Part shown: one piece after another, positions 1 through 64,000 of the stretch
Position numbering within the stretch: the first letter of the stretch is position 1
Layout of the letters: every line of letters begins with the position of its first letter
Assembly: GCA_029981855.1 (NCBI GenBank)
Contig: JARRCS010000013.1
Coordinates: 1 to 64,000, forward strand
From: Halanaerobiales bacterium
GTDB taxonomy: Bacteria; Bacillota; Halanaerobiia; Halanaerobiales; DTU029
Direction: 5' to 3'
DNA: 64,000 nucleotides
Notes under the pieces: generated by a model
What the model was told of the DNA's origin: nothing
Databases searched by the model: none
The model's input: only the letters and a program-made list of their open reading frames with translations
Translations under genes and position numbers: made by a program

Positions 1-98
1 AGTACAACTCACTTATTTAGTTATCGAACCGCCGTGTACGAGAACCGTATGCCCGGTGGTGTGAGAGGACGGCGGTTAATCACCGCCTCCTACTCGAT
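1..98 (+). mobile_element. 3' end of a group II intron (domains V and VI)
   Basis: The first 100 bases hold a domain V-like hairpin: ACCGCCG near base 28 pairs with CGGTGGT near base 54. The upper stem GTACG/CGTAT is capped by a 5-nt loop, and the lower stem contains a CGC triad. A domain VI-like hairpin follows (GGCGG/CCGCC, bases 72-88), with CTCCTACTCGATT at the presumed 3' splice end. I recognise this layout from bacterial group II introns. The ribozyme 5' part and any intron-encoded protein lie outside the window. The intron points opposite to the RT gene and ends inside its last codons. The exact 3' boundary (about 96-99) is uncertain. Confidence 0.72.
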
Positions 99-1115
99 TT
101 CTCCTAGTACCTTTTTCCGTATTCTGTAAGTATCAGCGTGCTTGCAATGGCCTAGCCAGGACATGATCGTTGCTTCAACCTTTTTTAAAGGTATCTTCCC
201 ATCATTAAAGTCTTTTTGAAGCTTCTTTAAACCCCTTTTAATCCTTTTTATAGACGATTTCCTTAAAAGTCTATGGGTTGGCCATATTCTATAGCCAACA
301 AAATTAATACCTTGATTAATCGGGAATACAGAGGTTTTCCCGTTAAGCTCTAAGTTTAGTTTTCTATCTAAAAAATCCCTGATTTCCTGTAGAAAGTACC
401 AAAGAAGCCTTTTGTCGTGATGAAGGATTATAAAGTCATCCATATATCTAATATAATATTTAGCTCTTAGATCGTGTTTTATAAAATAATCAAGTTCGTT
501 TAAATACACATTTGCAAAGAGTTGACTAGTCAAATTACCGATAGGAATCCCAACAGGATTTATTTCTCCAGCTTCAGCAGTGCTGTCTATTATCTTGTCA
601 ACTAACCAAAGTGTATCAGAGCAAACAATCTTCTTCCGTATTATTCTCTTTAAGATATTATGGTCGATGTTATAAAAATACTTTTTAACATCGGACTTTA
701 AGCAGTATACCTTATCCCACTTATTAGTTGTTATTCTTAAAAATTCAGTAGTGCGATCTGCCGCAGCATGAGTTCCCTTCCCTGGTCTGCAAGCATAGCT
801 ATCATAAATAAATCTATTTTCAAATATAGGCTCTATAACATTACATAAAGCATGATGTACCACTCTATCTTTAAAAGGCAACGCCATAATAATACGTTCC
901 TTTGGTTCATATATTTTGAATTCTCTATACCTTCCGCTTTCAAATGTTTTATATATTAATTCGTTTTGAATTTCTATTATATTGCCTTCTAAATTCATTT
1001 TAAACTTCAAAACTTCATTTTTATATCTTTTGCCTTTTTGGGCTTTAATATAAGCGTTATAAATATTATGAAAATCATATATATCAGGATATAAATTATT
1101 ATATGTTTTTGTCAT
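90..1115 (-). CDS. DGR reverse transcriptase
   Basis: This is a 341-residue retroelement reverse transcriptase of the diversity-generating (DGR) class. It would copy the template repeat RNA with adenine-specific errors for transfer into the variable repeat. Visible motifs in order are KSDVKKYFYNIDH (first catalytic Asp), IGNLTSQLFANVYLNELD (typical of DGR RTs, in place of the QG-SP motif of intron RTs), YMDDF (catalytic Asp pair) and NFVGYR. There is no maturase or endonuclease domain. ATG 1115 is preferred because AGGTG lies six bases upstream; a GTG 15 bases earlier is possible. The last two or three codons and the stop come from the antisense group II intron, so the native C-terminus was slightly altered. 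Confidence 0.95.
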   Translation of the reverse strand: MTKTYNNLYPDIYDFHNIYNAYIKAQKGKRYKNEVLKFKMNLEGNIIEIQNELIYKTFESGRYREFKIYEPKERIIMALPFKDRVVHHALCNVIEPIFENRFIYDSYACRPGKGTHAAADRTTEFLRITTNKWDKVYCLKSDVKKYFYNIDHNILKRIIRKKIVCSDTLWLVDKIIDSTAEAGEINPVGIPIGNLTSQLFANVYLNELDYFIKHDLRAKYYIRYMDDFIILHHDKRLLWYFLQEIRDFLDRKLNLELNGKTSVFPINQGINFVGYRIWPTHRLLRKSSIKRIKRGLKKLQKDFNDGKIPLKKVEATIMSWLGHCKHADTYRIRKKVLGEIE

Positions 1116-1318
1116 TATAATCACCTGCACTATTAATTAAAGAGGGCAACGGATAACTGTCGATTTTCTAATCTACCCGTTACCCGTTACCTTTTTAGAT
1201 GTTTTGCTGGCCAAATAATAAAAATTTAGCTCAACAAGGACCTGGATTCCTTTGCTTTTTAACGGCTCTGGATGGTTACCAAATAGGTAGCCAACTTCTG
1301 GCCAAAGATTTAAAGCAG

Positions 1319-1432
1319 AGCGGAGCGGAAGCCGATACTGTTGTTCGAGTTCGAGCGGTGATTGTTCAAATTCAGAGAGAAAACCCCAGCATTGGAGCCA
1401 TTGTTCCAGTTCCCACCGCGCCTGGCAACACT
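1319..1432 (-). repeat. DGR template repeat (TR)
   Basis: This 114-bp non-coding segment aligns without gaps to 1910-2023 in the target gene. Every one of the 12 differences falls at an A of the minus (coding-sense) strand; the other 89 positions are identical. Read in the target frame, the TR encodes a run of Asn (AAY) codons such as GGNWNNGSNAGVF, the usual mutable positions of a DGR. It lies between avd and the RT gene, the classical place for the TR RNA. The surrounding gap (1116-1467) has no convincing gene. Confidence 0.93.
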
Positions 1433-1467
1433 CATTAACAACCCAGGCCCTAAAATTGTATCCAAAT

Positions 1468-1812
1468 TTATTTGCTATTAATATATTTAAACCAACCACC
1501 TATCATTTTGCCAATTTCAGTTAAGTAACGAGACCAAACTTCATATTTTTTAAAAGGTAAAAACCCTAAGTTTCTGGCTAAACGAATATATGATCTCAAA
1601 ATATCTAACTCAACATCTAGCTGTTGCATAGTTGTTTTTTTATAATATTTTTTGTTAGTTGCAATTATAAGTTCTAGCAATCTAAACATACTCCTTTTTA
1701 TTTCCGCTGCTAAAGTATGTTTTTCAGACCTTGGGAATTGTTTCAATGCTGCATATCCATACTCAATCATATCTTCACATTTTTGTCTGATTTTTAAGTC
1801 TTGCAAAAGCAT
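1468..1812 (-). CDS. avd: Avd-like DGR accessory protein (four-helix bundle)
   Basis: This is a 114-residue basic, helix-rich protein between the target gene and the template repeat. Its length, position and repeated pattern of amphipathic helices match the accessory variability determinant family. Avd forms a barrel-shaped pentamer that binds the RT and the TR RNA and is needed for mutagenic retrohoming. The end, about LARNLGFLPFKKYEVW, resembles the conserved end of four-helix-bundle proteins encoded beside DGR RTs. The exact start is uncertain because ATG and a nearby TTG are both possible. Confidence 0.85.
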   Translation of the reverse strand: MLLQDLKIRQKCEDMIEYGYAALKQFPRSEKHTLAAEIKRSMFRLLELIIATNKKYYKKTTMQQLDVELDILRSYIRLARNLGFLPFKKYEVWSRYLTEIGKMIGGWFKYINSK

Positions 1813-1848
1813 CACCTATATTATATTTTAATATTATTTTTTAAGAAA

Positions 1849-1874
1849 AGGGGGTTCACTATCGTTCACCCCCT
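1849..1874 (-). terminator. Hairpin just downstream of the variable repeat
   Basis: A perfect 7-bp inverted repeat (AGGGGGT at 1849-1855, ACCCCCT at 1868-1874) with a 12-nt loop lies 36 bases past the VR. In the minus direction it is followed by TTTTCTT. Known DGRs need a hairpin or cruciform shortly after the VR for efficient retrohoming. The same element could also end transcription of the tail operon. Confidence 0.6.
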
Positions 1875-1894
1875 CAGATTATCATTGTATCAGA

Positions 1895-2977
1895 TTACAG
1901 GGAAACAAAAGCGGAGCGGAAGCCGATACTGTTGCTCGAGGACGAGCGGTGATAGCTCAAAAGCAGAGAGAAAACCCCAGCAACGGAGCCATTGCCCCAG
2001 CCCCCACCGCGCCTGGCAACACGTTCTCCATAATTTCGAGCCCAGACATTATCTCCTTCATATCCATCAGCATCTGCCGGGAATATCGCAAGCCATTTAA
2101 GAATATCAGGTACAGTGAAACCGCTTTTTGCCGCTAGTGATTGGAAGTTAGTACTGCTGTAACCGTAATGTTCGTTGCTGGTTGGGTCAGTAGTGTACAT
2201 AGGGTTGTCCAGTGCATCACCTAGAACAAGGTCGCCGCCAACATCATGGCTATCTTCCTGGGCGTCTCCAGCGGTTGTGTTGTCAATATATACCCCAGTG
2301 TCGATCCAGCCAGTTGTGTCGCCTTCTGCATTTTGTAAGGTAAAATCATTATCATCTATAATCCATATTTTACCATTTATCAATCTTAGTCCCTGTACCC
2401 ATTCCCATACATTACCGTTGAGATCAAATACACCCTCATTTGTACCGTCATGAGACCAGGGGGCAGGGCCCGAACCGGTAGCTACTCGACCAATCTTTTC
2501 CGGATCATCATATTTATATGTCGGAACACCTTTTTCATAAGGCGCAGAAACATCCTGGCCATAATTATTATTACCCCTGGGCATTGTACCGTTCTTTTTC
2601 GCCCATAACGCCAGAGCTGCCCATTCGGCATTAGTCATCAAATGCCAACCCTGACCTTTAGCGGTACAATATTGCATTGCATCATTGAAATTAGCATATA
2701 CCTTTGGATCTTGCATGGGCAAAGAATATGCTCTACCATCGTGTACAACATTTTGATATTTAGAAATATAAATTACATCTTTAATTTCGCCGTTAACCTT
2801 AAATGCAGGGTGTACTTCATGAGGCGCGCCATCAATTACGTCATCCAAATAAAATTTGGGTATAGCTACCATTATTGATGGGTACCCTTTGTCGTCGTAA
2901 ATAACAGTATTTTTGCCACCTGTTTGTGCTTCAACAGAAGCCCTATAAGTATCTTTAATACTATAAACAAAACTCAT
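1895..2977 (-). CDS. DGR target: tail protein with FGE-sulfatase/C-type-lectin fold
   Basis: This 360-residue protein is probably displayed at the tail tip to bind host receptors. The C-terminal two-thirds shows formylglycine-generating-enzyme-like signatures: WHLMTNAEWAALALW near 112-126, a GVFDLNGNVWEWVQG block near 183-197, and a final RRGGGWGNGSVAGVFSL / SIGFRSA block. The last 38 codons lie in the variable repeat, with Gly, Val, Leu, Ser and Tyr where the template encodes Asn. In known DGR ligand-binding domains this fold serves as a variable scaffold rather than an enzyme. It is the last gene of the tail operon, and its start overlaps the stop of the 120-residue gene upstream. Confidence 0.92.
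   Translation of the reverse strand: MSFVYSIKDTYRASVEAQTGGKNTVIYDDKGYPSIMVAIPKFYLDDVIDGAPHEVHPAFKVNGEIKDVIYISKYQNVVHDGRAYSLPMQDPKVYANFNDAMQYCTAKGQGWHLMTNAEWAALALWAKKNGTMPRGNNNYGQDVSAPYEKGVPTYKYDDPEKIGRVATGSGPAPWSHDGTNEGVFDLNGNVWEWVQGLRLINGKIWIIDDNDFTLQNAEGDTTGWIDTGVYIDNTTAGDAQEDSHDVGGDLVLGDALDNPMYTTDPTSNEHYGYSSTNFQSLAAKSGFTVPDILKWLAIFPADADGYEGDNVWARNYGERVARRGGGWGNGSVAGVFSLLLSYHRSSSSNSIGFRSAFVSL
1910..2023 (-). repeat. DGR variable repeat (VR)
   Basis: This copy of the template repeat (offset 591 bp) covers the 3' end of the target gene. Twelve substitutions relative to the TR are clustered in the first two positions of Asn codons, and all arise from template adenines. The coding-strand 3' end, about GGCTTCCGCTCCGCT (1910-1925), is identical in both copies and is the likely initiation-of-mutagenic-homing site. 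Confidence 0.93.
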
Positions 2978-3339
2978 TATTTAATCCCTCCATCTGTGAT
3001 ATTGAATTCTCCAGGTAGTCCCCAGAGTATTAATTTAACTTCATCTAAAGACAGTTCTTTTTTGGTGTTTTCCATGATAGGTTGATTGTTTTCATCTACT
3101 TCACCAGTATCAATTAATTCATATTCAGCTGCTGGTATAATCAAATTAGCAACATACCATTTGTCTACTCCTTGAATTAATTCCATATTTTTATTTAGGG
3201 AAATATCAATAACTACTTCTACATCAGCTTGGTTTTCTTCAAGGTTAATAGTCAACCTATCATTAAAAGTAATAGTTTTTTGATTTTCGTTAATTGAGTA
3301 AGGAATTTTATTTCCCTTATTGATCTCTTTAATAATCAT
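2977..3339 (-). CDS. Hypothetical distal tail protein
   Basis: This 120-residue acidic protein is predicted to be mostly beta strand, with no recognised domain. It lies between the fibre-like gene and the DGR target, and the target ATG overlaps its stop. Position suggests a fibre connector or a chaperone for the DGR-diversified tip protein. That role is inferred only from context. Confidence 0.75.
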   Translation of the reverse strand: MIIKEINKGNKIPYSINENQKTITFNDRLTINLEENQADVEVVIDISLNKNMELIQGVDKWYVANLIIPAAEYELIDTGEVDENNQPIMENTKKELSLDEVKLILWGLPGEFNITDGGIK

Positions 3340-3351
3340 TTATTAACCTCC

Positions 3352-3837
3352 TTAAACATCAGGATTGACTAGGGACCATCTAATTTTTACATAATCAGCA
3401 GAACCGGTGTATTTAATCTTGAAGCCGTTGCTTGACTTATCATAAACAACAACGTCGCCAACAAGGCCAGGATCGCCTTCGACAATCTCGGTTAATACAG
3501 AGAATTCAGGGGAATCAAGTTGAGTATATCCCTCTAGCGCCACTATCGCGTATGGGTCAGAATCCCTGAAATAAATATTTGTATCAGCATTATTTATTTC
3601 AACGACGCCCTCCTGGATTCGCTGCTTCTGCCATTTTTCAAGTTCAAGCTGATTACTCCTTATTTGCCGGGCCAATTCGGCAATAAAGGCGTTGTAAGTA
3701 TTATGAAGGTCGATGCCTGCTTCCATTCGATTCATGTTATTTTCGTCATATAAAGTTCCTTCTAAGATCACATTTCCATTTTCGTCAACTACCTCATCCT
3801 GCCATTTAATAGGATTATAATCATTTTCATACTGCAT
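3352..3837 (-). CDS. Tail-fibre/baseplate adaptor-like protein
   Basis: This is a 161-residue protein. The N-terminus holds the pattern W-x-DEVVDENGN-x-I-x-EGT followed by MNRMEAGID, a signature seen at the start of many Firmicute phage tail fibres. A helical stretch follows (about 42-75), then a beta-rich C-terminal half. The same N-terminal motif recurs in the small early gene at 27463-27636. It is probably a structural fibre part that links the baseplate to the DGR target protein. Confidence 0.75.
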   Translation of the reverse strand: MQYENDYNPIKWQDEVVDENGNVILEGTLYDENNMNRMEAGIDLHNTYNAFIAELARQIRSNQLELEKWQKQRIQEGVVEINNADTNIYFRDSDPYAIVALEGYTQLDSPEFSVLTEIVEGDPGLVGDVVVYDKSSNGFKIKYTGSADYVKIRWSLVNPDV

Positions 3838-3840
3838 TGA

Positions 3841-4137
3841 TTAACTCACCTCACTTATTGTGTAGTCAAAGGCCACCATTAAACCTTTGCGGGCTGGCTT
3901 TTCCATAATATCATTTTTTTCATCGATAACTTGGCCGCGGTCATCGATAAGTTCAACTTTTGTTACCGTTTGGGCGTTATCAGAAGCGGGTAAATATAAG
4001 AATACTCTTATATGGTCGCCGTCTCTTTCTACCCTTCTAATGTCAGTAACTTCAGTACTACCATCAACAGTAAACCTGCCCTCTTTAAGCATATTTTCGA
4101 TAGACTCTGTTAATCTTGCAATCCCTGTAGTATTCAA
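3841..4137 (-). CDS. Hypothetical tail protein
   Basis: This 98-residue protein is predicted beta-rich in the second half (VRVFLYLPAS, KVELIDDRGQVIDEK). It overlaps the gp48-like gene by four bases, so it is probably translationally coupled to it. No domain is recognised. Position between gp48 and the fibre genes suggests a minor baseplate or fibre component. Confidence 0.75.
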   Translation of the reverse strand: MNTTGIARLTESIENMLKEGRFTVDGSTEVTDIRRVERDGDHIRVFLYLPASDNAQTVTKVELIDDRGQVIDEKNDIMEKPARKGLMVAFDYTISEVS

Positions 4138-5135
4138 GATACCACCCTCCTTGTCTTAGTATTTTTGCTACATACCGGGAGAGAATTGACAGTATAACTT
4201 ACACCTGGTAGTAACGATATATTGTTATTGTTTTCAAAACCTGTTCTAATGGTTTTTAACTGGTTTTTACAAACCCTTAAATTACTTTGTTCTGATAAAG
4301 AACTGCCATTTAGTGAAACTACTTTATAGAAACCTTTTCCAGCTGTACTGCCTGACTTAGTTCTCTGACTTGAAACCATCAATTTATTATTTATCAAGCT
4401 GTTATTTAAACTAACAAGGGTTAAATCGGAAGTGCTTAGAGCGCCAGGAGTATTAATCTTAGTCTTTTTACTTGAAACCAAAGGATTAAATATACCTTCA
4501 ATAGTCCGTTTATTAATAGAAACCTCACGATTTTCAACATAACCAGTAACTTTATAAAATTCTTTTTCTTTACCTTTGAATGTCCCGCAAGCAGGACGGC
4601 GTGTCGATCTGCCTAAAAAATCATATGACCTGACTCTAAGTGTTTCATAATAAGTAAAAACGTAGTTAAGTAAAGCAATTGCTCTTTTAACTCGTCTAGC
4701 TTCTTTCTGGACAATATCAAAATTATTTAGTTCTTTTACGATATCTTGATCTATAAAAATATATAATTCTGACCATCTTTCAGGATCTACTTCATAAACG
4801 GGTTGGATTTCGGTATTGTCATACCCTAAAGCACTCAATGCTTTCAACATCCCCGAATCCGTTCCGCTTAATACGTATGTTTCAAAGGCATTTAATAGTC
4901 GTTTTCTATATGCTTCATTAGATTCATTGGCATAGCGAGGTAGGCCCCTGGCTTTACCTAAAACATCTAAAGCGGGGCCAGGAGCAGTCAGAATAAACCA
5001 GGCCCGTCTAATCTGAAAAATCGCCTGTTTAGCATCTTCCAAAATAGCCCCTAATGCTGTAAACCATTTTTTATTTTCTTGACCCTTTTTAAGGGGCCGA
5101 TTTAAAAGCGCCCAAAGATAGTCAAAAAACTTCAT
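4134..5135 (-). CDS. Mu gp48-like baseplate/tail protein
   Basis: This 333-residue protein has an N-terminal region like Mu gp48 and other tail proteins encoded directly after baseplate protein J: LLNRPLKKGQENKKWF, then a helical segment with LTAPGPALDVLGKARGLPRYANES and AYRKRLLNAFETY. The C-terminal third is Ser/Asn/Lys-rich with no recognised domain, perhaps a fibre attachment site. ATG 5135 is chosen because it sits one base past the stop of gpJ; a longer frame from 5201 lies inside that gene. It would form the baseplate wedge with gp46 and gp47. Confidence 0.85.
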   Translation of the reverse strand: MKFFDYLWALLNRPLKKGQENKKWFTALGAILEDAKQAIFQIRRAWFILTAPGPALDVLGKARGLPRYANESNEAYRKRLLNAFETYVLSGTDSGMLKALSALGYDNTEIQPVYEVDPERWSELYIFIDQDIVKELNNFDIVQKEARRVKRAIALLNYVFTYYETLRVRSYDFLGRSTRRPACGTFKGKEKEFYKVTGYVENREVSINKRTIEGIFNPLVSSKKTKINTPGALSTSDLTLVSLNNSLINNKLMVSSQRTKSGSTAGKGFYKVVSLNGSSLSEQSNLRVCKNQLKTIRTGFENNNNISLLPGVSYTVNSLPVCSKNTKTRRVVS

Positions 5136-5136
5136 G

Positions 5137-6276
5137 TTAAGCAGCCCTTTCAACTGTAATATTAACAGATCCTTTTGTAAGTAATTCTTTTGAATCCACA
5201 ATTAAATTATCTGCAGGTAAGTTTACTTTGACATTAAGGACGTTTTCGATAGTCATCAAATAATAAGTTATCTGGGATATATAAAGAGATTGACCTATAG
5301 TCAAAGGCATCAAACCAATAGTCGTTCTTAGTGTATAATTTTCAGTGAATAATGCTTCGACGATTTCCTGTGCTTGGTTAATAATATCCTGTTCATCTCC
5401 ATAAGCCTCTGGCAGTGTCAAAACAATATCAAAATCAACAGATATTTTAGTTGGCCCAGTTACTAAAACATTATCAATACTAGGTTTTTTGTCGTTTATA
5501 TAACTAGTTACTTGATCTATCAGTTCTGGGGAATCCGGATATATAATTACATCAACTGTGCCCTGACCTCTAGGATGTTGATCATCAACCTCAACATCAG
5601 TTACCCCTGCTACTTGCCTGGCCCAGGATATGTAAGCGCCTCTGGTGGTGCCGGTGGAGAGCTCCTCCCACTTTAAGTAATATCTTTCGCGTAAAGGGTC
5701 GTCTTCCTCTCTGTCTGTCCCTTCTTGGATAATCCACCCATCTGGATTATATATTGAATTAATCCCTGGGATGTGGGTGACTAAAATATTAATGTAATTG
5801 GGTCCAACATTATATTTGGCTCCGGCAAATTCTGCAGTTATGTTTACATCAAACTCACTTTCGCCTGCGGGAGATATAACTGTTTGGTCAACAAAAAACC
5901 GTAATTCTTCACCTTGCGAAGATAATTCTGTTTTCACTATAGTATCTGCTTCAACTTTTATATTTTTGTTCGAATCATCTTTTATAAACCTAATAATACC
6001 CTTAGTCTTGGTTGCATCGTGCCTTTTGATTCCTACTTCCGCAACCTTGATATCTAGCCACTTTCCACTAGTATACTGCACAAAACCCATAGGCAATACT
6101 TTAAGTAATAAATTGTATAGTTCAGCGATTGCTTTTAAGGGGATATAGGTTAAAGTTTTAAATACTCCTCCATCGTTCCAGTTAGTTATACTGCTTTTTA
6201 AGTTTTGCATTCTATCTTTTGCTTCTTCTTGAAGATTTTCGAAGGTTTTATAGTCAAAAAGGGTTTTCCAGTCCAA
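5137..6276 (-). CDS. Baseplate J-like protein (Mu gp47)
   Basis: This 379-residue baseplate wedge protein of contractile tails shows the usual J family features. An N-terminal helical segment is followed by the central VGPNYINILVTHIPGINSIYNPDG region and the strongly conserved GTDREEDDPLRERYYLKWEELSTGTTRGAYISWARQV segment (near 186-220). A C-terminal domain resembling gp6 wedge proteins completes it. It directly abuts gp46 and gp48 genes in the Mu order. Confidence 0.93.
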   Translation of the reverse strand: MDWKTLFDYKTFENLQEEAKDRMQNLKSSITNWNDGGVFKTLTYIPLKAIAELYNLLLKVLPMGFVQYTSGKWLDIKVAEVGIKRHDATKTKGIIRFIKDDSNKNIKVEADTIVKTELSSQGEELRFFVDQTVISPAGESEFDVNITAEFAGAKYNVGPNYINILVTHIPGINSIYNPDGWIIQEGTDREEDDPLRERYYLKWEELSTGTTRGAYISWARQVAGVTDVEVDDQHPRGQGTVDVIIYPDSPELIDQVTSYINDKKPSIDNVLVTGPTKISVDFDIVLTLPEAYGDEQDIINQAQEIVEALFTENYTLRTTIGLMPLTIGQSLYISQITYYLMTIENVLNVKVNLPADNLIVDSKELLTKGSVNITVERAA

Positions 6277-6684
6277 TTAAACCACCTCCCCCCGGCTTTC
6301 AAACTGATCATATTTAAGCAATAAATTCAATGGGTTGTTTTGGCCTATCGGAGTAAAAGAAACTAACAATTTAATAATTTTTAAATCCCATTCTTTGATA
6401 TCTACATTTACGCTGCCGGGTTTAACCCGTGGGTCTTTTTCTACTTCTTTTTTGACATCCTGAGACAATCCCATCCTGTTAATAAGGGTATTTTCATCAT
6501 TAATATATTTATAAATATCAACTCCATAATCTGGATTATAAAAAAGGTTCCCTCGGGGTGTCAAAAGACGATGGATAATATCTTGCGCCAGACAGGAGAG
6601 CCCCTGGGTAATTTCAATATCTCCAGCTGGAATTAATTCAAAATCGTTATTAAAAACTATATCACTACCAAATATATCACCCAT
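6277..6684 (-). CDS. Mu gp46-like baseplate protein (gpW/gp25 family)
   Basis: This 135-residue homologue of the gp25/gpW sheath-initiator group is a baseplate wedge part that starts sheath polymerisation. The segment IEITQGLSCLAQDIIHRLLTPRGNLFYNPDYGVDI (about 23-57) is the typical family core, followed by KKEVEKDPRV. It abuts the J gene with no gap. Confidence 0.9.
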   Translation of the reverse strand: MGDIFGSDIVFNNDFELIPAGDIEITQGLSCLAQDIIHRLLTPRGNLFYNPDYGVDIYKYINDENTLINRMGLSQDVKKEVEKDPRVKPGSVNVDIKEWDLKIIKLLVSFTPIGQNNPLNLLLKYDQFESRGEVV

Positions 6685-6692
6685 AAAATCAC

Positions 6693-7367
6693 CTACTTAG
6701 TAAAACTGATTTGCGAAGCATGACCCGTCATTTTCTCAGCTGGAGGACCAGTAAAACTGCTACCATAAGGATGAATATGGTTATCAAATATATTTTTAAC
6801 AATATCTGCAAAAGCTATTGGGTGTGTTTTGTCTTCTTCGTCATTTTGTTCCATGATATAGATGATCGGTGCCAATAATTCAAAGAGCTTGTCTGTTTCT
6901 GCTGTTATTTTTTCTGTCGATTTAATTATTATTTCACCTTGTTTGTTAATCTCAATTTTAATGCCGTTAGCCTGTTGTATCACTAGAGAACCTAGGAAGT
7001 GATCGGGCATCTCATATCCATCGCCCAGGACTGCATCAATAAATGGTTGCGCTGGATCGTGATAGTAAAAACCAACCCTCACGATAGATCCTATCTCCGG
7101 AAGGGCATATATACCTCGTTGTGGACCTGCCCAAATAACAGGTATTTCAACATCTGGAATAACAGGAGCGTTTTCATCAACAGAACCGCTTTTATTTAAA
7201 GGCTGCACATCACACGAATAAATGTTATTAAATTCATCTGATTGCCCCCCAGCTTCATAAACTTTAACAACTTTTCCTTTGATAGGATAATGATATCCTT
7301 GCAGTTCAGGAAAGACTTCAAGGATGATTGTTTTGATTATTTTTTTTAATTCTTTAACTCCTGCCAT
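6693..7367 (-). CDS. Mu gp45-like baseplate assembly protein V (spike)
   Basis: This protein of about 224 residues has the OB-fold typical of gpV/gp45 spike proteins (GKVVKVYEAG through VGFYYHDPAQPFIDAVLGDG). A short beta-helix-like tract with IKIEINKQGEIIIKS follows. The end HIHPYGSSFTGPPAEKMTGHAS carries His and Pro residues of the kind that form the metal-bound spike tip. It would pierce the host envelope during contraction. ATG 7367 with AGGTG upstream is preferred over an overlapping GTG. Confidence 0.9.
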   Translation of the reverse strand: MAGVKELKKIIKTIILEVFPELQGYHYPIKGKVVKVYEAGGQSDEFNNIYSCDVQPLNKSGSVDENAPVIPDVEIPVIWAGPQRGIYALPEIGSIVRVGFYYHDPAQPFIDAVLGDGYEMPDHFLGSLVIQQANGIKIEINKQGEIIIKSTEKITAETDKLFELLAPIIYIMEQNDEEDKTHPIAFADIVKNIFDNHIHPYGSSFTGPPAEKMTGHASQISFTK

Positions 7368-8113
7368 TCTATCTGACACCTGCCTTTATCATCTTTTAAG
7401 GTGGTTGTAATTCTATCAACTTTGGAGATTATTTCTCTGTTGTTTTTATCAACTATTTTAATGATGTTTGAATGCCTAATAAATGGCATTGAAATTGTTT
7501 TTAATATTCCGCTACCATCATCATTTGGCGCTAAATCAATAACATTTTTGCCATATTTAAATTTGACGATTTCACTACCCATATATCTAGGCGAGTCTTC
7601 CCATGGCCCCCAGTAAAAAACATCATCGTCAAAATAAAAATCATAGTCAACTTCCCAGGTCTGATTTATGAGTTTCACTAAAGTAATTACATCTTTGCTT
7701 TTAACGATGAAATGATGTTTTTTTCTAAAGTTTATTGATGTTAATGTATATTTCATTCCTGCTTTTGCCAAACTATATTTAAGAACCTCCTGGGGAGTGC
7801 AGTTTATAAAAGTTTTATTAATCTTAGTATCTTTTAATTTAGTCATATAATCTTCACAAAACAATTTTACAGTATTTTTTGTAGAAGTATTGATTATAAA
7901 CCCCCTAAATAACTGCCATAGCCCTTTTTTCCTATATCCTTGTTTAATAATTATTTCCTGGCCAGCTTGAAAATCATGATTAATTATTGGAATTTCAAGT
8001 TCAGCAATATCAACAGGGTTTATTCTGCTACTAACCACTTCCAACATGTTTATTTTTTGAATTATTTTAGAGCCTACCTCAATAACATAATAGGGAGCTA
8101 TATAATCAATCAT
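7346..8113 (-). CDS. Mu gp44-like baseplate hub protein
   Basis: This 255-residue protein resembles tail hub proteins of the gp44/gpD (XkdQ-like) group. An N-terminal beta domain carries a swapped segment FQAGQEIIIKQGYRKKGLWQLFRGFI. A central segment with a helix ALAKAGMKYTLTS and a C-terminal domain with FDDDVFYWGPWED follow. It overlaps neighbours at both ends, as expected in the Mu baseplate cluster between the DNA-circularisation-type gene and the spike. The family call rests mainly on position and general pattern. Confidence 0.78.
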   Translation of the reverse strand: MIDYIAPYYVIEVGSKIIQKINMLEVVSSRINPVDIAELEIPIINHDFQAGQEIIIKQGYRKKGLWQLFRGFIINTSTKNTVKLFCEDYMTKLKDTKINKTFINCTPQEVLKYSLAKAGMKYTLTSINFRKKHHFIVKSKDVITLVKLINQTWEVDYDFYFDDDVFYWGPWEDSPRYMGSEIVKFKYGKNVIDLAPNDDGSGILKTISMPFIRHSNIIKIVDKNNREIISKVDRITTTLKDDKGRCQIEWQELKN

Positions 8114-8655
8114 GGTTCATCATCATCCATTGCGGGGCTATCCGGCAAGTTGGAATCATTATTGATATCCTGATCAGTTTCAACAAAACCAGATGATTCT
8201 GGTTGGTTTGAGTTGTCCAACTGAGCCCTAGATTCTTTTTCAACAATTATAGGTTTATACTCTTGGAAATGGAGTTCAGCCATAATGGTATTATCTTTGT
8301 TGGTATCAAAAGTTTTAAGGTAATCAAAAATTACTTCTGATATATTCCAGGCTTCGGTATGTTTGTTGATAATAGTATATATATAAGGTTTTGCATTTTC
8401 ATCTGTGTTTTGAAAAATATTTGTTAATGTTTTGGTCTTTTCATAACAGTCGGTTTCGTTATCAGTAGTCAATTTTAATGATAAAACTATCTCTGGTTCG
8501 TTATATCCTAAAGGTTGTTTTCCTCCGGCAGAACTCCCCGGGATATCAACTTTATCTATCTTAATAGAGCCAGTGATTCTCATCGATTCATATATGCCAG
8601 GCAATTCATGATCACCTAATTTTATTTTCCCAAAATCATCTGTTATGATCTTCAT
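8110..8655 (-). CDS. Tail/baseplate protein in the gp43 position
   Basis: This 181-residue protein lies immediately after the tape measure gene, with four-base overlaps at both ends. The opening (KIKLGDHELPGIYESMRITGSIKIDKVDIPG) resembles DUF6046 or gp43-like tail proteins that link the tape measure to the hub. The last 40 residues are acidic and low complexity (SGFVETDQDINNDSNLPDSPAMDDDEP). Its role as a tail initiator is inferred from position. Confidence 0.75.
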   Translation of the reverse strand: MKIITDDFGKIKLGDHELPGIYESMRITGSIKIDKVDIPGSSAGGKQPLGYNEPEIVLSLKLTTDNETDCYEKTKTLTNIFQNTDENAKPYIYTIINKHTEAWNISEVIFDYLKTFDTNKDNTIMAELHFQEYKPIIVEKESRAQLDNSNQPESSGFVETDQDINNDSNLPDSPAMDDDEP

Positions 8656-11417
8656 CCGCCTAACTCCTTAGCAAATTTTTTTAGTGCATTAACAAAATCC
8701 ATTGGTTCATCAATTTTATCAACGTGAATATGGACATCACCCTCTATAACCAAAGGACGTTCAGAGCTGTCAGATACAGATTTTTCGTTAGCAGTTTGTT
8801 GGCCTATAGGTAATGCTATATTCCCTATCCCCGCTCCAGCGATAGCTGCCTGAAGGTTAGGTTTTTTCTGGACTGCATACTCAGCCTGGCCTTTTAAGGA
8901 CGGGAGAGATGGAATAGAGGGCATCATCAGATCATAAATTGCTTTAGCATTTATATCTTTTAGACTGGGTACCGGTATTTTTTCTAGTAAATATTTAGCT
9001 TTCCCAACTAATTCAGGTAAACTTGGTATAGCTGGCATAGACAAATTGTAGGCCGCTTTAGCAGACAAATTATTTATATTGGGATCAGGGAGATTGCTCA
9101 ATCCATACTCAGCCTGGCCTTTTAGAGTCGGCAAGGAAAATCCAGTCATTGTGCCAGTAATTCTGTTTAAGCCTCGTTCCATAATTGGCGCCAGACCGGG
9201 CATTTGTCTTTGGATTCCATTACCGAAGGTATCCACTAAAGCGCGTCCGCTTTTTGTCAAAGAGGATAAAGGCCCTTCTTTGGCATCTGAAAAAGGTAGT
9301 AGATTTCTCACTTTTTGTAAACCATCTTTTACTATCTCGACAGGTTTGGAAATGACGGATTTCAAACCATCTACAAAGGCATTCCACAAACCAATTCCTG
9401 CGTTCTTAAAGGTGTTTGGCAGGCCTTTAATCCAGTTTAAAGCACTATTTAAAGCCCCTTTAATAGCTGGTAAAATTTTATCCCAGTTTTTAATTATTAA
9501 TGCTGGTATGCCAATAAAAGGCATAAATACTGCGATAACTGCAAGTACCTTATTAGATACATTAGCAAGAATATTTTTTAACCAGTTAAATCCAGCAATT
9601 ACTTTTTGAATTGCTGTGTTCCAAACACCACTCAAAAATCCAGATACCTTATCCCAGTTCTTATATAAAGCGTAAATTCCCGCGGTCAGGGCAATAACAC
9701 CTACAACAATCCAGGTAATTGGATTTGCTAAAAGGGCAGTAGTGAATGACCACACACTGGCTATTAAGGAAGGTAAAGCGGTTGCTGAAGCTGTAATAGC
9801 CCGCCGTGCCATGTTAGCTAACCCCAACGCCATACTTTTTAGTCCTGCTACTGCTTGCATTGCCGCTTTTTTTCCAAACTGTGCCACAGAAATCGCCAGG
9901 TTTTTAATCGATGTTGCAGCTGTAACCGCAGCCTTTTTACTCATATTAATAATATTGAGCGTCACATTTTTAAGGCCAGTAATTGCCCGGGTAGCCCCCG
10001 TTCTTATAGCGCTGAACATGTTCGTCATAGATGTTCTAATTTTGGTAATACCAGCAGCGAGTTTCCCGTCTTTTATCCAGCCGCGCATTTTGATAAACCC
10101 TTTGTGAATCTGGCCAAAACCCTTAATAGTATAACCAGTCATCATAATAAGGGCGGATATGACTGTCATAATAGGAGCTACTATAGCCAGTGTAGCAGTC
10201 ATAATTCCCATAATGAGCATTACTGTTTTTGTCAGCCCGGGATGGGCTTTAACGAACCCTTCTAAAGCATTGAAAAAGCCACGTAATTTCAGCATTCCCA
10301 TATTTAATGCCGGCAAAAGAGTATCACTTAAAGCAATTTTCAGGGCATTAATATTGTTAATAAGGATCTGTCTTTGTTCGTGTCCCTGGGCTTCCATTAT
10401 TCTTTGAGCTTCAGCTGCAGCACCAGTAGAGTTTTTAACTTTAACCAGGGCATTATCCATAACTTCAATTTTATCAGTTAGTAATGATATTGCCCTGATG
10501 CCTTCCTCGCCAAAAGCTTTCTGAAAGGCTATTTTAGTTTTATCTGACATCTTTTCAAAAGGCCCAAATTGCTTTCTAATATTTTTTAGTGTGCCAATAT
10601 ACGAGATGCCTCCATCAGCTGTTCTGGCGATCTCAAAGCCCAGTTTTTGCGATGCGGTAGTAATTTTTCTCATGGATGCCGCAAAAGCAGTACCAGCCAT
10701 TGAGCCCTGGAGACCAGAGTTGTTTAACTGGCCTAAAACAATATTTAGTTCTTCAACAGAAGTGCCAAACTGAAGGGCAGAAGGAATAGCATATTTTAAA
10801 CCCTCGCTTAACTGTCCTAGATTCTTTAATTGAAATAATTGCTGGGTTTTGGTTAAAATATCTCCCAGGCGTGACATCTCTTTGTTAACGTCAGCAGTTT
10901 TATCACCCATGTTGTTGTACATCATAGCCACCAGGTTAGCTGTATCTGCCGAATCAGCCATAGTAGCTTTAGCAACACGGAGGGCTGTTTCTGTTGCTGC
11001 GATAGCCTGTACATCATTAAGCCCAGCACTGGCCATCATATAGGTTGTCCTAATATACTCATCGGCTGAATTAGCATGAGTTTTAGACCAGTCTAATGCT
11101 GCTTGTTTTGTTTTTTCTAATGATTTTTGAATTGAACCCATGGTGCTAGTTGTAACAGTTTCCAGGGGCCTCATTGCAGCTTGCAGATCCAGGGCAGGGG
11201 CCATGATATTTTCCATAGTTCCCACCATTTTGTCTGCAGCCCCCTGAACCATGGCGCCACTAATAGCCATTCTTTGACCAAAGTCAATCATATTTTGCGC
11301 TTTATTCATTCTATTTTCTAAATTTTGAACTGAGCCAACCATTTTTTTAACGGGTCCAGTTAGTTTATCAACTGCACTAACAATAACGCCCAGTTTATAT
11401 ATAGATTCCATTCCCAT
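8652..11417 (-). CDS. Tail tape measure protein
   Basis: This 921-residue protein sets tail length and is ejected with DNA. The N-terminal domain with TTSTMGSIQKSLEKTKQAALDWSKTHANSADEY and the FGEEGIRAISLL region matches the phage minor-tail TP901-type tape measure domain (about 80-340). Hydrophobic segments near 395-425 and 555-585 (LLANPITWIVVGVIALTAGIYALY) follow. Near 740-860 there are three imperfect repeats of the form SLPSLKGQAEYAL / NINAKAIYDLMMPSIPSLP. ATG 11417 with AGGTG upstream is preferred. The plus-strand promoter at 11435-11463 starts directly beyond it. Confidence 0.92.
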   Translation of the reverse strand: MGMESIYKLGVIVSAVDKLTGPVKKMVGSVQNLENRMNKAQNMIDFGQRMAISGAMVQGAADKMVGTMENIMAPALDLQAAMRPLETVTTSTMGSIQKSLEKTKQAALDWSKTHANSADEYIRTTYMMASAGLNDVQAIAATETALRVAKATMADSADTANLVAMMYNNMGDKTADVNKEMSRLGDILTKTQQLFQLKNLGQLSEGLKYAIPSALQFGTSVEELNIVLGQLNNSGLQGSMAGTAFAASMRKITTASQKLGFEIARTADGGISYIGTLKNIRKQFGPFEKMSDKTKIAFQKAFGEEGIRAISLLTDKIEVMDNALVKVKNSTGAAAEAQRIMEAQGHEQRQILINNINALKIALSDTLLPALNMGMLKLRGFFNALEGFVKAHPGLTKTVMLIMGIMTATLAIVAPIMTVISALIMMTGYTIKGFGQIHKGFIKMRGWIKDGKLAAGITKIRTSMTNMFSAIRTGATRAITGLKNVTLNIINMSKKAAVTAATSIKNLAISVAQFGKKAAMQAVAGLKSMALGLANMARRAITASATALPSLIASVWSFTTALLANPITWIVVGVIALTAGIYALYKNWDKVSGFLSGVWNTAIQKVIAGFNWLKNILANVSNKVLAVIAVFMPFIGIPALIIKNWDKILPAIKGALNSALNWIKGLPNTFKNAGIGLWNAFVDGLKSVISKPVEIVKDGLQKVRNLLPFSDAKEGPLSSLTKSGRALVDTFGNGIQRQMPGLAPIMERGLNRITGTMTGFSLPTLKGQAEYGLSNLPDPNINNLSAKAAYNLSMPAIPSLPELVGKAKYLLEKIPVPSLKDINAKAIYDLMMPSIPSLPSLKGQAEYAVQKKPNLQAAIAGAGIGNIALPIGQQTANEKSVSDSSERPLVIEGDVHIHVDKIDEPMDFVNALKKFAKELGG

Positions 11418-11434
11418 GGGTAACACCTACTTTG

Positions 11435-11463
11435 TTGACAACATCTGTGTGAAGTTATATACT
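11435..11463 (+). promoter_or_regulatory. Consensus sigma-A promoter for the 11501 gene
   Basis: TTGACA (11435-11440), a 17-bp spacer and TATACT (11458-11463) form a near-perfect vegetative promoter. It lies 38 bp ahead of the plus-strand gene and points against the late operon. The RBS AGGAGG follows near 11489. Confidence 0.8.
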
Positions 11464-11500
11464 TAACTTACCAAAATAAGGAATTACAGGAGGTATAGTT

Positions 11501-11689
11501 ATGTTTTTAGGTACATTCTTTTTCTTCTTCGGCATTGGTGTTTTTATTGCGTTGGTTTGGGCTTTTTTCAAATATACCCCAGCAATTATTTACATGATTT
11601 TTGATTTAATTAGAACCGCCTGGCAAGAAATTAAAAAGGGGTGGGAGGCTGGTGCCCCGGAGAACGCTAAGAAAAACAAATCTAATTAA
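11501..11689 (+). CDS. Small membrane protein, probable moron
   Basis: This 62-residue protein has one long hydrophobic segment (about 4-36, FFFFFGIGVFIALVWAFF then AIIYMIFDLI) followed by a short charged tail ending ENAKKNKSN. It has its own consensus promoter and a strong RBS (AGGAGG, 7 bases before ATG). It is the only plus-strand gene in the structural region, wedged between tape measure and tail chaperone. This layout is typical of a lysogenic-conversion gene (moron) expressed from the silent prophage. An inner-membrane role such as superinfection exclusion is possible but unproven. Confidence 0.82.
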   Translation: MFLGTFFFFFGIGVFIALVWAFFKYTPAIIYMIFDLIRTAWQEIKKGWEAGAPENAKKNKSN

Positions 11690-11918
11690 CGTTTTTAAAT
11701 ATTTCTCCTATTGCCTTCAGCACCCCCAACTTAATATTTTCAATTTCGCTTTCCTGTAAGTAAAACGCCTCAGCTGCTTTTCCAAAAAAATCATCATCTT
11801 TTAGTTTAGAAATATCTTTTTGAGACAGGCCGAACCATTTATATATCAACAGTTCGGCCTGATATATCGTGCTATTTTTTATCTCATCAAGGCGCTTTAC
11901 AATTTCTTGCTGAAAAAA
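11682..11918 (-). CDS. -1 frameshift extension of the tail assembly chaperone
   Basis: The -1 frame is open from the slippery site to a stop at 11682. It reads on as QQEIVKRLDEI, then YKWFGLSQKD, and ends GEIFKNVN. It would add about 78 residues to the 120-residue chaperone. The slippery heptamer is T-TTT-TTC (11912-11918 on the minus strand) in the last codons of the upstream frame. Tail chaperone frameshifting just upstream of the tape measure gene is conserved in tailed phages including Mu. The last bases overlap the plus-strand moron. Confidence 0.75.
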   Translation of the reverse strand, partial: FFQQEIVKRLDEIKNSTIYQAELLIYKWFGLSQKDISKLKDDDFFGKAAEAFYLQESEIENIKLGVLKAIGEIFKNVN

Positions 11919-12259
11919 TCCTGGTTAACACCAATTATTTCCTGGAGTTCATTACCTAGCGCAATAATCAAACCGGGTTTTTCTTCAATTAATTTGGTTA
12001 CTGCGTCACGATCGGGATATAGCAAGCAATCGAAAGTTAAATTATACATGGCCTTATAAGCGTTTTTCATGGCATCTTTAATGTATCTGCTTAAATTTGT
12101 CCTCCCTGGCTTTTTAAAATAAAAGACCATGGGTTTTGCATTTCCCTCATCAATGTCAGCCTCTGCGGCAATTTCATAGACCTCCCCAAATTCTTCAATC
12201 CATTTTTCTTTTTGTTTCTCCAGATTTTCTGTGGTCTGTTTTTTCTTATCATCACTCAT
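11897..12259 (-). CDS. Tail assembly chaperone (Mu gp41-like), upstream product
   Basis: This 120-residue protein lies between tube and tape measure genes, the fixed position of the tail chaperone in long-tailed phages. It is charged and helical at the N-terminus (DDKKKQTTENLEKQKEKWIEEFG). The central region holds FYFKKPGRTNLSRYIKDAMKNAYKAMYNLTFDCLLYPD, like phage XkdN/gp41 proteins. The zero-frame stop follows the slippery run by four codons, so most ribosomes would make this short form and a minority the longer fusion. Confidence 0.85.
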   Translation of the reverse strand: MSDDKKKQTTENLEKQKEKWIEEFGEVYEIAAEADIDEGNAKPMVFYFKKPGRTNLSRYIKDAMKNAYKAMYNLTFDCLLYPDRDAVTKLIEEKPGLIIALGNELQEIIGVNQDFFSKKL

Positions 12260-12296
12260 TTTTAAAACCTCCTATATCATTTAAAATTTCTTGGTG

Positions 12297-12728
12297 CTAA
12301 TTGGCAGGAGTGCCATCCCATTCGATGGGTTTAAGAATAATGAATTCGAGCTCAACATTAACTTTTTTATCATTTTGTGAAGAACCATTTTTAGTAGATG
12401 TAAACTTACAAAGAGGGAGCTTATCGGTCACTGTCGGCTGATCGTCATTAGCGTAGCTAACAATAATAGGGAAGGGATCAAGACCATAGAGTGTCTTGCT
12501 ATTTTTCTTGACATAATCAAGTAGTCTCTGGAATTCTTCCCGTTTTAACGTTAGCTTTCCATTTGCCGAATAATTGCCTTCTCCATAGCCTGTAGGATTA
12601 GAACCTTTGCCATAATTGGCCTCTGTCTCTTTTTCATCAGAGTATTCAATATCCTCAATGTCAATCAAGGTACCATATGGTAATTGAATAGTAATATCTT
12701 CCCAGGAATAATTTTTGCCATTAATCAA
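12297..12728 (-). CDS. Tail tube protein (Mu gp40-like)
   Basis: This 143-residue beta-rich protein directly follows the sheath gene in transcription order, the position of the tail tube. The segment GKGSNPTGYGEGNYSANGKLTLKREEFQRLLDY (about 40-72) is typical of Mu/XkdM-type tube proteins. Start appears to be TTG 12728, with AAGGAGG eight bases upstream. It forms the inner tube around which the sheath assembles. Confidence 0.85.
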   Translation of the reverse strand: MINGKNYSWEDITIQLPYGTLIDIEDIEYSDEKETEANYGKGSNPTGYGEGNYSANGKLTLKREEFQRLLDYVKKNSKTLYGLDPFPIIVSYANDDQPTVTDKLPLCKFTSTKNGSSQNDKKVNVELEFIILKPIEWDGTPAN

Positions 12729-12747
12729 TTACTACACCTCCTTTAAT

Positions 12748-14187
12748 TTATCTGGCCAGGAAGGGGTTTTCATAAGCAATATCGAAGATTATTTCCCGCA
12801 TAATCGCCAGAGGTACTATTCTAATTTTCCCTTTTAATTCAGAAGTTGATAATAAGTTCTGATCCTTAGGAATATAGATGCTCCCACTAGAAATTTCTTT
12901 AGGGCTAGCATCGGCCATTTCGTCAATAGCCTGCTGAACATGAGCCTGGAAGTTATCTAGGCCAACAATTTCTCCAGCCTCATTAATTTCCACCTCATCC
13001 TGCATATACAGAAGAGCTTTTTTGCGAGTATTTCGACAAGCTTTATCCATTGGGCGCCTTAACTCTACATAAGAATAGTCGCTTCCTTCAGGGGCCATCA
13101 TACGTCCATTAGTTACATAAATGCCTTCGTATCCTTCGTATCCTCTGAAAGTTATATATCCAGCCTGATCCAGAGCATCAATATGACCAGAATTAATTCC
13201 CTTAGGTCTTATTTCAACTGCGCCTGGTATAGACCCGTCTTTCACCCTACCCGGGGATCGCCCCACATGGATAGAACTTAATCTTCCGGTGTATTTGCCA
13301 GCTCCGTTACGCTCGATAATTTGTCCGGAATTTGGATCAGCAATTTCTAATCTGCCAGCACTAACCGAAACCCGAACAGAAGAGAAGCTGGATCTTTCGT
13401 CTAGTAATCTGTTAACCCAGGTGTCTATATCCTCGCCTTCATCCGGACCATATGCCTCAGCAACAAAATGTATAAACCTATAATGAGCTTCAGCTTCAGT
13501 TGCTTTTGTATCCAGGGCGGCCCACATTGCCGAATCACTTTCACCTACTATATGAATGAACTCAAATTCATAATTAGACTGTAACGCCACATCAATAGCA
13601 GTACCAACAGTTCCAACACTAGGTACAGGAGCCTCGGTTTTCAAAGTCCATTTATCGCCTTCTTTATATGAGTCAGATGGTGTGGTTGTATCCTCTGGGA
13701 AAGTTATCGTTATTCCGGTTCCGGGAATCAAATAATCACCTTCTGAAGGAACAGTTAACTTAGCAGAGAAGGTGTCGCCTCCATCAAGACTATACCTGAA
13801 AGTCGCTTCATTGAGCCCTCCAGAATCAAGTATTTCAATGACCACTTCGTACTCATCAGCAGGATTGCCACTGGCGGTAATATCACTTAAACCTGTATTT
13901 CCAGAATCAGAATTAATACTTCCTATTGACCCAGCAGTACCTTCTTCAGCGCGGATAGCATATATCGTATTTGCCCCCGCTGAAAAGGAATCAAATATAG
14001 CATTCACCAGGGGGCCTGTCCCCAGAATATCTTTTACTTTGCCGGGGTCATCACTGGAAAAAATAAGTATTTTGTTTTTTTCACCCTGGCTTGATACGCC
14101 GATCTTAACCTGAAGACCGGATATATCATTAACGCTAACACCTAGGGCTCCGTCCTGAATATTATGATTTACATTAGGTAAAGTCAT
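12748..14187 (-). CDS. Contractile tail sheath protein (Mu gpL-like)
   Basis: This is a 479-residue tail sheath subunit. The N-terminus (NVNHNIQDGALGVSVND) and the C-terminal polymerisation domain (ERNGAGKYTGRLSSIHVGRSPGRVKDG, DALDQAGYITFRGYEGYEGIYVTNGRMMAPEGSDYSYVELRRPMDKACRNTRKKALLY) match the Mu sheath family. A beta-rich insertion domain sits between about 80 and 185 (SGGLNEATFRYSLDGGDTF). The length agrees with Mu gpL. It confirms a contractile myovirus-type tail. Confidence 0.94.
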   Translation of the reverse strand: MTLPNVNHNIQDGALGVSVNDISGLQVKIGVSSQGEKNKILIFSSDDPGKVKDILGTGPLVNAIFDSFSAGANTIYAIRAEEGTAGSIGSINSDSGNTGLSDITASGNPADEYEVVIEILDSGGLNEATFRYSLDGGDTFSAKLTVPSEGDYLIPGTGITITFPEDTTTPSDSYKEGDKWTLKTEAPVPSVGTVGTAIDVALQSNYEFEFIHIVGESDSAMWAALDTKATEAEAHYRFIHFVAEAYGPDEGEDIDTWVNRLLDERSSFSSVRVSVSAGRLEIADPNSGQIIERNGAGKYTGRLSSIHVGRSPGRVKDGSIPGAVEIRPKGINSGHIDALDQAGYITFRGYEGYEGIYVTNGRMMAPEGSDYSYVELRRPMDKACRNTRKKALLYMQDEVEINEAGEIVGLDNFQAHVQQAIDEMADASPKEISSGSIYIPKDQNLLSTSELKGKIRIVPLAIMREIIFDIAYENPFLAR

Positions 14188-14206
14188 TAATTACACTCCT
14201 TTCAAA

Positions 14207-14425
14207 TTACTTTTTCATTGGCCCTTTTTCAAACTCTTTGGCTTTGGCCAGGAACTCTTTTTCGGTTATCTTTTTTCCTTCACCCCATCGATTTCTTTGT
14301 TTAACACCCGCTAGAATCCAGTCAGGAATATCATTTTTGCGGGCCAATTTTTCAATTGTATATAGGGGCTCTTTTTTTTCAGCGCTTTTTTTGTTGCTGG
14401 AATTTGATGTTTTTTTAGTAGCCAT
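14207..14425 (-). CDS. Small basic protein upstream of the sheath gene
   Basis: This 72-residue, Lys-rich protein occupies the position of Mu gp38. The N-terminal 20 residues are a low-complexity Ser/Lys tail, followed by LYTIEKLARKNDIPDWILAGVKQRNRWGEGKKITEKEF, a helical segment resembling small Firmicute phage proteins. ATG 14425 has GGAGGG seven bases upstream. Function is not known. Confidence 0.75.
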   Translation of the reverse strand: MATKKTSNSSNKKSAEKKEPLYTIEKLARKNDIPDWILAGVKQRNRWGEGKKITEKEFLAKAKEFEKGPMKK

Positions 14426-14437
14426 ATACAACCCTCC

Positions 14438-14941
14438 TTATCTTTGGATCTCTGCGCCTTCTGGAACAAATTTGTCAATTAATTTAAATAATCTTTCAGT
14501 ATAAATCCCTCCTTCAAATTCAATCAATAATTCTCTACCAAATTTATTATTTAAAACGCCTTCATCCAGGTGTAACTTACTATCATTAGGGGTAATTAAA
14601 ACCGGGTTACCTTCACTATCTTTAATTGATTTATCAAGTAATTTGAAAAAATCAACCTTTAATTTTTCAGCATCAGATTGATTTCTGGCCACAAAAAGAA
14701 TTGCTATATAATTAGTAATTTTATATTTCCTTTTTTTATATCTACGAATTTTATTGGGTTCATCATCAATATAACCAACTATAGTACCATCATCTTCAAT
14801 ATCTTCAGTGTCAGACACATAAATAAAAGCAGCAGGGGTAGGAAAACGACCTCTTTTTAGATCATCAAAATCATCATAAATTTTATCCAGCTGTAACTTT
14901 TTAAGTAAATCAACCAGGTAATCCTTGTACAGAGTAATCAT
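14438..14941 (-). CDS. Mu gp37-like tail protein
   Basis: This protein of about 167 residues sits between the gpG-type morphogenesis protein and the sheath, the position of Mu gp37 (DUF1834). It has the expected mix of an N-terminal helix, a central segment with RYKKRKYKITNYIAILFVARNQSDAEKLKVDFFKLLD and a C-terminal beta part. ATG 14941 has GGGGG six bases upstream. It is probably a tail terminator or head-tail joining part. Confidence 0.75.
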   Translation of the reverse strand: MITLYKDYLVDLLKKLQLDKIYDDFDDLKRGRFPTPAAFIYVSDTEDIEDDGTIVGYIDDEPNKIRRYKKRKYKITNYIAILFVARNQSDAEKLKVDFFKLLDKSIKDSEGNPVLITPNDSKLHLDEGVLNNKFGRELLIEFEGGIYTERLFKLIDKFVPEGAEIQR

Positions 14942-14951
14942 CTTCAACCCC

Positions 14952-15428
14952 CTAACCACTCAAATGTTCATCGATTCTGTCCTGAATAATATTTTTAATT
15001 TCTCGGCGGTCATCATCACTAACTCCCAGAAAAGGCCTTGCAGGTATTTTGACTTTTGTTTTTTGTACCCATCTTTTCCCCACTTTAAATTTTAGATATT
15101 TAGCATTTTTAGCTTTGATAGTTGCTCCTTTTTGGTGTACTGCTGCGTAAATTATATTCGTCCCCACATCAACCTTCTTGCTATTTGCTTTATAGTTAAG
15201 AGAATTTTTTAGGGTCGCATTATCTGTTAATGTTTTGCCTCCCGATCTTGATCTATAAGACGGTTTCCATTTTTTGCCCTCAGGGCTTTCTTCCTTTTTA
15301 AACCGGTCTTTAGTAGCCTCCAATATGTATTCGCCAATTTCTTTATGCAAGCCAGAAAAGTTAAAATTGGTTAATTTGCTTAGCTGTTTATTAAATTTAT
15401 CAAAATCACCGGTTATTTTAATACCCAT
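14952..15428 (-). CDS. Virion morphogenesis protein (Mu gpG-like)
   Basis: This 158-residue basic protein of the phage virion morphogenesis/tail completion family has an N-terminal helix (DFDKFNKQLSKLTNF), then RFKKEESPEGKKWKPSYRSRSGGKTLTDNATLKNSL and YAAVHQKGATIKAKNAKYLKF. The final segment IPARPFLGVSDDDRREIKNIIQDRI is a family hallmark. It acts at head-tail joining. It overlaps neither neighbour but has a tight spacing of about 10-30 bp. Confidence 0.88.
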   Translation of the reverse strand: MGIKITGDFDKFNKQLSKLTNFNFSGLHKEIGEYILEATKDRFKKEESPEGKKWKPSYRSRSGGKTLTDNATLKNSLNYKANSKKVDVGTNIIYAAVHQKGATIKAKNAKYLKFKVGKRWVQKTKVKIPARPFLGVSDDDRREIKNIIQDRIDEHLSG

Positions 15429-15458
15429 TTAAACCACCCTTAAACTACCATTAATCGC

Positions 15459-15884
15459 TTAAAAATCACTGAGGCTTTCCCTGGAAAAAACCCGCTTTTG
15501 ACTTTCAACTCGCAACCCATTATCAGGCGGGGGAGAAGGGATTCCGATTGTCAAAGCCCCACTAGCAATCTTATCAAGTAAACTCATAGCTGTTTTTTGG
15601 CTGCGGATTATATGCTGATCTCGCTCTTCATCAATCCCCCTGGAGGCAAAGAGTTCATATAAAACAAGATCAACGGCTATTTTTTTGATTACCCTGGGAA
15701 CGGGAGAAAAGGGGACCTGGTATTTTTTCTGAGCGAAAGAATCGATTAAGGCAGACACATCTTCAATTGCTTTATTAACTTTGTTCTGATCTATTGTAGT
15801 AGCATCAATTCCGCCGTCAGTTGTGATATCAACCAGAATATCTTCTGAGACCCTGTCTAACAAATCATCAAGGGTACAATACAT
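15459..15884 (-). CDS. Mu gp36-like protein (DUF1320), head-tail connector
   Basis: This 141-residue protein begins YCTLDDLLDRVSEDILVDITTDGG, the conserved start of DUF1320/gp36. It continues with INKAIEDVSALIDSFAQKKYQVPFSPVPRVIKKIAVDLVLYELFASRG. That helical pattern is shared with head-tail adaptors. Its start overlaps the stop of the gp35-like gene by one base. Confidence 0.9.
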   Translation of the reverse strand: MYCTLDDLLDRVSEDILVDITTDGGIDATTIDQNKVNKAIEDVSALIDSFAQKKYQVPFSPVPRVIKKIAVDLVLYELFASRGIDEERDQHIIRSQKTAMSLLDKIASGALTIGIPSPPPDNGLRVESQKRVFSRESLSDF

Positions 15885-16102
15885 TATTTGTCATCCTTTT
15901 TGCCTTTATCTTTATCACCATCAGGATCCTGATTTTTTTCAGAAGCCGGAATATCTTCTTCTACAACTAACATGGGTTCTGCCTTGAGAGTTTCAAGCTC
16001 CTCTTTAGTAAATTTATTATTAGGGTAAAGGGTCGGTTTGGTTGAATGAGAAATTCCACACCTTCTAAACCCTTCTTTCTTGGATGTAATTCTAATCACC
16101 AT
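15884..16102 (-). CDS. Mu gp35-like small protein
   Basis: This 72-residue protein has the compact domain VIRITSKKEGFRRCGISHSTKPTLYPNNKFTKEELETLKAEPMLVVEE, which I recognise from Mu gp35/FluMu relatives. An acidic-basic low-complexity tail (DPDGDKDKGKKDD) follows. ATG 16102 with AGGAG upstream is preferred. It is probably a minor head or packaging protein; the function is not established. Confidence 0.85.
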   Translation of the reverse strand: MVIRITSKKEGFRRCGISHSTKPTLYPNNKFTKEELETLKAEPMLVVEEDIPASEKNQDPDGDKDKGKKDDK

Positions 16103-16117
16103 TACCACTCCTTTCAA

Positions 16118-16319
16118 AAACGTTTAATTCCCGTTTAAATTTGTTCAAAATCGTTTAAAGATTTTTAGGAATACTAATATAAGTTATCGGGTATATATAC
16201 CCCTTAAAATGGCTCTCAGGGGCTTGTTTTTTCTTTAAATACTATTGAAAGTAATCTTTTTGCTTAATAAGCCCCTGATGAAAGCCTTATACTTGCTGAT
16301 TTAAAGGGGTTTTAAAGGG
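16118..16319 (-). repeat. Structured non-coding gap near the prophage centre
   Basis: About 200 bp between the major head gene and gp35 hold no gene. They contain an inverted repeat CAGGGGCTT (16217-16225) / AAGCCCCTG (16269-16277), a perfect 14-bp palindrome GGGTATATATACCC (16189-16202), and three copies of CGTTTAA within 16116-16160. The long-loop hairpin could limit read-through from the abundant major head mRNA. It is also roughly in the middle of the prophage, where Mu carries its strong gyrase site. Confidence 0.6.
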
Positions 16320-17198
16320 TTAAGCCAGGTAAGGTACAACCAACAAGTCAGCAGTGTTTCTCCATTTGTTTGTTGCTCCATTTGCATCCCGCTCATTTTC
16401 TAATATTTCTTTGGCTGCCCCCTCCAGGGAAGGAGGAACTACAAGCAGGTTTGGCTTTATTCCTAAGGCTACCCCTTCATCATCTTTAAAACTCATCATG
16501 GCCGCCCGGGCCGAAGCATAATTCTCAGCAGTCAGATCCTGTTTAGAAGCATAAGCCAATTGCCAGAGGCCATAACCTGCATTACCTCTATAATCAACAC
16601 CATAGAGGAATTTCTTTTTCATAAAGACATTTTCATCATCAACTTTATCTAGGGAAACAAACTGAGGCTTTCTCCTCATCTGAAAAATAATCGGTTTAAT
16701 CGCCCTGGTTGTATCTAATAAAAACCATGGTGTTCCTGATCCGCCCTGGAAGTTAGAAACACTTTGCCCCTTGACCGGGTGATCGGTGTCAAAGAAATAC
16801 TGGCCGTCATAGCAGAAGTTTTCAAATCCTTTATTAAGGACTTCAAAGACTAAAATATCTGGATGAGCTTTAGCGGCGCGCCCCATTTCTTCAATCATTG
16901 GACGATAAATACCGTACTGATCATCTTCAATGTCATCCCTATCCACCTCGATAGTAGCTTCAAAGGACTTGTTTTTGATAGCATAGTCATGAGCAGCCAG
17001 CTGCTTAACCTGTCTTTCGCCAATCCATTCTCTTAACCTGGGGAAAGAACCTAGCCATTTGTAGGCGTTTTCCCTGGTTGTTGAGGGAACCTCAGTCGCA
17101 ACCTTCTCTCTGTAAGTTTCTGCGTTTTTAAAAGTTTCATTAAATAGCACTTTGAAGCTTTTATACATTGATGTTAGTGCTGATTGATTTACAATCAT
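16320..17198 (-). CDS. Major head subunit (Mu gpT-like)
   Basis: This 292-residue protein matches the Mu-like major head family. The start IVNQSALTSMYKSFKVLFNETFKNAE and the segment VPSTTRENAYKWLGSFPRLREWIGERQV (about 40-67) are diagnostic. NKSFEATIEVDRDDIEDDQYGIYRPMIEEMG and a C-terminal ANLLVVPPSLEGAAKEILENE-like region follow. It forms the capsid shell. Strong transcription structures lie just downstream. Confidence 0.94.
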   Translation of the reverse strand: MIVNQSALTSMYKSFKVLFNETFKNAETYREKVATEVPSTTRENAYKWLGSFPRLREWIGERQVKQLAAHDYAIKNKSFEATIEVDRDDIEDDQYGIYRPMIEEMGRAAKAHPDILVFEVLNKGFENFCYDGQYFFDTDHPVKGQSVSNFQGGSGTPWFLLDTTRAIKPIIFQMRRKPQFVSLDKVDDENVFMKKKFLYGVDYRGNAGYGLWQLAYASKQDLTAENYASARAAMMSFKDDEGVALGIKPNLLVVPPSLEGAAKEILENERDANGATNKWRNTADLLVVPYLA

Positions 17199-17230
17199 CA
17201 AATATCATCCTTTCTTTTAATTGATTTAGA

Positions 17231-17605
17231 CTAATTTATTTTAACCCAGACGCCTTCATCATCTACATCAAATATAACCCCGGCTTCAATAGAGTTAGTG
17301 GTGGTTTTGCCAACCGTCTGGTCATCTACAATATAACATTTAGATCCAATGTCAGCCGATGTAATACTGCCATCATTTTCATAACCGAATACACCCTTAC
17401 GGCAGGTGACAGGCTGTCCTTCGGAATAATTTTCTGCCCTTCCTATCACCCTTATGCCAGCAGTATCAGATGCAGGAACTAGCTCACCATTGGAATCAAT
17501 TGCTACAATTGACCCGGCATAAATTGTTACACCATCTTTTGGTGTTACAACAACAAATTCTCCATCCCGTTTTGGGGTATTTCTATCTTTAGTTAATGCG
17601 GCCAT
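17231..17605 (-). CDS. Head decoration-like protein
   Basis: This 124-residue beta-rich protein lies between protease/scaffold and major head genes. The opening (TKDRNTPKRDGEFVVVTPKDGVTIYAGSIVAIDSNGELVPASDTAGIRVIGRAEN) is like DUF2190 or capsid decoration proteins. It probably binds the outside of the shell or stabilises it; this rests on position and general resemblance. Confidence 0.82.
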   Translation of the reverse strand: MAALTKDRNTPKRDGEFVVVTPKDGVTIYAGSIVAIDSNGELVPASDTAGIRVIGRAENYSEGQPVTCRKGVFGYENDGSITSADIGSKCYIVDDQTVGKTTTNSIEAGVIFDVDDEGVWVKIN

Positions 17606-17632
17606 CTATATCCCTCCTAAAATTAATTATAT

Positions 17633-18712
17633 TTAGTCTTCCTCATTGTATTTTTTGAATAACTCATCATCTACTCCCAGGTTTTTATTGACAATCGCCT
17701 GGATATCATTAACCTGGTTTTTGTTATCAAGAATAACATCACCATCATCAAGCGGTACAACAACCGGGGCCTTGTCGATAAAAGCCTTAAAGCCTTTGGG
17801 ATCATTAAGAGCGTATTGCTTGGCCCATTCTTTTTGAGCGGGAGTAATCTTGCCTTGTTTCATGGCCAGCTGTACTAACTCATCCCGCTCTTTTTCAGCC
17901 ATTTTTTTCTTCAGCTGATTAAACTCCTCAACACTAATACCTGCTTCACTTTTTTGCTTTAGGGCATGGATTGAGGCTACTACCTCAGATTCATCAGAAT
18001 CCTCATTTAAATCCAGGGCATTAATAATCTTTGTGCTTACCCCTTCGCTTTTTTTGCCGCTGTTATCTTTTAAAGCGGCGAGAATTTCATCTTCACTAAC
18101 ATCTTCCTTAAGATCTAAGGCCTTAGCTATTTCCGCTTTAGCCCCCTTAAGATTTTTAACTGCTTCAAGAACCTCTTTTTCTGTAGCATCTTCCTTCAAT
18201 GCCAGAATTTCAATCAATTTTTTAAGCATAATTTCATCAGCCTCCTTAAAATTAAAATACTTGTTTACAATAGGGACCATACCGTCAATAAAAGGTTTAT
18301 TTGTTAAAGCTGCACTATGTAAAATGCTTGGTCTGTTCCATCCCTCTTCATCTTTTTCTTTTGCCAGGAGAACAGGAGAGAGGTATTTATATTCCTTATT
18401 CTCAAGGTATTTTTTCGCCCGTGGCGTCCATTCAACTACGCCCCAGAGACCATCCGGTCCCTTATTAATTAACTTTTTGATCCAGGCAGCCGCTGGCGCT
18501 TCTGTGTCTTTCAAGGTTTGGTGTTCATAATCTATTACGATATCATTTTTTCTCATCTGGGCGTTGATAATAATTTTTTGAATATCTTCTTCGGTTACCT
18601 TAAAAGGGCCTGAAGGATGGTTTGTCCAGCTGCCAATCGGTACAATTTGAATCATCTCCGGGATATCGCCTGCTTGAATTTCAGAATTTAACACAATTAC
18701 CTTTTTGCTCAA
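17633..18712 (-). CDS. Mu gpI-like capsid maturation protease and scaffold
   Basis: This 359-residue protein has an N-terminal protease domain (about 1-150) followed by a scaffold domain. The protease part shows VPIGSWTNHPSGPFKVTEEDI, IVIDYEHQTLKDTEAPAAAWIK (with the candidate catalytic His) and YLSPVLLAKEKD, HSAALTNKPFIDGMVPIV (candidate Ser). The scaffold part carries repeats of the form ALKEDATEKEVLEAVKNLKG / LDLKEDVSEDEILAALK and is rich in Lys and Glu. It would direct procapsid assembly and then cleave itself. Confidence 0.9.
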   Translation of the reverse strand: MSKKVIVLNSEIQAGDIPEMIQIVPIGSWTNHPSGPFKVTEEDIQKIIINAQMRKNDIVIDYEHQTLKDTEAPAAAWIKKLINKGPDGLWGVVEWTPRAKKYLENKEYKYLSPVLLAKEKDEEGWNRPSILHSAALTNKPFIDGMVPIVNKYFNFKEADEIMLKKLIEILALKEDATEKEVLEAVKNLKGAKAEIAKALDLKEDVSEDEILAALKDNSGKKSEGVSTKIINALDLNEDSDESEVVASIHALKQKSEAGISVEEFNQLKKKMAEKERDELVQLAMKQGKITPAQKEWAKQYALNDPKGFKAFIDKAPVVVPLDDGDVILDNKNQVNDIQAIVNKNLGVDDELFKKYNEED

Positions 18713-19407
18713 TTGTTATCACCTCGCTCCCTGGTATATTTTTCTTTAAGCCAGTCCGGATATTTATCTAGATCTGGTTCCCAAAGCTTTTTGGCAGGAT
18801 TAATATCCCAGCCTTTGTCGGGATTGATAACAGGTTTATAATCAGATACTTCAAGGTTTAATCTTTTTAGGTCTCGGGCAGATCTGGATCTAACACTGCA
18901 ACGACACTGGAAGCCATTTGGCGGATAGTGTGTTTCCCAGAAAGGGTCATCATATCTTTTGACTATTCCATCCATAGCTAAATGGTTGGGACGGGTTCTG
19001 CTGTCGTTTACCGCATCATACTGCCAATATGGACGATTTTTTAATACATCCGGGTCCATCTGCTGTTTATATCTTCCGGCGTTAAATACTTTCTGGATAT
19101 TGGTGCGGTATATGTTCTGAATCCTGTAAGGACTACGGCTTTCAGCATCTTGCCAACCTTTTTTGGTGAAGATATCTTCTACCTGGCTTTGAAACTCGCG
19201 GATTGGAGTTCCCTCATTGATTGCATCCTGTAGAGCATTATAAACATCATTAATAATATCCATCTTGCTAATTCTCGATACGGTAAAGGCTCTGGCCTTA
19301 ACCTCTTTTTCCAATAGGCCAAACTCATAAGGTGTCATCGGTACAAGACCCTGAAAAGCCTCAACGGCTTCATCAAAAGGCATCGGTACTAGGTTTTCAA
19401 TTTTCAT
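18709..19407 (-). CDS. Minor head protein (Mu gpF-like)
   Basis: This 232-residue SPP1 gp7/Mu F-type head morphogenesis protein carries the family hallmark YRTNIQKVFNAGRYKQQMDPDVLKNRPYWQYDAVNDSRTRPNHLAMDG (about 88-136), then FWETHYPPNGFQCRCSVRS. The last part is the usual PPNG-x2-C-x-C motif. It acts at the portal vertex and may be injected with DNA. Four-base and eleven-base overlaps join it to the protease and portal genes. Confidence 0.93.
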   Translation of the reverse strand: MKIENLVPMPFDEAVEAFQGLVPMTPYEFGLLEKEVKARAFTVSRISKMDIINDVYNALQDAINEGTPIREFQSQVEDIFTKKGWQDAESRSPYRIQNIYRTNIQKVFNAGRYKQQMDPDVLKNRPYWQYDAVNDSRTRPNHLAMDGIVKRYDDPFWETHYPPNGFQCRCSVRSRSARDLKRLNLEVSDYKPVINPDKGWDINPAKKLWEPDLDKYPDWLKEKYTRERGDNN

Positions 19408-20947
19408 TCGCGCTCACCCTGCCATATAGATCAGCTACAAAGAGAGCTCTGGCTGTAAGTTCTTCCAATTCGGAAGAATTTAGCTGGTCGTACATGGTAT
19501 ATAACTTTTCTTGAATTTCTTCATAGGAATTAGAATTGATAATTACTTTTTTGATGTCACGGATGTATCTTTTGTATATCTCTTTTGAACTGGCCACCGT
19601 ATTATCAATTAATCCTTCTATGTTTTCCTGTTCAGGAGTAAAACCTTGATTAAATTTAAAAGCCCTTGGCTGTGGGTTTGTGTTGGTAATTTGCAATTCA
19701 GGCGATCTGACAACTTTTTCATCTTTTTTTGGTTTGGGTATGCCGAATTTTTCATGAATATGTTCCTCGGTAATTTCCTGGAAACCCATTTCAACAAGGG
19801 TTTTATATATTTCAGCTATGCTCTTTAAATCCTCTGGCTTATATACATTAATCTGAAATTCAGGAAGAGGGGCATCCCAGCCAAAATTAAAGCCAACCAG
19901 AGGCCTTATAATTTGACTATTGACAGTGTCCGCTAAAGATTTAGCGTCAGATTCTTTTAAGTCCTGTCGTACCATTTCGTGTACTTTAGCTGCTGCATAC
20001 GTGCCGGTGCTTCCTGTTGTATCGGTAGTTAATGTTTGACCTAAAATAGCCTTTGATATTTCCCTGTTACAGAAATTAGACAGGGTTTCATATACGTTGT
20101 TCTGGCCAGATTGTTTCATTGCTTCTACAAACTCAATCTCTGTGTTTTTTGATATTATCCCTGCAGCGTCTGTGCCCAGGCTACGTATAGCTGCTATTAA
20201 GGCGTTTTTGTCATTCTTGGTAGCATTAGGGTCATACTTGCCCAACCTCAAGGGCATTCCATATACCTCAGCAAACGAGACCCAGTCTTTAATGCTGTAG
20301 TTTTTGAAAAGGTACATCCAGGATGTAACCCTTAACACCCCTGCCCGGGTAGGGCTTCCTGATTTAGCTCTGTGTCTGTGATAAACAAATTTAAAAGGAG
20401 GCAACTCCTCGCCTTCACTTGGGTTTTTGTCAGTAATCAACCGGGGCAGAGTTGAGTTGTAAAATGTAAACTTTTTATTCGGGAGTATTTTTAAGTTTTT
20501 AATTGCTGCCTGTCCTTCAGATACATCCCAGAGAATTTCCCCTATTTTAAATCCATGTCCAATGGCCTCTAAAAGACCTTTTAAAAAGTCTTCAAAATCT
20601 GGTATTGATTTAATTTGTTCTTCAACAAATTTGGCTATTTTAATGTCACGCTGTTCTTCTGATGCAGCTATGATCTCATAATCTGCATTAGCCCCCAGAA
20701 CCGAATTTCTTCTAATTTGCAAGCAGTTAAATAAATGGGGATCTTTTTCTTCCATCTCTTCAAAAAGCTCGCTTTGACGGGATACGTCGCCGCTGTCGGC
20801 CTCTTTAAAAATTCTGGCTAGTTTTTCAGGGGTCAAACCGGAAGAAGGGTATGTTGAATACCTATCCCTGACAGTTACAGTAGCTATCTCCCTGGTATCT
20901 GGTTTTTTAGTTGATTTTAATTCTCTTCCATACTGATCAAGTATCAT
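19397..20947 (-). CDS. Portal protein (Mu gp29-like, DUF935)
   Basis: This is a 516-residue portal protein. Typical features are DPHLFNCLQIRRNSVLGANADYEI, the HGFKIGEILWDV core, WVSFAEVYGMPLRLGKYDPNATKND, and ILGQTLTTDTTGSTGTYAAAKVHEMVRQDL. These match the DUF935 family. It forms the dodecameric DNA channel at one capsid vertex. Its start overlaps the terminase stop by one base. Confidence 0.94.
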   Translation of the reverse strand: MILDQYGRELKSTKKPDTREIATVTVRDRYSTYPSSGLTPEKLARIFKEADSGDVSRQSELFEEMEEKDPHLFNCLQIRRNSVLGANADYEIIAASEEQRDIKIAKFVEEQIKSIPDFEDFLKGLLEAIGHGFKIGEILWDVSEGQAAIKNLKILPNKKFTFYNSTLPRLITDKNPSEGEELPPFKFVYHRHRAKSGSPTRAGVLRVTSWMYLFKNYSIKDWVSFAEVYGMPLRLGKYDPNATKNDKNALIAAIRSLGTDAAGIISKNTEIEFVEAMKQSGQNNVYETLSNFCNREISKAILGQTLTTDTTGSTGTYAAAKVHEMVRQDLKESDAKSLADTVNSQIIRPLVGFNFGWDAPLPEFQINVYKPEDLKSIAEIYKTLVEMGFQEITEEHIHEKFGIPKPKKDEKVVRSPELQITNTNPQPRAFKFNQGFTPEQENIEGLIDNTVASSKEIYKRYIRDIKKVIINSNSYEEIQEKLYTMYDQLNSSELEELTARALFVADLYGRVSANEN

Positions 20948-22689
20948 TAATACGCCCCCCTGCTACTAAAACGTCTTTTTGAAACAGTCCGATATTCCTG
21001 ATTACCCGAACCACTATTGATGGCCAACTTGACTGCACCTTCCAGGGCATCAGGACCATCATCATGGCTAGCCATTGGATAATATTTCAACTGCTCAAGC
21101 AGTGTTTTATGTCTAGCGTTAAATTTGATGTACTTGTTTTTAATATAAGGCTGCAATGTTTCAATCCTCATTTTCTTATCCTTAACCTGATTAACTTCCT
21201 CGATTGGTAAGTATAAGTTTTCCCTGGCGCTCGCTTTTGCAAGTTCTTCCTTAAGGAACCACTGGAACTGATTGGTTTCTGCGCCTATCTTTAAATACCC
21301 AGCTCCATAGTCGCGCCTTAACCAGCGCTCTTTTTCCAGAATATCAGTAATAATCCTATCCGGGTGCCTTCTTTCTATATCAGCATCAACAACGTACATA
21401 TATCCTGTAGCCATTTCTTTAGCTAAAGTAATAATTGTTGAATAGTCACTTTTTTTACTCTTGCCCAGGGAAGGGTCCAGAAACCCGAAAAAGAGAAAAC
21501 CTTTGGCAAAATCAATTTCAGCCGGATTATAATAATCAAACCATTCATCATTAAACAAGGCATCTTCCGGATTAATGGGTTCGTTTTGCTCCTCGGAATT
21601 AAAGCTTGCTTCACCTTCAGTGACCCTGATCTTCATCAGCTCATAGTAACTCATCTTCTCTGGCCAGAGGACCTTGGTTCCTTCCAGCATTTTATCTTTG
21701 TTATCAAGATAAAACTGATAAGCATCCTTTTCCCTGTTCTCATTAGCCAGGTCTGTATAAATTGACTCCCAGATATCCCATAGCCCTTTATTTTTAGCAA
21801 AGGAGATTACCGCTTTATAGGTGACACTGTTATATCCGGGGTTTTTCAGCACTTTGGCCAGCAGAGAATCGTAATGTAAAAGAGTACCGATGTATAATAT
21901 ATCTGTATAGTCATCACCTGCTTTAGAAACTGCTTTATAAAACCAGTTGGCAAGTTTTTTGCGTTGCTCAATGGTTCTGACATTTTCATCATTTTCGATA
22001 TCATCCAGGATGATCAAAGCAGGTCGCCAGTTTCTGTGTTTTCTACCGCGGATTTTTTTACCCGATCCGATAGCTTCAACTTTAACATCAGTACTGGTGA
22101 TAATTTCACTTTCCCGCCAGGTGTTGCCCTGTAAATCTCCAAAATCCTCAATTATGGCTTCGTTTTCTTCTAGTTCGATTTTTATGTCTCCCAGGAACCC
22201 TTCAGCCTGGTCACTGGAATCAGAAAGAAGGATAATATATGGTTTGTACTCATATAAAATTGCGTGCAAAGAACCCTTAAAAGTAAAGGTTGTTGACTTT
22301 GCGTGTCCACGGGGTGCAGCAATAGCATGCTTGCTGCCTTTCATTCTGGATATTTCTTCTGCAGCATTGACAGGGTTTTTCTTTTTTAATACCCCATCTT
22401 GCCAAATACTGTCTAAATCTCGGTGAAATTCAGGTGATTTCCTGACAAAATAATGAGGAAAGTAAGCTCTACCAAAATACTCCAGGTCAATAGCTCCCAG
22501 TCTTTTTCTTAAACCGTGGGGTCCGGTGATCAGTGCTCCTTTTCCAAATTCTTTTAAAAGTCTTTTATGTTCGCTGGTGGTTCCTTTTTTTAAGTACTTA
22601 TATAAAAGTGCTTTTGTTTTTTCTTCCTGCTCTAATTGTTCTTTATCTTTTTCTGTATTACCAACCAGCTCATTTATGAGTTTGCTCAT
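20947..22689 (-). CDS. Terminase large subunit (Mu gp28-like)
   Basis: This 580-residue DNA packaging motor has an ATPase part with Walker A-like AAPRGHAKSTTF (about 125), Walker B LIILDDIEND, and a C-terminal RNase H-like nuclease with FFGFLDPSLGKSKKSDYS, MYVVDADIERRHPD and the late D in DDGPDALEGAVKLA. Mu-like terminases cut at headful lengths of integrated DNA and flanking host DNA. ATG 22689 with AGGTG upstream is chosen. Confidence 0.94.
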   Translation of the reverse strand: MSKLINELVGNTEKDKEQLEQEEKTKALLYKYLKKGTTSEHKRLLKEFGKGALITGPHGLRKRLGAIDLEYFGRAYFPHYFVRKSPEFHRDLDSIWQDGVLKKKNPVNAAEEISRMKGSKHAIAAPRGHAKSTTFTFKGSLHAILYEYKPYIILLSDSSDQAEGFLGDIKIELEENEAIIEDFGDLQGNTWRESEIITSTDVKVEAIGSGKKIRGRKHRNWRPALIILDDIENDENVRTIEQRKKLANWFYKAVSKAGDDYTDILYIGTLLHYDSLLAKVLKNPGYNSVTYKAVISFAKNKGLWDIWESIYTDLANENREKDAYQFYLDNKDKMLEGTKVLWPEKMSYYELMKIRVTEGEASFNSEEQNEPINPEDALFNDEWFDYYNPAEIDFAKGFLFFGFLDPSLGKSKKSDYSTIITLAKEMATGYMYVVDADIERRHPDRIITDILEKERWLRRDYGAGYLKIGAETNQFQWFLKEELAKASARENLYLPIEEVNQVKDKKMRIETLQPYIKNKYIKFNARHKTLLEQLKYYPMASHDDGPDALEGAVKLAINSGSGNQEYRTVSKRRFSSRGAY

Positions 22690-22698
22690 TATGATCAC

Positions 22699-23259
22699 CT
22701 ATTTTAAACTGAAATCTTTTCTTACATTCTCAACCAGTTTGAGCATCCGGGAGAGAAGTTCCTCATCTTTAGCAAGTTCTTTTTGTAGTTCTGACTTGAT
22801 TTTTTCAAAGGCTGCATTAACACCCTTATCCATGTCATATTTTAATTTTTCCCTGGCCACTGCACTCCTTTCCAGTTGAGCTAAAGCCTTAAATGTATTA
22901 GATAGCTGGCTAATATCTTCAGGGCTATACTCTTTATTCATCATCATTTCAGTAAGCAAAGTTACTGCCATCTGATTGGCCGCTTCGTGCATTTCAGTGG
23001 AAGGACGATCAGAGGCTTCTTCCACTATAGCCCTGGCCTGTTCTTTGGCTTTTTTCAGCCTTTCTAGCTTGGTTAAAAAATCTTTTCCATATCGCCCCAC
23101 CGAACTTTTGCCGATCTGATATCCCCGATCATTGATGAATTCCGTTATTTCTTCATAGGTTTTTCCAGCTACAAGCTGTTTATTAATGGCTTCAACCAGT
23201 TCTGGAGGAAAGGTATTTATTTTATGCCTGCTTCGCTTATTATTCTTATTAAGCATCAT
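22699..23259 (-). CDS. Terminase small subunit (Mu gp27-like, DUF3486)
   Basis: This 186-residue protein has an N-terminal HTH (LPPE-type start: FPPELVEAINKQLVAGKTYEEITEFINDRGYQIGKSSVGRYGKDF), the hallmark of DUF3486. A long coiled-coil with EMMMNKEYSPEDISQLSNTFKALAQLERS follows. It recognises the packaging start and recruits the large subunit. ATG overlaps the upstream stop (ATGA). Confidence 0.92.
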   Translation of the reverse strand: MMLNKNNKRSRHKINTFPPELVEAINKQLVAGKTYEEITEFINDRGYQIGKSSVGRYGKDFLTKLERLKKAKEQARAIVEEASDRPSTEMHEAANQMAVTLLTEMMMNKEYSPEDISQLSNTFKALAQLERSAVAREKLKYDMDKGVNAAFEKIKSELQKELAKDEELLSRMLKLVENVRKDFSLK

Positions 23260-23567
23260 TTCAGGTCAACACCCGGGTCATCCTCAATGTTGCCCTCCAG
23301 AAGGTCAATGCCTTTGGGTGTTATTTTTGCTTGATTCCTGAAAATATCAAGACCGGGAACATCAGCTTCCTGCATTTTGACATATCCTTTCTCTTCAAGA
23401 TATATCAACTGTGCATTTACCTGGGGTGGAGATATATTATACTGAGCATCAGTTAATATATTACTAATTAGTTCTTCTCCAGCAGGATAGGGGTAATTGG
23501 TTTTGAGGATTTTAAGAATTCTGCCCCGGATCACCCTGTTTTGCATATTAGTAAGGTTATCATTCAA
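23256..23567 (-). CDS. Winged-helix protein (Mu gp26-like)
   Basis: This 103-residue protein has a winged-helix pattern: RGRILKILKTNYPYPAGEELISNIL, then ISPPQVNAQLIYLEEKGYVKM. This matches Mu gp26-type proteins, which sit just upstream of the small terminase gene. It is probably a DNA-binding packaging or regulatory factor. It overlaps both neighbours by 4-12 bases. Confidence 0.85.
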   Translation of the reverse strand: MNDNLTNMQNRVIRGRILKILKTNYPYPAGEELISNILTDAQYNISPPQVNAQLIYLEEKGYVKMQEADVPGLDIFRNQAKITPKGIDLLEGNIEDDPGVDLK

Positions 23568-23871
23568 TCTGGTTCACCCCCAGCATCTTGGATATATTCT
23601 TATTAATCTCTGATATTTCAGTTGATATATTGTCAACCTTATTGTCCAGGTTGGATATCGCTCTTAAAAAATCATCCCGCAACACATATCGCTGCGGCAA
23701 ACTAGCTTTGAAATCCGAAAGGTCTTTTTTAATATCTTCAATTTCATCTTCATGGTCATCCAATCGTTCTTTTAAGGTAGAACGAATGTCTTTAAGTAAG
23801 TACCCAATAACCCCGATAGCTGCCGATATAACACCGGCAATAATATACTTTGCCGCTTCTTCAACCATCAT
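23560..23871 (-). CDS. Membrane-anchored coiled-coil protein (DUF2730/gp25-like)
   Basis: This 103-residue protein has an N-terminal transmembrane segment (AAKYIIAGVISAAIGVIGYLL, about 5-25) and then a coiled coil to the end with heptad-like LDNKVDNISTEISEINKNISKML. Mu-like phages carry such a protein between the lysis genes and gp26. It may be a spanin-like or holin-accessory protein; that is inferred from topology and position. Confidence 0.82.
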   Translation of the reverse strand: MMVEEAAKYIIAGVISAAIGVIGYLLKDIRSTLKERLDDHEDEIEDIKKDLSDFKASLPQRYVLRDDFLRAISNLDNKVDNISTEISEINKNISKMLGVNQIE

Positions 23872-23877
23872 TATCAC

Positions 23878-24282
23878 CTAAAATCTATATGTAACCGATA
23901 AATAGTATATGGGGTCTTTGTTATAAAACGGGTACCTTACACCACTGGAAGTAAATATTTTATTGGTGTCTAAAAAATTTATGTTTTTATTAAAAATATT
24001 AATTGTCTCACCAAAAAGGTCTATAAAATAAACCGTGCCACTTAAATCAACTAAAAAGCCTTTGTTATTTTTCTCAAAAGCTAGATCGGCCATTAAAAAG
24101 TCTGTAAGTTGATATTCTATAACTGTGGTATGAATGACTTCAACTCCTTCATCCTGGGAACTTTCATATGTTATGGTATGAAAGCCTAACCATTCCCCCG
24201 CAAAAACAGGGGAATGGTTAAGCAGGAGAAAGGAGGTGCATAAAAGTAAAACTAAAAGTAGAATTGGAAGGACTTTTTTCAA
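23878..24282 (-). CDS. Secreted outer-membrane-barrel-like protein in lysis cassette
   Basis: This 134-residue protein has a clear Sec signal (MKKVLPILLLVLLLCTSFLL, cleavage near SPVFAG-EW), with no lipobox at the cleavage point. The mature part is rich in alternating hydrophobic residues (TVIEYQLTDFLMADLAFEKN, GFLVDLSGTVYFIDLF) and ends DPIYYLSVTYRF. A terminal aromatic after alternating residues is the beta-barrel assembly signal of outer-membrane proteins. It lies between holin and coiled-coil genes. It could disrupt the outer membrane at lysis or alter phage receptors. At about 110 mature residues, a full 8-strand barrel is only just possible. Confidence 0.72.
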   Translation of the reverse strand: MKKVLPILLLVLLLCTSFLLLNHSPVFAGEWLGFHTITYESSQDEGVEVIHTTVIEYQLTDFLMADLAFEKNNKGFLVDLSGTVYFIDLFGETINIFNKNINFLDTNKIFTSSGVRYPFYNKDPIYYLSVTYRF

Positions 24283-24315
24283 TTTATACTACCTCCTAAG
24301 ATTCCTAATAATGTT

Positions 24316-24345
24316 CTTGATATGAGGTGTTTTCCTCGGATCAAG
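24316..24345 (-). terminator. Imperfect hairpin between holin and secreted-protein genes
   Basis: CTTGATATGAGG (24316-24327) and CCTCGGATCAAG (24334-24345) pair with two mismatches around a 6-nt loop. There is no T-run, so it is more likely an mRNA processing or stabilising structure than a strong terminator. Confidence 0.4.
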
Positions 24346-24350
24346 AGGTT

Positions 24351-24677
24351 TTAATGAGTTTTTTTTACTTCTTTTTCCATGACTTCTACCGCTTTGGCCC
24401 GGTCTTTAGGAGTAGGATCGCGCCCGTATTGAGACCTGAATTCTTTAGTAAAATTATCCATGAAGGGATCGAATTTTTGATAACCTCTTAAATTTTGCAC
24501 TAATCCCTGTTCTTCCGCGTACTCATAAGCCCCTAAGGCCAAAGATACTACGTGTCTAGTCCAGGCCCAACGCTGGATCATCCAGCCTATTATGGCCAAC
24601 AACACGATAACAATTAATGCCTGTACTTGAGGGATTAAGAGTAGGGAAATAATGAAATTTAAAACCGTCTCAAACAT
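24351..24677 (-). CDS. Holin, LLH-type
   Basis: This 108-residue protein has one strong transmembrane segment (LIPQVQALIVIVLLAIIGWMIQRWAW, about 16-42) followed by ALGAYEYAEEQGL and FTKEFRSQYGRDPTPKDRAKAVEVMEKEVKK. The helical C-terminal part with the GRxPTxxD-type motif is typical of the phage LLH holin family. It would permeabilise the inner membrane to release or activate the neighbouring endolysin. Confidence 0.85.
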   Translation of the reverse strand: MFETVLNFIISLLLIPQVQALIVIVLLAIIGWMIQRWAWTRHVVSLALGAYEYAEEQGLVQNLRGYQKFDPFMDNFTKEFRSQYGRDPTPKDRAKAVEVMEKEVKKTH

Positions 24678-24696
24678 TGTTTACATCCCCTTTAAT

Positions 24697-25146
24697 CTAT
24701 AGTTGAATAGTCTCCATTGGCTGATAATCGCCTCTGGAATCCCTCCACCACATGGCTTTATATTCCTGGTGGATTTGTCTTACATCTAGATGCAAGCCAG
24801 GGTTATTCCAGTATGGATAAACCCCGATCCCGGTAAAGGGGAAGCGAATGGCAATTAGAAATTGTTCTTTGATGGAAAGCCCAGGAAAGTATCCGTCAAC
24901 CGCATTACCTAAATAGTGCTGACTGTTAGGGGAATGCACTCCCTGGGTTCCATAATTAATTCTAAAGGGGCTGCCCACAAACCCCCTCATCTGATCCAAA
25001 AGATAGATGAGGAGTGGGTTGATTTTATCAGGTTCGCCCCAGCAAACTTTGCCTAAATCATTTTTCTCATTTTTAGTAAAATATTTTACTTCATAAGGTT
25101 TACCATTAAGTAAAATTGTGTTATTATTTAACCAGGTTTTGCTCAT
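24697..25146 (-). CDS. Endolysin, M15-type peptidase
   Basis: This 149-residue protein resembles zinc D-Ala-D-Ala/L-Ala-D-Glu peptidases of the M15 group. Visible metal-site pattern: HSPNSQHYLGNAVDGYF (first His and Asp), then GLHLDVR (second His). It would cut peptidoglycan cross-links at lysis. No signal peptide is present, so release would depend on the adjacent holin. It is the first gene after the Mor-like activator and probably opens the late operon. Confidence 0.88.
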   Translation of the reverse strand: MSKTWLNNNTILLNGKPYEVKYFTKNEKNDLGKVCWGEPDKINPLLIYLLDQMRGFVGSPFRINYGTQGVHSPNSQHYLGNAVDGYFPGLSIKEQFLIAIRFPFTGIGVYPYWNNPGLHLDVRQIHQEYKAMWWRDSRGDYQPMETIQL

Positions 25147-25166
25147 GTTTAATCACCTCATAAAAT

Positions 25167-25236
25167 AAAAAAACCTCAGTGATACTTGATATCACTAAGG
25201 TTATGATAACATTCTTCCGTAATATTATCTTGTCAA
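25167..25236 (-). promoter_or_regulatory. Terminator hairpin overlapped by a candidate activator-dependent promoter
   Basis: On the minus strand a stem (25200-25190 with 25184-25174, CCTTAGTGAT/ATCACTGAGG) is followed by seven T residues, a good terminator for the Mor-like gene. Just upstream are TTGACA (25236-25231) and TTATCAT (25210-25203) separated by 22 bp, too far for plain sigma-A. A start near 25196 would fall inside the 5' arm, so such transcripts would escape the terminator. Confidence 0.5.
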
Positions 25237-25254
25237 GAAATTGGAAAAATTACT

Positions 25255-25581
25255 TTAAGCTTTTTCCTCAAATAAACTCATCTGGTTTTCATTGACATTC
25301 TGCGATTTTAATATTTCTCTTATCCAGGTTTCTGTTAAATTATATTTTCTGGCCAGCTCGGTAACATTGCCCCCATTAAACTCTTTGACAATCCTTTCAT
25401 TTCTGATGTTTTGTAGAGCCCTTTCAGCTTTGGGAAAATAAACTGATGCTCCGCCATAAATTTCAGAAAGGGAGAGAGCAGCCTCTATCCCAATTTGTTC
25501 AGCTATAGTCTTATAGGGCTCTGGCAAGTCACCGATATTTGACTCGTCAATATAATCAATATACTTCTCAACATATCCCAT
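25255..25581 (-). CDS. Mor-family transcription activator
   Basis: This 108-residue protein resembles Mu Mor/C activators. The dimerisation part (EPYKTIAEQIGIEAALSLSEIYGGASVYFPK) is the family hallmark, followed by the HTH with VKEFNGGNVTELARKYNLTETWIREIL. Mor activates middle or late phage promoters by binding near -40. ATG 25581 with an AAGGAGGG site is chosen over an upstream in-frame start. Only one Mor/C-type gene was seen, so it may drive the late operon directly. Confidence 0.92.
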   Translation of the reverse strand: MGYVEKYIDYIDESNIGDLPEPYKTIAEQIGIEAALSLSEIYGGASVYFPKAERALQNIRNERIVKEFNGGNVTELARKYNLTETWIREILKSQNVNENQMSLFEEKA

Positions 25582-25604
25582 AACTGCTCCCTCCTTTAAG
25601 TTAA

Positions 25605-26009
25605 TCATTTATAACCCCGCCTTACCATGGCTTTTAGAGCTTCAATAATTTTATTTGCTTCAGCCCGGGTTTGAGGCCAGGGTTTGCCAATCTGCCTGCG
25701 GTTAAATCCTATTTGTCTTTTTGAGTCGTCCCAACCTAATTTATTATATAATTCATTAATTAAATCCTGCATTCCTGGTGTAATTACGCCGTGGGGTTTG
25801 TTTTCTCTTTTTCTTTTAGGTTTTTTGGGCTTTGATTTAAAGCCCAGTTTTTCAAATCTCCTCATTACTTTTTTAAAACCTTTGTCGCTTAATTTGGTTG
25901 AACTTTTAACCCCGGCCTCCTGATAGAGAATCTCCCGATAAAGGTCATCATCTAAACCCAGTTGGTTTTTGGCCACATGGAGTAAAGCTTTTTTCTTATT
26001 GCTGATCAT
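25605..26009 (-). CDS. GemA/gp16-like regulatory protein (DUF1018)
   Basis: This 134-residue protein begins KKALLHVAKNQLGLDDDLYREILYQEAGVKSSTKLSDKGFKKVMRRFEKLGF, the conserved core of Mu gp16 (GemA). The C-terminal part holds GMQDLINELYNKLGWDDSKRQIGFNRRQIGKPWPQTRAEANKIIEAL. In Mu, GemA affects host gene expression and DNA topology early in lytic growth. It overlaps the upstream gene by 14 bases. Confidence 0.9.
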   Translation of the reverse strand: MISNKKKALLHVAKNQLGLDDDLYREILYQEAGVKSSTKLSDKGFKKVMRRFEKLGFKSKPKKPKRKRENKPHGVITPGMQDLINELYNKLGWDDSKRQIGFNRRQIGKPWPQTRAEANKIIEALKAMVRRGYK

Positions 26010-26484
26010 CGCCCGAACCTCTCAGCCAGAGGTTATATTTACGGCAACTCTCCCAGGAGGCAACATCATTAACTCCGCTAGAAATATAACACAAGTAACA
26101 CTGAACAGGATTTACTGTTTTGCCGGTAGCAAGGCAATCACCTTTTATAAATATTTTGCTGGTAAAATCAATATATTTCCTATCTGCAGCTTTAATATTT
26201 AAGCTAAAGGCAAGTAAATTTAAATAGCTAAATATTTGTTCCAGGGTTAAATCTGTTTCAGCATAAATCTCCCAGATAAACTTACTGTAATCTAATAATT
26301 CGTCATATGTATGCCAGCTATTATGGTCCCATTCAGCAACACCTAGAAGATTGTAGACCTTTTGAAAAACCCTATGTTTATCTTTATTATCCCCCAACCA
26401 GTAATGCAATTCCTTAATTTTATTATCCATGACCTTTTCCACATCAAGCCTTTTTATTTTTATAGCTTCCTGGCTTTTGGCCAT
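25996..26484 (-). CDS. Hypothetical early prophage protein
   Basis: This 162-residue, mainly helical protein has four cysteines in its last third (CLATGKTVNPVQCYLCYI, then WESCRKY), possibly a metal site. It has a strong RBS (AAGGAGG) and overlaps both neighbours. No family is recognised. Its place between the excisionase-like protein and GemA suggests an early replication or host-control role. Confidence 0.75.
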   Translation of the reverse strand: MAKSQEAIKIKRLDVEKVMDNKIKELHYWLGDNKDKHRVFQKVYNLLGVAEWDHNSWHTYDELLDYSKFIWEIYAETDLTLEQIFSYLNLLAFSLNIKAADRKYIDFTSKIFIKGDCLATGKTVNPVQCYLCYISSGVNDVASWESCRKYNLWLRGSGDDQQ

Positions 26485-26771
26485 TGCTTTTCCTCCTTAA
26501 TTTTTATTTTCGATGATATCGCAAATAAAGTGTATAAAAGCATCTCTAAGATGGGGCGGGATTCCTTTTTGGTTTTGTTGCTGGGTTTAGGTTTAGGTTT
26601 GTTTGATTTCTTTTGTCTTTCTTTAAGGTACCTATTTACTTCACTATCATCTATTTGCCACTGTCCAAATCTATCTTTTTGAGCCTTAATCTTCTTTTGG
26701 TATATTAGATCCCGAACATAGGAGGGGGAGTGATTTAAGATCTCCCCCGCTGCCCTGGTGTCATATTTCAT
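26460..26771 (-). CDS. Excisionase/MerR-like HTH protein
   Basis: This 103-residue protein has an N-terminal winged HTH of the MerR/excisionase type (TRAAGEILNHSPSYVRDLIYQKKIKAQKDRFGQWQIDDSEVNRYLKE). A basic Lys/Pro-rich linker and a helical C-terminus follow. It probably binds phage DNA as an early regulator or architectural factor. Confidence 0.8.
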   Translation of the reverse strand: MKYDTRAAGEILNHSPSYVRDLIYQKKIKAQKDRFGQWQIDDSEVNRYLKERQKKSNKPKPKPSNKTKKESRPILEMLLYTLFAISSKIKIKEEKQWPKARKL

Positions 26772-26788
26772 AATTTTTTTACCACCCC

Positions 26789-27286
26789 CTAGCTGGTAAT
26801 TTTTTCTCGGTCTGTTTCATACCAGAAGGTGTCAGTAATTTTTTTGGTAGCTCCTAAGCCAACGATTACATCATCTGGGTAGGATTTTAAAACGTCCCTG
26901 TTAACTTTTTTCTTGACTATAATACAGTCACTCATTCCCCGTTTTTCCAGCATCTCAATAATTTTATTTTTGATTTTAGAGGGGATGGTCAGCCTGGTTG
27001 ATTTCCTAAAACCTACCTGGCCAAAATTAAGCTTTTTGGATTTGCCTTTAATATCAATACGGTTAAGGGTAACAAACCTCTTTAAGTCTTTCGATAATTG
27101 TTTAATCCTCTTTTGGATGGGCTCGGCTTTATCGCTGTACTCAAGCTTAATATCTGATATTTTTTGGTTCATCTGGTTTTCCAGTTCCTCTTTTCGGAGC
27201 TCAAGTTCAGCAATTTCTTTCATGACCAGATCTGCTTCTTCCCAGTTTTGAATTTTTTCTTCATCTTCCATTCTAACCCTTGCCAT
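26789..27286 (-). CDS. gam: Gam-like host-nuclease inhibitor
   Basis: This 165-residue Ku-like protein of the Mu Gam family protects linear DNA ends from exonucleases. The N-terminal long coiled coil (WEEADLVMKEIAELELRKEELENQMNQKISDIK) is followed by LSKDLKRFVTLNRIDIKGKSKKLNFGQVGFRKSTRLTIPSK, the family hallmark. Late KITDTFWYETDRE is also typical. ATG 27286 is preferred by RBS spacing. Confidence 0.92.
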   Translation of the reverse strand: MARVRMEDEEKIQNWEEADLVMKEIAELELRKEELENQMNQKISDIKLEYSDKAEPIQKRIKQLSKDLKRFVTLNRIDIKGKSKKLNFGQVGFRKSTRLTIPSKIKNKIIEMLEKRGMSDCIIVKKKVNRDVLKSYPDDVIVGLGATKKITDTFWYETDREKITS

Positions 27287-27365
27287 TATCATCATCCTTT
27301 CTATCAGTATTTAGATTTCCCAATCTTTGTAAAGGTTTTAACAACTTTTTGTTGAATTATATACC

Positions 27366-27451
27366 AGGGTGCTGCATTGATTCCAGAGTATTGCTCTGAT
27401 TGTCTTAATGATTTAAAAGAAGAATAAAGTAAATTTATAATGCAGCACCCT
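27366..27451 (-). repeat. Long inverted repeat with inner hairpin
   Basis: A perfect 13-bp inverted repeat (AGGGTGCTGCATT at 27366-27378, AATGCAGCACCCT at 27439-27451) encloses 60 nt that include a smaller hairpin CAGAG-TATTG-CTCTG (27384-27398). It lies in the 176-bp gap between Gam and the 57-residue gene, 12 bases after that gene's stop. No T-run follows it. It looks like a folded RNA element rather than a simple terminator. Confidence 0.7.
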
Positions 27452-27462
27452 TATTTCATTTT

Positions 27463-27636
27463 TTACTCAGCCAGTTTAGCTGTCAGTTCATTAACCCTGT
27501 TGACCAATGCTTCAATGATATTCTCAAGTTTATTCATTTTATCAGCATCAAACGGGGTTCCTTCTTTAATTATGTTTCCTTCTCCGTCAACTTCTTCATC
27601 GACCCAATTGGTTTTCTTATACTCTAGTTTTTCCAT
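27463..27636 (-). CDS. Small protein with tail-fibre N-terminal motif
   Basis: This 57-residue protein, with ATG 27636 after AAGGAGG, reads KKTNWVDEEVDGEGNIIKEGTPFDADKMNKLE and then a short leucine-rich coiled coil (IIEALVNRVNELTAKLAE). The first part matches the N-terminus of the fibre-like protein at 3352-3837 (W-x-DEVV-DE-GN-I-x-EGT). Finding this motif among early genes is odd. It is flanked by a hammerhead ribozyme upstream and a 13-bp inverted repeat downstream. Confidence 0.8.
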   Translation of the reverse strand: MEKLEYKKTNWVDEEVDGEGNIIKEGTPFDADKMNKLENIIEALVNRVNELTAKLAE

Positions 27637-27670
27637 ATAAACACCTCCTTTCATAAACTTCTTATAGCCT

Positions 27671-27728
27671 GTCTCATCAGGACGGGTAGGCCACCTCCCG
27701 CCAACAGGGCATAAGGCCCTGTTTCGAC
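27671..27728 (-). ncRNA. Type II hammerhead ribozyme
   Basis: In minus-strand order: GTC (stem II 5' strand), GAAA core, stem III CAGGGC-CUUAU-GCCCUG, UU, stem I GGCGGG...CCCGUC (six pairs including one G-U), core CUGAUGA, then GAC (stem II 3' strand). All invariant core positions are present: C3-UGAUGA9, G12-AAA15.1, U16.1 and H17 (here U). The predicted cut is between 27703 and 27702. Stem II has only three Watson-Crick pairs before weaker pairing. It fills the gap between the TAG of the 51-residue gene and the RBS of the 57-residue gene. Confidence 0.82.
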
Positions 27729-27883
27729 TAATCAGTTGCTGCTACAGACCTTTTTAAATCTTCCATTTGCCGCTCTTCATATATCTGGGCTGCTTCTTCG
27801 GCGATTCGGTGAAGGGTTTCCTCGGATAGACCCGGATAACTTTCTTTCAGATTTTCTTTAACCCGTTCTTTGACATCGTTCAT
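27728..27883 (-). CDS. Small acidic helical protein
   Basis: This 51-residue protein with a GGAGGTG ribosome site upstream is fully helical in appearance (VKERVKENLKESYPGLSEETLHRIAEEAAQIYEERQ). No family is recognised. The last base of its TAG stop is also the first base of the hammerhead stem II, so ribosomes finishing this gene would run into the ribozyme. Confidence 0.75.
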   Translation of the reverse strand: MNDVKERVKENLKESYPGLSEETLHRIAEEAAQIYEERQMEDLKRSVAATD

Positions 27884-27940
27884 TATCTGTCACCTCCGCG
27901 GTTTCGCTGTCTAATCAAAGGGAAGAGAAGAGACTTAAAT

Positions 27941-28072
27941 CTATGGGGGGCTTATCTTGGATTTTTGTACTGGTCTTATCCTGGTAATTTGATAGCCATT
28001 CCTGCTAATCTGCTTTAATACCAGCCGATTATTAATTCTTTCTGGTTTTCTAAAAGTAATTGACGGAAACAT
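27941..28072 (-). CDS. Small basic protein
   Basis: This 43-residue protein, rich in Arg and Lys (FRKPERINNRLVLKQISRNGYQITRIRPVQKSK), has AAGGAGG seven bases before ATG. The stop of the upstream gene sits just before that ATG. No homologue is recognised. Tight coupling and a strong RBS support it as a real gene. Confidence 0.65.
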   Translation of the reverse strand: MFPSITFRKPERINNRLVLKQISRNGYQITRIRPVQKSKISPP

Positions 28073-28315
28073 TCAATCAACCTCCTTAAGTAGCAACTTC
28101 CTTAATCCTTCATCTTTAGATATTGCTTTATAAACTGCCTTTGCCCAGACATTAAATACCTTGACTGCTTTTTCTAAAGCCGGGACAAATACAGCTCGAA
28201 TAGAGTCTGAGAACTCTTTTAAAACTAAGTGATTCCTGAATAACTGAATCTGGTTTCTGTCTTCATAATCAAGCCGATCCCATATCGTAACCTTAAATTC
28301 CTGATTATTTTCCAT
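28073..28315 (-). CDS. Hypothetical early protein
   Basis: This 80-residue helical protein (TIWDRLDYEDRNQIQLFRNHLVLKEFSDSIRAVFVPALEKAVKVF) has GGAGGCGG upstream of ATG 28315. It is part of the early operon after MuB and has no recognised domain. Confidence 0.75.
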   Translation of the reverse strand: MENNQEFKVTIWDRLDYEDRNQIQLFRNHLVLKEFSDSIRAVFVPALEKAVKVFNVWAKAVYKAISKDEGLRKLLLKEVD

Positions 28316-28463
28316 CAAACCGCCTCCTACGGTTTTGTTTTATCCTATTAAAGAGTTTTGAGATGTAATAGGATAGTTCAATAAGGATATCCCCAACAAT
28401 AACGATGATAATAACAAATATAGTCAGGATTATTAACCCTATCAATTTCAGGTCAAGTTTCAT
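28305..28463 (-). CDS. Small single-pass membrane protein
   Basis: This 52-residue protein has one transmembrane segment (LIGLIILTIFVIIIVIVGDILI, about 7-28) and a basic tail ending KQNRRRRFDGK. Its ATG overlaps the MuB stop (TAATG), and its 3' end overlaps the next gene by 11 bases, both signs of translational coupling. Function is unknown. Confidence 0.75.
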   Translation of the reverse strand: MKLDLKLIGLIILTIFVIIIVIVGDILIELSYYISKLFNRIKQNRRRRFDGK

Positions 28464-29434
28464 TATTCTCCTTCCAGCATACGTTCGGCGGCATATAAAT
28501 AATCGATTGTTACCTGAGCATTTTTTTTATAGGCAAAGGTCATGGCCAGAATTAAATGTTTAACCATATATCTAAAACCGCCAGGACCGTTGGCTTTTTC
28601 ATATAGGAAATTGATGACCTCTTGATCAGGGTCCGTCACGTTTTGTTCTACGATCATCCGGACATCATTTTTTGATTTTTTCCCGGTGATCCTTCTATGG
28701 ATACCTATCCGGGAAAAGAGTTGAGCAAATTCAGCTATTCTGCCATGACCCATCTGGTCGAGCACTAAAGGATTGCCCGCCAGGATAATTGGTGTTTTCG
28801 TTGCATCATGAATGGCCTGCAGGGTGTGGAGAGATGAGGGTGTTAGATGCTGAGCTTCATCAATAATAAACATCTTTCCACTGTCCTTTAAAGCCTTGAT
28901 AACCGCTCTTTGTTTGGCAGCCATGGTTCCTGCTTCCTGTTTATTAAGTACTTCAAGCATTTCATCAAGTAAGGCAATTGGGGCCTTAGTTGCCGGGCTA
29001 ATACTGATGTATTCCACTCCCGGATTTTCGCTGGCAAACTTCTTCATAGTAATGGTTTTGCCGATGCCAGGGTCACCCACTATAGCGCCCATGTCATTAT
29101 TGATTAAAGCAAAGTTTAGGACTGTCATGATTTCAGATGCCGTCTCGGTCATCACAAATTCTGGCTGTTTGGGGGCTTTTTGCTTTTGTAGATGCAGTTT
29201 TAAATATTTTTTAGCTGTTACATAAACGCCCTCAACATCACCTTTATACTGGTTGTTTAGAAACTGGGAAAGGGTAGAAGGGGAGAACCCTAACTGTCTG
29301 GCTAATTTCGACTGAGAAATTTTGGTTTCATCAATATGTTTTTTTAAAGCCTTCCTGATACTCTCGATCTGCTCTGGACTAATTTCCTGCTTTTCTTCCT
29401 CCACCTGAGGATTAACCATTTTTAAAGCTTCCAT
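28463..29434 (-). CDS. Transposition target protein B (MuB-like ATPase)
   Basis: This 323-residue AAA+ ATPase forms filaments on target DNA and activates MuA. An N-terminal HTH (KISQSKLARQLGFSPSTLSQFLNNQYKGD, about 38-66) precedes the ATPase domain with Walker A VGDPGIGKT (about 117-125) and Walker B MFIIDEAQHL (about 190). FSRIGIHRRI and GGFRYMVKHLILAMTFA follow. It is encoded 23 bp after the transposase, as in Mu. Confidence 0.95.
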   Translation of the reverse strand: MEALKMVNPQVEEEKQEISPEQIESIRKALKKHIDETKISQSKLARQLGFSPSTLSQFLNNQYKGDVEGVYVTAKKYLKLHLQKQKAPKQPEFVMTETASEIMTVLNFALINNDMGAIVGDPGIGKTITMKKFASENPGVEYISISPATKAPIALLDEMLEVLNKQEAGTMAAKQRAVIKALKDSGKMFIIDEAQHLTPSSLHTLQAIHDATKTPIILAGNPLVLDQMGHGRIAEFAQLFSRIGIHRRITGKKSKNDVRMIVEQNVTDPDQEVINFLYEKANGPGGFRYMVKHLILAMTFAYKKNAQVTIDYLYAAERMLEGE

Positions 29435-29457
29435 TTATTTATACACCTCCATATTAT

Positions 29458-31500
29458 TTAAAAATCAAAACCTAATGCCTTCCTTAGTTCCTTCATATCC
29501 TGCTTTTTTTGTTTCTCCCTGTCGATTTTTTCTTTCTGCTCTTCAGTAAACATCTTAAAGAGTTCGGTTATATTATCATCCTGACCCTTAGTTGCTGCAC
29601 TCTCTCTGGCCTGTTTGTTTTGCTGCTTGTCCATTTTCTTAAGTGAATCATGAAAGTCTGGTTTAATTAGTTCTACCACCTTGGGATTATCAACCGGGTC
29701 TTCGGCCTGCATCCTGCGCCTTTTTTCTTTTTCTTTATCTTTGAGCTGGTCTTCAAGAGTGTATTCCTTCACCTGGACGAGATGTTCCTTGAATTCTTTA
29801 ACTGGTTGTTCGATTTTTTTGCGCATACTGTGGTATTCTTTCATCTGTTTTTCATCTGCAAAGATAGGATGAGATTTCTCTATGGCATAGGCCATGCAGA
29901 TCAGGTTGTCCTTCAGGTCACAGATATATACCTTTGTCAGGTCATCACTCTTGTAACGGACTATAACATCTTGACCATAATATTGCGCTAATTCTGGGCT
30001 GGTATAGTTTTGATTGAAGAGCTGGATACCGTTTCTCCTGACCTTGCGTGTGCCTGGTGATTTGGTCATCAAAAAGGCCAGGTCTTTTTCGCTGATCCAG
30101 CGGGTTTTCTTCAAGTTATTTTTATATACAACCCTCGGGCTTTTCCCGTTCATCGCCTCCCCGGTCTGGGGCCTTTCGTGATAATCCACATCCAGCCATT
30201 TGGCAAAGGTTTCTTTAAAGTCTTCAAAGGGGATAATATTGCTTTTATCCTTCAAAATATCTTCCAGGGATTCTTTGCGTTCCTGAACATTCCCGCCTCT
30301 AAAGGTTTTGAACTTTCTGTCGAAGGTATCTTTAACGATTTTAAAAGTCGGTTCAATTATTTTAGCCCTGGCATTAAAGGGAATGGCAAAATGGGGAGTT
30401 ATCTTTAATGCTTCAATCATTGAGGTAGCCTGATCTTGATCATATGAAATTTTCTTCTCACTTTCTTTGACCCGGCCACCAGCAAAAATCTTGGCCCGGT
30501 AATCTTTTCCGTTGTCAATAATGATGTGTTCGGGAGCCCCGTATTCCTCAATGGCTCGTCCAAAACTTTCCATAATGGTATTTAGGTTCGGGTTCAGGGT
30601 GATTGTGTAACCAACAAAAACAGATGACCTCATATCCAGCCAGGCTGTTAACCAGGGGGCTTTGATGGACCCATCTTCCATCAGTACAAAAACATCAAAC
30701 TGCCGGTGGTCTCCAACCCAGACCTCATTACTCTTCAGGAGGGTTCTGTCCCTTTCAATATATGGTAGTACCTTATTTTTGAATGCTGTTTTACCTTCAC
30801 GAAGAGCAATTTTGACCTGTGGTTTTAAATACCTCGGGTCTTTCACATACCTTCTCATGGTCCTTTCAGAGGGTATCTTGCCCCAGCCTTCTATTTTGGC
30901 TTTGGTCTTTACCGTCCGGTAACATTCAGATATAGAAAGCTGATTCTCGGTCAGATACAGTTTAAGAAAAAGCCACCAGGCATCCGGATTAATGTTTTCC
31001 GGAACCCCCTCCGGGGTAGAACTCTTTTTGAGGCCTCGCCGATCCATCAGACCCACGATACCTTCTTCTTTTAAGATCTTTTTGTCCCGGTAATAGGTTT
31101 TGGTGGAAAAGGGCCTGTCCGGGTAACTGGCTTTAACCACCTTACAGGCCTTGCGGGTAGCTTTGGTTTTGCCCATCCCCTCGGCCATGAATTCTTCAAT
31201 TAGTTCATCTGCCAGGTCAACCATTTTCTTTTTGATAATACCTTCCTCCCGGGCCCATTCGGCAAAATCCCCTACAGAATACGGTATGTAAATGTCATCA
31301 TCAGGTTTCTCTTCCTGAGCTAAGTGTCGGGCTATAGCCTCCGGGGGAAGGTTGAAAAGGTTAATCTTCATCACCTGGCCACCGCGCCCCATGCCTTCTA
31401 CATATTTAACCTGGCCGTATTTACCGTTGTTGGCATTTTTTTGGACTGCCCTCTCGGAAATGCCGCATAGTTCTGCTACCGTGCCGGTGTCTAGGAACAT
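29458..31500 (-). CDS. Mu-type transposase A
   Basis: This is a 680-residue DDE transposase. The N-terminal wHTH (VAELCGISERAVQKNANNGKYGQVKYVEGMGRGGQVMKINLFNLPPEAIARHLA) is followed by end-binding HTH domains (about 80-230). The catalytic core holds Asp in WVGDHRQFD (near 266), Asp in IIIDNGKDYRAKIF (near 332) and Glu in KIIEPTFKIVKDTF (near 383). A C-terminal basic region with LRKALGFDF probably contacts MuB. It drives integration and replicative transposition of the phage. Confidence 0.96.
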   Translation of the reverse strand: MFLDTGTVAELCGISERAVQKNANNGKYGQVKYVEGMGRGGQVMKINLFNLPPEAIARHLAQEEKPDDDIYIPYSVGDFAEWAREEGIIKKKMVDLADELIEEFMAEGMGKTKATRKACKVVKASYPDRPFSTKTYYRDKKILKEEGIVGLMDRRGLKKSSTPEGVPENINPDAWWLFLKLYLTENQLSISECYRTVKTKAKIEGWGKIPSERTMRRYVKDPRYLKPQVKIALREGKTAFKNKVLPYIERDRTLLKSNEVWVGDHRQFDVFVLMEDGSIKAPWLTAWLDMRSSVFVGYTITLNPNLNTIMESFGRAIEEYGAPEHIIIDNGKDYRAKIFAGGRVKESEKKISYDQDQATSMIEALKITPHFAIPFNARAKIIEPTFKIVKDTFDRKFKTFRGGNVQERKESLEDILKDKSNIIPFEDFKETFAKWLDVDYHERPQTGEAMNGKSPRVVYKNNLKKTRWISEKDLAFLMTKSPGTRKVRRNGIQLFNQNYTSPELAQYYGQDVIVRYKSDDLTKVYICDLKDNLICMAYAIEKSHPIFADEKQMKEYHSMRKKIEQPVKEFKEHLVQVKEYTLEDQLKDKEKEKRRRMQAEDPVDNPKVVELIKPDFHDSLKKMDKQQNKQARESAATKGQDDNITELFKMFTEEQKEKIDREKQKKQDMKELRKALGFDF

Positions 31501-31632
31501 TTTTTTATCACCCTGCCCCTGTCAATTTTTTCCTGTCTTTTTTCCGGGGAGAGGGCAGCTAGTTCTCCATTTATTTCTAGACGGCGTCTATTACCTTTTA
31601 GGTGGATGATACAGAGCAGTTTTTTCATTTTA

Positions 31633-32109
31633 TCACCTCATTTTCTCAAGAAAGTTTTTGATTGCAGCTTCTTTTTCTGATAGTTCTTTTTTGGCTTTTT
31701 CTATTTTTCCCAGTTCAGCCAGTAGAGCATCTTCGGATTCCAGGAGGTAGCAATCTATGAGATTGGCCATCTTTTCCAAAGGTTCTTTATAGCCTGTTAC
31801 CTGGCAAAAGGCCGGTAGATATTCAGCGGGAAAACGATGGTTTGTTTTGGATTCTGCGGTCCAGGAGTCGAGCATGGTTTTAGTTATCTCCTGGCCAACC
31901 AGTTCACTCATTTTGGCAGCTGCATCATAACGGCTGCCTTTATATTGTTTAAGCCCCTCAGAGAGCATCTCCTGGAGCTCGTTTTTGATATTAAAAACTC
32001 CTGCCCGGGTGCTTTTTTGAGAGCGTTTTTCCTGGCGCTCTCTTACCATGTCAAAAAGGGAGATCTGCCCGGACATATTGTTGTCCTTCCTTTTTTTGGT
32101 ATTAGCCAT
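31633..32109 (-). CDS. Early prophage regulator upstream of transposase
   Basis: This protein of about 158 residues starts with the Lys-rich TKKRKDNN, then FNIKNELQEMLSEGLKQYKGSRYDAAAKMSELVGQEITKTMLDSWTAESKTNHRFPAEYLPAFCQVTG. I recognise this pattern from proteins encoded just before transposase A in Mu-like phages. A predicted coiled coil ends it. It is probably a DNA-binding regulator, but the biochemical role is unknown. Confidence 0.8.
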   Translation of the reverse strand: MANTKKRKDNNMSGQISLFDMVRERQEKRSQKSTRAGVFNIKNELQEMLSEGLKQYKGSRYDAAAKMSELVGQEITKTMLDSWTAESKTNHRFPAEYLPAFCQVTGYKEPLEKMANLIDCYLLESEDALLAELGKIEKAKKELSEKEAAIKNFLEKMR

Positions 32110-32249
32110 TGCAACCACCTTTCATTGATGCTATAATTTAAGCATACGGTATAGTTAAGTGATTAACACCGTATTATCTGGTAAAGCCAGGTGTCAGGAG
32201 GCCAGTCCTGACACCGCCTTACCTCATTAAAAATCAAGGGGGTGAAACT

Positions 32250-32903
32250 GTGAGTAACAAAAAGAAAATACCTGACTCAGAAAAATATTTTAACTTTCTA
32301 CTTAATTCCAACCTGGCAGATGATTTATTAAATGAATGGTTTAATAATGAACCACTTGCCAGGGCTATCTTGCAAATGCTTGTAAAAAACAATCTGGTTG
32401 ACTATAATGAGGTCTTGGGTTATTTTGATTATTTGTCCAGAGAAAAACTGCGTAGAATAATGGATACTAAATCTTATGATCCTGACTCAATACCTCTTAA
32501 TGTAGATTTTTCAACAACCGAAGAAGAACTGTATAAAAGAGCAACAATGCAAGACGCTGATGACGCTTATCGTGTTTTTCTTTCAGCTATCAAAAAAGTA
32601 ATACCAGAGGCTTTACAAAACAAATATTTTACCAATGATCCTGTAATTAAAAATGAACAGAAATTAAATAATCTATGTGACGAAATATATAATTGTACTG
32701 ATATTCAAAGTATGTTTGACTGTTTTATTGTGGCGGATCAGGAAGTTCAAAAAGATTTAGTGGCTAAGTTGATATTATTTAACCGCAAACTAATAAAACT
32801 AAAGAGTCAATATGATGAAATTAAATTCCCTGAGACTACTATAGGTCAAATCAGATTGTTTCTTAAAGATGATGTTAAATCACCCGAACTAACTTCCCTA
32901 TAA
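32250..32903 (+). CDS. Unknown plus-strand gene in the early region, possible moron
   Basis: This 217-residue protein starts at GTG with AAGGGGGTG upstream. It is helical and acidic, with no recognised domain (KYFNFLLNSNLADDLLNEWFNNEPLARAILQMLVKNNLVDYNEVLGYFDYLSREKLRRIM). Its base composition is visibly more AT-rich than the flanking transposition genes, and it points against the early operon. Its 3' end overlaps the minus-strand gene at 32875. It may be a cargo gene such as a host-defence or exclusion function; this is only inferred. Confidence 0.78.
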   Translation: MSNKKKIPDSEKYFNFLLNSNLADDLLNEWFNNEPLARAILQMLVKNNLVDYNEVLGYFDYLSREKLRRIMDTKSYDPDSIPLNVDFSTTEEELYKRATMQDADDAYRVFLSAIKKVIPEALQNKYFTNDPVIKNEQKLNNLCDEIYNCTDIQSMFDCFIVADQEVQKDLVAKLILFNRKLIKLKSQYDEIKFPETTIGQIRLFLKDDVKSPELTSL

Positions 32904-33099
32904 TTCTACCGTCAATGGTAGTGGCATAAAGTGAGTTATTTTTTAATGAATTAAAAGGTGATTGGTTACCCGAAATAATTTCTACTGTTTCACCATGATG
33001 TAATAAATAATCTTTAAAGCGATAAATTTTACCATTGAATTTAATACCTTTATAGCCAACTTTGCGTTGGTTAGTATTGTTATAAGCTAGACAAGCCAT
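32875..33099 (-). CDS. Small hypothetical early protein
   Basis: This 74-residue basic, beta-rich protein (KVGYKGIKFNGKIYRFKDYLLHHGETVEIISGNQSPF) has AAGGAGG upstream of ATG 33099. It is in the leftward early operon after the Ner-like gene and converges with the 32250 gene, overlapping it by 29 bases. No family is recognised. Confidence 0.65.
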   Translation of the reverse strand: MACLAYNNTNQRKVGYKGIKFNGKIYRFKDYLLHHGETVEIISGNQSPFNSLKNNSLYATTIDGRIIGKLVRVI

Positions 33100-33134
33100 T
33101 TAATTCGCCTCCTTTAAAAATATATAAATATTGG

Positions 33135-33308
33135 TCAAGCAACTTCTTGATTTTCATCAGCCAAAAACTGTTCCAGTTGATCTAAAATGATACTCATACC
33201 CTGGTTATACCCGCGATTCCAATCACCGGTAAGGTAGCTGTGTTCTTTTATGTCTTCGCGGGCTGTTTTAACCAGGTTCCTGATCTTTAATTCTAGCTGA
33301 TTGGGCAT
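33135..33308 (-). CDS. Small early protein
   Basis: This 57-residue protein has AAAGGAGG seven bases before the ATG at 33308. It is helical (LELKIRNLVKTAREDIKEHSYLTGDWNRGYNQGMSIILDQLEQFLADE). The pattern WNRGYNQGM resembles short Firmicute phage proteins of unknown function. It lies between the Ner-like gene and the 74-residue gene in one early transcript. Confidence 0.75.
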   Translation of the reverse strand: MPNQLELKIRNLVKTAREDIKEHSYLTGDWNRGYNQGMSIILDQLEQFLADENQEVA

Positions 33309-33347
33309 ATATTCACCTCCTTTTTGGGGTATTATATAAAGGTAGTA

Positions 33348-33551
33348 TTAAGCAGCCGAATCAAAAACTTCATCAACGTCCATGCCCAATTCTTCAGCAA
33401 TAATTTTTTTGACCTCCAGGGCTTTTTCTCCGTTCCGGTAACCGCTAATTACCATGGAGACAAAGCCCGGGGTTACGTCGGCCTTTTCTGCAATTTCTCG
33501 CTGCTTAATACCTTTTAACACAAGGTTTGCTCTAATTTCTCTGGGGGTCAT
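33348..33551 (-). CDS. Ner/Cro-like HTH regulator
   Basis: This 67-residue HTH protein (PREIRANLVLKGIKQREIAEKADVTPGFVSMVISGYRNGEKALEVKKIIAEELG) is like the Nlp/Ner family. It is the first gene of the leftward early operon and diverges from the repressor at 33698. In Mu, Ner shuts down both the repressor and early promoters. A perfect promoter with an operator-like repeat lies directly upstream. Confidence 0.88.
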   Translation of the reverse strand: MTPREIRANLVLKGIKQREIAEKADVTPGFVSMVISGYRNGEKALEVKKIIAEELGMDVDEVFDSAA

Positions 33552-33603
33552 AATACCGCCTCCTTCTTTTTTGATAAATGGTTTAATATTTATTTACAAA
33601 TCT

Positions 33604-33662
33604 ATTATAATGCTTAAATAAGACAATGTCAAGTCTAATTTTATAAAAAATGTCTTTTTAAG
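33604..33662 (-). promoter_or_regulatory. Early promoter with overlapping operator
   Basis: Minus strand: TTGACA (33633-33628), 17-bp spacer, TATAAT (33609-33604). The spacer contains CTTAAATAAGACA (33613-33625), which is repeated inverted as TGTCTTTTTAAG (33651-33662). The inverted repeat spans the promoter in the gap between the Ner-like gene and the repressor, so it is the likely lysis-lysogeny operator. Confidence 0.78.
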
Positions 33663-33697
33663 TAATTTTAATAGATTGTACAAGGTGGTTTTATATA

Positions 33698-34204
33698 ATG
33701 AATGCCATTAATAAGACAATTGCAAATAGAATAAAACTCTTAAGAAAGACATTGGGATTAACTCAAAAAGAATTTGCTAATAAGCTCCAAATTAGCCGAT
33801 CTACGATAGGTAATATTGAAAATGGTACTAATACAATATCAGACCAGTTAATTCATAATATCAGTAGGGAATTTGGCGTTAGAGAAGAGTGGATCAGGAC
33901 AGGCCAGGGGGATATGAAAAAGCCCCCGGAAGAAATTATCCAGGAGGCTTTGAGTAAGCTGTCCCCGGAAGAAGCCAGGGAAGCGCTTGAAAAAATTATG
34001 TCTGATTATAGTAAGGAGAAGGTTCTTGAATTTGATAAAGAGAAGGAAAAGCCTACTTTTTACAAGGTGCTGGACTTCCTGAAAAAACAATATGATGAAG
34101 CCGATCGGGACATGCAGGGCTATTTGACTGTTAAAATTAAAAAGGATTTTCCTGAATATGAGGAACATGTCAAAAAAAACCAACCTGAACAAAAGAATGC
34201 TTGA
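33698..34204 (+). CDS. Phage repressor-like HTH protein
   Basis: This 168-residue protein has an N-terminal XRE HTH (IANRIKLLRKTLGLTQKEFANKLQISRSTIGNIENGTNTISDQLIHNISREFGVREEWIRTGQGD, about 8-72). The C-terminal half is helical and charged (LSPEEAREALEKIM) with no peptidase domain. It diverges from the Ner-like gene across a shared operator, so it is the best candidate for the Mu-like immunity repressor. An RBS AAGGTGG precedes it. Confidence 0.85.
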   Translation: MNAINKTIANRIKLLRKTLGLTQKEFANKLQISRSTIGNIENGTNTISDQLIHNISREFGVREEWIRTGQGDMKKPPEEIIQEALSKLSPEEAREALEKIMSDYSKEKVLEFDKEKEKPTFYKVLDFLKKQYDEADRDMQGYLTVKIKKDFPEYEEHVKKNQPEQKNA

Positions 34205-34267
34205 GGTTGGTTTAAGGATTGTAAAATAATGTAACTTTATTAAGTTGTGAAGGGTGGTGTTTAGTCC

Positions 34268-34525
34268 ATGGGTGAATATGATTCTATCATTAATAAGATA
34301 GAAGAATTCGTTACTAACGAAGAACTGCAAACTTATGAAAATGCTACAGAGATATTTCATGATCCTATGTATAGAAAGTATATAAAATTTATTGGCCCTA
34401 AAGAGAATGCCAGGTCTCCGATATTAAAGAAATTCAGAAGACTACATAAGCAGCTGGTACACCCTAAGTTTGTTGAAAAATATAAAGATGATCTTATTGA
34501 TCTAGGTTTTGAAGAATTACTTTGA
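34268..34525 (+). CDS. Small hypothetical protein downstream of the repressor
   Basis: This 85-residue helical protein (NKIEEFVTNEELQTYENATEIFHDPMYRKYIKFIGPKENARSPILKKFRRLHKQLVHPKFVEKY) is 63 bp after the repressor and probably co-transcribed with it in the lysogen. No family is recognised. Its end overlaps the convergent gene at 34494. Confidence 0.7.
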   Translation: MGEYDSIINKIEEFVTNEELQTYENATEIFHDPMYRKYIKFIGPKENARSPILKKFRRLHKQLVHPKFVEKYKDDLIDLGFEELL

Positions 34526-34727
34526 TTTCTCCTGCACCGAATTCTAAGAAGTCTGCTAATTCTTCATTTGTTATGTTTTTTGTGTCCAGGTTTAAAAACT
34601 TTTCACTCATATTTACAACCGGCAGATGGTATTCAGGTTTATCAGAGTTAAAGGCTGTTTTGATTATCTTTAATGATATAGCCATTTGTTTTAATGCCAG
34701 TTCGCGGATTTCTTCTTCAACGGTCAT
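34494..34727 (-). CDS. Small hypothetical protein
   Basis: This 77-residue helical acidic protein (VEEEIRELALKQMAISLKIIKTAFNSDKPEYHLP) has CAGGAGGTG upstream of ATG. It converges with the 34268 gene, overlapping by 32 bases. No family is recognised. It is the last gene before a 1.1-kb non-coding stretch. Confidence 0.65.
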   Translation of the reverse strand: MTVEEEIRELALKQMAISLKIIKTAFNSDKPEYHLPVVNMSEKFLNLDTKNITNEELADFLEFGAGEIKVILQNLDQ

Positions 34728-35008
34728 AGTCCTGCACCTCCTGTCCTGTTTACAAATAGATAATAAACAGGTAGTATTGTTGACACATCATGTATAAATG
34801 GGTAAAACTGTTTAAAATGGGTTTGTAAACACCTGGCTTGACATTTAATTAATTTATAGATAATATACTTGCCAGGGATCGTTGTAAAGTCGCCGGCCTA
34901 ATCTAAACCTTTTGATAAACAAAGCCAATATCTGTATATTATTGTTTTGATACCAGGTATTGATTTCCCTTTTTATGGTGTAAATTATATTAGTAAAAAT
35001 GTACTTTA

Positions 35009-35309
35009 TGGTTCCTTAGTCTGTTTAAGCTTTAAATCCTCTATAATTTCTTGTATGTCAATGCTTATGATGGTTTTTTATTATAAAGCTCTGCGGTTCC
35101 TTAGTGGTTCCTTAGTGGTTCGTTAGTCTATTTCAGCAACTAACGCTTTGAATCATTTATATATCAATGTTTAAGACGATTTTAATTATATTTTTTTGTG
35201 GTTCGTTAGTGGTTCGTTAGTCACTGGTTGCTAACGAACCTGTTTTAGTGTTTTTTGGCGGCGGCCGTAAATTTGACTTTCCCGATGTATCAATGCTTTA
35301 AACGGTTTT
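35009..35309 (+). repeat. Iteron-like and 20-bp repeats (candidate MuA binding sites)
   Basis: Six copies of GGTTC[C/G]TTAGT occur; several are spaced exactly 11 bp apart (three near 35096-35128, two near 35201-35222, one near 35010). Inverted copies form CGTTAGT...ACTAACG and GGTTCGTTAG...CTAACGAACC. A second 20-bp repeat, TCAATG[C/T]TT followed by [A/G]A[T/C]G[G/A]TTTT, starts at 35058, 35164 and 35290. Three spaced sites near one end resemble the triple MuA sites of Mu ends. Confidence 0.7.
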
Positions 35310-35636
35310 TAAACGTTCTTCAAAGGGTTGTTACTTTTCTCAGATTGTTTGTCAAAAATACCCCGTTTTTCAGGGGTTTTTCTCAGATACACTTTCTTTC
35401 ACTTAAACCCTCATCCTTCCCGGTATATACCTCATTATCCCGGTTTATCCCGGTGTTTTTATTTTTCTCAAGTTATGTGTCAAGTTATAATTTTATTTGC
35501 TTTTGCTATTTTTTAATAAATCTTTTATCTCATTAAACTATTGGCATTTAAGTAATTTTACATAATTTTGTATATTTTTAATAAGCAGCAGCAACCTTCC
35601 CTACTTAGATATACTATATTATAATTTTACGGTTTT

Positions 35637-35802
35637 TACGTAAATTTAGCAAATATATTATTCTGTATTTATTTTTGGTTTTACGTAAATAACAGAGGTT
35701 ATTTGTCGTATCCGCTGTTTTTCGTAAATATCGTAAAGTTTTTGGCTTTACTTATTACCTATCAGGTATTATAATAGTAATGCAATACGTAAATAACGTA
35801 TT
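35637..35802 (+). promoter_or_regulatory. Promoter and TACGTAAA operator array for the S24 repressor
   Basis: A sigma-A promoter (TTTACT 35747-35752, 17 bp, TATAAT 35770-35775) precedes the repressor. Copies of TTACGTAAAT or close variants lie near 35637, 35682, 35721 and 35730. A perfect inverted repeat AATACGT-AAATA-ACGTATT (35784-35802) overlies the start region. This is the expected picture of autoregulation. Confidence 0.72.
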
Positions 35803-35831
35803 CTAAATTGTTATAAGCAAGGGTGATCACC

Positions 35832-36461
35832 ATGGATGTAGGGCAGCGTATAAGGGCAGTACGAAAGGAAAAGAAATGGACTCTAGAAGACCTAAAAGAG
35901 AGAACAGGGCTTTCGGTTTCTTTTTTAAGTGATATAGAGAGAGGTGTTAGCAACCCCTCACTAAAGAGGTTGAAAGAGATAGCTAAGGGGCTCAACGTAA
36001 GTGTCAGCTATCTGTTGGGAGAGACTGAAGAGAAAGCTAAATCTACTGAACCAGATTTTGAGGAAGAACTAGTTAAAGTTCCCATCATATACTCAGTTGA
36101 CCCTGTACAACCTCTTCTCTTAGAAGAAAACATCAGGGAATACCAGGTGATTCCTAAGAAAAAAATAAAGAACGGTACTTATTTCTTCATTAAAGTAGCG
36201 GATGAGTCGATGAGCGGTAGCGGAATAATTCCTGGCAGTTTAGTGTTAATCAGAAAACAGAGTGATGTTTCGAACGGTAAAATTGCCGCTGTTTTGCTCA
36301 CTGAAAGAGATAAAGAAAAAGTTGTCTTGAGGAAAGTATTTAAAACTAACAGTCAGCTTTTCTTACAGCCAGATAACCCAAAGTATGAAACCAGTATTCT
36401 TCCCTTTGAAAAGGCTAAAATTGTAGGGAAGGCTGTCAGTATAACATTAGACCTTGAATGA
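35832..36461 (+). CDS. XRE/S24 LexA-like repressor
   Basis: This protein of about 209 residues has an N-terminal XRE HTH (VGQRIRAVRKEKKWTLEDLKERTGLSVSFLSDIERGVSNPSLKRLKEIAKGLNVSVSYLLGE). The C-terminal S24 peptidase-like domain has the Ser region VADESMSGSGIIPGSLVLIRKQ and the Lys region near KVVLRKVFK, so RecA-stimulated self-cleavage is possible. It faces away from the prophage and has its own operator array. It may belong to the prophage immunity system or to a separate element. Confidence 0.88.
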   Translation: MDVGQRIRAVRKEKKWTLEDLKERTGLSVSFLSDIERGVSNPSLKRLKEIAKGLNVSVSYLLGETEEKAKSTEPDFEEELVKVPIIYSVDPVQPLLLEENIREYQVIPKKKIKNGTYFFIKVADESMSGSGIIPGSLVLIRKQSDVSNGKIAAVLLTERDKEKVVLRKVFKTNSQLFLQPDNPKYETSILPFEKAKIVGKAVSITLDLE

Positions 36462-36530
36462 TAAATATTAACCGGAACATATGTCCGTATCAAAGATATC
36501 CTCCTGGTTTAAGGCCCGGTTAAAACTGCA

Positions 36531-36561
36531 ATTACCATCTTGGCCCCTATCTATTTGGATA
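36531..36561 (+). terminator. Terminator after the S24 repressor
   Basis: The stem GGCCCCTATC / GATAGGGGTC with a 6-nt loop is followed by TGTTATAT. It sits about 70 bp past the repressor stop. The rest of the gap to 36721 shows only an orphan AAGGAGG with no open frame. Confidence 0.65.
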
Positions 36562-36721
36562 GGGGTCTGTTATATAGTATTAGAATATGTTTGAGATATA
36601 AAATAAGAAGTAGTCTGAACTGCTCCTTTTTCTTGAGATTAAGGATTTAAAAATTAGCAATAATTTAAAGAAGGAGGTTAAAAAAATTTTTGGCACTATA
36701 ACAGGAGTATTTTTAAAAATG

Positions 36722-37003
36722 TTAAATAAACGGGTTAGGTTTAACATCATCATCTAAAAGATTTATGAGCAATGAAATTTGAATAAGAATAAGCAACTCA
36801 TCCAGGATTGCACCCAGAAAAGCGGTTCTTTCAATTGCATCATCGATAATTTTTCCGGAAACGGACGGAGTTCGGGTTAATTCTTCGGCCGCTCCAACAA
36901 GAAGACGATATGAATCTGTTAATGTGCTAAATCTATCTGTTATAGCCTCAAAGTTTTTTAATAAACGTGGAAATGCAATTTTATCGTCTATAAAATCCGC
37001 CAT
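36722..37003 (-). CDS. Hypothetical helical protein
   Basis: This 93-residue helical protein has AGGGGG eight bases before ATG. It includes FEAITDRFSTLTDSYRLLVGAAEELTRT and a hydrophobic stretch ELLILIQISLLINLL (about 70-84). It follows the 64-residue gene in the same direction and may share its transcript. No family is recognised. Confidence 0.65.
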   Translation of the reverse strand: MADFIDDKIAFPRLLKNFEAITDRFSTLTDSYRLLVGAAEELTRTPSVSGKIIDDAIERTAFLGAILDELLILIQISLLINLLDDDVKPNPFI

Positions 37004-37113
37004 TTCAATCCCCCTAGATTAAGATTTTAATATCCACACATGGCCAATTTCTTTTATTCTATTCAATCTTCGGATTAATTGATTATTTACAAATACAAAT
37101 TCATTCTTCTTAA

Positions 37114-37308
37114 TCATCTTTGATTTAAGTCTCTATTCTGCAATGTCGGGGTGGTTGAGCTTCCGCTACTTATATTCGACAGGGTTCTTACATCGGGATT
37201 AAGATTTTGAAAATCTTCCAGAAAAACTAATTCTTCAATAACTTCAGTAACGAGATCTTCAAAAATCTCAGCAATTAATCTTCTGTTGGTATGAAAGGGA
37301 CTCGCCAT
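37114..37308 (-). CDS. Hypothetical small protein
   Basis: This 64-residue protein has GAGGTGG seven bases before the ATG at 37308. Its first half is helical and acidic (IAEIFEDLVTEVIEELVFLEDF) and its second half is a Ser/Thr-rich tail. It has no recognised family and is probably co-transcribed with the 93-residue gene. The 266-bp gap upstream to 37575 holds no other gene. Confidence 0.6.
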   Translation of the reverse strand: MASPFHTNRRLIAEIFEDLVTEVIEELVFLEDFQNLNPDVRTLSNISSGSSTTPTLQNRDLNQR

Positions 37309-37574
37309 TTAACCACCTCATAATTCTATAATAATTTGAAAAAAAGTATATAAACTTGATGAATATTTAAGAACAAATCGGCCTCATAATATACTAGACA
37401 TTAAAGAATGATATTAATATTATATGAAATATAAGACCGGGCTGTGAGTGAGAACAAACCGGATGGTTTAGTACTATTCTCTTTATTAATAGTAAATAGT
37501 GTTATACCTGCATAATTAAGATTTAGATTGTAATAATAAGTATGAGTTTCAAAAAAAATTAAGGTGGTGTCAAA

Positions 37575-37805
37575 TTGGGGGAAATATCACTTGATTTTAG
37601 ACCGGGAATTACCCCGGTAAAAATGGAGACATTAAAAAGGGTTGTCGCCGATATGGAAGCCGGACAGCATCTGTCGATTACGTTAGAGAGAACGGATGCC
37701 CATCAGGCAGATGAGATTCTGGAAATATTAAAGGAAAACAACTATAATTATCAAACCAAAGGTGGACATCAGGCAGAATTTTATATTAAAGCTAAAAAGT
37801 TGTAG
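37575..37805 (+). CDS. TusA-like small protein without the catalytic cysteine
   Basis: This 76-residue protein starts at TTG with AAGGTGG upstream. The pattern LDFRPGITPVKMETLKRVVADMEAGQHLSITLERTDAHQADEILEILKENNYNY and the end EFYIKAKK follow the beta-alpha-beta-alpha layout of the sulfurtransferase TusA fold. The CPxP cysteine motif is replaced (RPGITP), so sulfur transfer is unlikely. A role as a binding or regulatory module is possible. It lies upstream of the feo genes but is separated from them by a hairpin. Confidence 0.65.
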   Translation: MGEISLDFRPGITPVKMETLKRVVADMEAGQHLSITLERTDAHQADEILEILKENNYNYQTKGGHQAEFYIKAKKL

Positions 37806-37818
37806 ACAATTAACTTAC

Positions 37819-37843
37819 GGGGACAGTTATAATAGCTGTCCCC
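37819..37843 (+). terminator. Hairpin after the TusA-like gene
   Basis: GGGGACAG (37819-37826) and CTGTCCCC (37836-37843) form a perfect 8-bp stem 13 bases after the stop. No T-run follows on the plus strand, so it is a terminator candidate only. Confidence 0.5.
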
Positions 37844-37982
37844 TAAAAAATATTGCACAATATTTAACCCTCAGCATAAAATATATTAAAATTTATAACT
37901 TAACCGGGTTTAACATTTGTTAATGTTAGTTTCTGTTAACAAAGTTAATTAACTAAAATATATTGAAGGAGGGGAAATAAAA

Positions 37983-38234
37983 TTGTACTTAACTAATTTG
38001 CCTCTGGGAAGTAAGGGCAGGGTAGTTAAACTAACCGCTAAGGGTAAAAAAAGAAGGAGACTTTTAGATCTGGGTCTAATTCCCGGAACTGTAGTGGAAG
38101 CCATAAGGCGGAGCCCTTCAGGAGACCCTACAGCATATATTATCAGAGGTACAGTTCTGGCTCTGAGAAGTGAAGAAACCAACTTCATTGAGGTTGAAGA
38201 ATTAACACAAAGGAGGGATATTTTATGGGCTTAA
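37983..38234 (+). CDS. feoA: Ferrous iron transport protein A
   Basis: This 83-residue SH3-like protein starts at TTG with GGAGGGG upstream. It shows LPLGSKGRVVKLTAKGKKRRRLLDLGLIPGTVVEAIRRSPSGDPTAYIIRGTVLALRSEE, the full FeoA pattern. FeoA acts on the cytosolic side of FeoB. It overlaps the next gene by 10 bases. AT-rich inverted motifs (TTAACATTTGTTAATGTTA, near 37910-37930) upstream could be a metal-regulator site. Confidence 0.93.
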   Translation: MYLTNLPLGSKGRVVKLTAKGKKRRRLLDLGLIPGTVVEAIRRSPSGDPTAYIIRGTVLALRSEETNFIEVEELTQRRDILWA

Positions 38235-39037
38235 CAGCAAGGTCAAGCGGTCTTAATCTTTTAAGGGAAAATTTCAATATAGATTACAGCAAAAAAAATC
38301 CAATCATTGCACTGGCAGGTAACCCCAATACCGGCAAAAGCACCGTTTTCAACGGTTTAACGGGTTTAAGACAGCATACTGGTAACTGGCCCGGCAAAAC
38401 TGTGACCCAGGCTCAGGGTAATTTTAGATATCAGGGTCAGGAATTCACTCTGATTGATCTTCCGGGAACCTATTCCCTGCTGGCAAATTCTACAGAAGAA
38501 AGAATAGCCCGTGATTTTATCTGTTTTGCCAGGCCCGATGCCACAATTGTCGTTGCCGATGCCACAAACCTGGAACGTAACCTCAACCTGGTGCTTCAGG
38601 TTACCGAACTTACAGATAATGTAATCCTATGTTTAAATTTAATGGATGAAGCCGAACGTAAAAATATTAAAATTGATGTGGCAGGTCTAAAAAATGATTT
38701 ACAGATACCTGTCGTTCCTACTGTAGCCAGAGATGGTAAAGGACTTAAAGAATTAAAAAATACGGTCTATGATATTGTCAATAAAAATATAGTTGTTCAC
38801 CCCTATCGAGTCAAATACTCACCGGAAATTGAGAATGCCGTTGAGGAACTTGTCCAGGAGTTAAGGACAATGTTGACCGGTATAGAAAAATATATCAACC
38901 TCCACTGGCTGAGTTTGCGTTTATTAGAGGGTGATAAAACTATAATGAGGTCAATTAAAGACCTGTTCTTAAAAGATGACTCTTTTGAAACTAAAACCGA
39001 AGGGGTGGTACAGACAGATGGAGTTAATTATATCTGA
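38225..39037 (+). CDS. feoB: FeoB N-terminal GTPase part
   Basis: This 270-residue protein carries only the soluble GTPase and helical domain of FeoB. G1 is AGNPNTGKSTVFNGLTG (about 31-47), G3 DLPGTYSLLANSTEE, and G4 NLMDEA. The helical domain runs to about 265, and a stop (TGA) at 39037 ends the frame. The membrane part is a separate overlapping gene starting at 39018. The break lies in the linker between the two known FeoB domains, so this looks like a working split rather than a random frameshift. Confidence 0.92.
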   Translation: MGLTARSSGLNLLRENFNIDYSKKNPIIALAGNPNTGKSTVFNGLTGLRQHTGNWPGKTVTQAQGNFRYQGQEFTLIDLPGTYSLLANSTEERIARDFICFARPDATIVVADATNLERNLNLVLQVTELTDNVILCLNLMDEAERKNIKIDVAGLKNDLQIPVVPTVARDGKGLKELKNTVYDIVNKNIVVHPYRVKYSPEIENAVEELVQELRTMLTGIEKYINLHWLSLRLLEGDKTIMRSIKDLFLKDDSFETKTEGVVQTDGVNYI

Positions 39038-40418
39038 AAAAAATAGTATCTCGCGCATTATTAAAAAGGTTGATGAATACTTTAGTAAAATAGAGAAACA
39101 GCAACTACGGGATCAAATAGTTGAGGATATATATGGCTGTGCTGAAAGAATTGCCAGTAAAAATGTACGGATAGAAGGCGGCAGACAGACCGATTGGGGA
39201 GAAAAGGTTGATGATATTTTAACATCAAAGTGGCTTGGTTTTCCAATTATGCTCCTCCTGTTAGGAGGGGTCTTCTGGTTAACAATAATAGGAGCTAATT
39301 ATCCCTCTGCCATGCTGGGTGAAGCTCTCTTCTGGGTGGAGGACCGTTTGACTGAGTTCTTTACATGGACCCAGGCACCGGAATGGTTGTACGGAATACT
39401 GGTCATGGGAGTGTATCGAACAATGGCCTGGGTTGTTTCTGTCATGCTGCCGCCGATGGCCATCTTTTTTCCCCTCTTTACTTTAATGGAGGACTTAGGT
39501 TACTTACCCAGGGTAGCCTTTAACCTGGATAACTTCTTTAAAAGGGCCGGTACCCATGGCAAACAGTCACTGACAATGAGTATGGGGTTTGGCTGTAATG
39601 CTGCCGGTGTAATTGCTGCCAGAATAATTGATTCTCCCAGAGAGAAGTTAATTGCTATCCTGACAAATAACTTTGTCCCCTGTAATGGTCGCTTTCCAAC
39701 TCTAATTATTCTGGCTACAATCTTTATGGGGAATATGGTCAACTCAGCCTATAGTTCCTTTGTTGCTGCAGCTGTAGTTGTAGGCATTGTTCTGGTAGGT
39801 ATTATCATTACCCTGCTGGTTTCCTGGGGGCTTTCCAAAACATTTTTGAAGGGTGTACCCTCTTCTTTTACTCTGGAATTACCACCTTACAGAAAACCGC
39901 AAATAGGCAAGATTCTGGTACGCTCCTTCCTGGATAGAACTCTCTTCGTCCTGGAAAGAGCGGTCATGGTAGCCGCACCTGCCGGGGTCTTTGTCTGGAT
40001 ATTTGCTAATACTGGTATAGGTGGAGTTAGCCTGATTAATTATGTGGCCAATATACTGGATCCCTTTGCCGTTCTGATCGGCCTGGATGGAATAGTCCTG
40101 CTGGCATTTATTCTCGGATTTCCGGCAAATGAAATCGTTATCCCAATCATTGTTATGAGCTATCTCTCTGCAGGAGCCATGCTGGAACCTGATAGCGCAG
40201 AGGCATTGAGAGAGATCCTGGTTACCAACGGCTGGACCTGGGTCACCGCCCTATCAACCATGTTATTCTCATTGCTGCACTTCCCCTGTGGAACTACCCT
40301 TCTGACTATCAGAAAAGAGACGGAAAGTCTGAAATGGCCAGTATTTTCCTTTCTGCTGACCACCACAATAGCTATAGTTGTAAATTTTTTAGTTGTTCAA
40401 TTGATTTACCTCTTTTAA
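39018..40418 (+). CDS. feoB: FeoB C-terminal membrane permease part
   Basis: This 466-residue permease part of FeoB begins at ATG 39018, 20 bp inside the GTPase gene, with AAGGGGTGG upstream. It carries the conserved TSKWLGFPIMLLLLGGVFWLT entry, MSMGFGCNAAGVIAARII, NNFVPCNGRFPTLI with its Cys, and GFPANEIVIPIIVMSYLS. Many transmembrane helices run to LVVQLIYLF. Together with the GTPase it would import Fe(II). Overlap suggests translational coupling for a fixed ratio. Confidence 0.92.
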   Translation: MELIISEKNSISRIIKKVDEYFSKIEKQQLRDQIVEDIYGCAERIASKNVRIEGGRQTDWGEKVDDILTSKWLGFPIMLLLLGGVFWLTIIGANYPSAMLGEALFWVEDRLTEFFTWTQAPEWLYGILVMGVYRTMAWVVSVMLPPMAIFFPLFTLMEDLGYLPRVAFNLDNFFKRAGTHGKQSLTMSMGFGCNAAGVIAARIIDSPREKLIAILTNNFVPCNGRFPTLIILATIFMGNMVNSAYSSFVAAAVVVGIVLVGIIITLLVSWGLSKTFLKGVPSSFTLELPPYRKPQIGKILVRSFLDRTLFVLERAVMVAAPAGVFVWIFANTGIGGVSLINYVANILDPFAVLIGLDGIVLLAFILGFPANEIVIPIIVMSYLSAGAMLEPDSAEALREILVTNGWTWVTALSTMLFSLLHFPCGTTLLTIRKETESLKWPVFSFLLTTTIAIVVNFLVVQLIYLF

Positions 40419-40457
40419 ATTATATACTATATGGGGTCTTTACAGGATTTAAGCCCA

Positions 40458-40883
40458 TTATTTCATCTTTTTTCTGGCCCGTTCCTCAAATTTGATAAGC
40501 CTCTTCTGCAGGTCCGGCCTTTCCTTAAAAAATTTGACAACCAGGGTCATAGCCTCCACTGTTTCTTTTGAAAGGTAGTGTTCAATAGCCTCTGCCTCTT
40601 CTTCTTTGTCACAATTACTGCCAATTACTTCAAGAAATTCCTGCAGTGTCCTATTACGCTCAACCAAGAACTTACCCAGTTTAGCACCCTTTTCCGTCAG
40701 TTCGATATTTTTATAAGGTATGTACTTTAGATAACCTTCCTGGCTAAGTATATTGACTGCTTTATTTACTGAGGGAAGTGAGACATCTAACTTTTTAGCT
40801 ACATCAGTTATCCTTATGTAACCTAGTTGAGTTGAGAAACGGTAGATCTCTTCAAGATAATCCTCCAAACTCGGCGAAAGCAT
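40458..40883 (-). CDS. DtxR/MntR-family metal-dependent regulator
   Basis: This 141-residue protein has a DtxR-type winged HTH (LEDYLEEIYRFSTQLGYIRITDVAKKLDVSLPSVNKAVNILSQEGYLKYIPYKNIELTEKG) and a metal-binding/dimerisation domain with EAEAIEHYLSKETVEAMTL. There is no SH3 domain, as in MntR. It converges with feoB and probably represses feo when iron or manganese is plentiful. RBS AGAGGTGG precedes ATG. Confidence 0.9.
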   Translation of the reverse strand: MLSPSLEDYLEEIYRFSTQLGYIRITDVAKKLDVSLPSVNKAVNILSQEGYLKYIPYKNIELTEKGAKLGKFLVERNRTLQEFLEVIGSNCDKEEEAEAIEHYLSKETVEAMTLVVKFFKERPDLQKRLIKFEERARKKMK

Positions 40884-40896
40884 AAATATACCACCT

Positions 40897-41079
40897 CTAT
40901 GAAACCATTTTGTTCCTAATAAATATATATGTTACTTTCGGTAAATTATGTTTGATAGTGTCTAACATTTCTTTCGCAATCTCTACATCAACATTAAAGT
41001 TCGGTAACAGGAACTCATCGAGATCATCAATCGAAACCTCAACCGGCACGACCGTTTCCGCATCCCGTTTGAGTGCCAT
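40897..41079 (-). CDS. Hypothetical short protein, doubtful
   Basis: This 60-residue frame (VVPVEVSIDDLDEFLLPNFNVDVEIAKEMLDTIKHNLPKVTYIF) has protein-like composition but no clear RBS and no recognised family. It may be the remnant of a longer gene. The adjoining 390 bp (41080-41470) has broken frames on both strands and only the hairpin at 41416 as a clear feature. Confidence 0.35.
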   Translation of the reverse strand: MALKRDAETVVPVEVSIDDLDEFLLPNFNVDVEIAKEMLDTIKHNLPKVTYIFIRNKMVS

Positions 41080-41415
41080 ATCCGCTTGTCACGATAAGGG
41101 TGAAAGCGAAATCCTGGCACATGTAGTACTTTTGAACACAGCGGCCTCAGTGAAGATGTTAATATTACACCTCTTCGTCACTATTTATCACTTCATTTGT
41201 GTACGTGATGATAGTTTGACTTACCGGGATCGGAAATTAATCAGGAGATTCGTTTTCTTTGCTGATCCGCTGGTAGCAGCAACGAAAGGAGACAATGATA
41301 CAGTTGAAAACGAAAAATGATAAGGAGGAGCTTCTTAGAAAATCAATAAAAAAATGATAAAATATGGCTAATTAAAGATAACTACAAATAGATGTTGAGA
41401 GTATAGTATAAACTT

Positions 41416-41445
41416 AAGGGCGATAAATATATATCGCCCTTTTTA
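41416..41445. terminator. Terminator hairpin downstream of glycyl-tRNA synthetase
   Basis: AAGGGCGATA / TATCGCCCTT with a short AT loop is followed by TTTTT on the plus side and lies 26 bp past the glyQS stop. It could act in either direction. Confidence 0.65.
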
Positions 41446-41470
41446 GATGGTTTCTCCATTCAGCTACTGA

Positions 41471-42859
41471 TTAAAAATGCAGCCTTTCCCGCAGATAGTT
41501 CCGTACCTGCTCTATCGGAATCCGGTCCTGTTCCAGAGTATTCCGGTCTCTTACGGTTACTTTATGGTCATTAAGACTATCAAAATCAATTGTAATACAG
41601 AAGGGTGTTCCGATCTCATCCTGACGGCGGTAACGTTTCCCAATACTGCCGCTCTCGTCATATTCAACATTATAGATTCCCTTTAAGTCATCATAGATAT
41701 TCTGAGCTATCTCCTGTAAGGGTTCTTTCTTTGTCAGGGGCAGGATAGCCGCTTTAACTGGCGCAAGCTGCGGGTGTAAATCCAGGTAAACACGGGTTTT
41801 GCCTTCTACTTCATCCTCAGAATAGGCATCTACCAGGAAGGCTAAAAAGGCCCGGTCTACACCCAGAGATGGCTCGATAACATAGGGAACAATATGTTCC
41901 CCACTCTCATGATCAAAATAAGTTAGCTTTTTGCCGGAATGTTCAATATGAGCGCTCAAATCAAAATCCGTCCGGTTGGCAATACCCCATAACTCTTCCC
42001 AGCCAAAGGGGAACTTAAAGATTAGGTCAGTCGTGGCTTTCGAGTAGTGGGAAAGCTTTTCCGGTGAATGGTCATTGAAATCCAATCTCTCGGAGGATAC
42101 CCCTAGTTCCTTAAACCAGTTCATGGCGAATTGTCGCCAGTAGTTAAACCATTCTTCATCTTCACCGGGTTTGACAAAAAATTCCAGCTCCATCTGCTCA
42201 AACTCCCGTGTCCTGAAAATAAAGTTACCGGGAGTAATCTCGTTCCGAAAGGCTTTGCCGATCTGAGCGATACCGAAGGGCAAACTAACCCGGGTGGTAT
42301 CCACTACATTTTTAAAGTTTACGAAGATACCCTGGGCGGTTTCGGGACGCAGATAAACAACACTAGAAGAATCCTCAACAACTCCCTGATAGGTCTTAAA
42401 CATCAGGTTGAAAGCCCGGGCACTGGTCCAGTCTATATTTCCACAGTTTGGGCACCTAAGCTCATTCTCTTTAATAATCTCGGTCATCTCATCTTCACTT
42501 TTTCCCTCAACATCCATTTCCAGGGCCTGTTCTATCAAATGGTCAGCACGGAATCTGGCCTTACAGGTCTTACAATCTATCAGGGCATCATTAAAATTGG
42601 TTAAATGTCCCGACGCCTCCCAGGTTTTCGGATGCATAATAATAGCACTATCTAAACCGACAACATCCTCCCGCTCCTGAACTACCTTCTTCCACCACGA
42701 ATCCTTGATATTCTTCTTCATCTCCACACCAACTGGACCATAATCCCAGGTATTTGCCAGTCCTCCATATATCTCCGAGCTCTGATAGATAAATCCCCGT
42801 CGTTTACAGAGAGCAACAATTTTATTCATTAATTCCTCGCCTTTAATGTCCTTTTTCAA
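41471..42859 (-). CDS. glyQS: Glycyl-tRNA synthetase (single-chain dimeric type)
   Basis: This is a 462-residue class II synthetase that charges tRNA-Gly. Features: ALCKRRGFIYQSSEIYGGLANTWDYGPVGVEMKKN (motif 1 region), CKTCKARFRADHLIEQ and LRCPNCG (a Cys insertion), VYLRPETAQGIFVNFKNV, FRNEITPGNFIFRTREFEQMELEFFVKPG (motif 2), and IEPSLGVDRAFLAFLVDAY (motif 3). The C-terminal anticodon-binding domain ends the protein. Length matches the alpha2 type. Transcription is controlled by a T-box leader. Confidence 0.96.
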   Translation of the reverse strand: MKKDIKGEELMNKIVALCKRRGFIYQSSEIYGGLANTWDYGPVGVEMKKNIKDSWWKKVVQEREDVVGLDSAIIMHPKTWEASGHLTNFNDALIDCKTCKARFRADHLIEQALEMDVEGKSEDEMTEIIKENELRCPNCGNIDWTSARAFNLMFKTYQGVVEDSSSVVYLRPETAQGIFVNFKNVVDTTRVSLPFGIAQIGKAFRNEITPGNFIFRTREFEQMELEFFVKPGEDEEWFNYWRQFAMNWFKELGVSSERLDFNDHSPEKLSHYSKATTDLIFKFPFGWEELWGIANRTDFDLSAHIEHSGKKLTYFDHESGEHIVPYVIEPSLGVDRAFLAFLVDAYSEDEVEGKTRVYLDLHPQLAPVKAAILPLTKKEPLQEIAQNIYDDLKGIYNVEYDESGSIGKRYRRQDEIGTPFCITIDFDSLNDHKVTVRDRNTLEQDRIPIEQVRNYLRERLHF

Positions 42860-42917
42860 TTCTTACTTCGCCTCCTATTTATTTTTTTCCTAAGAATAAA
42901 TTGACTTAAGTAAATTA

Positions 42918-43147
42918 AAAACCCCCAGGCCTGAAAGACCTGAGGGTCCAATAGCGGACGGTTCCACCCCAGTTGCTAACCTTAAGGTTAGCCACTTTTT
43001 TTCTGGTACATCCAAATGCTGGTGCCGTTTCACAAAATTGCAGAGCTTTCACCATCCCCTGCTCGCTGTAGAAGTTTTGCTACTATCCCCAGCTGTACCC
43101 GATTTTCCCTTTGCATTATTATAAAACTATTTCCTTCATTTTGTCAA
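42918..43147 (-). promoter_or_regulatory. Glycine T-box riboswitch with promoter
   Basis: Minus strand: promoter TTGACA (43147-43142), 18 bp, TATAAT (43123-43118). A long structured leader follows, with GGGATGGTGAAAGCTC and ACGGCACC, the latter containing a possible GGC glycine specifier. The T-box sequence GGGGTGGAACCG lies near 42970-42958. The terminator ACCCTCAGGT / GCCTGGGGGT with TTTTT is at 42947-42916. Uncharged tRNA-Gly would bind and favour the antiterminator. Confidence 0.92.
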
Positions 43148-43164
43148 GACTCTTTGAAGAAATC

Positions 43165-43464
43165 TTCCGGACAAGAGGCGAAAAAGTGTATTTCAAAGTT
43201 TTTTGCAGGGTTTAGAAACTCTTTAGACCTGAAGACCTCCAGGCTCAGGCTTACGGGGATAGTGCCCTACCTATCAATAATGGACAGACTATCAGCCAAC
43301 CTTATATTGTAGCCCTGATGATCGAAACTTTAGAACCGGACCCATCTGATAAGGTTTTAGATATAGGAACCGGTTCCGGCTATGCCGCTGCCATTCTCTC
43401 CCGGATAGTTGAGAGAGTCTATACTGTTGAATACCTTGAGACCCTGGCCCGGCAGGCTGAATAA
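43165..43464 (+). pseudogene. pcm: Remnant of protein-L-isoaspartate methyltransferase (pcm)
   Basis: One frame reads PEDLQAQAYGDSALPINN, GQTISQPYIVALMIE, then DKVLDIGTGSGYAAAILSRI, the SAM-binding core of Pcm. It ends at a TAA at 43462, well short of the usual 210 residues. Upstream, an in-frame stop and a shifted frame separate it from VFQSFLQGLETL, the likely N-terminal part. No start or C-terminal part is intact. It lies head to head with the glyQS leader. Confidence 0.82.
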
Positions 43465-43499
43465 TAGTTCTCATCAGGGGGTTCTTAGACAGATTTTGA

Positions 43500-43637
43500 T
43501 TAGAGAAGTTTTATCCGATCATAATTTATCTGGACATAAACTTCATCTTTGATTGAATCTATATCAATCTGCTCTTGCCTGGATAGGTCATAATCTTTTT
43601 TCGAAAAAAGCCTGTTATATAGTTCCTTTAGATTCAT
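43500..43637 (-). CDS. Small hypothetical protein
   Basis: This 45-residue protein (NLKELYNRLFSKKDYDLSRQEQIDIDSIKDEVYVQINYD) has AAGGAGG upstream of ATG. Just upstream (43640-43759), a related small frame starting MKDIEIVEGG is broken by a shift before YQVIYEIINKNGKDLVNITKEV. The island seems to be decaying. Function is unknown. Confidence 0.5.
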   Translation of the reverse strand: MNLKELYNRLFSKKDYDLSRQEQIDIDSIKDEVYVQINYDRIKLL

Positions 43638-43788
43638 TTACTTACCTCCTTAGTGATATTCACTAAATCCTTTCCGTTTTTATTGATAATCTCATAAATT
43701 ACCTGGTACTGCCTGCCGCAGACGGGTTCCCGCCTTCTACAATTTCAATATCCTTCATAAAATATCACCCTCTAGATCTATCTTAAAG

Positions 43789-43929
43789 TTAACTTATATT
43801 CCCGTACTCCGGTACATCAGCTGATGTTTCCGGGTGGTTTTTCAATTTTTCCATTTTTTCTGAGCCTGACTTCAGTTCTAATTCTGAGATGGGAAGGTAA
43901 ATCCTGATGGAGTCAAACTGGTAATTCAT
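43789..43929 (-). CDS. Small hypothetical protein
   Basis: This 46-residue protein (NYQFDSIRIYLPISELELKSGSEKMEKLKNHPE) has AGGGAGGTG upstream of ATG 43929. No family is recognised. It belongs to the same island of short genes and fragments between pcm and the purine permease. Confidence 0.5.
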   Translation of the reverse strand: MNYQFDSIRIYLPISELELKSGSEKMEKLKNHPETSADVPEYGNIS

Positions 43930-44027
43930 AATGAACACCTCCCTTTTTTCAGGATAATTACATCCTCTTCCTCACTCCACTTTTTCCGGAAAAAATCATC
44001 AATATCCCCCCTTTAGCTTAATAAATC

Positions 44028-44061
44028 AAAAAAACCACAGGTAAGTAGATATACCTGTGGT
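44028..44061 (-). terminator. Terminator, ACCACAGGTA stem
   Basis: A 10-bp stem (ACCACAGGTA / TACCTGTGGT) with an 8-nt loop is followed in the minus direction by seven T residues, a strong intrinsic terminator. The stem shares CCACAGG with the hairpin at 44152. Confidence 0.8.
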
Positions 44062-44151
44062 CCTAAGTAAGCACTTTTCTATAAGATGAGTAAAATAAAA
44101 TAACTCCTGTTTTTAGAGAATAAATTGATTTCGCCAAAGTTTTCTAGGTAT

Positions 44152-44182
44152 TAAAAAACCACAGGCTTTCACAGCCTGTGGT
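44152..44182 (-). terminator. Terminator, ACCACAGGC stem
   Basis: ACCACAGGCT / AGCCTGTGGT with a short loop is followed in the minus direction by six T residues. It lies 25 bp after the 62-residue gene and is its likely terminator. Confidence 0.8.
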
Positions 44183-44206
44183 CGAAAAGCTGGTATTTGA
44201 AAAATA

Positions 44207-44395
44207 TCAACCCATCTCACAGCAGGCCGTGAAAATATATTTAGTTTTAGGCATAGTGGTCCCCGCTACTGCAGGTATAACATTCCCTACTGCTGCAGGC
44301 ACAGTAAACCCATCAGATTTAAAAATGGGCAGAGAGATCCCCGAATTAGACATAGAAATCCCTGGGATAAAACAAAAATCATTTAACCTAATCAT
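44207..44395 (-). CDS. Small hypothetical protein
   Basis: This 62-residue protein (IRLNDFCFIPGISMSNSGISLPIFKSDGFTVPAAVGNVIPAVAGTTMPKTKYIFTACCEM) has GAGGAGGTC upstream of ATG 44395. It is rich in Gly, Pro and Val, with no recognised domain. Its strong RBS and terminator argue that it is expressed. The role is unknown. Confidence 0.6.
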   Translation of the reverse strand: MIRLNDFCFIPGISMSNSGISLPIFKSDGFTVPAAVGNVIPAVAGTTMPKTKYIFTACCEMG

Positions 44396-44595
44396 TTCAC
44401 GACCTCCTCTCAATCTATGTAAAATTAATCTAAAAATTTGCTTCTTACTCAGTATACACCTGTTAATAACCTTTGTCAAGTGAAAAATTTAATTTTTTCC
44501 AAAAGATTTTTAAGCTTCAACTGATAAGAAACCTCCCCCCTGAAGACTCAGGGGGTATGAGAAATTAATTGATCTTTTACCGTAGTTTTTTAACC

Positions 44596-45909
44596 TTACA
44601 GCCAGATAAAGTAGGCCAGGAAGATCACACCCAGGGTATAGACTAACCAGTGAACATCTCTACCCTTACCTGTAAAGAGCTTAACCAGGGGATAGACGAT
44701 AAAACCGATGGCAATACCATGGGCAATTGAATAACTTAAAGGCATAACTATCATAGCCATAAAGGCGGGTAATACCTCGGTAAAATCATCCCAGTCTATC
44801 TTAGTAATATTAGAGATCATCATAGTACCAACGATAATTAGGGCCGGGGCCGTTGCCGCAGCAGGTACAATACCAATTAACGGCTTAAAGAATAGGGACA
44901 GGAAGAAGAGAATAGCGACAACTACACCGGTTAATCCTGTCCGGCCACCTGCCGCAACACCGGAGGCAGACTCAATATATGTAGTTACTGTACTGGTACC
45001 AAAGAGGGCACCACCTGTTGTACCGATGGCATCTGCCAGTAAAGCCTGACTGGCCCGGGGCAGGTTACCCTCTTTATCGAGATACCCTGCCTGCTGGCTA
45101 ACACCGACCAGAGTACCGGCCGTATCGAACATATCAACAAAGAGGAAGGAGATTAAAACCCCGAATAAACCAATATTAAGGGCCCCGGCAATATCTAACT
45201 TAAATAAAACCTCAGACCAGTCTGCCATCCTAGGCATGGCAAATATTCCCTGAAAAGCCGGGGTAACGGTAGCATCACCATTAGGTACCAGCCAGCCAAA
45301 AATTGTAGCCAGAATAATACCCCAGAGCAATGCGCCCTTGACCCTTAGTGCATAGAGGATCCCTGTAATAATTAAACCGACTAGTGCGACCAGTGCTGGA
45401 CCAGAAAGGATATTCCCCAGACTAACTAAAGTTGCGGGATTATCCACAATTATTCCGGCATTCTGCAACCCGATAAAGGCAATAAACAGACCAATACCTG
45501 CACTGATACCGGTCTTTAATCCCATTGGTATTGAATTAACTATCATCTTTCTTACGGGAAGCAAACTTAAAATAATAAAGATTATACCTTCGACAAATAC
45601 AATTCCTAAAGCAATCTGCCAGCTGACATCCATCCCGATAACTACAGAATAAGCAAAGAAAGCATTGAGCCCCATACCGGACGCCAGGGCAAAGGGGTAG
45701 TTAGTTAAAAAGGCCATCGCTAATGTACCGAGGATAATACCGGCTATGGTAGCCATAAAGACACCGTTAAAGGGCATCCCGGCATCAGACAGAATAGCGG
45801 GATTAACAAAAATTATGTAAGCCATCGTCATAAAGGTAGTAAAACCTGCCAGTACCTCAGTCTTAACATCAGTCTTATTTTCCTTCAGTTTAAAAAGACT
45901 ATCCAACAT
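44596..45909 (-). CDS. NCS2/AzgA-type purine permease
   Basis: This is a 437-residue membrane protein with about 12-14 helices. Family marks: FKLKENKTDVKTEVLAGFTTFMTMAYIIFVNPAILSDAGMP at the start, ALASGMGLNAFFAYSVV, FLFVDMFDTAGTLVGVSQQAGYLDKEGNLPRASQALLADAIGTTGGALFGTSTVTTYIESASGVAAGGRTGLTGV. This is the guanine/hypoxanthine/adenine (PbuG/AzgA) subgroup. The guanine riboswitch upstream makes guanine or hypoxanthine the probable substrate. Confidence 0.94.
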   Translation of the reverse strand: MLDSLFKLKENKTDVKTEVLAGFTTFMTMAYIIFVNPAILSDAGMPFNGVFMATIAGIILGTLAMAFLTNYPFALASGMGLNAFFAYSVVIGMDVSWQIALGIVFVEGIIFIILSLLPVRKMIVNSIPMGLKTGISAGIGLFIAFIGLQNAGIIVDNPATLVSLGNILSGPALVALVGLIITGILYALRVKGALLWGIILATIFGWLVPNGDATVTPAFQGIFAMPRMADWSEVLFKLDIAGALNIGLFGVLISFLFVDMFDTAGTLVGVSQQAGYLDKEGNLPRASQALLADAIGTTGGALFGTSTVTTYIESASGVAAGGRTGLTGVVVAILFFLSLFFKPLIGIVPAAATAPALIIVGTMMISNITKIDWDDFTEVLPAFMAMIVMPLSYSIAHGIAIGFIVYPLVKLFTGKGRDVHWLVYTLGVIFLAYFIWL

Positions 45910-46017
45910 TATAAATTCGCCTCCTTTAGTTTTGCCAGCTAAACTGGGCTGTCTAATTTTTAACCTTCAAAAATGAAAACGGCGGGAAATTATGTATTTA
46001 AAAATTTCCCCGGACAT

Positions 46018-46081
46018 GAAAAAAAGCCCCGGCAAGGGTAAATTCCTTGCAATGTACGAAGGAACTTACCCGCCCAGGCTT
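46018..46081 (-). terminator. Riboswitch-controlled terminator
   Basis: Minus strand: GCCTGGGCGGGTAAGTTCCTT (46080-46060, 5' arm) pairs with AAGGAATTTACCC...GGGGC (46048-46025), followed by seven T residues. The 5' arm includes the conserved 3' end of the PRPP aptamer, so ligand binding and termination are mutually exclusive. Confidence 0.82.
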
Positions 46082-46166
46082 TTATCCCCACGGTGTAGTA
46101 TCACTTAAAGTGAAACCTGCACCACTCGGTCCAGACCTTGATTAAAGCGGAACCCTAGGTGCACTT
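46066..46166 (-). promoter_or_regulatory. PRPP riboswitch aptamer (ykkC subtype 2b)
   Basis: In order on the minus strand: GTGCACCTAGGGTTCCG, TGGACCGAGTGGTGCAGGT, a variable hairpin (TTTCACTTTAAGTGA), ACACCGTGGGGATAAAAGCC, then TGGGCGGGTA. The CTAGGGTTCCG, CCGAG, ACAC and GGGATAAAAGCC blocks are the ykkC signature, and the GGGCGGGTA end matches what I recall of PRPP aptamers rather than guanidine ones. ppGpp (subtype 2a) aptamers are very similar, so the ligand call rests partly on the adjoining guanine aptamer. Confidence 0.82.
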
Positions 46167-46167
46167 C

Positions 46168-46236
46168 CCTCGTAGTCAGGTAGTTTACGGCCACCCGGTA
46201 GAAACTTGTGAACCATATCTTCACAATTATACGAGG
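46168..46236 (-). promoter_or_regulatory. Guanine riboswitch aptamer
   Basis: Minus strand: P1 CCTCGTATAAT, GATATGGTTCACAAGTTTCTACC and CCGTAAACTACCTGACTACGAG fit the purine aptamer with its two kissing loops. The discriminator base in GACTA is C, which selects guanine/hypoxanthine; adenine aptamers have U. It lies directly upstream of the PRPP aptamer, separated by one or two bases. Confidence 0.93.
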
Positions 46237-46255
46237 CTTTCCTTATGTCATTTTT

Positions 46256-46284
46256 ATTATACGTAATAAATGACTAAAAGTCAA
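46256..46284 (-). promoter_or_regulatory. Promoter of the purine permease
   Basis: TTGACT (46284-46279), a 17-bp spacer and TATAAT (46261-46256) lie 20 bp upstream of the guanine aptamer on the minus strand. Confidence 0.8.
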
Positions 46285-46311
46285 CATTCTAAAATAATTA
46301 TTTTGTTCCGC

Positions 46312-46992
46312 TTAGATTACTAGCTCTCCAGCAAATTCAACCTTGGTCAGGTCACCCCTGATATAGATTCTCTCGATTCCGATAGGTATCTTATTTAATA
46401 AGACAACCCTCTTGCTGACGATAACATTATCAACATCACTAAAATAACGCTTGATAACCTCTGCCGGCTTCTCCACAGTAATGATATTATTCATAAACTG
46501 CAGGTGATTGATTCCCTTTCTTCCCAGTAAATCATAGATAGACTCAAGATTGTCCAGTCTTTCCTGGTTAATCTCCCTCTCCATAAAGGTAATTAATTCA
46601 TGAACGCAATAGGGCTTTTCATCTACCGATTGTACCTGGTAGATCCTAACCAGTTCATCATCCTGTCTGATCCTCTGGATATCAGGGAACTTATTTTCGT
46701 CAGCAGGTTCGATCCGAACTTTACTGGTCTCAAGATTATTATAACTGTACTCATCCCTTAAAATAACTTTTGCTTGTAAGTCCTGATGCTGATCATTTTC
46801 CAGTCTTTTTTCCATATTTCTGGCATACTTTTCTCTCAACTTCATCAGCGAAATATTTGCCTCTGAGAGAATTGTTCGGACATACCTGGGAGTAGTCTGG
46901 ACATACTCAGCTATGTCGCTAATCTTTAGAAACGGGTCACTCTGAGCAAAATTGATAATCTGCTCTTTTTTGGTTAATTCATCAATTGCCAT
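46312..46992 (-). CDS. UTRA-domain transcription regulator (paralogue 1)
   Basis: This 226-residue protein has an N-terminal HTH unlike ordinary GntR (KEQIINFAQSDPFLKISDIAEYVQTTPRYVRTILSEANISLMKLREKYARNME). The C-terminal ligand domain resembles UTRA (IQRIRQDDELVRIYQVQSVDEKPYCVHELITF, then VEKPAEVIKRYF). It shares the N-terminal pattern with the gene at 47186. Ligand and targets are unknown; the purine permease and opp genes on either side are candidate targets. Confidence 0.8.
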   Translation of the reverse strand: MAIDELTKKEQIINFAQSDPFLKISDIAEYVQTTPRYVRTILSEANISLMKLREKYARNMEKRLENDQHQDLQAKVILRDEYSYNNLETSKVRIEPADENKFPDIQRIRQDDELVRIYQVQSVDEKPYCVHELITFMEREINQERLDNLESIYDLLGRKGINHLQFMNNIITVEKPAEVIKRYFSDVDNVIVSKRVVLLNKIPIGIERIYIRGDLTKVEFAGELVI

Positions 46993-47106
46993 TTATAATC
47001 CCCCCTCAGTTTAGATTAATTCTAATCCTATTATGGACAGAAAGATAAAAAAATATACACTAAATTGGAAACTGAGGTAAGATTTTTTTAAAAAATTTTC
47101 CAGGCA

Positions 47107-47140
47107 TAAAAAAAGAGGGGTAAGGATCATACCCCTCTTT
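47107..47140 (-). terminator. Terminator after regulator 2
   Basis: AAAGAGGGGT / ACCCCTCTTT with a 9-nt loop is followed by a T-run in the minus direction. It lies 46 bp past the stop of the 47186 gene. Confidence 0.8.
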
Positions 47141-47185
47141 AAACTAATCATTCAACTTTCGCAGCAAATATATACTAGCCATGTA

Positions 47186-47899
47186 CTAATCATTAACACT
47201 TTTACGGTTAATAATCAACCCCTTATTATGTGAAAAAGAGAGAGTAACCTGTTTATAGTTAAAGTAGAGTAACATTAAAGTAATAGTTTGAGAATTAGAT
47301 TCTAGGCTTTGCCTAACCCTGAAGATAGGAGCAAGGGGTGAAATCTTCAATAGACTAGCGATCTGATTGGTTGCTTGCTTAATTTCTAAATCTATACTGG
47401 ATACTTTAATCTCTAAATCTTTTATCGTTTTACAAAGCCTCGAAAATAATTCACTGGCAATCAACCTGTTGTCGCCCAGATCTATCTCCTTTTTTTTCAC
47501 CAGTGCCGTGCTGATACACCAGGGTGTGCCCTTAATAAGATGTAAATAGGACTGGCAAACGTAATCTCTGTTAATGTCACCTGATAAAGCATTAAAATCA
47601 TCGGGGCTGTTAAAGATCATCTCTTCCTTTGCCAAGACCTGATTTTCACTGGCAAAAGGGACACTTATTAAATAATTAAATAATAAATGATCACATAGAT
47701 TGCCATCTCTATTCTCCATTTTACGGGCATACTCTCTTCTAAGCTGCATCAAAGATAGATTGGCTTCTGATAAGATAGTCCGAACATAACGCGGAGTTGT
47801 ATTGGCTAGCTTTGCCAAATCCTCAATCTTAAGAAAGGGATCTTTTCGGGCGTTTTCTAGAATTTTCTCCTTCTTTGTTTTCCATTCAAGATCACTCAT
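47186..47899 (-). CDS. UTRA-domain transcription regulator (paralogue 2)
   Basis: This 237-residue paralogue of the 46312 gene shares KKEKILENARKDPFLKIEDLAKLANTTPRYVRTILSEANLSLMQLRREYARKMENR with it. The C-terminal domain has a UTRA-like pattern (TPWCISTALVKKKEIDLGDN, PLAPIFRVRQSLES) but has diverged. It directly follows the opp operon, so peptide-uptake control is a fair guess. No ligand can be named. Confidence 0.78.
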   Translation of the reverse strand: MSDLEWKTKKEKILENARKDPFLKIEDLAKLANTTPRYVRTILSEANLSLMQLRREYARKMENRDGNLCDHLLFNYLISVPFASENQVLAKEEMIFNSPDDFNALSGDINRDYVCQSYLHLIKGTPWCISTALVKKKEIDLGDNRLIASELFSRLCKTIKDLEIKVSSIDLEIKQATNQIASLLKISPLAPIFRVRQSLESNSQTITLMLLYFNYKQVTLSFSHNKGLIINRKSVND

Positions 47900-47930
47900 C
47901 TACTTCAACCCCTAATCTCTTTTTAAACAA

Positions 47931-47962
47931 GACCCTGAATTTTAACTTGTTCATTCAGGGTC
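47931..47962 (-). terminator. Terminator downstream of oppF
   Basis: GACCCTGAAT / ATTCAGGGTC forms a perfect 10-bp stem with a 12-nt loop, 44 bp past the oppF stop and followed by TTGTTT in the minus direction. Confidence 0.65.
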
Positions 47963-48005
47963 TTCTACTATACTTCTCAATTACTCATCTAAGTAGAACA
48001 GCAAA

Positions 48006-48995
48006 TTAATCCAGTAAGTGGCAGGCAGCATAATGTCCATTACCGTAATCCTTAAATTCAGGCTCCTTCTGGCTGCAGATATCCATTGCCTTGGGACAGC
48101 GCGGATGAAAACGACAGCCCGCTGGCGGATTGACCGGACTGGGTACATCCCCCTCCAGGATAATCCTTTCCTTCTTAAAGGTCGGATCAGGTATGGGTAT
48201 TGCCGAAAGTAACGACTGGGTATAGGGATGAAGCGGGTTATTATAGAGATCCCTCTTATCTGTCATCTCCACTATCTTACCCAGATACATTACTGCCACC
48301 CGGTCACTGATATGCTTGACCACACTCAAATCATGGGCGATAAAGAGATAGGTTAAACCGAACTCCTCTTGTAAGTCCTGCAGAATATTGATAACCTGGG
48401 CCTGAATGGATACATCAAGGGCCGATACCGGTTCATCGGCAATAATTAATTTGGGTTCCACCGCCAGGGCCCTGGCGATACCTATCCTCTGCCGCTGACC
48501 ACCGCTAAACTCATGGGGATAACGGTTCATCTGTTCTGCTGTCAGGCCAACACTACCTAAAAGCTCCCTGACCTTCTCGTTCCTCTCCTTTTTGTTCCTG
48601 GCCAGATTATGAATATCCAGGGGCTCTCCCACTATATCGGCTACGGTCATCCTGGGATTTAAAGAGGCATAGGGATCCTGGAAGATAATCTGCATCTCCT
48701 TACGCATCTCCCTAAGCTCCCTTCTATTTAATGAGAGTATATCCTTGCCCTCAAACTTGACCTCACCTGCCGTGGCCTCTTCCAGCCGCAAAATAGTTGC
48801 CCCTGTTGTCGATTTACCGCAACCGGACTCACCTACCAGGCCTAAAGTCTCGCCTTCCTTAATATAAAAGCTGATATCATCAACGGCCTTGACATAGCCG
48901 ACCGTCTTCCGAAAAACCCCGGCCTTAACCGGAAAATATTTCTTGAGATTATTTACTTCTAATAATACCTTCTCCTCGACTGCCAAACTCCTCAC
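48006..48995 (-). CDS. oppF: Oligopeptide ABC transporter ATPase, OppF type
   Basis: This protein of about 329 residues has Walker [16 protein letters not shown]-loop [15 protein letters not shown], signature [18 protein letters not shown], Walker [15 protein letters not shown], and H-loop [13 protein letters not shown]. The C-terminal oligopeptide extension with [15 protein letters not shown] has the four-Cys iron-sulfur-like motif of this group. Start may be GTG 48995 or a TTG nine bases in. It pairs with OppD to drive peptide import. Confidence 0.93.
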
Positions 48996-49010
48996 CTCCA
49001 GATATATATT

Positions 49011-50021
49011 TTAAGCAGATTGGGACTTCTGTTTCAGTTCTTCTAACTCTTGATAATGCCAGCATCTAACCTTATGGCCCTCTTCAACCTCTTCTATCTC
49101 CGGTTCCTCAGCAATACATTTATCATCTGCTAAAGGACATCTGGTATGATACCTGCATCCCTTGGGGAACTCCAGGGAACTGGGAACTACTCCCGGAATA
49201 GCCTGTAGTCTCTCGACCTCCTGGTCTAAACGGGGGATAGAGTTCATCAATCCCCAGGTATAGGGGTGTTTAGGATCGGCAAAGAGGGTCCTAACATCAG
49301 TATATTCTACCACCTTACCGGCGTACATAACGGCCACCCGGTCGGAAATCTCGGCAATTACGCCCAGATCATGAGTGATCATCATGATCGACATATTAAA
49401 TTTATCCTTTAGGTCATTCATCAGATCAAGGATCTGGGCCTGAATGGTTACATCAAGGGCTGTTGTCGGTTCATCAGCAATCAGGAGCTGGGGATTACAG
49501 GAAAGAGCCATGGCGATCATCACCCTCTGTCTCATACCACCGCTCAGCTGATGGGGATATTCATTGACCCTCTGCTCGGGTAATGGTATACCTACCTTTC
49601 TTAACATCTCAATCGACTGCTCCATAGCTTCCTTTTTGCTTACATTCTTATGGATCAAAATCGCCTCGGAGATCTGATCACCGACGGTAAAAACAGGATT
49701 GAGAGAGGTCATCGGCTCCTGAAAGATCATCGAGATATCATTGCCTCTGATAGCCCTCATCTCTTCCTGACTATATTCCAGCAGATTCTTTCCCTTAAAA
49801 TTAATTTCACCATCGACTATCTTTCCCGGTGGTTCGGGAATCAAACGCATAATGGAGAGAGAGGTTACACTCTTACCACAACCAGATTCACCGACAACCC
49901 CCAGGGTCTCACCGGGATATATCTCAAAATCTACGCCATCAACTGCCTTTGATACTCCCTCCTCGGTGTAGAAGTAAGTCTTTAAATTTTTTATTTCCAG
50001 TAATTTTTCTCTAGCCAACAA
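49011..50021 (-). CDS. oppD: Oligopeptide ABC transporter ATPase, OppD type
   Basis: This 336-residue protein has Walker [16 protein letters not shown]-loop [15 protein letters not shown], signature [18 protein letters not shown], Walker [15 protein letters not shown], and H-loop [13 protein letters not shown]. The C-terminal [19 protein letters not shown] region is typical of OppD. It starts at a TTG with AGGTG upstream. It is the partner of OppF in a four-gene membrane/ATPase block. Confidence 0.93.
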
Positions 50022-50039
50022 AATTCACCTGCCCTCTAC

Positions 50040-50918
50040 TTAATTTTGCAATTTGGGATCAAGAATATCCCTGAAAGCATCACCAATTAAGTTCCATGAT
50101 AAACAGAAGAGTAAAATTGCAACACCGGGTATAACAACTGTATACCAGTACTGGAGTGCATTACCATTTGAACCCAGGATCCAGTTCCGGGCAAAGGAGA
50201 TCATCTGCCCCCAGTCAGCATAACCTTCTGGAGCACCTACCCCCAGAAAACTAAGGGTAGCAAAAGTAATAACCATTGATCCCATCCTCATAGAAGCTTG
50301 AATAAGAACAGGAAAAATACAGTTAAATAATATATGGCGCATGATAATCCTGGCATCACTAGCCCCCAGGGCCATTGCCGCCCGAACAAATTCCTCGGTC
50401 TTAATCTCCAGAACCTGCGAGCGCATCAGACGGGCTGTTCCCATCCAGCCGAAGACAACCAGGGCAATCATAACATTAGTAATTCCCTTGCCCAGAATGG
50501 TTGTCAAAACCATGGCGGCAACCAGAAAAGGTATCGACATAAAGATATCGGTAATTCGCATAATGATCTCGTCAACCCAACCACCGTAATAGGCCGAAAT
50601 TGTACCGACAATAATCCCGATAAATGTACTAATTCCGACAACAATTAAGCCGACTCTGAAGGCGGTTCTGGTTCCCCAGACCACACCGTAGAAGATATCA
50701 TAAGAGCCTTCGGTAGTACCAAAAATATTTCGGGCATTCGGTGGTTGAGGTTCTATAACCCAGCCTGCTCTGGGTATCTCATAAGGGTCATCCGGATCTC
50801 TGGGTGGGGCAATCCAGGGGGCAAAAAGAGCAACGACAACAAAAAAGGCAATGATTATTAAGCCAAATAATGATATTTTATTCCTTAGTAATCTCATTAA
50901 TATCTCTTGCCATTCCAT
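50040..50918 (-). CDS. oppC: Peptide ABC transporter permease, OppC type
   Basis: This 292-residue permease has an N-terminal helix (ISLFGLIIIAFFVVVALFAPWIAPP) and the BPD transmembrane domain. The EAA loop is RAAMALGASDARIIMRHILFNCIFPV. The C-terminus RDILDPKLQN matches the family end DPRL. GGAGT lies upstream of ATG. Five bases separate it from oppB. Confidence 0.93.
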   Translation of the reverse strand: MEWQEILMRLLRNKISLFGLIIIAFFVVVALFAPWIAPPRDPDDPYEIPRAGWVIEPQPPNARNIFGTTEGSYDIFYGVVWGTRTAFRVGLIVVGISTFIGIIVGTISAYYGGWVDEIIMRITDIFMSIPFLVAAMVLTTILGKGITNVMIALVVFGWMGTARLMRSQVLEIKTEEFVRAAMALGASDARIIMRHILFNCIFPVLIQASMRMGSMVITFATLSFLGVGAPEGYADWGQMISFARNWILGSNGNALQYWYTVVIPGVAILLFCLSWNLIGDAFRDILDPKLQN

Positions 50919-50923
50919 CTACA

Positions 50924-51955
50924 TCACTCCAATCTAATCCTGGGGTCGATAATGGCATAGGAAACATCTACCGCCAGATTAATAAATACTAGAAGAAAGC
51001 TAAAGTAGATGGCAACACCCAGGATTCCTGCATAGTCTAATTGGGTAGCGGTATCATAAAAAAGCAAACCCAGTCCCTGGTAGCCGAATACCGCTTCAAC
51101 AGTCACAATACCACCGAGTAGTCCCAGTATCATTGGACCGGCGACGGTTACAATCGGAATTAAGGCATTGCGGCGGGCATGTTTATTGATAACAACATCC
51201 TCTTTAACACCCTTAGCCCTGGCGGTTCTGATATAATCCTTCCTCAGGGTCTCCAGCATACTGGAACGGGAAATCCTGAGAATAAAGGCCCACCAGACCA
51301 CGGCTAATGTAATGACCGGAGCAATTAAATGACGGATTGCATTCCAGACCAGGGCCAGATTACCATTTAAAAGACCATCAAGTACATTTAACCCGGTATA
51401 ACGAATAAATTCTTTAGATTGAACAAGTTCCATTGCCCAGTTATCTAAACGTCCCGGCGGGAACCAGCCGAACACACCGTAAAAGATCATCAAAACCAGC
51501 AAACCAAAAACAAAGGTCGGGAAAGACCAACCGATAATGGCTAAAACCCTGATACCGTGATCCATAGGATCATTATGATGAACTGCAGAATAAACTCCCA
51601 GCCAGATCCCTCCCATGACAACAGGTATTACAGCAAAAAGAGCTAGTTCAAGGGTAGCCGGAAACCTGTCTATGATAGCCTTTACTATCGGAGCTCCGGC
51701 GGCCTCAGACCACCCCAGATCACCATGTAATAAACCATTCAACCAGCGGCCGTATTGCTCATACCAGGGGTCATCCAGACCGTATTTTTTTACTAATAGA
51801 TCTAAATCTCCACCCTTTAACTGGGCGGGATCAGTAATATAAGTACTCAGTCTCTGATATGGACCAAGCATCATCAGCATACTAAAAATTAAAAGCGTAA
51901 CCCCAAATAATATGATGGGGAGAATCAGTAGTCTTCTAATAATATAACTCGTCAC
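50924..51955 (-). CDS. oppB: Peptide ABC transporter permease, OppB type
   Basis: This 343-residue permease has the family start (YIIRRLLILPIILFGVTLLIFSMLMMLGP), YGLDDPWYEQYGRWLNGLLHGDLGWS, and the EAA loop YIRTARAKGVKEDVVINKHARRNALIP. It ends VSYAIIDPRIRLE. Start is GTG with GGAGTGG upstream. In this cluster it no longer directly follows oppA: a lytic transglycosylase and an oppA relic lie between. Confidence 0.93.
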   Translation of the reverse strand: MTSYIIRRLLILPIILFGVTLLIFSMLMMLGPYQRLSTYITDPAQLKGGDLDLLVKKYGLDDPWYEQYGRWLNGLLHGDLGWSEAAGAPIVKAIIDRFPATLELALFAVIPVVMGGIWLGVYSAVHHNDPMDHGIRVLAIIGWSFPTFVFGLLVLMIFYGVFGWFPPGRLDNWAMELVQSKEFIRYTGLNVLDGLLNGNLALVWNAIRHLIAPVITLAVVWWAFILRISRSSMLETLRKDYIRTARAKGVKEDVVINKHARRNALIPIVTVAGPMILGLLGGIVTVEAVFGYQGLGLLFYDTATQLDYAGILGVAIYFSFLLVFINLAVDVSYAIIDPRIRLE

Positions 51956-52098
51956 CTGCTACCACTCCTTTCTCTACTACTAATAAATGTGGTAATATTT
52001 ACTTTAAGCATAGAATTAACCAGGGGGCCAGACCCCCCGGTACAATATGATCAATTTAATTTACTTGTCCACCTATAGGGATCGATATCAGGACTCAT

Positions 52099-52269
52099 TT
52101 ATCATAAAGCAGGTCTTCTTCCTTAACCGGGTCATGATACTTGGCGATAGTCCAGGGATTACCATCCCAGCCACCCTTGCTCAATAGTCCACTCTTTATC
52201 AAGGATAGATGACCAGGAGGCACCTTTAGCCAGAATATTGAGGAACGGCGGATAGGAATTGGCTAGATG
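52099..52269 (-). pseudogene. Relic copy of an internal oppA segment
   Basis: This 171-bp stretch is about 94 percent identical to 54200-54369 inside the oppA gene, in the same orientation, with ten substitutions and one single-base insertion. It has no start, and the indel breaks the frame. Weaker similarity may extend to about 52030. It shows that a second oppA once stood directly upstream of oppB. The rest of the 410-bp gap holds a GGGGG/CCCCC mini-hairpin near 52024. Confidence 0.9.
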
Positions 52270-52368
52270 AAATTGCCAAACCCTACCTAGCCACTTAACA
52301 CTCACCTCCTTATAACTTATGTTACTCTCCCATTATATAATAGCGGTATTATAATGTCAATAAATAAA

Positions 52369-52944
52369 CTATTTATCATCAATATCATAAAGATTTCTGT
52401 ATTTCTTGTAAACCTTAAGAATCTGGTTAACATAATTTCTGGTTTCAGGAAAGGGTAGATCAGCTATGGAGCTATGCCGTCCATCCCAGTCTTCCTCCAA
52501 CCATTTATTTACATTCCCCAGCCCGGCATTATAAGCTGCCAGCACAATGATTAATTCATCATTAAATTCTTCCTTCAAAATTGAAAGATACCAACTGCCA
52601 AACTGAATATTCGTTTCCGGATCATAAAGATCAGTTTCAGAAAAATCATCTATTCCCATCTGTTCGGCAATCCACCTGCCTGTATCCGGCATGATCTGCA
52701 TCAAACCCAGAGCACCTTTATGGGAACAGGCCTCAGGTTTGAATTTGCTCTCCACATAGATAATTGCAGCTACTAGATGGGGATCAACATTATATTCCCT
52801 TGAATTCTCCAAAATAATATCTGTAAATTTCAGGGGGTAAATTAATCTCCAGAACCAATTTGTCTGGACCAGGATTAAAGATATGATTACAAATACAAAT
52901 AAAACAAAACAAGCACTCTTAATTTGCTTTATTCTCCCGGTCAC
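52369..52944 (-). CDS. Lytic transglycosylase (SLT fold)
   Basis: This 191-residue protein has an N-terminal membrane anchor (SACFVLFVFVIISLILVQTNWFW). The SLT domain has AAIIYVESKFKPEACSHKGALGLMQIMPDTGRWIAE (catalytic Glu in YVESKF) and VLAAYNAGLGNVNKWL. It cleaves peptidoglycan glycan strands. Start is GTG with a GGGGGTAAAGAGG site. It is out of place between oppA and oppB, probably through the rearrangement that left the oppA relic. Confidence 0.92.
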   Translation of the reverse strand: MTGRIKQIKSACFVLFVFVIISLILVQTNWFWRLIYPLKFTDIILENSREYNVDPHLVAAIIYVESKFKPEACSHKGALGLMQIMPDTGRWIAEQMGIDDFSETDLYDPETNIQFGSWYLSILKEEFNDELIIVLAAYNAGLGNVNKWLEEDWDGRHSSIADLPFPETRNYVNQILKVYKKYRNLYDIDDK

Positions 52945-53073
52945 CTCTTTACCCCCTAAGAATATATGTTTGCTCCCCGGTTATTTCCTTTTCATAATTC
53001 GTTACTTACCTAATATTATATTTCTTAACATGTCATTGTATTACCAGGATTGGTACTATGTTCAGATGAAGGC

Positions 53074-53106
53074 AAGAAAAACACCGGGCGCATATCCACC
53101 CGGTGC
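53074..53106 (-). terminator. Terminator after oppA
   Basis: CACCGGG / CCCGGTG with a 10-nt loop is followed by TTTTTCTT in the minus direction, 25 bp past the oppA stop. It would keep binding-protein mRNA more abundant than the permease mRNA. Confidence 0.8.
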
Positions 53107-53130
53107 CTTATTTATATTCTATTCCCGGAA

Positions 53131-54951
53131 TTATTTGTCAAGGATATATGGGTCAATACCGGGACGCATGGCGTTTGGATACCAGCCTTTGATCCAGGAA
53201 CGTCTTGTGTTGACACCTATCGGCTGATCAACCCAGAGGTCGATAGCGTAATCGATGGACATCTGTTGGATCTTCTTATAAATCTTCTCACGCTCGGCCT
53301 GATCTACTGTCGTAATACCCTTCTCGATCAGGGCATCGAGACCGCTCTCCTGAGCCCACTTCTGATAAGCAGCCCCACGTCTACCTGCATAGTAACCGGC
53401 AGAGTGTAAGAAAGGCTGGGCAAAGTTATGGGGATCGGGAAAGTCAGCTAACCAGCCACCGAAGGAAGCAGGTAGCATACCCTTTATTGACTGATCCAGA
53501 TAGGTTGACCACTGTACACCGCGAACCTCAATATCGAACTTGGGATTAATCTGCTCGATATAGAACTTCAGCATATCGGCAGCAGTCTTACGTGAATCAT
53601 TACCGCTGTTATAGACAAGGGTCATCTTGAAACCCTTCTCCCAGAGTTCGCCATTAAAGGCCTGTTTGAACTCTTCTTCAGCTTTCTCTAGGTCTAACTC
53701 AAAGACCTCGGAGTTCTCATCATAACCGAGTAGCGGGCTAACGATCGGACCACGCAGCTGGAGGGCTTCACCCATTCTTACCTCATCGATATAAGCCTTG
53801 TAATTGAAACAATAGCTGAAAGCTCTCCTTACATGGATGTCAGCAAAGAAGTTAGATGGAATACCCTTACCATCCAGTTTGCCGCTACCTACATTATCAT
53901 TACCCTTGGTATTAATATCCCAGTTAAAGACCATGTTCATATTCTGCAGAACAGGGAATGGTTCACTGACGGTAATACCGGGCTGACCTTCAACCTGGTG
54001 TCTGTACTGTTTTGGTACATAAACCATGTCAGCATCACCGCGAAGGAGCATCAGCTTACGGGTACTCCACTCATCAACATTCTTGATAATGACAGTCTTG
54101 AAGTTAGCCGGCTCTCTCCAGTAATTATCATTACGGCGGAAGATTACATGGTCGCCGTTTACCCATTCAGTCAGGATAAAGGGACCGGTACCCATCATCT
54201 TATCATAGAGCGGGTCTTCTTCCTTAACCGGGTCATGATACTTGGCAATAGTCTCGGGATTACCATCCCAGCCACCCTGCTCAATGGTCCACTCTTTATC
54301 AAGGATAGATGACCAGGAAGCACCTTTAGCCAGAATATTCAGGAACGGCGGATAGGGATTGGCTAGATGGAAGATAACCTTATTGCCATCGATCTCGATC
54401 TTCTTATCCAGTTCGGCAAAGACCTTGGCAGACTGCTCGGGTGTTAATTCTTTAGGATCAACCTCTTCGCCCAGTACCTTTTCGACCAGGGCAGCTAAAC
54501 CAGGAATCTCCGGACCGAATAACGGTTCATATAACATCCAGATAGGTCCACCAGCTCTGTCCTGAATCATACCCCTTAAGAAACTGTACTTAACATCTTC
54601 AGGGGTCAGAGGATTACCGTTACTGAATTTTACCCCTTCGCGGATAGGGAAGATATAGGTCTTACCGTCTTCAGAGATTAAACCATTTTCTACCGAAGGA
54701 ACCTCGGTAGCTAGCAATGGTTCAAACTCGGTTACACTTGAGCCCTTATAACCGATCAGGGTTTCATAAACCTGATAAATTAACTCACCACTACCTGTAT
54801 CATAGGCAAAATGGGGATCCAATGTGCTCTGATCACCGATAGTTACATAAGTGAAGGTGTCAGGATCCTTAACTTCCTCGGCACTAACAACATTCGCCAC
54901 AGTAAATACCAGTAATAATGATAGAAGAAGAACAACTACTTTTCTACTCAT
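53131..54951 (-). CDS. oppA: Peptide ABC transporter substrate-binding protein
   Basis: This is a 606-residue SBP family 5 protein. The Sec signal (KVVVLLLSLLLVFTVANVVSA) ends at a plain AxA-type site with no lipobox cysteine, fitting a free periplasmic protein of a diderm cell. Family features: STLDPHFAYDTGSGELIYQVYETLIGYKG, REGVKFSNGNPLTPEDVKYSFLRGM, GTGPFILTEWVNGDHVIFRRNDNYW, and DIHVRRAFSYCFNYKAYIDEV. It presents peptides, or possibly other oligomers, to OppBC. Confidence 0.93.
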   Translation of the reverse strand: MSRKVVVLLLSLLLVFTVANVVSAEEVKDPDTFTYVTIGDQSTLDPHFAYDTGSGELIYQVYETLIGYKGSSVTEFEPLLATEVPSVENGLISEDGKTYIFPIREGVKFSNGNPLTPEDVKYSFLRGMIQDRAGGPIWMLYEPLFGPEIPGLAALVEKVLGEEVDPKELTPEQSAKVFAELDKKIEIDGNKVIFHLANPYPPFLNILAKGASWSSILDKEWTIEQGGWDGNPETIAKYHDPVKEEDPLYDKMMGTGPFILTEWVNGDHVIFRRNDNYWREPANFKTVIIKNVDEWSTRKLMLLRGDADMVYVPKQYRHQVEGQPGITVSEPFPVLQNMNMVFNWDINTKGNDNVGSGKLDGKGIPSNFFADIHVRRAFSYCFNYKAYIDEVRMGEALQLRGPIVSPLLGYDENSEVFELDLEKAEEEFKQAFNGELWEKGFKMTLVYNSGNDSRKTAADMLKFYIEQINPKFDIEVRGVQWSTYLDQSIKGMLPASFGGWLADFPDPHNFAQPFLHSAGYYAGRRGAAYQKWAQESGLDALIEKGITTVDQAEREKIYKKIQQMSIDYAIDLWVDQPIGVNTRRSWIKGWYPNAMRPGIDPYILDK

Positions 54952-55355
54952 ACTCGTTAATTACCTCCTCAAATACTTTTAATAATTCTTATTCAGGACA
55001 AAATCATCCAACACTACAAACCTACTACAACTGCTTTACTTATGCCCCTTTCATCTCACCTCCCTTTTATACATACATTAATATTCGCTAAATATATATT
55101 TCTATGTTAATAGATAAATTCCTGCTTTTTTATTGTTATATATATTATTTCACGCATATATATATTATTCTAAATATATTATTCTAAGAATTAAAGCTAC
55201 AGTTTAATAAAATTCCTAATTTTACAATACCTAGGAATTTATGTAATTGTGGATAAAAAACCTTAATCTTTTGATGTAAGGTATATGTTATCTTTTCTTT
55301 TAGTATAACATCAAACAAGAAAAAATCAAGCATTGAAGAAATAAATCAACTATAG
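54952..55355 (-). promoter_or_regulatory. AT-rich upstream region of oppA
   Basis: This 400-bp non-coding stretch lies between oppA and coaE. It contains a tandem direct repeat ATATATTATTCTAA (about 55158-55186) and other TA-rich stretches. No clean -35/-10 pair could be fixed. The opp promoter and perhaps the site of the neighbouring UTRA regulators should lie here. No open frame is convincing. Confidence 0.4.
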
Positions 55356-56339
55356 TTAAAGTTGTCTGACAATTCTTTTCTTATCTTCTATTATTCCGTG
55401 TAAGATAATATCCGCCGTTGCTAAATTTGTAGCCAGCGGGACATTATGGACATCACATACCCTGAGAAGTGCTGTAATATCCGGTTCATGAGGCTGGGCT
55501 GTTAGGGGGTCCCTGAGAAAGATAACCCCATCGATTCTTTCCTTAGCCACCTCGGCCCCGATCATCTGGTCCCCCCCCAGAGGGCCCGATTCCATCCTCT
55601 TAACGGTTAACCCAACCTCATCTATCAATAATTTACCGGTTGTCCCGGTAGCGATCAGCTCACATTTCTGCAGCAATTCCTTATTTTTTTTAGCAAACTC
55701 CACCATATCTGGTTTTTTTTCATCATGAGCAATTAAAGCAATCCTCTTTTTTGGCATCTTTAAACCCTCCCATAACTGTAAAATAGTTTCTTTTAATTTT
55801 TTTCTATTCGCGGTATTATCGATAACAACATCGGCCAGGTCCCGTTTTTTTTCTAGCGGCATCTGGGATTCTATCCTGGAGATGGCTTCTTCTTCTGTAA
55901 GACGGTCCCGCTCCTGCAGGCGTTTAAGCTGGATAGCCCTGTCGGTATAAACAACCCAGACCTGATCAACCAGCCTGTCCAGTCCGGTTTCAAAAAGAAG
56001 GGGAGCATCGAGAACGATAATCTCCTCCCTCTCCTTTAATCTCTCAATTTTCTCCCTAATTTCAGCAATTATCCAAGGATGAGTGATCTCCTCCAGTCTT
56101 TCCCTTTCAGCCGGATTATTAAAGACAATCCTTGCCAGCCGGGAACGGTCTATCTCTCCCTCTCCGGTCAGTACCCCTCTACCGAAGTGATTTACGACCC
56201 CTTCCCAGCCGGGCTCTTCCTTCCGTAAGACCCGGTGGGCAATCTCGTCAGCATCGATTATCACTGCCCCCAGATCTTTTAGGATATTACTGACAGTGGT
56301 CTTACCGGAGGCTATCCCCCCGGTTAAGCCAATTATCAT
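55356..56339 (-). CDS. coaE: Dephospho-CoA kinase fused to methylglyoxal synthase
   Basis: This 327-residue two-domain protein joins two enzymes. Residues 1-194 are CoaE: P-loop [29 protein letters not shown] and [14 protein letters not shown]; it catalyses the last CoA step. Residues 195-327 are methylglyoxal synthase: [34 protein letters not shown] (catalytic Asp) and [11 protein letters not shown] (catalytic His and Asp). There is no stop between them. An internal ATG (55757) has GGGAGGG eight bases upstream, so a separate MGS may also be made. Confidence 0.94.
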
Positions 56340-56469
56340 CTCTACTCCCCCTCAAATCAAAATAATGCTTCACTATCGGTCGGCAATAACTGCAAATAGA
56401 TGTTGGAGAGATGTCTCTACTGAATCGGAAATATCAATTTGCAGTTTCAAAAAGGAAATTCCTAGGGTA

Positions 56470-57111
56470 TTAAAATAATTGAATTACCCCGAGGGTAATT
56501 ATGATTAATCCCGGTAAAATCTCAAAGCGGTTAGGTAAGATATCCCCCACCTTCCGGCCGATAAAGAAACCGCTGCAGACAAAAAACAGATTAACAGCAC
56601 CGATAAGTAACGGAATAAAGACATTTACAAAACCCGATAAACCTGCGCCCAGACCGGCTCCCATGGCATCTAAAGCCAGAGCCAATCCCAGGATAAAGGC
56701 CTCAGAATTATTAATCGTCCCCGAGCTGTCGAGATCGGCCTTTACCGGCTCTTTAAGTACATTAATAATAATTCCCAGGGGTTTAATCCTTAAGGAAAAT
56801 AATAGTTTCTCACCACTCAGTTCATTTCTTTCATTAAAATTTAGATAGGCTGTATATACCAGCCAGCCGCCGATGGCCATTAAAATAATGCTTCCAATTA
56901 TTTCTGCTGGCCCTTTACTGATTAATTCTGCTATCCAGGCGCCAATGGTGCTGGTTAAATAGATTGCAATGGTAGATATGCCGCTGATAATCAATAAAGG
57001 TACCGGACCAACTTTAATCCCGCGCAGTCCGTAAGTAACTCCCACACTGAAACCATCAACACTGATGGCAACTGCTAAGGCCAGGACCGGCCAGTAATTC
57101 AGGACTTCCAT
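56470..57111 (-). CDS. ytaF: YtaF-like membrane protein (MntP-related)
   Basis: This 213-residue protein has six predicted membrane helices. The pattern LALAVAISVDGFSVGVTYGLRGIKVGPVPLLIISGIS at the start and ILGLALALDAMGAGLGAGLSGF in the second half shows two related halves, each with an Asp-containing helix as in MntP-type exporters. Bacillus YtaF is linked to sporulation. The central cytosolic loop (ADLDSSGTINNSEA) is EF-hand-like. It lies downstream of mutM in the same direction. Confidence 0.88.
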   Translation of the reverse strand: MEVLNYWPVLALAVAISVDGFSVGVTYGLRGIKVGPVPLLIISGISTIAIYLTSTIGAWIAELISKGPAEIIGSIILMAIGGWLVYTAYLNFNERNELSGEKLLFSLRIKPLGIIINVLKEPVKADLDSSGTINNSEAFILGLALALDAMGAGLGAGLSGFVNVFIPLLIGAVNLFFVCSGFFIGRKVGDILPNRFEILPGLIIITLGVIQLF

Positions 57112-57255
57112 TATACCTTACCTCCCCGTAAGAATAAACAATAACATATTTTCCTGTGTATTTAGAAGCACCTTAATATTATATGAGGAGGAGGATAAGA
57201 TAGTTCCTGAAATTTTCTTCTTTTACCTGAACCCTTAACCAGCAATTAATTCCTG

Positions 57256-58080
57256 TTAGTCCTGACAGCCGGGACAGTAATGACTGCTACGCCCGCCTAT
57301 TTTCTCCCTGATAATTTCATGGCCGCACCGGGGACAGTTTTCACCGGTCTGCCGGTAGACCAGGAGTTTTTTCTGAAACTCGCCCTGTTTTCCACGGGCA
57401 TCGAGGTAATCACTGAAGGTGGTTCCACCATATTCGATGCCCAGCTCAAGCACCCGGCGGATCGCCCGATAGAGCCTTTCTAGCTCCTCATCGCTCAGGG
57501 TATCGGCCCTCCGCTTTGGAGATATACCGGCCCTGAAGAGGGCCTCATCTGTATAAATATTACCCAACCCGGCAATGAACTTTTGATTTAATAAAAGGGA
57601 TTTAATCATCATCTTTCGCCCTTTAATACGGTTTTTAAGTTCCGTCAGAGTAAATTTATCAGAGAGCGGTTCGGGACCCAGTTCGGCCAGCCCGCCGGCC
57701 TCCTGCCAGCTACCAGTATCAACCAGGTAAAACCTCCCGAACTTACGGACATTATGAAACCTCAGGTCCATTCCATTATCCAGTTCAAAGATTATATGGG
57801 TATGTTTATCAACATCTACCTCTCTGGGTTTAACCAGCAGTTTTCCGGTCATTCTGAGGTGAACCACCAGGGTCTTTCCCCCTTCCAGATTAATCAGAAT
57901 ATACTTGCCCCGGCGGTTTAGGGCAATTACCTCCCGGCCGTTAAGCTGTCTTTTGAACTCATCTTCTGCAGGAAAGGCGATCAACTTCGGTTCCCTTACC
58001 CAGACCTGATTTATTTTATGGCCGGCAATTAAATCCCTTAAACCTCTTACGATCGTCTCCACTTCCGGTAACTCGGGCAT
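57256..58080 (-). CDS. mutM: Formamidopyrimidine-DNA glycosylase
   Basis: This 274-residue enzyme excises oxidised purines. The catalytic N-terminal Pro-Glu is in PELPEVETIVRGL, the H2TH part includes KSLLLNQKFIAGLGNIYTDEALFRAGISPKR, and the C-terminal zinc finger has four Cys (ENCPRCGHEI, HYCPGCQ). It starts nine bases after polA ends, the usual polA-mutM-coaE order of Firmicutes. Confidence 0.96.
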   Translation of the reverse strand: MPELPEVETIVRGLRDLIAGHKINQVWVREPKLIAFPAEDEFKRQLNGREVIALNRRGKYILINLEGGKTLVVHLRMTGKLLVKPREVDVDKHTHIIFELDNGMDLRFHNVRKFGRFYLVDTGSWQEAGGLAELGPEPLSDKFTLTELKNRIKGRKMMIKSLLLNQKFIAGLGNIYTDEALFRAGISPKRRADTLSDEELERLYRAIRRVLELGIEYGGTTFSDYLDARGKQGEFQKKLLVYRQTGENCPRCGHEIIREKIGGRSSHYCPGCQD

Positions 58081-58089
58081 TAGTCTATT

Positions 58090-60714
58090 TCACTCCAGTC
58101 TATAGTCTTCCTTATCCCGCCAGTTCTCACCGATCTGAATATCTACAATCAAGGGCACGCTAAGACTAACCGCCTTCTCCATCTCTTCCTTGACCAGGCG
58201 GGCCAGTACGGGAAGGTCATCCCTCTTTACCTCCAGGACAAGCTCATCATGGACCTGTAGCAGGATCCTGGCCTGAAAATCTCCCTGCTGTAGCCGGTTA
58301 TATACCCTGATCATGGCGATCTTCATGATATCAGCAGCACTGCCCTGGATGGGGGTATTGATGGCCGTTCTTTCGGCAAAGGAACGGCGGTGGTAATTAC
58401 GGCTCCTGATCTCAGGTATATACCTTCTCCGCTTAAAGATGGTAGTCACATACCCCTCTTCTTTGGCCTGCTCGACTATCTCCTCCATATACCGCTTAAC
58501 CCCGGAGAAGCGGTTGAAATAGCGGTTAATATAGTCTTCCGCCTCCTGCCGCGAAATCTTCAGGTCTCTGGCCAGACCGTAGGGACTCATCCCGTAGGCG
58601 ATACCGAAGTTAATTACCTTGGCATGCCTCCGCATATTGGCAGTAACCTCTTCCGGCTCAACCTGAAAAATCTCACTGGCGGTCTGGGTGTGGATATCCT
58701 CCCCCCTGTTAAAGGCAGAGATAAGATTATCATCCTTACTGATATGGGCGAGCACCCTCAACTCCACCTGGGAATAATCAGCTGCCAGTAAAACCCAGTC
58801 CTTATCCCCGGGGATGAAGGCCTTACGGATCTCCCTGCCCTCTTCAGTTCTGATGGGTATATTCTGTAGATTAGGGTCAGTACTACTCAGTCTACCTGTT
58901 GCCGTAACCATCTGGTTAAAACTGGTATGAACCCTTCCCGTTTCCGGATTAATCAATGGTGGCAGGGCATCAACATAAGTTGATTTCAGTTTCATCAGCT
59001 GCCTGTACTCCATTATTAAGGGTATTATTTCGTGCTTATCCATAAGCTCCTCTAGCACCCCTGCGCTGGTAGAGTAACCTGTTTTCGTCTTTTTAATCAC
59101 CGGCAACCCCAGTTTTTTAAATAATATTTCCCCCAGCTGTTTGGGAGAATTGAGGTTAAACTCCTCCCCTGCTAAGCGGTAGATCTCATCGGTAATGGTT
59201 TCAAGTTCCTTCTCCCACTGGATTGATAGCTTTTCAAGATAATCCCTATCCAGTTTGATACCGTTTAGCTCCATCTCGGCTAGAACCTCAATTAAGGGTA
59301 TCTCTACCTCCTGATAGAGTTTTAGAAGGTCCATCTTTTCCAGTTCTTTTAGTAAGCTATCTATTATTTTATAGAGGCTCGCTACCAGAATCCCGGAACG
59401 TTTTTCCCGGGAGATATCCTCCGGCAGGATAAGGTTTAATCTTTCCTTTAATTGGTCCTCAAAGGAAGGAAGGCTATCAGAAGGATGGAGTAGATAGGCG
59501 GCTAAAAGCGGATCAAAGGCTAAACCGACCAGTTTTAAACCCATTCTCTTTAACACAATGAGCGTCTCCTTCGCACGCAGGATATACTTCTTTATCTCCC
59601 CGTCGCTGAAGAGGGGTTTAAAGAGTTCAAGAGTAGTATCATCTGTACTATCCACCGGTACGGAATAAATCTCGTCCCGGCTCAGGGCAATGATCAATTT
59701 CTCTACCTGAGCCCTTACTGGCCTCGTAAAATCATCCAGGATTAGATCAAGGGCTATCTCCTTCTTCTCTTTAATCCTGGTTAATAGCCAATTAATCTCT
59801 TTTTTCCCCTTAACCTCCTTGAGCTGAATCTCTTCAGCCTTAACCTCCTTTTCCTGCTTAAACCTGTCGATTAAACTGGTAAACTCTAACCTCTCAAACA
59901 GCTCAATAATCTCTTCTTCCTCAGGTTCTTCCAGCCTGCAGTCCTCAAAGTCAACCTCAAGGGGCACATCTACAATTATCCTGCCCAACACCTTACTCAT
60001 CCTGGCCTGTTCAGCATATTTACGGAGATTTTTCTGGCGTTTTTTCCCGGAAACCTGTTCAATATTATCCAGGATATTCTCCAGGGAAGAGAATTTCTTT
60101 AAGAGGGAGATAGCTGTCTTTTCTCCAATCCCCGGCACACCGGGTATATTATCCGAACTATCCCCCATCAACCCTTTCATATCTACCAGCTGCCCGGGTT
60201 CTAATTGATATCTTTCCCTGACCTTATCAAGATCATAATTATCTATCTCGGTTATTCCCCTTCTGGTATAGATAACATTAATCTTCTCTGTTACCAGCTG
60301 GAGAGCATCCCTATCACCGGTAACAATCCTGACCTCCAGCCCTTCTTCCTCACCCTTCCGGGCTAAAGTACCGATAACATCATCTGCCTCATAGCCCTCA
60401 ACCTCAAGAACGGGGATCTTTAAAACCCTAAGCAGTTCTTTAATCAGCGGGATCTGCGGGCTTAACTCATCAGGCATCTTCTTCCGGTTAGCCTTATAGT
60501 CCTCATATTCTTCATGGCGGAAGGTCGGGGCCTTTTTATCAAAGGCAACAAGCATTAAGTCGGGGTCCTCATCATCGATTAATCTAAATAACATCCTGGC
60601 AAAACCAAAAACGGCATTGGTATACTCCCCGCTAGAATTCTGTAACAGCGGTAGGGCATAAAAGGCCCTGTGGGCCAAACTATGGCCATCCAAAAGAAAT
60701 AAGCGCTTACTCAC
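58090..60714 (-). CDS. polA: DNA polymerase I, proofreading-deficient
   Basis: This 874-residue protein starts at GTG. The 5'-3' exonuclease domain (1-290) has LLDGHSLAHRAFYALP, EADDVIGTLA and GDRDALQLV. The polymerase domain has motif A LLAADYSQVELRVLAHIS, motif B RRHAKVINFGIAYGMSPYG, and motif C LLQVHDELVLEV. In the central domain the DxE metal ligands are absent (ALDLILDDF in place of DTET), and the later exonuclease Asp positions are not recognisable. It should replicate and repair without proofreading. Confidence 0.96.
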   Translation of the reverse strand: MSKRLFLLDGHSLAHRAFYALPLLQNSSGEYTNAVFGFARMLFRLIDDEDPDLMLVAFDKKAPTFRHEEYEDYKANRKKMPDELSPQIPLIKELLRVLKIPVLEVEGYEADDVIGTLARKGEEEGLEVRIVTGDRDALQLVTEKINVIYTRRGITEIDNYDLDKVRERYQLEPGQLVDMKGLMGDSSDNIPGVPGIGEKTAISLLKKFSSLENILDNIEQVSGKKRQKNLRKYAEQARMSKVLGRIIVDVPLEVDFEDCRLEEPEEEEIIELFERLEFTSLIDRFKQEKEVKAEEIQLKEVKGKKEINWLLTRIKEKKEIALDLILDDFTRPVRAQVEKLIIALSRDEIYSVPVDSTDDTTLELFKPLFSDGEIKKYILRAKETLIVLKRMGLKLVGLAFDPLLAAYLLHPSDSLPSFEDQLKERLNLILPEDISREKRSGILVASLYKIIDSLLKELEKMDLLKLYQEVEIPLIEVLAEMELNGIKLDRDYLEKLSIQWEKELETITDEIYRLAGEEFNLNSPKQLGEILFKKLGLPVIKKTKTGYSTSAGVLEELMDKHEIIPLIMEYRQLMKLKSTYVDALPPLINPETGRVHTSFNQMVTATGRLSSTDPNLQNIPIRTEEGREIRKAFIPGDKDWVLLAADYSQVELRVLAHISKDDNLISAFNRGEDIHTQTASEIFQVEPEEVTANMRRHAKVINFGIAYGMSPYGLARDLKISRQEAEDYINRYFNRFSGVKRYMEEIVEQAKEEGYVTTIFKRRRYIPEIRSRNYHRRSFAERTAINTPIQGSAADIMKIAMIRVYNRLQQGDFQARILLQVHDELVLEVKRDDLPVLARLVKEEMEKAVSLSVPLIVDIQIGENWRDKEDYRLE

Positions 60715-60793
60715 TGTTGATCAACTCCTCTATATTAATTATTCCCCATAAAAGTAAAATACCCTGCATAAAAAGAAAATCATCTGGGGCAAA

Positions 60794-60824
60794 GAAAAAA
60801 AGCCGGGATAAATCTACCCGGGCT
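60794..60824 (-). terminator. Terminator after the second peptide transporter block
   Basis: AGCCGGGA / TACCCGGGCT pairs on the minus strand (AGCCCGGGTA...TCCCGGCT) and is followed by TTTTTTTC. It lies about 65 bp past the dppC-like stop. Confidence 0.8.
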
Positions 60825-60889
60825 CATCTATACGGTAATATGAGTTCCTTTTTCCTGCATTTCCTCTATTTATTTAGGGCTGTATTTTC

Positions 60890-61771
60890 TTAAAAGTCCT
60901 TCATCCTGGGGTCTAGGGCATCCCGTAAGCCATCTCCCAGCAGATTAAAGGAAAGTACGGTATAGGCTATAGCCAGTCCGGGGAAGAGGGAATACCAGGG
61001 TGCGGTCCGCAGATACTGAAGGCCGTTATTAATGATCGAGCCCCAGCTGGGTGTCGGTTCCTGAGCACCAAGTCCGAGAAAACTCAGGGAAGCCTCAGAC
61101 ATAATGGCAGTAGCTATTCCCATGGTAAAGGTAATAATTAAAGGTGCCATACAGTTGGGCAGGATATGTATAAATATAATCTTTAAATCATTATTACCGA
61201 TAGAACGGGCGGCCTTGACATAATCCAACTCCCGGTGGCGCATGAACTCACTCCTGATAATCCTTGCCGTCCCGGTCCAGGAGACCAGTCCTAAAGCTAG
61301 AAAGACATTATAGAGGCTGGGACCCAGGGCAACCATAATAGCGATGGTTAGGAGCAGGCTGGGAAAACTCATTACAATATCAACCAGCCGCATAATTATC
61401 ATATCAACCTTACCCCCGTAATAACCAGCCAGGCTACCAAAAATAGTACCTATGGTTAAAGAGATCACCTGAACCAGGATACCCACACTGAGTGAGATCC
61501 GGCTCCCATAGATTATTCTGCTCAAAAGATCACGGCCGTAGAAATCAGTACCCAGCCAGTGTTCGGCAGAAGGGGGTTTTAAAACATTAAAAAGGTCTAT
61601 CTCATCCGGTGGGTAGGGGGCCAACAGCGGAGCAATAATAGCTACTATAATAAAAATAATGACCATAAATAAGCCGACCATGGCAGCCTTATTCCTTTTC
61701 AACCTCTTCCAGGCATCATACCAGAGACTCCGTCCCTTTTTATTAACATTTTGTTGGGACTTCAGTATCAT
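60890..61771 (-). CDS. Peptide ABC transporter permease, DppC type
   Basis: This 293-residue protein has AWKRLKRNKAAMVGLFMVIIFIIVAIIAPLLAPYPPDEID and HWLGTDFYGRDLLSRIIYGSRISLSVG at the start. The EAA loop is KAARSIGNNDLKIIFIHILPNCMAPLI, and it ends GDGLRDALDPRMKDF. ATG 61771 with GGGAGATGG upstream is chosen over an earlier overlapping start. It pairs with the DppB-like permease just upstream. Confidence 0.93.
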   Translation of the reverse strand: MILKSQQNVNKKGRSLWYDAWKRLKRNKAAMVGLFMVIIFIIVAIIAPLLAPYPPDEIDLFNVLKPPSAEHWLGTDFYGRDLLSRIIYGSRISLSVGILVQVISLTIGTIFGSLAGYYGGKVDMIIMRLVDIVMSFPSLLLTIAIMVALGPSLYNVFLALGLVSWTGTARIIRSEFMRHRELDYVKAARSIGNNDLKIIFIHILPNCMAPLIITFTMGIATAIMSEASLSFLGLGAQEPTPSWGSIINNGLQYLRTAPWYSLFPGLAIAYTVLSFNLLGDGLRDALDPRMKDF

Positions 61772-61787
61772 GCTACCATCTCCCTTC

Positions 61788-62714
61788 TTAATCAAACTGG
61801 ATACGTGGATCCAGGGCGACATATAATAAATCTACTATTAGATTAAAAAAGACAAAGATAACTGCTCCAACTAGAACAGAGCCAGCGATGACCTGAAAGT
61901 CCCTCTTCTGAATAGCCGAAACTACATATCTCCCGAAACCAGGCCAGGCAAAAATACTCTCGGTAAGGACTGAACCATTTAATAGACTGGCAAGATTCAT
62001 ACCGATAACGGTAATTACGGGAATCAGGACATTCTTCAGTGCATGTTTGAGGATGACAAATTTCTCTTTAACACCCTTGGCCCGGGCGGTTCTGATATAA
62101 TCTTCCCTGATGACCTCCAGCATCACGGAACGGGTATATCTGGCCAGGAAGGCGGCAAAACGGCTTCCCAGGGTAATAGCTGGTAGTATCAGGTATTTAA
62201 TGCTCCCATCCCCCATGCCGGAGATAGGAAACCACCCCAGTTTCATGGCAAAGAAAAAGACTAATACCATACCGAACCAGAAAACCGGGGTTGAAATAAA
62301 TAAAAGGGCAAAGGTCATGGCAGCATAATCGATCCAGGTATTCTGAAAGACGGCGGAGATGATGCCGATAGTTACACCCATGACTATGGAAACAATAATC
62401 GCCGTTAAAGCCAGACGGGCTGTATTGGCTAATTTTTCTATCAGTGCATCCCTGACCGGGATATGAGTCAGATAAGAGGTTCCCAGATCACCCTTTAAAG
62501 TGCGAATGATATAATTATAAAGCTGATAATACCAGGGCTCATCAAGATGAAACTGAGCTCTTAAACGGGCAATATTCTCATCAGTGGCATGCTGACCCAG
62601 CATCGTTAAAACCGGGTCACCGGGAACAACATACATCAGAAAAAAGGTTAAGATCATAACCCCGAATAATACCGGTATAATTAACAAAAGCCTGTGTAAG
62701 AGATACTGTAACAT
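61788..62714 (-). CDS. Peptide ABC transporter permease, DppB type
   Basis: This 308-residue permease has the start QYLLHRLLLIIPVLFGVMILTFFLMYVVPGDPV, HLDEPWYYQLYNYIIRTLKGDLGTSYLT, and EAA loop YIRTARAKGVKEKFVILKHALKNVLIP. It ends LYVALDPRIQFD. ATG 62714 has GGAGGGTG upstream. ATPase genes for this system are not in the window, so it may have them elsewhere or share others. Confidence 0.93.
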   Translation of the reverse strand: MLQYLLHRLLLIIPVLFGVMILTFFLMYVVPGDPVLTMLGQHATDENIARLRAQFHLDEPWYYQLYNYIIRTLKGDLGTSYLTHIPVRDALIEKLANTARLALTAIIVSIVMGVTIGIISAVFQNTWIDYAAMTFALLFISTPVFWFGMVLVFFFAMKLGWFPISGMGDGSIKYLILPAITLGSRFAAFLARYTRSVMLEVIREDYIRTARAKGVKEKFVILKHALKNVLIPVITVIGMNLASLLNGSVLTESIFAWPGFGRYVVSAIQKRDFQVIAGSVLVGAVIFVFFNLIVDLLYVALDPRIQFD

Positions 62715-62810
62715 TTTCACCCTCCATTCCTACTTACTGGAATGAACTTGTCGAAACTAACAAAACATAATTCAAACTTCTGCTAAAAAGTTGATAGCCG
62801 ATAAAGCCCC

Positions 62811-62835
62811 GGTGCACCCCTCTCCGAGGTGCACC
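62811..62835 (-). terminator. Hairpin between binding-protein and permease genes
   Basis: GGTGCACC (62811-62818) and GGTGCACC (62828-62835) are self-complementary and form an 8-bp stem extended by G/C pairs. No T-run follows. It probably stabilises the upstream mRNA or causes partial termination. Confidence 0.55.
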
Positions 62836-62875
62836 AGTATTTGTAGTTTAAAAAGCAATTTTCTTTGGTGTTAAA

Positions 62876-64000
62876 CTACTTGCTCATCTCTTCCTTGATA
62901 TTCTGGTCGATCCACCAGGTGACCAGTTTATCGGCATCATACATCTGGTGATGGAGCTCACCTTTAACCCAGGGTTGTTTGATGGTTACACTGCTGGTAT
63001 GGTAGAGCCAGACATAGGGGTCCCCCTCTTTTCTGACTACATCGATAATCTTCTTGGAGATATTAACCCGGGCCTCAACACTTGTTGTTCTAGCCATCTC
63101 TTCCAGCATCTTATCAACAACTACATTCTTGTAGTTAATCCTACTTCCCTCACTCCCGTACAGAGCTTTCAAGAAGTTATAAGGATCAGCATAATCGGCC
63201 CACCAGGAAAGGTAATAGGCAGGTGCCTCACCCTTCTTGACAGTGGCAAAGAAGACACTCCAGTCATTTTTAACCAGTTTAACATCGATACCGACTCTCT
63301 TTAAGAGGGCCTGAAGTACTCCACCGACACGGACGGACTTTTCACCGGTACTTGTCCAGATCTCCATCTCAAAGCCATCAGGATAACCGGCTTCAGCCAG
63401 CAATTCTTTTGCTTTCTCAGGATCATAACCCAGACCGGGTTTGTCAGAACCGCCGGGCATACCATCAGGAATGGCATCATCAGCCGGAACATAGTTCGGG
63501 AAGAGGGCCTTAACGATCTGTTCACTATCGATAGCCAGGGCAATCGCCTGCTTCACTTTAGGATTGTCCAATGGCTTAAACTTCTGATTTAAAGCCAGAT
63601 AATAGGAAGAAAGCTCGGCCATCTTATGAACATAGGGCTTCCATTTAGGGTCATTAGTCCATCTCTGAATCTCTTCCTGGGGAACACTGGTATAATCCAG
63701 GTTGCCGGCCTCAAACTCGGCAATCCTTGTTAGAGCCTGGGGAATAACCCGGTAGACTACCCTGTCCAGATAGGGTCTTCCCTCCCAGTAATCTTCATTA
63801 GCCTCCAGGACCAGCTTATTATCATGCTCCCATTCCACAAACTTCCAGGGACCTGTCCCTACCGGATGCTGGCTGAACTGTTCTCCCCATTTCTCAACCT
63901 CTTCCTGAGGTACAATCAAACCATAGGGAAGGGTCAGATGGGTCAAAAAGAGACCAAAAGGATATTTCAGGTCAAAACGGACCGTATAATCATCGATAAC
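62876..64000 (-). CDS. Peptide ABC transporter substrate-binding protein, partial
   Basis: This is the C-terminal 374 residues of an SBP family 5 protein; the start lies beyond the window. The frame stays open to base 64000 (VIDDYTVRFDLKYPFGLFLTHL). Features: HPVGTGPWKFVEWEHDNKLVLEANEDYWEGRPYLDRVVYRVI, LDNPKVKQAIALAIDSEQIVK, and LSWWADYADPYNFLKALYGS. It would feed the DppBC-like permeases downstream. Confidence 0.95.
   Translation of the reverse strand, partial: VIDDYTVRFDLKYPFGLFLTHLTLPYGLIVPQEEVEKWGEQFSQHPVGTGPWKFVEWEHDNKLVLEANEDYWEGRPYLDRVVYRVIPQALTRIAEFEAGNLDYTSVPQEEIQRWTNDPKWKPYVHKMAELSSYYLALNQKFKPLDNPKVKQAIALAIDSEQIVKALFPNYVPADDAIPDGMPGGSDKPGLGYDPEKAKELLAEAGYPDGFEMEIWTSTGEKSVRVGGVLQALLKRVGIDVKLVKNDWSVFFATVKKGEAPAYYLSWWADYADPYNFLKALYGSEGSRINYKNVVVDKMLEEMARTTSVEARVNISKKIIDVVRKEGDPYVWLYHTSSVTIKQPWVKGELHHQMYDADKLVTWWIDQNIKEEMSK

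Follow-up and report, generated by a model that had tools for sequence, protein, structure and literature searches.

Phased triplet arrays behind the variable repeats of diversity-generating retroelements as a candidate recipient element

A diversity-generating retroelement (DGR) in a Mu-like prophage carries, behind its variable repeat (VR), an array of short triplets set 7 to 8 bases apart, and comparable arrays are found behind the VRs of many other DGRs. We propose, with a probability of about 0.45, that the recipient sites of DGRs share an undescribed cis element made of phased triplets with a spacing of 7-8, which lies behind the VR and is absent behind the template repeat (TR), the triplet being CTG in the clade of the window (i.e. 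the whole 64,000-nt stretch of DNA that was analysed) and TTG, CTT or TGA elsewhere. According to the accessible part of PMC12875486 (2026), the discrimination between recipient and donor and the entry of the mutagenized cDNA into the VR are incompletely understood. The DGR of the window joins thousands of others. If the array is a recipient element, it would be short, mutable and phylum-spanning, and its spacing, which can be tested base by base, would open part of this question to direct testing. It would also provide a DNA signature to locate DGR targets, even far from any reverse transcriptase (RT) and with no need for the TR.

A DGR cassette in a Mu-like prophage

The cassette runs on the minus strand in the order target with VR, avd, TR and RT, and the frames of RT, avd and target are open and full length. 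The RT gene (90..1130, minus strand; 346 aa, first in-frame ATG at 1115) was recognized by its motifs and by matches to Pfam RVT_1 (3.7e-20) and PHROG 1423 'Reverse transcriptase' (1.1e-149). The closest solved structure is 8ub7 'Reverse transcriptase' (8.1e-74), which we take to be the RT of BPP-1. The translation contains the DGR-type motifs IGNLTSQ and YMDD; the former agrees with the signature of DGR-clade RTs in motif 4, (I/V/L)GxxxSQ, as given in the accessible part of PMC3521204, and the latter with YxDD. The spacer that separates TR and RT (1131..1318, minus strand) is expected, from its position, to be the 3' part of the template RNA. The avd gene (accessory variability determinant; 1468..1815, minus strand, 115 aa) matched NCBIfam NF033474 (6e-37, 126.1 bits vs a cut-off of 80), Pfam bAvd (1.4e-35) and PHROG 3206 (1.6e-43). 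The target gene (1895..2977, minus strand) encodes a variable protein of 360 aa with an FGE/C-type-lectin fold, as indicated by matches to Pfam FGE-sulfatase (2e-11), PHROG 2889 (1.1e-130) and PDB 5vf4 chain A (1.7e-69 over residues 2-358), the latter being presumably TaqVP, the T. aquaticus variable protein. The VR corresponds to codons 320-356 of the 360, i.e. to the 3' end of this C-type-lectin-fold gene.

The genes found upstream encode baseplate, sheath, tape-measure, portal and terminase proteins as well as a MuA-type transposase (PHROG 310, 4.1e-113). This combination of a MuA-type transposase with contractile-tail morphogenesis genes is that of a Mu-like prophage, and the locus is almost certainly the DGR of this contractile-tailed prophage. 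It is a textbook cassette in the BPP-1 order and, as such, an ordinary new case of a known kind. Elsewhere in the window, a type II hammerhead ribozyme match (47.1 bits) was observed within the prophage stretch (27663-27729, minus strand), and ARAGORN called a tRNA-Sec (30377-30457, plus strand) inside the transposase gene, on the opposite strand, which is probably a false call. A purine riboswitch and a guanidine-I (ykkC-like) match just above the gathering score, overlapping by 17 bases, were present at 46069-46254 (minus strand); we take this tandem to be, possibly, of the guanine-PRPP type.

A repeat finder run on the window placed the TR and the VR in a direct repeat of 120 nt, with copies at 1312-1431 and 1903-2022 and a spacing of 591. 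Ungapped alignment delimited the TR to 1319-1431 and the VR to 1910-2022 (both minus strand). Over this core of 113 bases, read on the coding (minus) strand and free of gaps, the two copies differ at 13 positions, which correspond to 13 of the 24 adenines of the TR and to none of the 89 other bases (Fisher p = 6.5e-11). Since the VR has G (7), T (4) or C (2) at the changed sites, i.e. A>G, A>T and A>C substitutions, the polarity is from TR to VR. The limits of the core had been set by the first non-A mismatch, and the full 120-nt repeat was therefore tested too, as drawn by the repeat finder: 13 of 24 adenines and 3 of 96 other bases were changed (p = 1.2e-8), all three non-A changes being located within the last seven bases. 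Extending the core by the pair 1432/2023, to 114 bases, adds one A>C change, for a total of 14 of 25 adenines and 0 of 89 non-A bases. The initial annotation had mentioned 12 differences over these 114 positions, which is an undercount by two; its figures of 25 adenines and 89 other positions, none of the latter differing, were found again in our recount, and realignment with counting by base confirmed that only adenines are affected. The 13 core changes are all in codon positions 1-2. Eight of the 10 template Asn codons were altered and now read Gly, Gly, Val, Leu, Ser, Tyr, Ser and Ser. The 14th change (1432), on the border of the repeat, converts AGT to CGT and falls outside the Asn codons.

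We considered the possibility that TR and VR result from an ordinary duplication followed by drift. Such an event would explain the presence of two copies and nothing beyond it, and its probability is negligible when 13 of 24 adenines but 0 of 89 other sites are changed, when RT and Avd adjoin the repeats, and when the second DGR of the same genome (see below) displays the same pattern. Past mutagenic retrohoming, the interpretation put forward in the initial annotation, is thus supported, the A-only pattern from TR to VR being part of a complete DGR. The absence of differences at the 89 non-A sites also indicates that drift after the latest homing event was slight (about 3% at non-A sites as the 95% upper bound, by our own estimate). 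That the system has been active in this lineage is correct as a statement about the past and does not cover present activity. In this respect, the DGR might be a relic, with a VR rewritten in the past and a cassette that no longer works, as could be suspected from the imperfect stem of the hairpin and from the array unit that reads ATG instead of CTG (both described below). We consider this improbable, as the three frames are open and full length and as TR and VR are devoid of non-A drift. No close relative carrying this TR was recovered: the TR had no match in 7 other genomes of the family, and the best RT relatives share only 63-67%.

The phased array and its distribution

The VR ends with CGGCTTCCGCTCCGCT and is followed by about 35 bases, mostly array, up to a hairpin. 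The array, CTGTAAT-CTGATACA-ATGATAAT-CTG (1875..1900, minus strand, by reading of the sequence), begins at the final codon of the target and takes in its stop codon, and the triplets of the array are 7-8 bases apart. Its units are three CTG and one ATG, which amounts to a chain of just 2 when CTG only is counted. Within its own genome, the array sequence has an exact match only at 1875-1900. The hairpin (1849..1874, minus strand) adjoins the array directly, which places the array between the stop codon and the hairpin. It has a GATA loop, of the GRNA type, and an imperfect stem of 7 + 2 pairs interrupted by tandem G.A mismatches, the usual DGR hairpin being a GC-rich stem of 7-10 bp with a GRNA loop. 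Its DNA fold (-8.1 kcal/mol, z -1.85) is weakly better than that of shuffled sequences, 11 of 200 shuffles being as good. Array and GRNA-loop hairpin are both absent behind the TR of the window.

Relatives were gathered by their RT, 80 loci from IMG/VR and 80 from GTDB genomes. An ungapped A-only repeat pair, which by construction holds no internal non-A change, was found by scanning in 122 of these 160 loci. The bases printed behind the VR contained a unit made of CTG and an A/T-rich stretch in the window and in many relatives, and at least three CTG at a 7/8 spacing were present within 100 bases behind the VR in 37 of 124 loci, as compared with 0 of 124 behind the TR. Chains were then defined as at least 4 equal triplets, whichever the triplet, at a 7/8-nt spacing between -5 and +60 of the VR end, and were counted in 83 dereplicated loci out of 136. 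They were present behind the VR in 36 of the 83 DGRs, at least three of which (L074, L135, L174) seem to reflect chance or a wrongly placed VR end, and behind the TR in 1 of 83. In the same test, the rate of positives was 0.30% among shuffles, 0.70% when 4842 random windows were examined and 0.47% for 3193 GC-matched windows from the same loci. Spacings of 4/5, 5/6, 9/10, 10/11 and 11/12 gave 0 to 2 chains behind the VR, while 6/7 gave 2 and 8/9 gave 9, the last two both overlapping with 7/8. A clear excess of base identity behind the VR was confined to lags 7, 8 and 15. Furthermore, near the TR, chains of three or more CTG or CAG were found in 0 or 1 of the 83 loci.

The triplet differs by lineage: many bacterial DGRs have CTG, Omnitrophota loci have TTG and a Fischerella plasmid has CTT. 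Fewer than 4 units were found in 47 of the 83 DGRs, with one or two in Lachnospiraceae and none in most archaeal loci. The array is present in many phyla and with distant RTs, and its distribution on the RT tree is clustered but scattered (21 changes of the array label vs a mean of 27 after shuffling; 6 of 500 shuffles as low). GRNA hairpins with a perfect stem of at least 6 bp, a rule that misses the hairpin of the window itself, followed the VR in 22 of 123 loci and the TR in 0 of 123. Six gut phage loci (L029, L031, L033, L035, L039 and L042) are alike behind the VR and vary in their number of changed adenines from 10 to 15; they are likely a place where DGR activity can be seen directly.

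A strict array pattern, CTGNAATCTGNNNNCTGNNAATCTG, was derived from DGR loci and run over all of IMG/VR. It gave 30 matches, some of which are near-copies of each other; 25 were on contigs new to the analysis and 5 on contigs already in the RT search set. In all 30, a VR or a VR-like end precedes the match, as supported in 23 cases by an RT (E at most 1e-5; L180 has only a weak RT piece nearby) or an A-only pair in the locus, and by eye in 7 (L184, L185, L190, L192, L197, L201, L205), 6 of which are no more than 384 bases from the end of the locus. A control pattern with GTC for CTG had 0 matches in IMG/VR. In 398 genomes of the phylum, the strict pattern matched 4 times, in 3 genomes, and the reversed control 0 times. 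Each of these four matches is at a VR end; an A-only pair and Avd are present in all four loci, and an RT in three of them. One belongs to the second DGR of the present genome, and L269 and L270 are near-copies. In the latter two, which come from two species of the phylum, VR, array and hairpin are identical over the 140 bases printed, which suggests a recent spread of the prophage.

A relaxed pattern yielded 57 matches in IMG/VR. An RT or an A-only pair was present in the locus for 33 of them; among the remainder, 12 had a VR-like end by eye, 2 were unclear (L252, L264) and 10 were not DGRs, 7 of these 10 representing one near-identical stretch free of DGR features. As 10 of the 57 matches were not DGRs, only the strict pattern is specific. 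Five loci (L232, L233, L262, L239, L205) combined an array with a VR-like target end, and no RT was found in the locus; they are possible remote DGR targets.

Possible roles of the array

Because the array precedes avd in the window, it could belong to avd rather than to the VR. Yet, on a Fischerella plasmid and a Nostoc plasmid, it follows the first of two VRs, and the next gene is another target; in L075, it follows a VR located behind the RT. In a Gracilinema genome (L109), it follows a VR on a different contig, where the forward frames printed behind the VR contained no long open frame. This remote VR is an old or uncertain recipient, since 10 of its 19 mismatches are at non-A sites. In the genome of L107, the array behind the remote VR is weaker, and 6 of the 16 mismatches of that VR are at non-A sites; no remote VR was found in the genome of L141.

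These observations bear on the idea that the array, though genuine, does a different job, e.g. controlling the expression of avd or providing stop codons in several frames. Its location between the target stop codon and avd in the window, and the stop codon that it contains, would fit with such a job; its occurrence behind VRs that are away from avd and its 7/8 spacing, which is no codon multiple, make this explanation unlikely in our opinion. It is also rather improbable that the array is a functionless by-product of slippage or repeated copying. Tandem periodicity can indeed arise in this way, but the array is shared by many phyla and distant RTs and is absent after the TR. Furthermore, among the 40 neighbouring inter-CTG spacers of 20 parsed arrays, only 2 were identical, and the spacing alternates between 7 and 8; such differing spacers argue against plain slippage.

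With the array as a recipient element, homing could be pictured as follows. From what the literature reports, RT-Avd would copy the TR with errors at A, and the VR would then be replaced. We infer that array and GRNA-loop hairpin would mark the VR as recipient and the TR as donor. The uncertain part is whether they help the RT-Avd-RNA complex to dock or place the cDNA end, for which we see an even chance. Avd is a pentamer, and the reader of the array may be a multi-subunit part of the homing complex, e.g. the Avd pentamer contacting successive triplets. Complementarity between the array and the template RNA was also considered and was not convincing (26 of the 83 loci had an 8-mer that matched the TR region, vs 17.3 expected from shuffles).

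No description of a phased array was encountered in the accessible passages of PMC3240598, PMC4372165, PMC10743442, PMC3521204, PMC6642488, PMC4891356, PMC7517822, PMC10907252, PMC12875486, PMC10053308, PMC11792537, PMC6328139, PMC7290462 and PMC5006420, and term counts in PMC8144416 were all zero. As far as these passages go, the array is apparently undescribed.

Comparison with known systems

The genome of the window carries a second DGR (contig C39, L087, about 3065-6382), which is complete, with RT, Avd, TR, VR and target. It has the same gene order as that of the window, an RT and an Avd that are each 65% identical, and likewise a CTG array and a GATA hairpin. It differs by belonging to another prophage, by its target (512-aa, FGE-like) and by its TR, only 77% like the first one; 8 of 16 adenines are changed in a 78-nt block found by the A-only pair scan. 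Cross-feeding between the two DGRs was rejected, as each TR, when compared by eye with the VR of the other DGR, shows a 3-base gap and numerous differences at non-A sites. The DGR of Bacillus phage BalMu-1 (NC_030945) is also in a Mu-like phage and has an SUMF1/FGE-type target, Avd, an RT with 49% identity, and a CTG array and a hairpin behind the VR; its sequence has diverged, and the array is not annotated. The prophage DGR of Thermus aquaticus (TaqVP, PDB 5vf4) has a target to which that of the window is related over its full length (E 1.7e-69) and, according to the accessible part of PMC6328139, the same order target/VR-avd-TR-RT, though phage and host are different.

The DGR of the Bordetella phage BPP-1, as described in the accessible passages of PMC3240598, resembles that of the window by its gene order, its adenine-only exchange and the GRNA-loop hairpin behind the VR. 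In its recipient site, a GC-only block of 14 bp and an IMH of 21 bp are separated from the hairpin by 4 bp, and the 21-bp element at the VR end has five mismatches with the TR and sets the direction of transfer (same passages). The window departs from this type of site: there is no GC-only block at the VR end, and about 35 bases precede the hairpin. In the BPP-1 element, as printed in these passages, TGA triplets occur at a spacing of 8 and then 7, the third ending one base outside of it, and by our own, post hoc count 4 of the 5 TR mismatches fall within the first two TGA triplets. Because this reading is post hoc, and because chains of three occur in about 7% of windows, it is only a hint; the 21-bp IMH of BPP-1 may be a short form of the phased array.

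Follow-up and report, generated by a model that had tools for sequence, protein, structure and literature searches.

The 64,000-nucleotide stretch of DNA analysed here (the window) carries a type II hammerhead ribozyme on its minus strand, in the early operon of a Mu-like prophage. Judging from its sequence, the element is almost certainly a genuine hammerhead ribozyme, for which self-cleavage is predicted. Ribozymes of this kind are known already; the place of this one is unusual, as it lies after MuB and before a 57-residue gene and Gam. It is probable that it works as such in the sense strand of the early mRNA and that its cut splits the transcript into two gene blocks with separate fates.

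Identity and structure of the ribozyme

The type II hammerhead was first proposed from the letters alone, together with an Infernal search with the Rfam type II model as a check. This search has been run, and positions 27663-27729 (minus strand) match RF02276 with 47.1 bits, which exceeds the curated gathering score of 37; in a search against all Rfam families, the E-value is 1.6e-6. A covariance model made from 23 other hammerheads, with the window copy excluded, gives 69.5 bits (E 5.2e-18) in the window and independently confirms the claim. The match is the only one to RF02276 in the whole 2.59 Mb genome. The features of the ribozyme and of its neighbourhood are collected in Table 1.

Table 1. 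The window ribozyme, its parts and the surrounding early genes.
Feature	Coordinates	Strand	Basis or remark
Type II hammerhead ribozyme	27663-27729; core and pseudoknot 27665-27728	-	RF02276, independent model
Stem II 5' strand GUC	27726-27728	-	Sequence; first G is the final base of the upstream TAG (27730-27728)
Conserved GAAA (G12 A13 A14 A15.1)	27722-27725	-	Sequence, Rfam match
Stem III hairpin ACAGGGC-CUUAU-GCCCUGU, 7 bp	27704-27722	-	Sequence, Rfam match, fold
Predicted cut between U17 (27703) and 27702; triplet GUU	27702-27703	-	Sequence, inferred from hammerhead core
Stem I hairpin, 6 bp and inner pairs competing with the pseudoknot	27681-27702	-	Sequence, Rfam match, fold
Loop I UGGCC, pseudoknot 5' partner	27689-27693	-	Sequence, family covariation
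Catalytic core CUGAUGA (C3-A9)	27674-27680	-	Sequence, Rfam match
Stem II 3' strand GAC	27671-27673	-	Sequence
Tail GGCUA, pseudoknot 3' partner	27665-27669	-	Sequence, family covariation
Upstream gene, 51 aa	27728-27883	-	Stop codon TAG 27730-27728, one-base overlap with ribozyme
Downstream gene, 57 aa	27463-27636	-	ATG at 27636; phrog_9010 match 7e-6, function unassigned
MuA-like transposase, 680 aa	29458-31500	-	Mu-transpos_C 6.5e-17, phrog_310 4e-113
MuB-like ATPase, 323 aa	28463-29434	-	AAA_22, Phage-MuB_C
Gam-like end-protection protein, 168 aa	26789-27295	-	Phage_Mu_Gam 5.8e-36
GemA-like protein, 134 aa	25605-26009	-	GemA 9e-18

The core CUGANGA, the GAAA, U16.1 and H17 (here a U) are all present; stems I and III end in loops and stem II is open, in the type II order. 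The first-pass annotation had placed the coordinates, the core and the stems correctly: the 6 bp of stem I (GGCGGG, 27702-27697, with CCCGUC, 27686-27681, one pair being G-U), the GUC/GAC of stem II and the CUGAUGA were all found on reading the sequence, and its cut site between 27703 and 27702 agrees with the one predicted from H17 at U27703. Stem III also stands where it had been put, but it has 7 bp rather than 6 when the A15.1-U16.1 pair is counted (27722-27716 with 27710-27704). What that reading had missed is a pseudoknot of five possible pairs, one of them G-U, between the UGGCC of loop I and the GGCUA tail that follows stem II. Such a pairing of loop I and tail is common among type II hammerheads, though not universal.

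Two features of the window copy depart from the expected picture. The triplet at its cleavage site is GUU, the usual one being GUC. Further, in the minimum-energy fold UAGUC pairs with GGCUA, which would displace both stem II and the pseudoknot; therefore, the folding of the ribozyme may be slow. By eye, this alternative pairing does not appear to be general among the aligned relatives.

Covariation in the family agrees with the structure. Among 23 homologues, which are ribozymes of other phages, 96.9% of the pair cells hold standard pairs, against 76.5% with shuffled partners and 25-42% with slid partners. The 96.9% is partly built in, since the motif scan used to choose the homologues demanded the stems. 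Changes on both sides were observed at 15 of the 20 pairs, and these include pairs of the pseudoknot, which the scan did not demand. In the 101 members that were parsed, an average of 4.5 of the 5 pseudoknot pairs are present; shuffling loops and tails lowers this to 3.9, and none of 1000 shuffles exceeded 4.04. An extra base after CUGAUGA is found in 66 of the 101 members and is absent from the window copy.

The junction and the proposed function

On the same strand, the order of genes is MuA, MuB, small genes, the ribozyme, the 57-aa gene, Gam and GemA, which is that of a Mu-like early operon. The profile matches to MuA, MuB, Gam and GemA, which stand in the early order, thus support the earlier reading of a Mu-like prophage with a ribozyme slot between its early genes. 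The ribozyme was also said to fill this gap exactly. It does begin on the final base of the stop codon, but a spacer of 14 nt lies between the pseudoknot tail and the Shine-Dalgarno sequence AAGGAGG (27650-27644, minus strand) that serves the 57-aa gene. Like other Mu-associated ribozymes, it lies on the sense strand and near MuA and related early genes. A position directly upstream of MuA is a frequent feature of such ribozymes and not a required one; the window copy is found about 1.7 kb past the MuA stop codon.

The proposed mechanism is as follows. The early genes would be made as one mRNA and, during transcription, the RNA would fold, with loop I pairing to the 3' tail, and cut itself after U27703. 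The upstream piece would hold MuA, MuB and the small genes and would end in the stem III hairpin just past a stop codon. The downstream piece would hold the 57-aa gene and Gam onward and would have the stem I hairpin at its front, a short way ahead of the Shine-Dalgarno sequence; stem I is kept at the 5' end in the predicted fold of this product. As no reading frame or ribosome site would be lost by the cut, its likely use is the separation of the fates of the two blocks, which could then differ in stability and translation. Terminal hairpins can slow exonucleases, and products with a 5'-OH can also be degraded, as in the case of the glmS ribozyme; therefore, the effect of the cut could go in either direction. 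Only its context suggests that the cut may help the phage. The restriction of hammerheads to the sense strand, the slot from stop codon to ribosome site and the presence of different ribozyme classes at like positions, all described below, point to the cutting of polycistronic early mRNA. For asking what self-cleaving ribozymes do in bacterial viruses, the window junction offers a small, concrete and testable system.

Hammerheads across Mu-like loci

Transposase alignments yielded 121 Mu-like loci, and for 104 of these the MuA coordinates were tabulated. In about 63 of the 104 (the window counted), covariance searches detected type II hammerheads, approximately 100 distinct ones in all, though these are not independent events as many of the loci are near relatives. 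The counts are based on covariance models because a scan with motif expressions alone gave weak false matches, with a null of about 6 type II motifs per pass over 1.9 Mb. Every one of the hammerheads is on the sense strand of MuA. In 47 of 101 cases, MuA itself follows as the next ORF, and most copies lie upstream of that gene; only six, the window copy among them, are downstream of the MuA start. One hammerhead lies between MuA and MuB (L111) and another ahead of GemA (L066).

At some loci, two to four hammerheads occur in tandem. Three loci (L121, 4596-6315; L086, 2239-4331; L133, 4259-6605) have four type II hammerheads in series before MuA, several of them split by small genes. A 1.4 kb cluster at another locus (L036, 686-2025) combines an RF02276 hammerhead and a twister-P5 from Rfam with motifs resembling hammerheads I and III from our own scan.

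The association with MuA is a matter of location. In 47 genomes, 54 of the 63 RF02276 matches fall inside MuA loci, which make up 0.5 Mb of the 159 Mb; the genomes were selected by their transposases, and so this ratio does not describe prevalence. A hammerhead match is present in only 5 of 398 genomes taken from the phylum.

The slot seen in the window recurs. Out of 97 testable copies, 52 begin 0-5 nt past the stop of an ORF of at least 45 aa, compared with 1.6% of random positions, and in 18 of the 97, the window included, there is a one-base overlap with the TAG stop of such an ORF. The start codon that follows is mostly some 20-25 nt beyond the ribozyme. It can be argued from these figures that cleavage is gated by translation. 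Because the first base of stem II belongs to the stop codon, the core would be covered by a ribosome that is terminating there, and the cut would come only after the departure of that ribosome, thus reporting or following the end of upstream translation. A like slot in two non-Mu phage loci (L163, L165) fits this idea. However, tight packing of genes alone would give the same spacing, and about one-third of the copies have no ORF of at least 45 aa ending within 25 nt upstream. Gating by the ribosome appears unlikely to us, and a cut that separates the two gene blocks is the reading we prefer.

Other ribozyme classes and earlier work

Rfam searches of 22 loci with no detected hammerhead were carried out for other ribozyme classes. 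A pistol ribozyme is present upstream of MuA in two of them (L083 and L119). In a third (L082), twister-P5 ribozymes lie between a 73-aa gene and MuA and, again, between a 159-aa gene and MuB. The occurrence of pistol or twister upstream of MuA in three hammerhead-free loci suggests that it is the cutting, and not one particular RNA fold, that may be kept. RAGATH-28 RNAs were noted in two Mu-like loci without a detected hammerhead (L091, 15744-15829; L048, 7981-8064). A bolder proposal is that, in phages of Firmicutes, self-cleaving ribozymes of several unrelated classes serve as interchangeable scissors in the gap from a stop codon to the next ribosome site, and that the ribosome which has just finished the upstream gene controls the cut. 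If this were true, translation of the upstream gene would set the time at which the messenger for the transposase or Gam is freed; we offer it only as a long shot.

Much of this setting has been described before. In 2011, Perreault reported type II hammerheads, the pseudoknot that they form and their occurrence in clusters around prophage genes, and one prophage cluster cleaves in vivo in E. coli (PMC3088659). The window copy shares with these RF02276 hammerheads the stem order, the core, the short stem II, the pseudoknot and the place between prophage genes; it differs in the GUU at its cleavage site and in that its cleavage is predicted from sequence. According to PMC10085705, which cites Roth 2014 and Weinberg 2015, Mu-like phage genes are the strongest gene association of bacterial hammerheads and twisters; the reason for it is termed unknown there. 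Such neighbourhoods have been used to find new ribozyme classes (PMC10085705; PMC4604425), with which the class exchange seen here agrees. The hammerheads and twisters of PMC10085705 and the pistol of PMC4604425 share with the present loci the setting of a self-cleaving ribozyme in a Mu gene cluster, with different classes in like places. To call a hammerhead in a Mu-like early operon a new regulatory layer, as the first-pass annotation did, is an overstatement, the setting being already published (PMC3088659, PMC10085705). Part of what is given here on the slot statistics and on the exchange of classes may be new.

Origin of the window copy

In a quick tree of MuA proteins, 54 hammerhead carriers fall into a clade of 56 that is separate from the window MuA; the latter sits on a long branch, which makes its own position in the tree uncertain. 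The covariance model detected no hammerhead in 36 loci found with the window MuA and its closest relative among those collected (one locus is shared with the earlier set). A hammerhead at the same junction was sought in related prophages (L166 and other loci with near MuA), and none was found. Scans of viral and genome contigs with single proteins gave no close relatives of MuB or MuA; relatives were found by the alignments. Bacillus phage BalMu-1 and the IMG/VR locus L166, the MuA of which is 34% identical to that of the window, are Mu-like with the order MuA, MuB, Gam, as in the window; unlike it, they have no detected hammerhead. As the ribozyme is absent from the closest MuA relatives, selection on the window junction cannot be shown.

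By sequence, the nearest ribozymes are those of Anoxybacillus phage A403, an ardC-like locus and an IMG/VR contig. The closest one found is an unannotated type II hammerhead in A403 (MG969427, about 30286-30356; L164, 5000-5073). Like the window copy, it has the tail GGCUA and stands just before a Shine-Dalgarno sequence in an early region. In contrast to the window copy, it is not adjoined by the stop codon of any annotated gene, it has GUC at the cut and other base pairs in stems I and III, and no transposase is annotated in the 10-kb stretch analysed. The simplest account is that the window ribozyme was probably a separate gain by exchange among phages.

Further hammerheads were noted at two other loci. 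Between consecutive genes of Roseobacter phage CRP-212 (MZ892988; L165, 2288-2361 and 3038-3121) lie two type II hammerheads that are unannotated, and at L038 (6600-6678), a type II hammerhead comes right after a TAG stop and before an ArdC-like antirestriction gene.

A ribozyme gained from another phage may, of course, be active or decaying and have no function in its new prophage. The single copy in the genome, the lack of a counterpart in the nearest MuA relatives, the closeness in sequence to the A403 and ardC-like-locus hammerheads, the missing extra base and the GUU in place of GUC can all be read in this way. Decay, however, should show breaks, and the core bases, the three stems and the pseudoknot are all intact, with stem sequences of the copy's own; we give a functionless gain a low probability. 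That the element is no ribozyme but a transcription terminator or a chance hammerhead-like fold, as might be supposed from GC-rich hairpins in an intergenic gap that were first spotted by eye, is extremely improbable in view of the covariance scores and the family covariation, and an intrinsic terminator (a GC-rich hairpin and then a T run) was rejected, no terminator-like site being present in the region. A working hammerhead that divides the early mRNA remains the preferred reading.

Another RNA element in the window

Elsewhere in the window, a purine riboswitch is immediately followed by a borderline match to RF00442 (64.6 against 63 bits) at 46069-46254 on the minus strand, upstream of a permease-like ORF of 437 aa (44596-45909). 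This pair may correspond to the guanine-PRPP tandem, an arrangement already known, and not to guanidine.

Follow-up and report, generated by a model that had tools for sequence, protein, structure and literature searches.

The window, the whole stretch of 64,000 nucleotides analysed here from a Halanaerobiales bacterium, contains on its minus strand a purine permease gene that is preceded by a leader with a promoter, two abutting riboswitch aptamers and an intrinsic terminator (Table 1). The initial annotation had placed this tandem leader, correctly, at 46018-46284. The permease matches PF00860 with an E value of 2.5e-45 and resembles AZG1 (phmmer, E 5.7e-76); it is assigned to the AzgA type by sequence, and its substrate is a prediction, while NCBIfam provides no name for it. 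A Shine-Dalgarno motif, AGGAGG, lies in front of the gene at 45925-45920. The next convincing gene on the same strand, an ORF resembling glycyl-tRNA synthetase, starts 1.7 kb away, and thus the permease gene appears to be on its own. No other AzgA-type permease was found in the genome, whose second PF00860 protein adjoins a PyrR-like gene, and Hpt-like and Apt-like phosphoribosyltransferases, named from sequence, are encoded as well.

Table 1. Features of the permease locus, in window coordinates
Feature	Position	Strand	Basis
Sigma-70-type promoter, TTGACT-17 nt-TATAAT	46256..46284	-	Consensus match, site relative to guanine aptamer
Guanine aptamer core	46168..46236	-	Rfam RF00167, P1 mapping
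Nucleotide common to guanine P1 and PRPP P0	46168	-	Pairing coordinates
PRPP-class ykkC (subtype 2b) aptamer including P0	46061..46168	-	RF00442, diagnostic residues, P0 pairing
Intrinsic terminator, stem 46083-46022, U7 46025-46019	46019..46083	-	Folding
AzgA-type adenine/guanine/hypoxanthine permease, 437 aa	44596..45909	-	PF00860, phmmer to AZG1

Two further observations concern the surroundings. Two paralogous HTH-like proteins (46312-46992 and 47186-47899, minus strand) are encoded in the interval that separates the permease leader from an oligopeptide-type ABC transporter operon; they share an N-terminal motif, and one of them has a weak UTRA match. Elsewhere in the window, a type II hammerhead ribozyme (27663-27729, minus strand; 47.1 bits, cut-off 37) lies between two ORFs, one similar to a Mu-type B ATPase (28463-29434) and one Gam-like (26789-27295), and is probably located inside a transposable prophage.

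The identity of the first aptamer is straightforward. When the complete window was searched with cmscan and Rfam 15, the Purine family (RF00167) was returned at 46254-46153 of the minus strand with 88.3 bits (E 1e-14), the gathering cut-off being 37 bits. The three-way junction has the canonical UAUAAU and GUUUCUACC elements and the conserved junction residues, and P1 is formed by 46236-46230 paired with 46174-46168. As had been proposed, the discriminator within GACUA is a C, which indicates guanine and not adenine as the ligand class. The promoter agrees with the consensus at 11 of 12 positions, and its placement suits a transcript that begins just 5' of the guanine aptamer; the start would lie near 46250. 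The tandem pattern occurs once in the window and in none of 100 shuffled versions, and the leader folds with a z score of -4.7 relative to dinucleotide shuffles.

The second aptamer was also recovered by the covariance-model search that the initial annotation had recommended, albeit under the name Guanidine-I (RF00442; 46169-46069, minus strand, 64.6 bits, E 3.5e-9), 1.6 bits above the gathering cut-off of 63 bits. It should be noted that Rfam groups the ykkC classes under this name, so that the model match does not by itself identify the PRPP class, which is assigned from diagnostic residues. Guanidine-I riboswitches have an A at residue 49, where both the ppGpp and the PRPP class have a pyrimidine; at residue 96, the PRPP class has a G and the ppGpp class another base or none (PMC5912903, PMC6031431). 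In the window, the residue that follows CCGAG is a U (U49), and the second G of CCUGGG is G96. In addition, the CACC motif is present, and the ends of the aptamer can form the P0 helix that belongs to subtype 2b (GGAA, 46168-46165, with UUCC, 46064-46061). One residue deviates: position 104 is an A, at a site where a G, described as highly conserved, contacts the 2'-hydroxyl of PRPP in the crystal structure; the numbering of residues 101-105 was deduced from the description in the paper, and G104 is not the published class discriminator. The assignment to the PRPP class made in the initial annotation is therefore strong, as judged from U49, G96, CACC and P0, though A104 keeps it from being residue-perfect.

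A104 might signal that the PRPP aptamer has decayed and that the leader is a guanine-only off switch, the more so as the window's GTDB-family relatives whose sequence was inspected have G104 and as the bit score exceeds the cut-off so narrowly. However, A104 recurs in 14 of 116 distinct tandems (the window and 13 others), mainly of Sporomusa-type and Brevibacillus genomes, among them entire Sporomusa-type groups whose pur operons are intact, and in the window all other diagnostic residues are preserved, as are P0 and the overlap with the terminator. Many undoubted relatives also score no higher than 50 to 68 bits, since the Rfam model is built around guanidine-I. Decay is thus improbable. That the second aptamer senses ppGpp (subtype 2a), so that the leader would read guanine and the stringent-response alarmone, is a long shot: the consensus sequences of subtypes 2a and 2b are almost identical, a single G96A exchange switches binding from PRPP to ppGpp, and position 104 is unusual, yet G96 is present in the window and in all 92 tandems of a 95-member set that could be read at this position, at which ppGpp aptamers are described with A, C, U or no base. 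Moreover, the genes downstream of the related tandems are purine genes and not genes for branched-chain amino acids or glutamate, and the tandems described for ppGpp aptamers are paired with T boxes. A guanidine-I riboswitch in front of a guanidine-related transporter, as the Rfam name would have it, can practically be dismissed, since residue 49 is U and not A (none of the 91 readable tandems of the 95-member set has the guanidine-class A), position 78 is C and not G, P0 is present but absent from guanidine-I, and the gene encodes an AzgA purine permease. Both the guanidine-I and the ppGpp identity were accordingly rejected on residues 49 and 96.

The two aptamers had been described as two bases apart; they are indeed adjacent, but not separated, since the first nucleotide of P0 is also the last of guanine P1. 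Therefore, both helices cannot form in full and compete. Mutual exclusivity of P0 and P1 has been proposed for the tandem of T. mathranii (Knappenberger et al. 2018, PMC6031431). In the ligand-free in silico fold of the window leader, guanine P1 is favoured over a forced P0 by about 3 kcal/mol. The terminator stem (-36.9 kcal/mol) is followed by seven U, and its 5' arm includes the 3' strands of P3 and P0, which bears out the earlier proposal that the 3' end of the PRPP aptamer supplies this arm. The leader thus agrees with the architecture of an IMPLY gate, for which 5 to 7 nt between the P1 stems and one shared terminator that overlaps the PRPP aptamer are characteristic.

We infer from the sequence that the window tandem binds both ligands, that termination responds to them and what physiological purpose this would serve; the switching steps are modelled on the anatomy of the leader and on experiments with other class members. 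Binding of guanine would lock guanine P1, so that P0 of the PRPP aptamer could not form fully, and the 3' strands of P0 and P3 would be released into the terminator, turning the permease off. Binding of PRPP would hold P0 and P3, sequester the 5' arm of the terminator and open guanine P1, and the permease would be on despite guanine. The same scheme has been put forward for the T. mathranii tandem (PMC6031431). Import would then track the ratio of PRPP to guanine, which together are the substrates of guanine phosphoribosyltransferase. The opposing logic put forward in the initial annotation, guanine off and PRPP on, agrees with the sequence, with the relatives and with the published criteria. 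Taken together, we assign a probability of about 0.87 to the reading that a tandem guanine-PRPP riboswitch of the IMPLY-gate architecture controls, at the level of transcription, a stand-alone purine-base permease of the AzgA type.

Two additional pairings were considered and discarded. The 5' leader segment AAGGAA, upstream of guanine P1, pairs with the 3' strand of P0 in the minimum-energy fold that precedes synthesis of the terminator arm, but the pairing is absent in relatives. An extension of the P0 3' strand deeper into guanine P1 is present and had the look of a new mechanism, but no covariation beyond that of shuffles was found for it, and the exclusivity of P0 and P1 is a proposal of earlier work (PMC6031431).

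The comparison with relatives made use of the 95 tandems mentioned above, i.e. 94 from 84,980 species genomes and that of the window. GACTA and CTAGGG lie 14-16 nt apart in every one of the 95, whereas the search pattern would have accepted 8-26 nt. The P0 core is paired in all 90 distinct relatives with a spacing of 14 or 15 nt, and compensatory changes yield covariation at two of its four pairs; P0 is GGAA/UUCC in the window lineage and mostly GAAA/UUUC in other tandems. In several tandems (L111, L125, L110, L123, L124, L146 and L141), the discriminator strand of the guanine aptamer deviates from GACTA and reads GGCTA, GAACTA or CCTA, and these guanine sensors are possibly altered or decayed; L110 also has a G at residue 49. 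Tandems were also found in genome bins of Ktedonobacterales/Chloroflexi (L005, L025, L047, L054, L065 and L076), mostly 5' of AzgA permeases; the class was described in Firmicutes.

The genes downstream of the tandems place the permease in a wider context. The initial annotation had set the uptake permease against the purine genes described for such tandems. The permease as such is confirmed, but it is the commonest first gene of the scan: AzgA is the first recognisable gene in 46 of the 83 tandems with readable downstream DNA, followed by xpt, usually with pbuX (18/83), purE (9/83), purL (4/83), purD (2/83), MTA phosphorylase with a Bmp-type lipoprotein (2/83), purK (1/83) and codB (1/83), all shares being approximate, and that of the de novo genes probably underestimated, because of the motif bias of the scan. 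The scan of the 84,980 species genomes depended on exact CTAGGG..CCG and GACTA motifs and, as a consequence, misses a second tandem in the window's own genome, upstream of purD; the codA tandem of B. megaterium is not among its matches either. At 33 of the 46 permease-first loci, purE, purK or purL follows within 3 kb. In an even sample of the phylum, the tandem was present in 33 of 398 genomes, a reversed control pattern had no match in the same 398, and the first genes at 30 of the 33 were AzgA (14), purE (6), purD (5), MTAP (3), Bmp (1) and purB (1). At some loci (L133, 2513-3508 minus; L019, L090, L150-L152 and L156), the tandem precedes genes for Bmp-type ABC substrate-binding proteins, in some cases together with an MTA phosphorylase gene, and the output would seem to be nucleoside import and salvage.

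The purD tandem (L002, 1602-1330 minus; G000:C1, about 62750-63024) precedes an operon that also contains homologues of purE, purB, purC, purQ, purL, purF, purM, purN and purH. The ykkC half of this tandem shows degeneration at CUAGGUUCCCG and an inserted stretch, and therefore reaches only 22.9 bits and is missed by Rfam. At least four relatives of the same GTDB family (G002, G005, G006 and G007) likewise have one tandem at the purD operon and a separate one at the permease; in G006 the contig ends before the permease gene, and the gate is letter-identical to those of G005 and G007 at the sites read. The same pair is present in G001, where both the guanine aptamer and residue 49 of the permease copy are deviant. 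RNA logic gates with two inputs are rare, and two copies of one gate, at a purine synthesis operon and at a separate permease, offer a clean test of its purpose.

Guanine-PRPP tandems have already been published as IMPLY gates (Sherlock et al. 2018, PMC5912903; codA of B. megaterium), with 127 known examples in that study and 192 in a 2022 review (PMC9481103), and experiments have been published for members from B. megaterium and T. mathranii (PMC5912903, PMC6031431). In the parts of the literature consulted, the gene associations described are those with de novo purine synthesis as far as IMP and with codA (PMC5912903, PMC7266159, PMC9481103). Two of these class descriptions proved to mention no permease and one no xpt, and a literature search retrieved no paper that combines a PRPP riboswitch with a permease or deals with a permease output, although supplementary gene lists may include permeases. 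Permease output turns out to be common in the tandem family and little discussed. In the published description, uptake and salvage seem to be given too little weight, and the downstream genes counted here suggest that the physiological role of the family has been drawn too narrowly. One explanation might be that the gate mainly controls how purines are acquired, whether by uptake and phosphoribosyl salvage or, to no greater extent, by de novo synthesis, and does so by reading the substrate ratio of guanine phosphoribosyltransferase, a proposal to which we give even odds. If it is true, the published rationale, the supply of AMP in the stringent response, which was based on de novo-only associations, would need revision. 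Gates at stand-alone permeases would separate a reading in terms of acquisition from one in terms of AMP in the stringent response.

The window tandem resembles the tandem of Sherlock et al. (PMC5912903) in the order and abutment of the aptamers, in the class-diagnostic residues and in the single terminator that overlaps the PRPP aptamer, and differs in its output, a stand-alone purine permease in place of the de novo genes and codA seen in the parts of that literature consulted. With the tandem of T. mathranii (PMC6031431; structure 6CK5) it shares the mutually exclusive P0 and guanine P1 as well as G96, in contrast to position 104, which is an A in the window. By its sequence, it is a real and well-preserved guanine-PRPP riboswitch of an already known architecture. 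In the G-box regulon of B. subtilis, singlet guanine riboswitches are found on purine permease genes. In both systems guanine would be an off signal for purine import, but in the window the PRPP sensor could override it.
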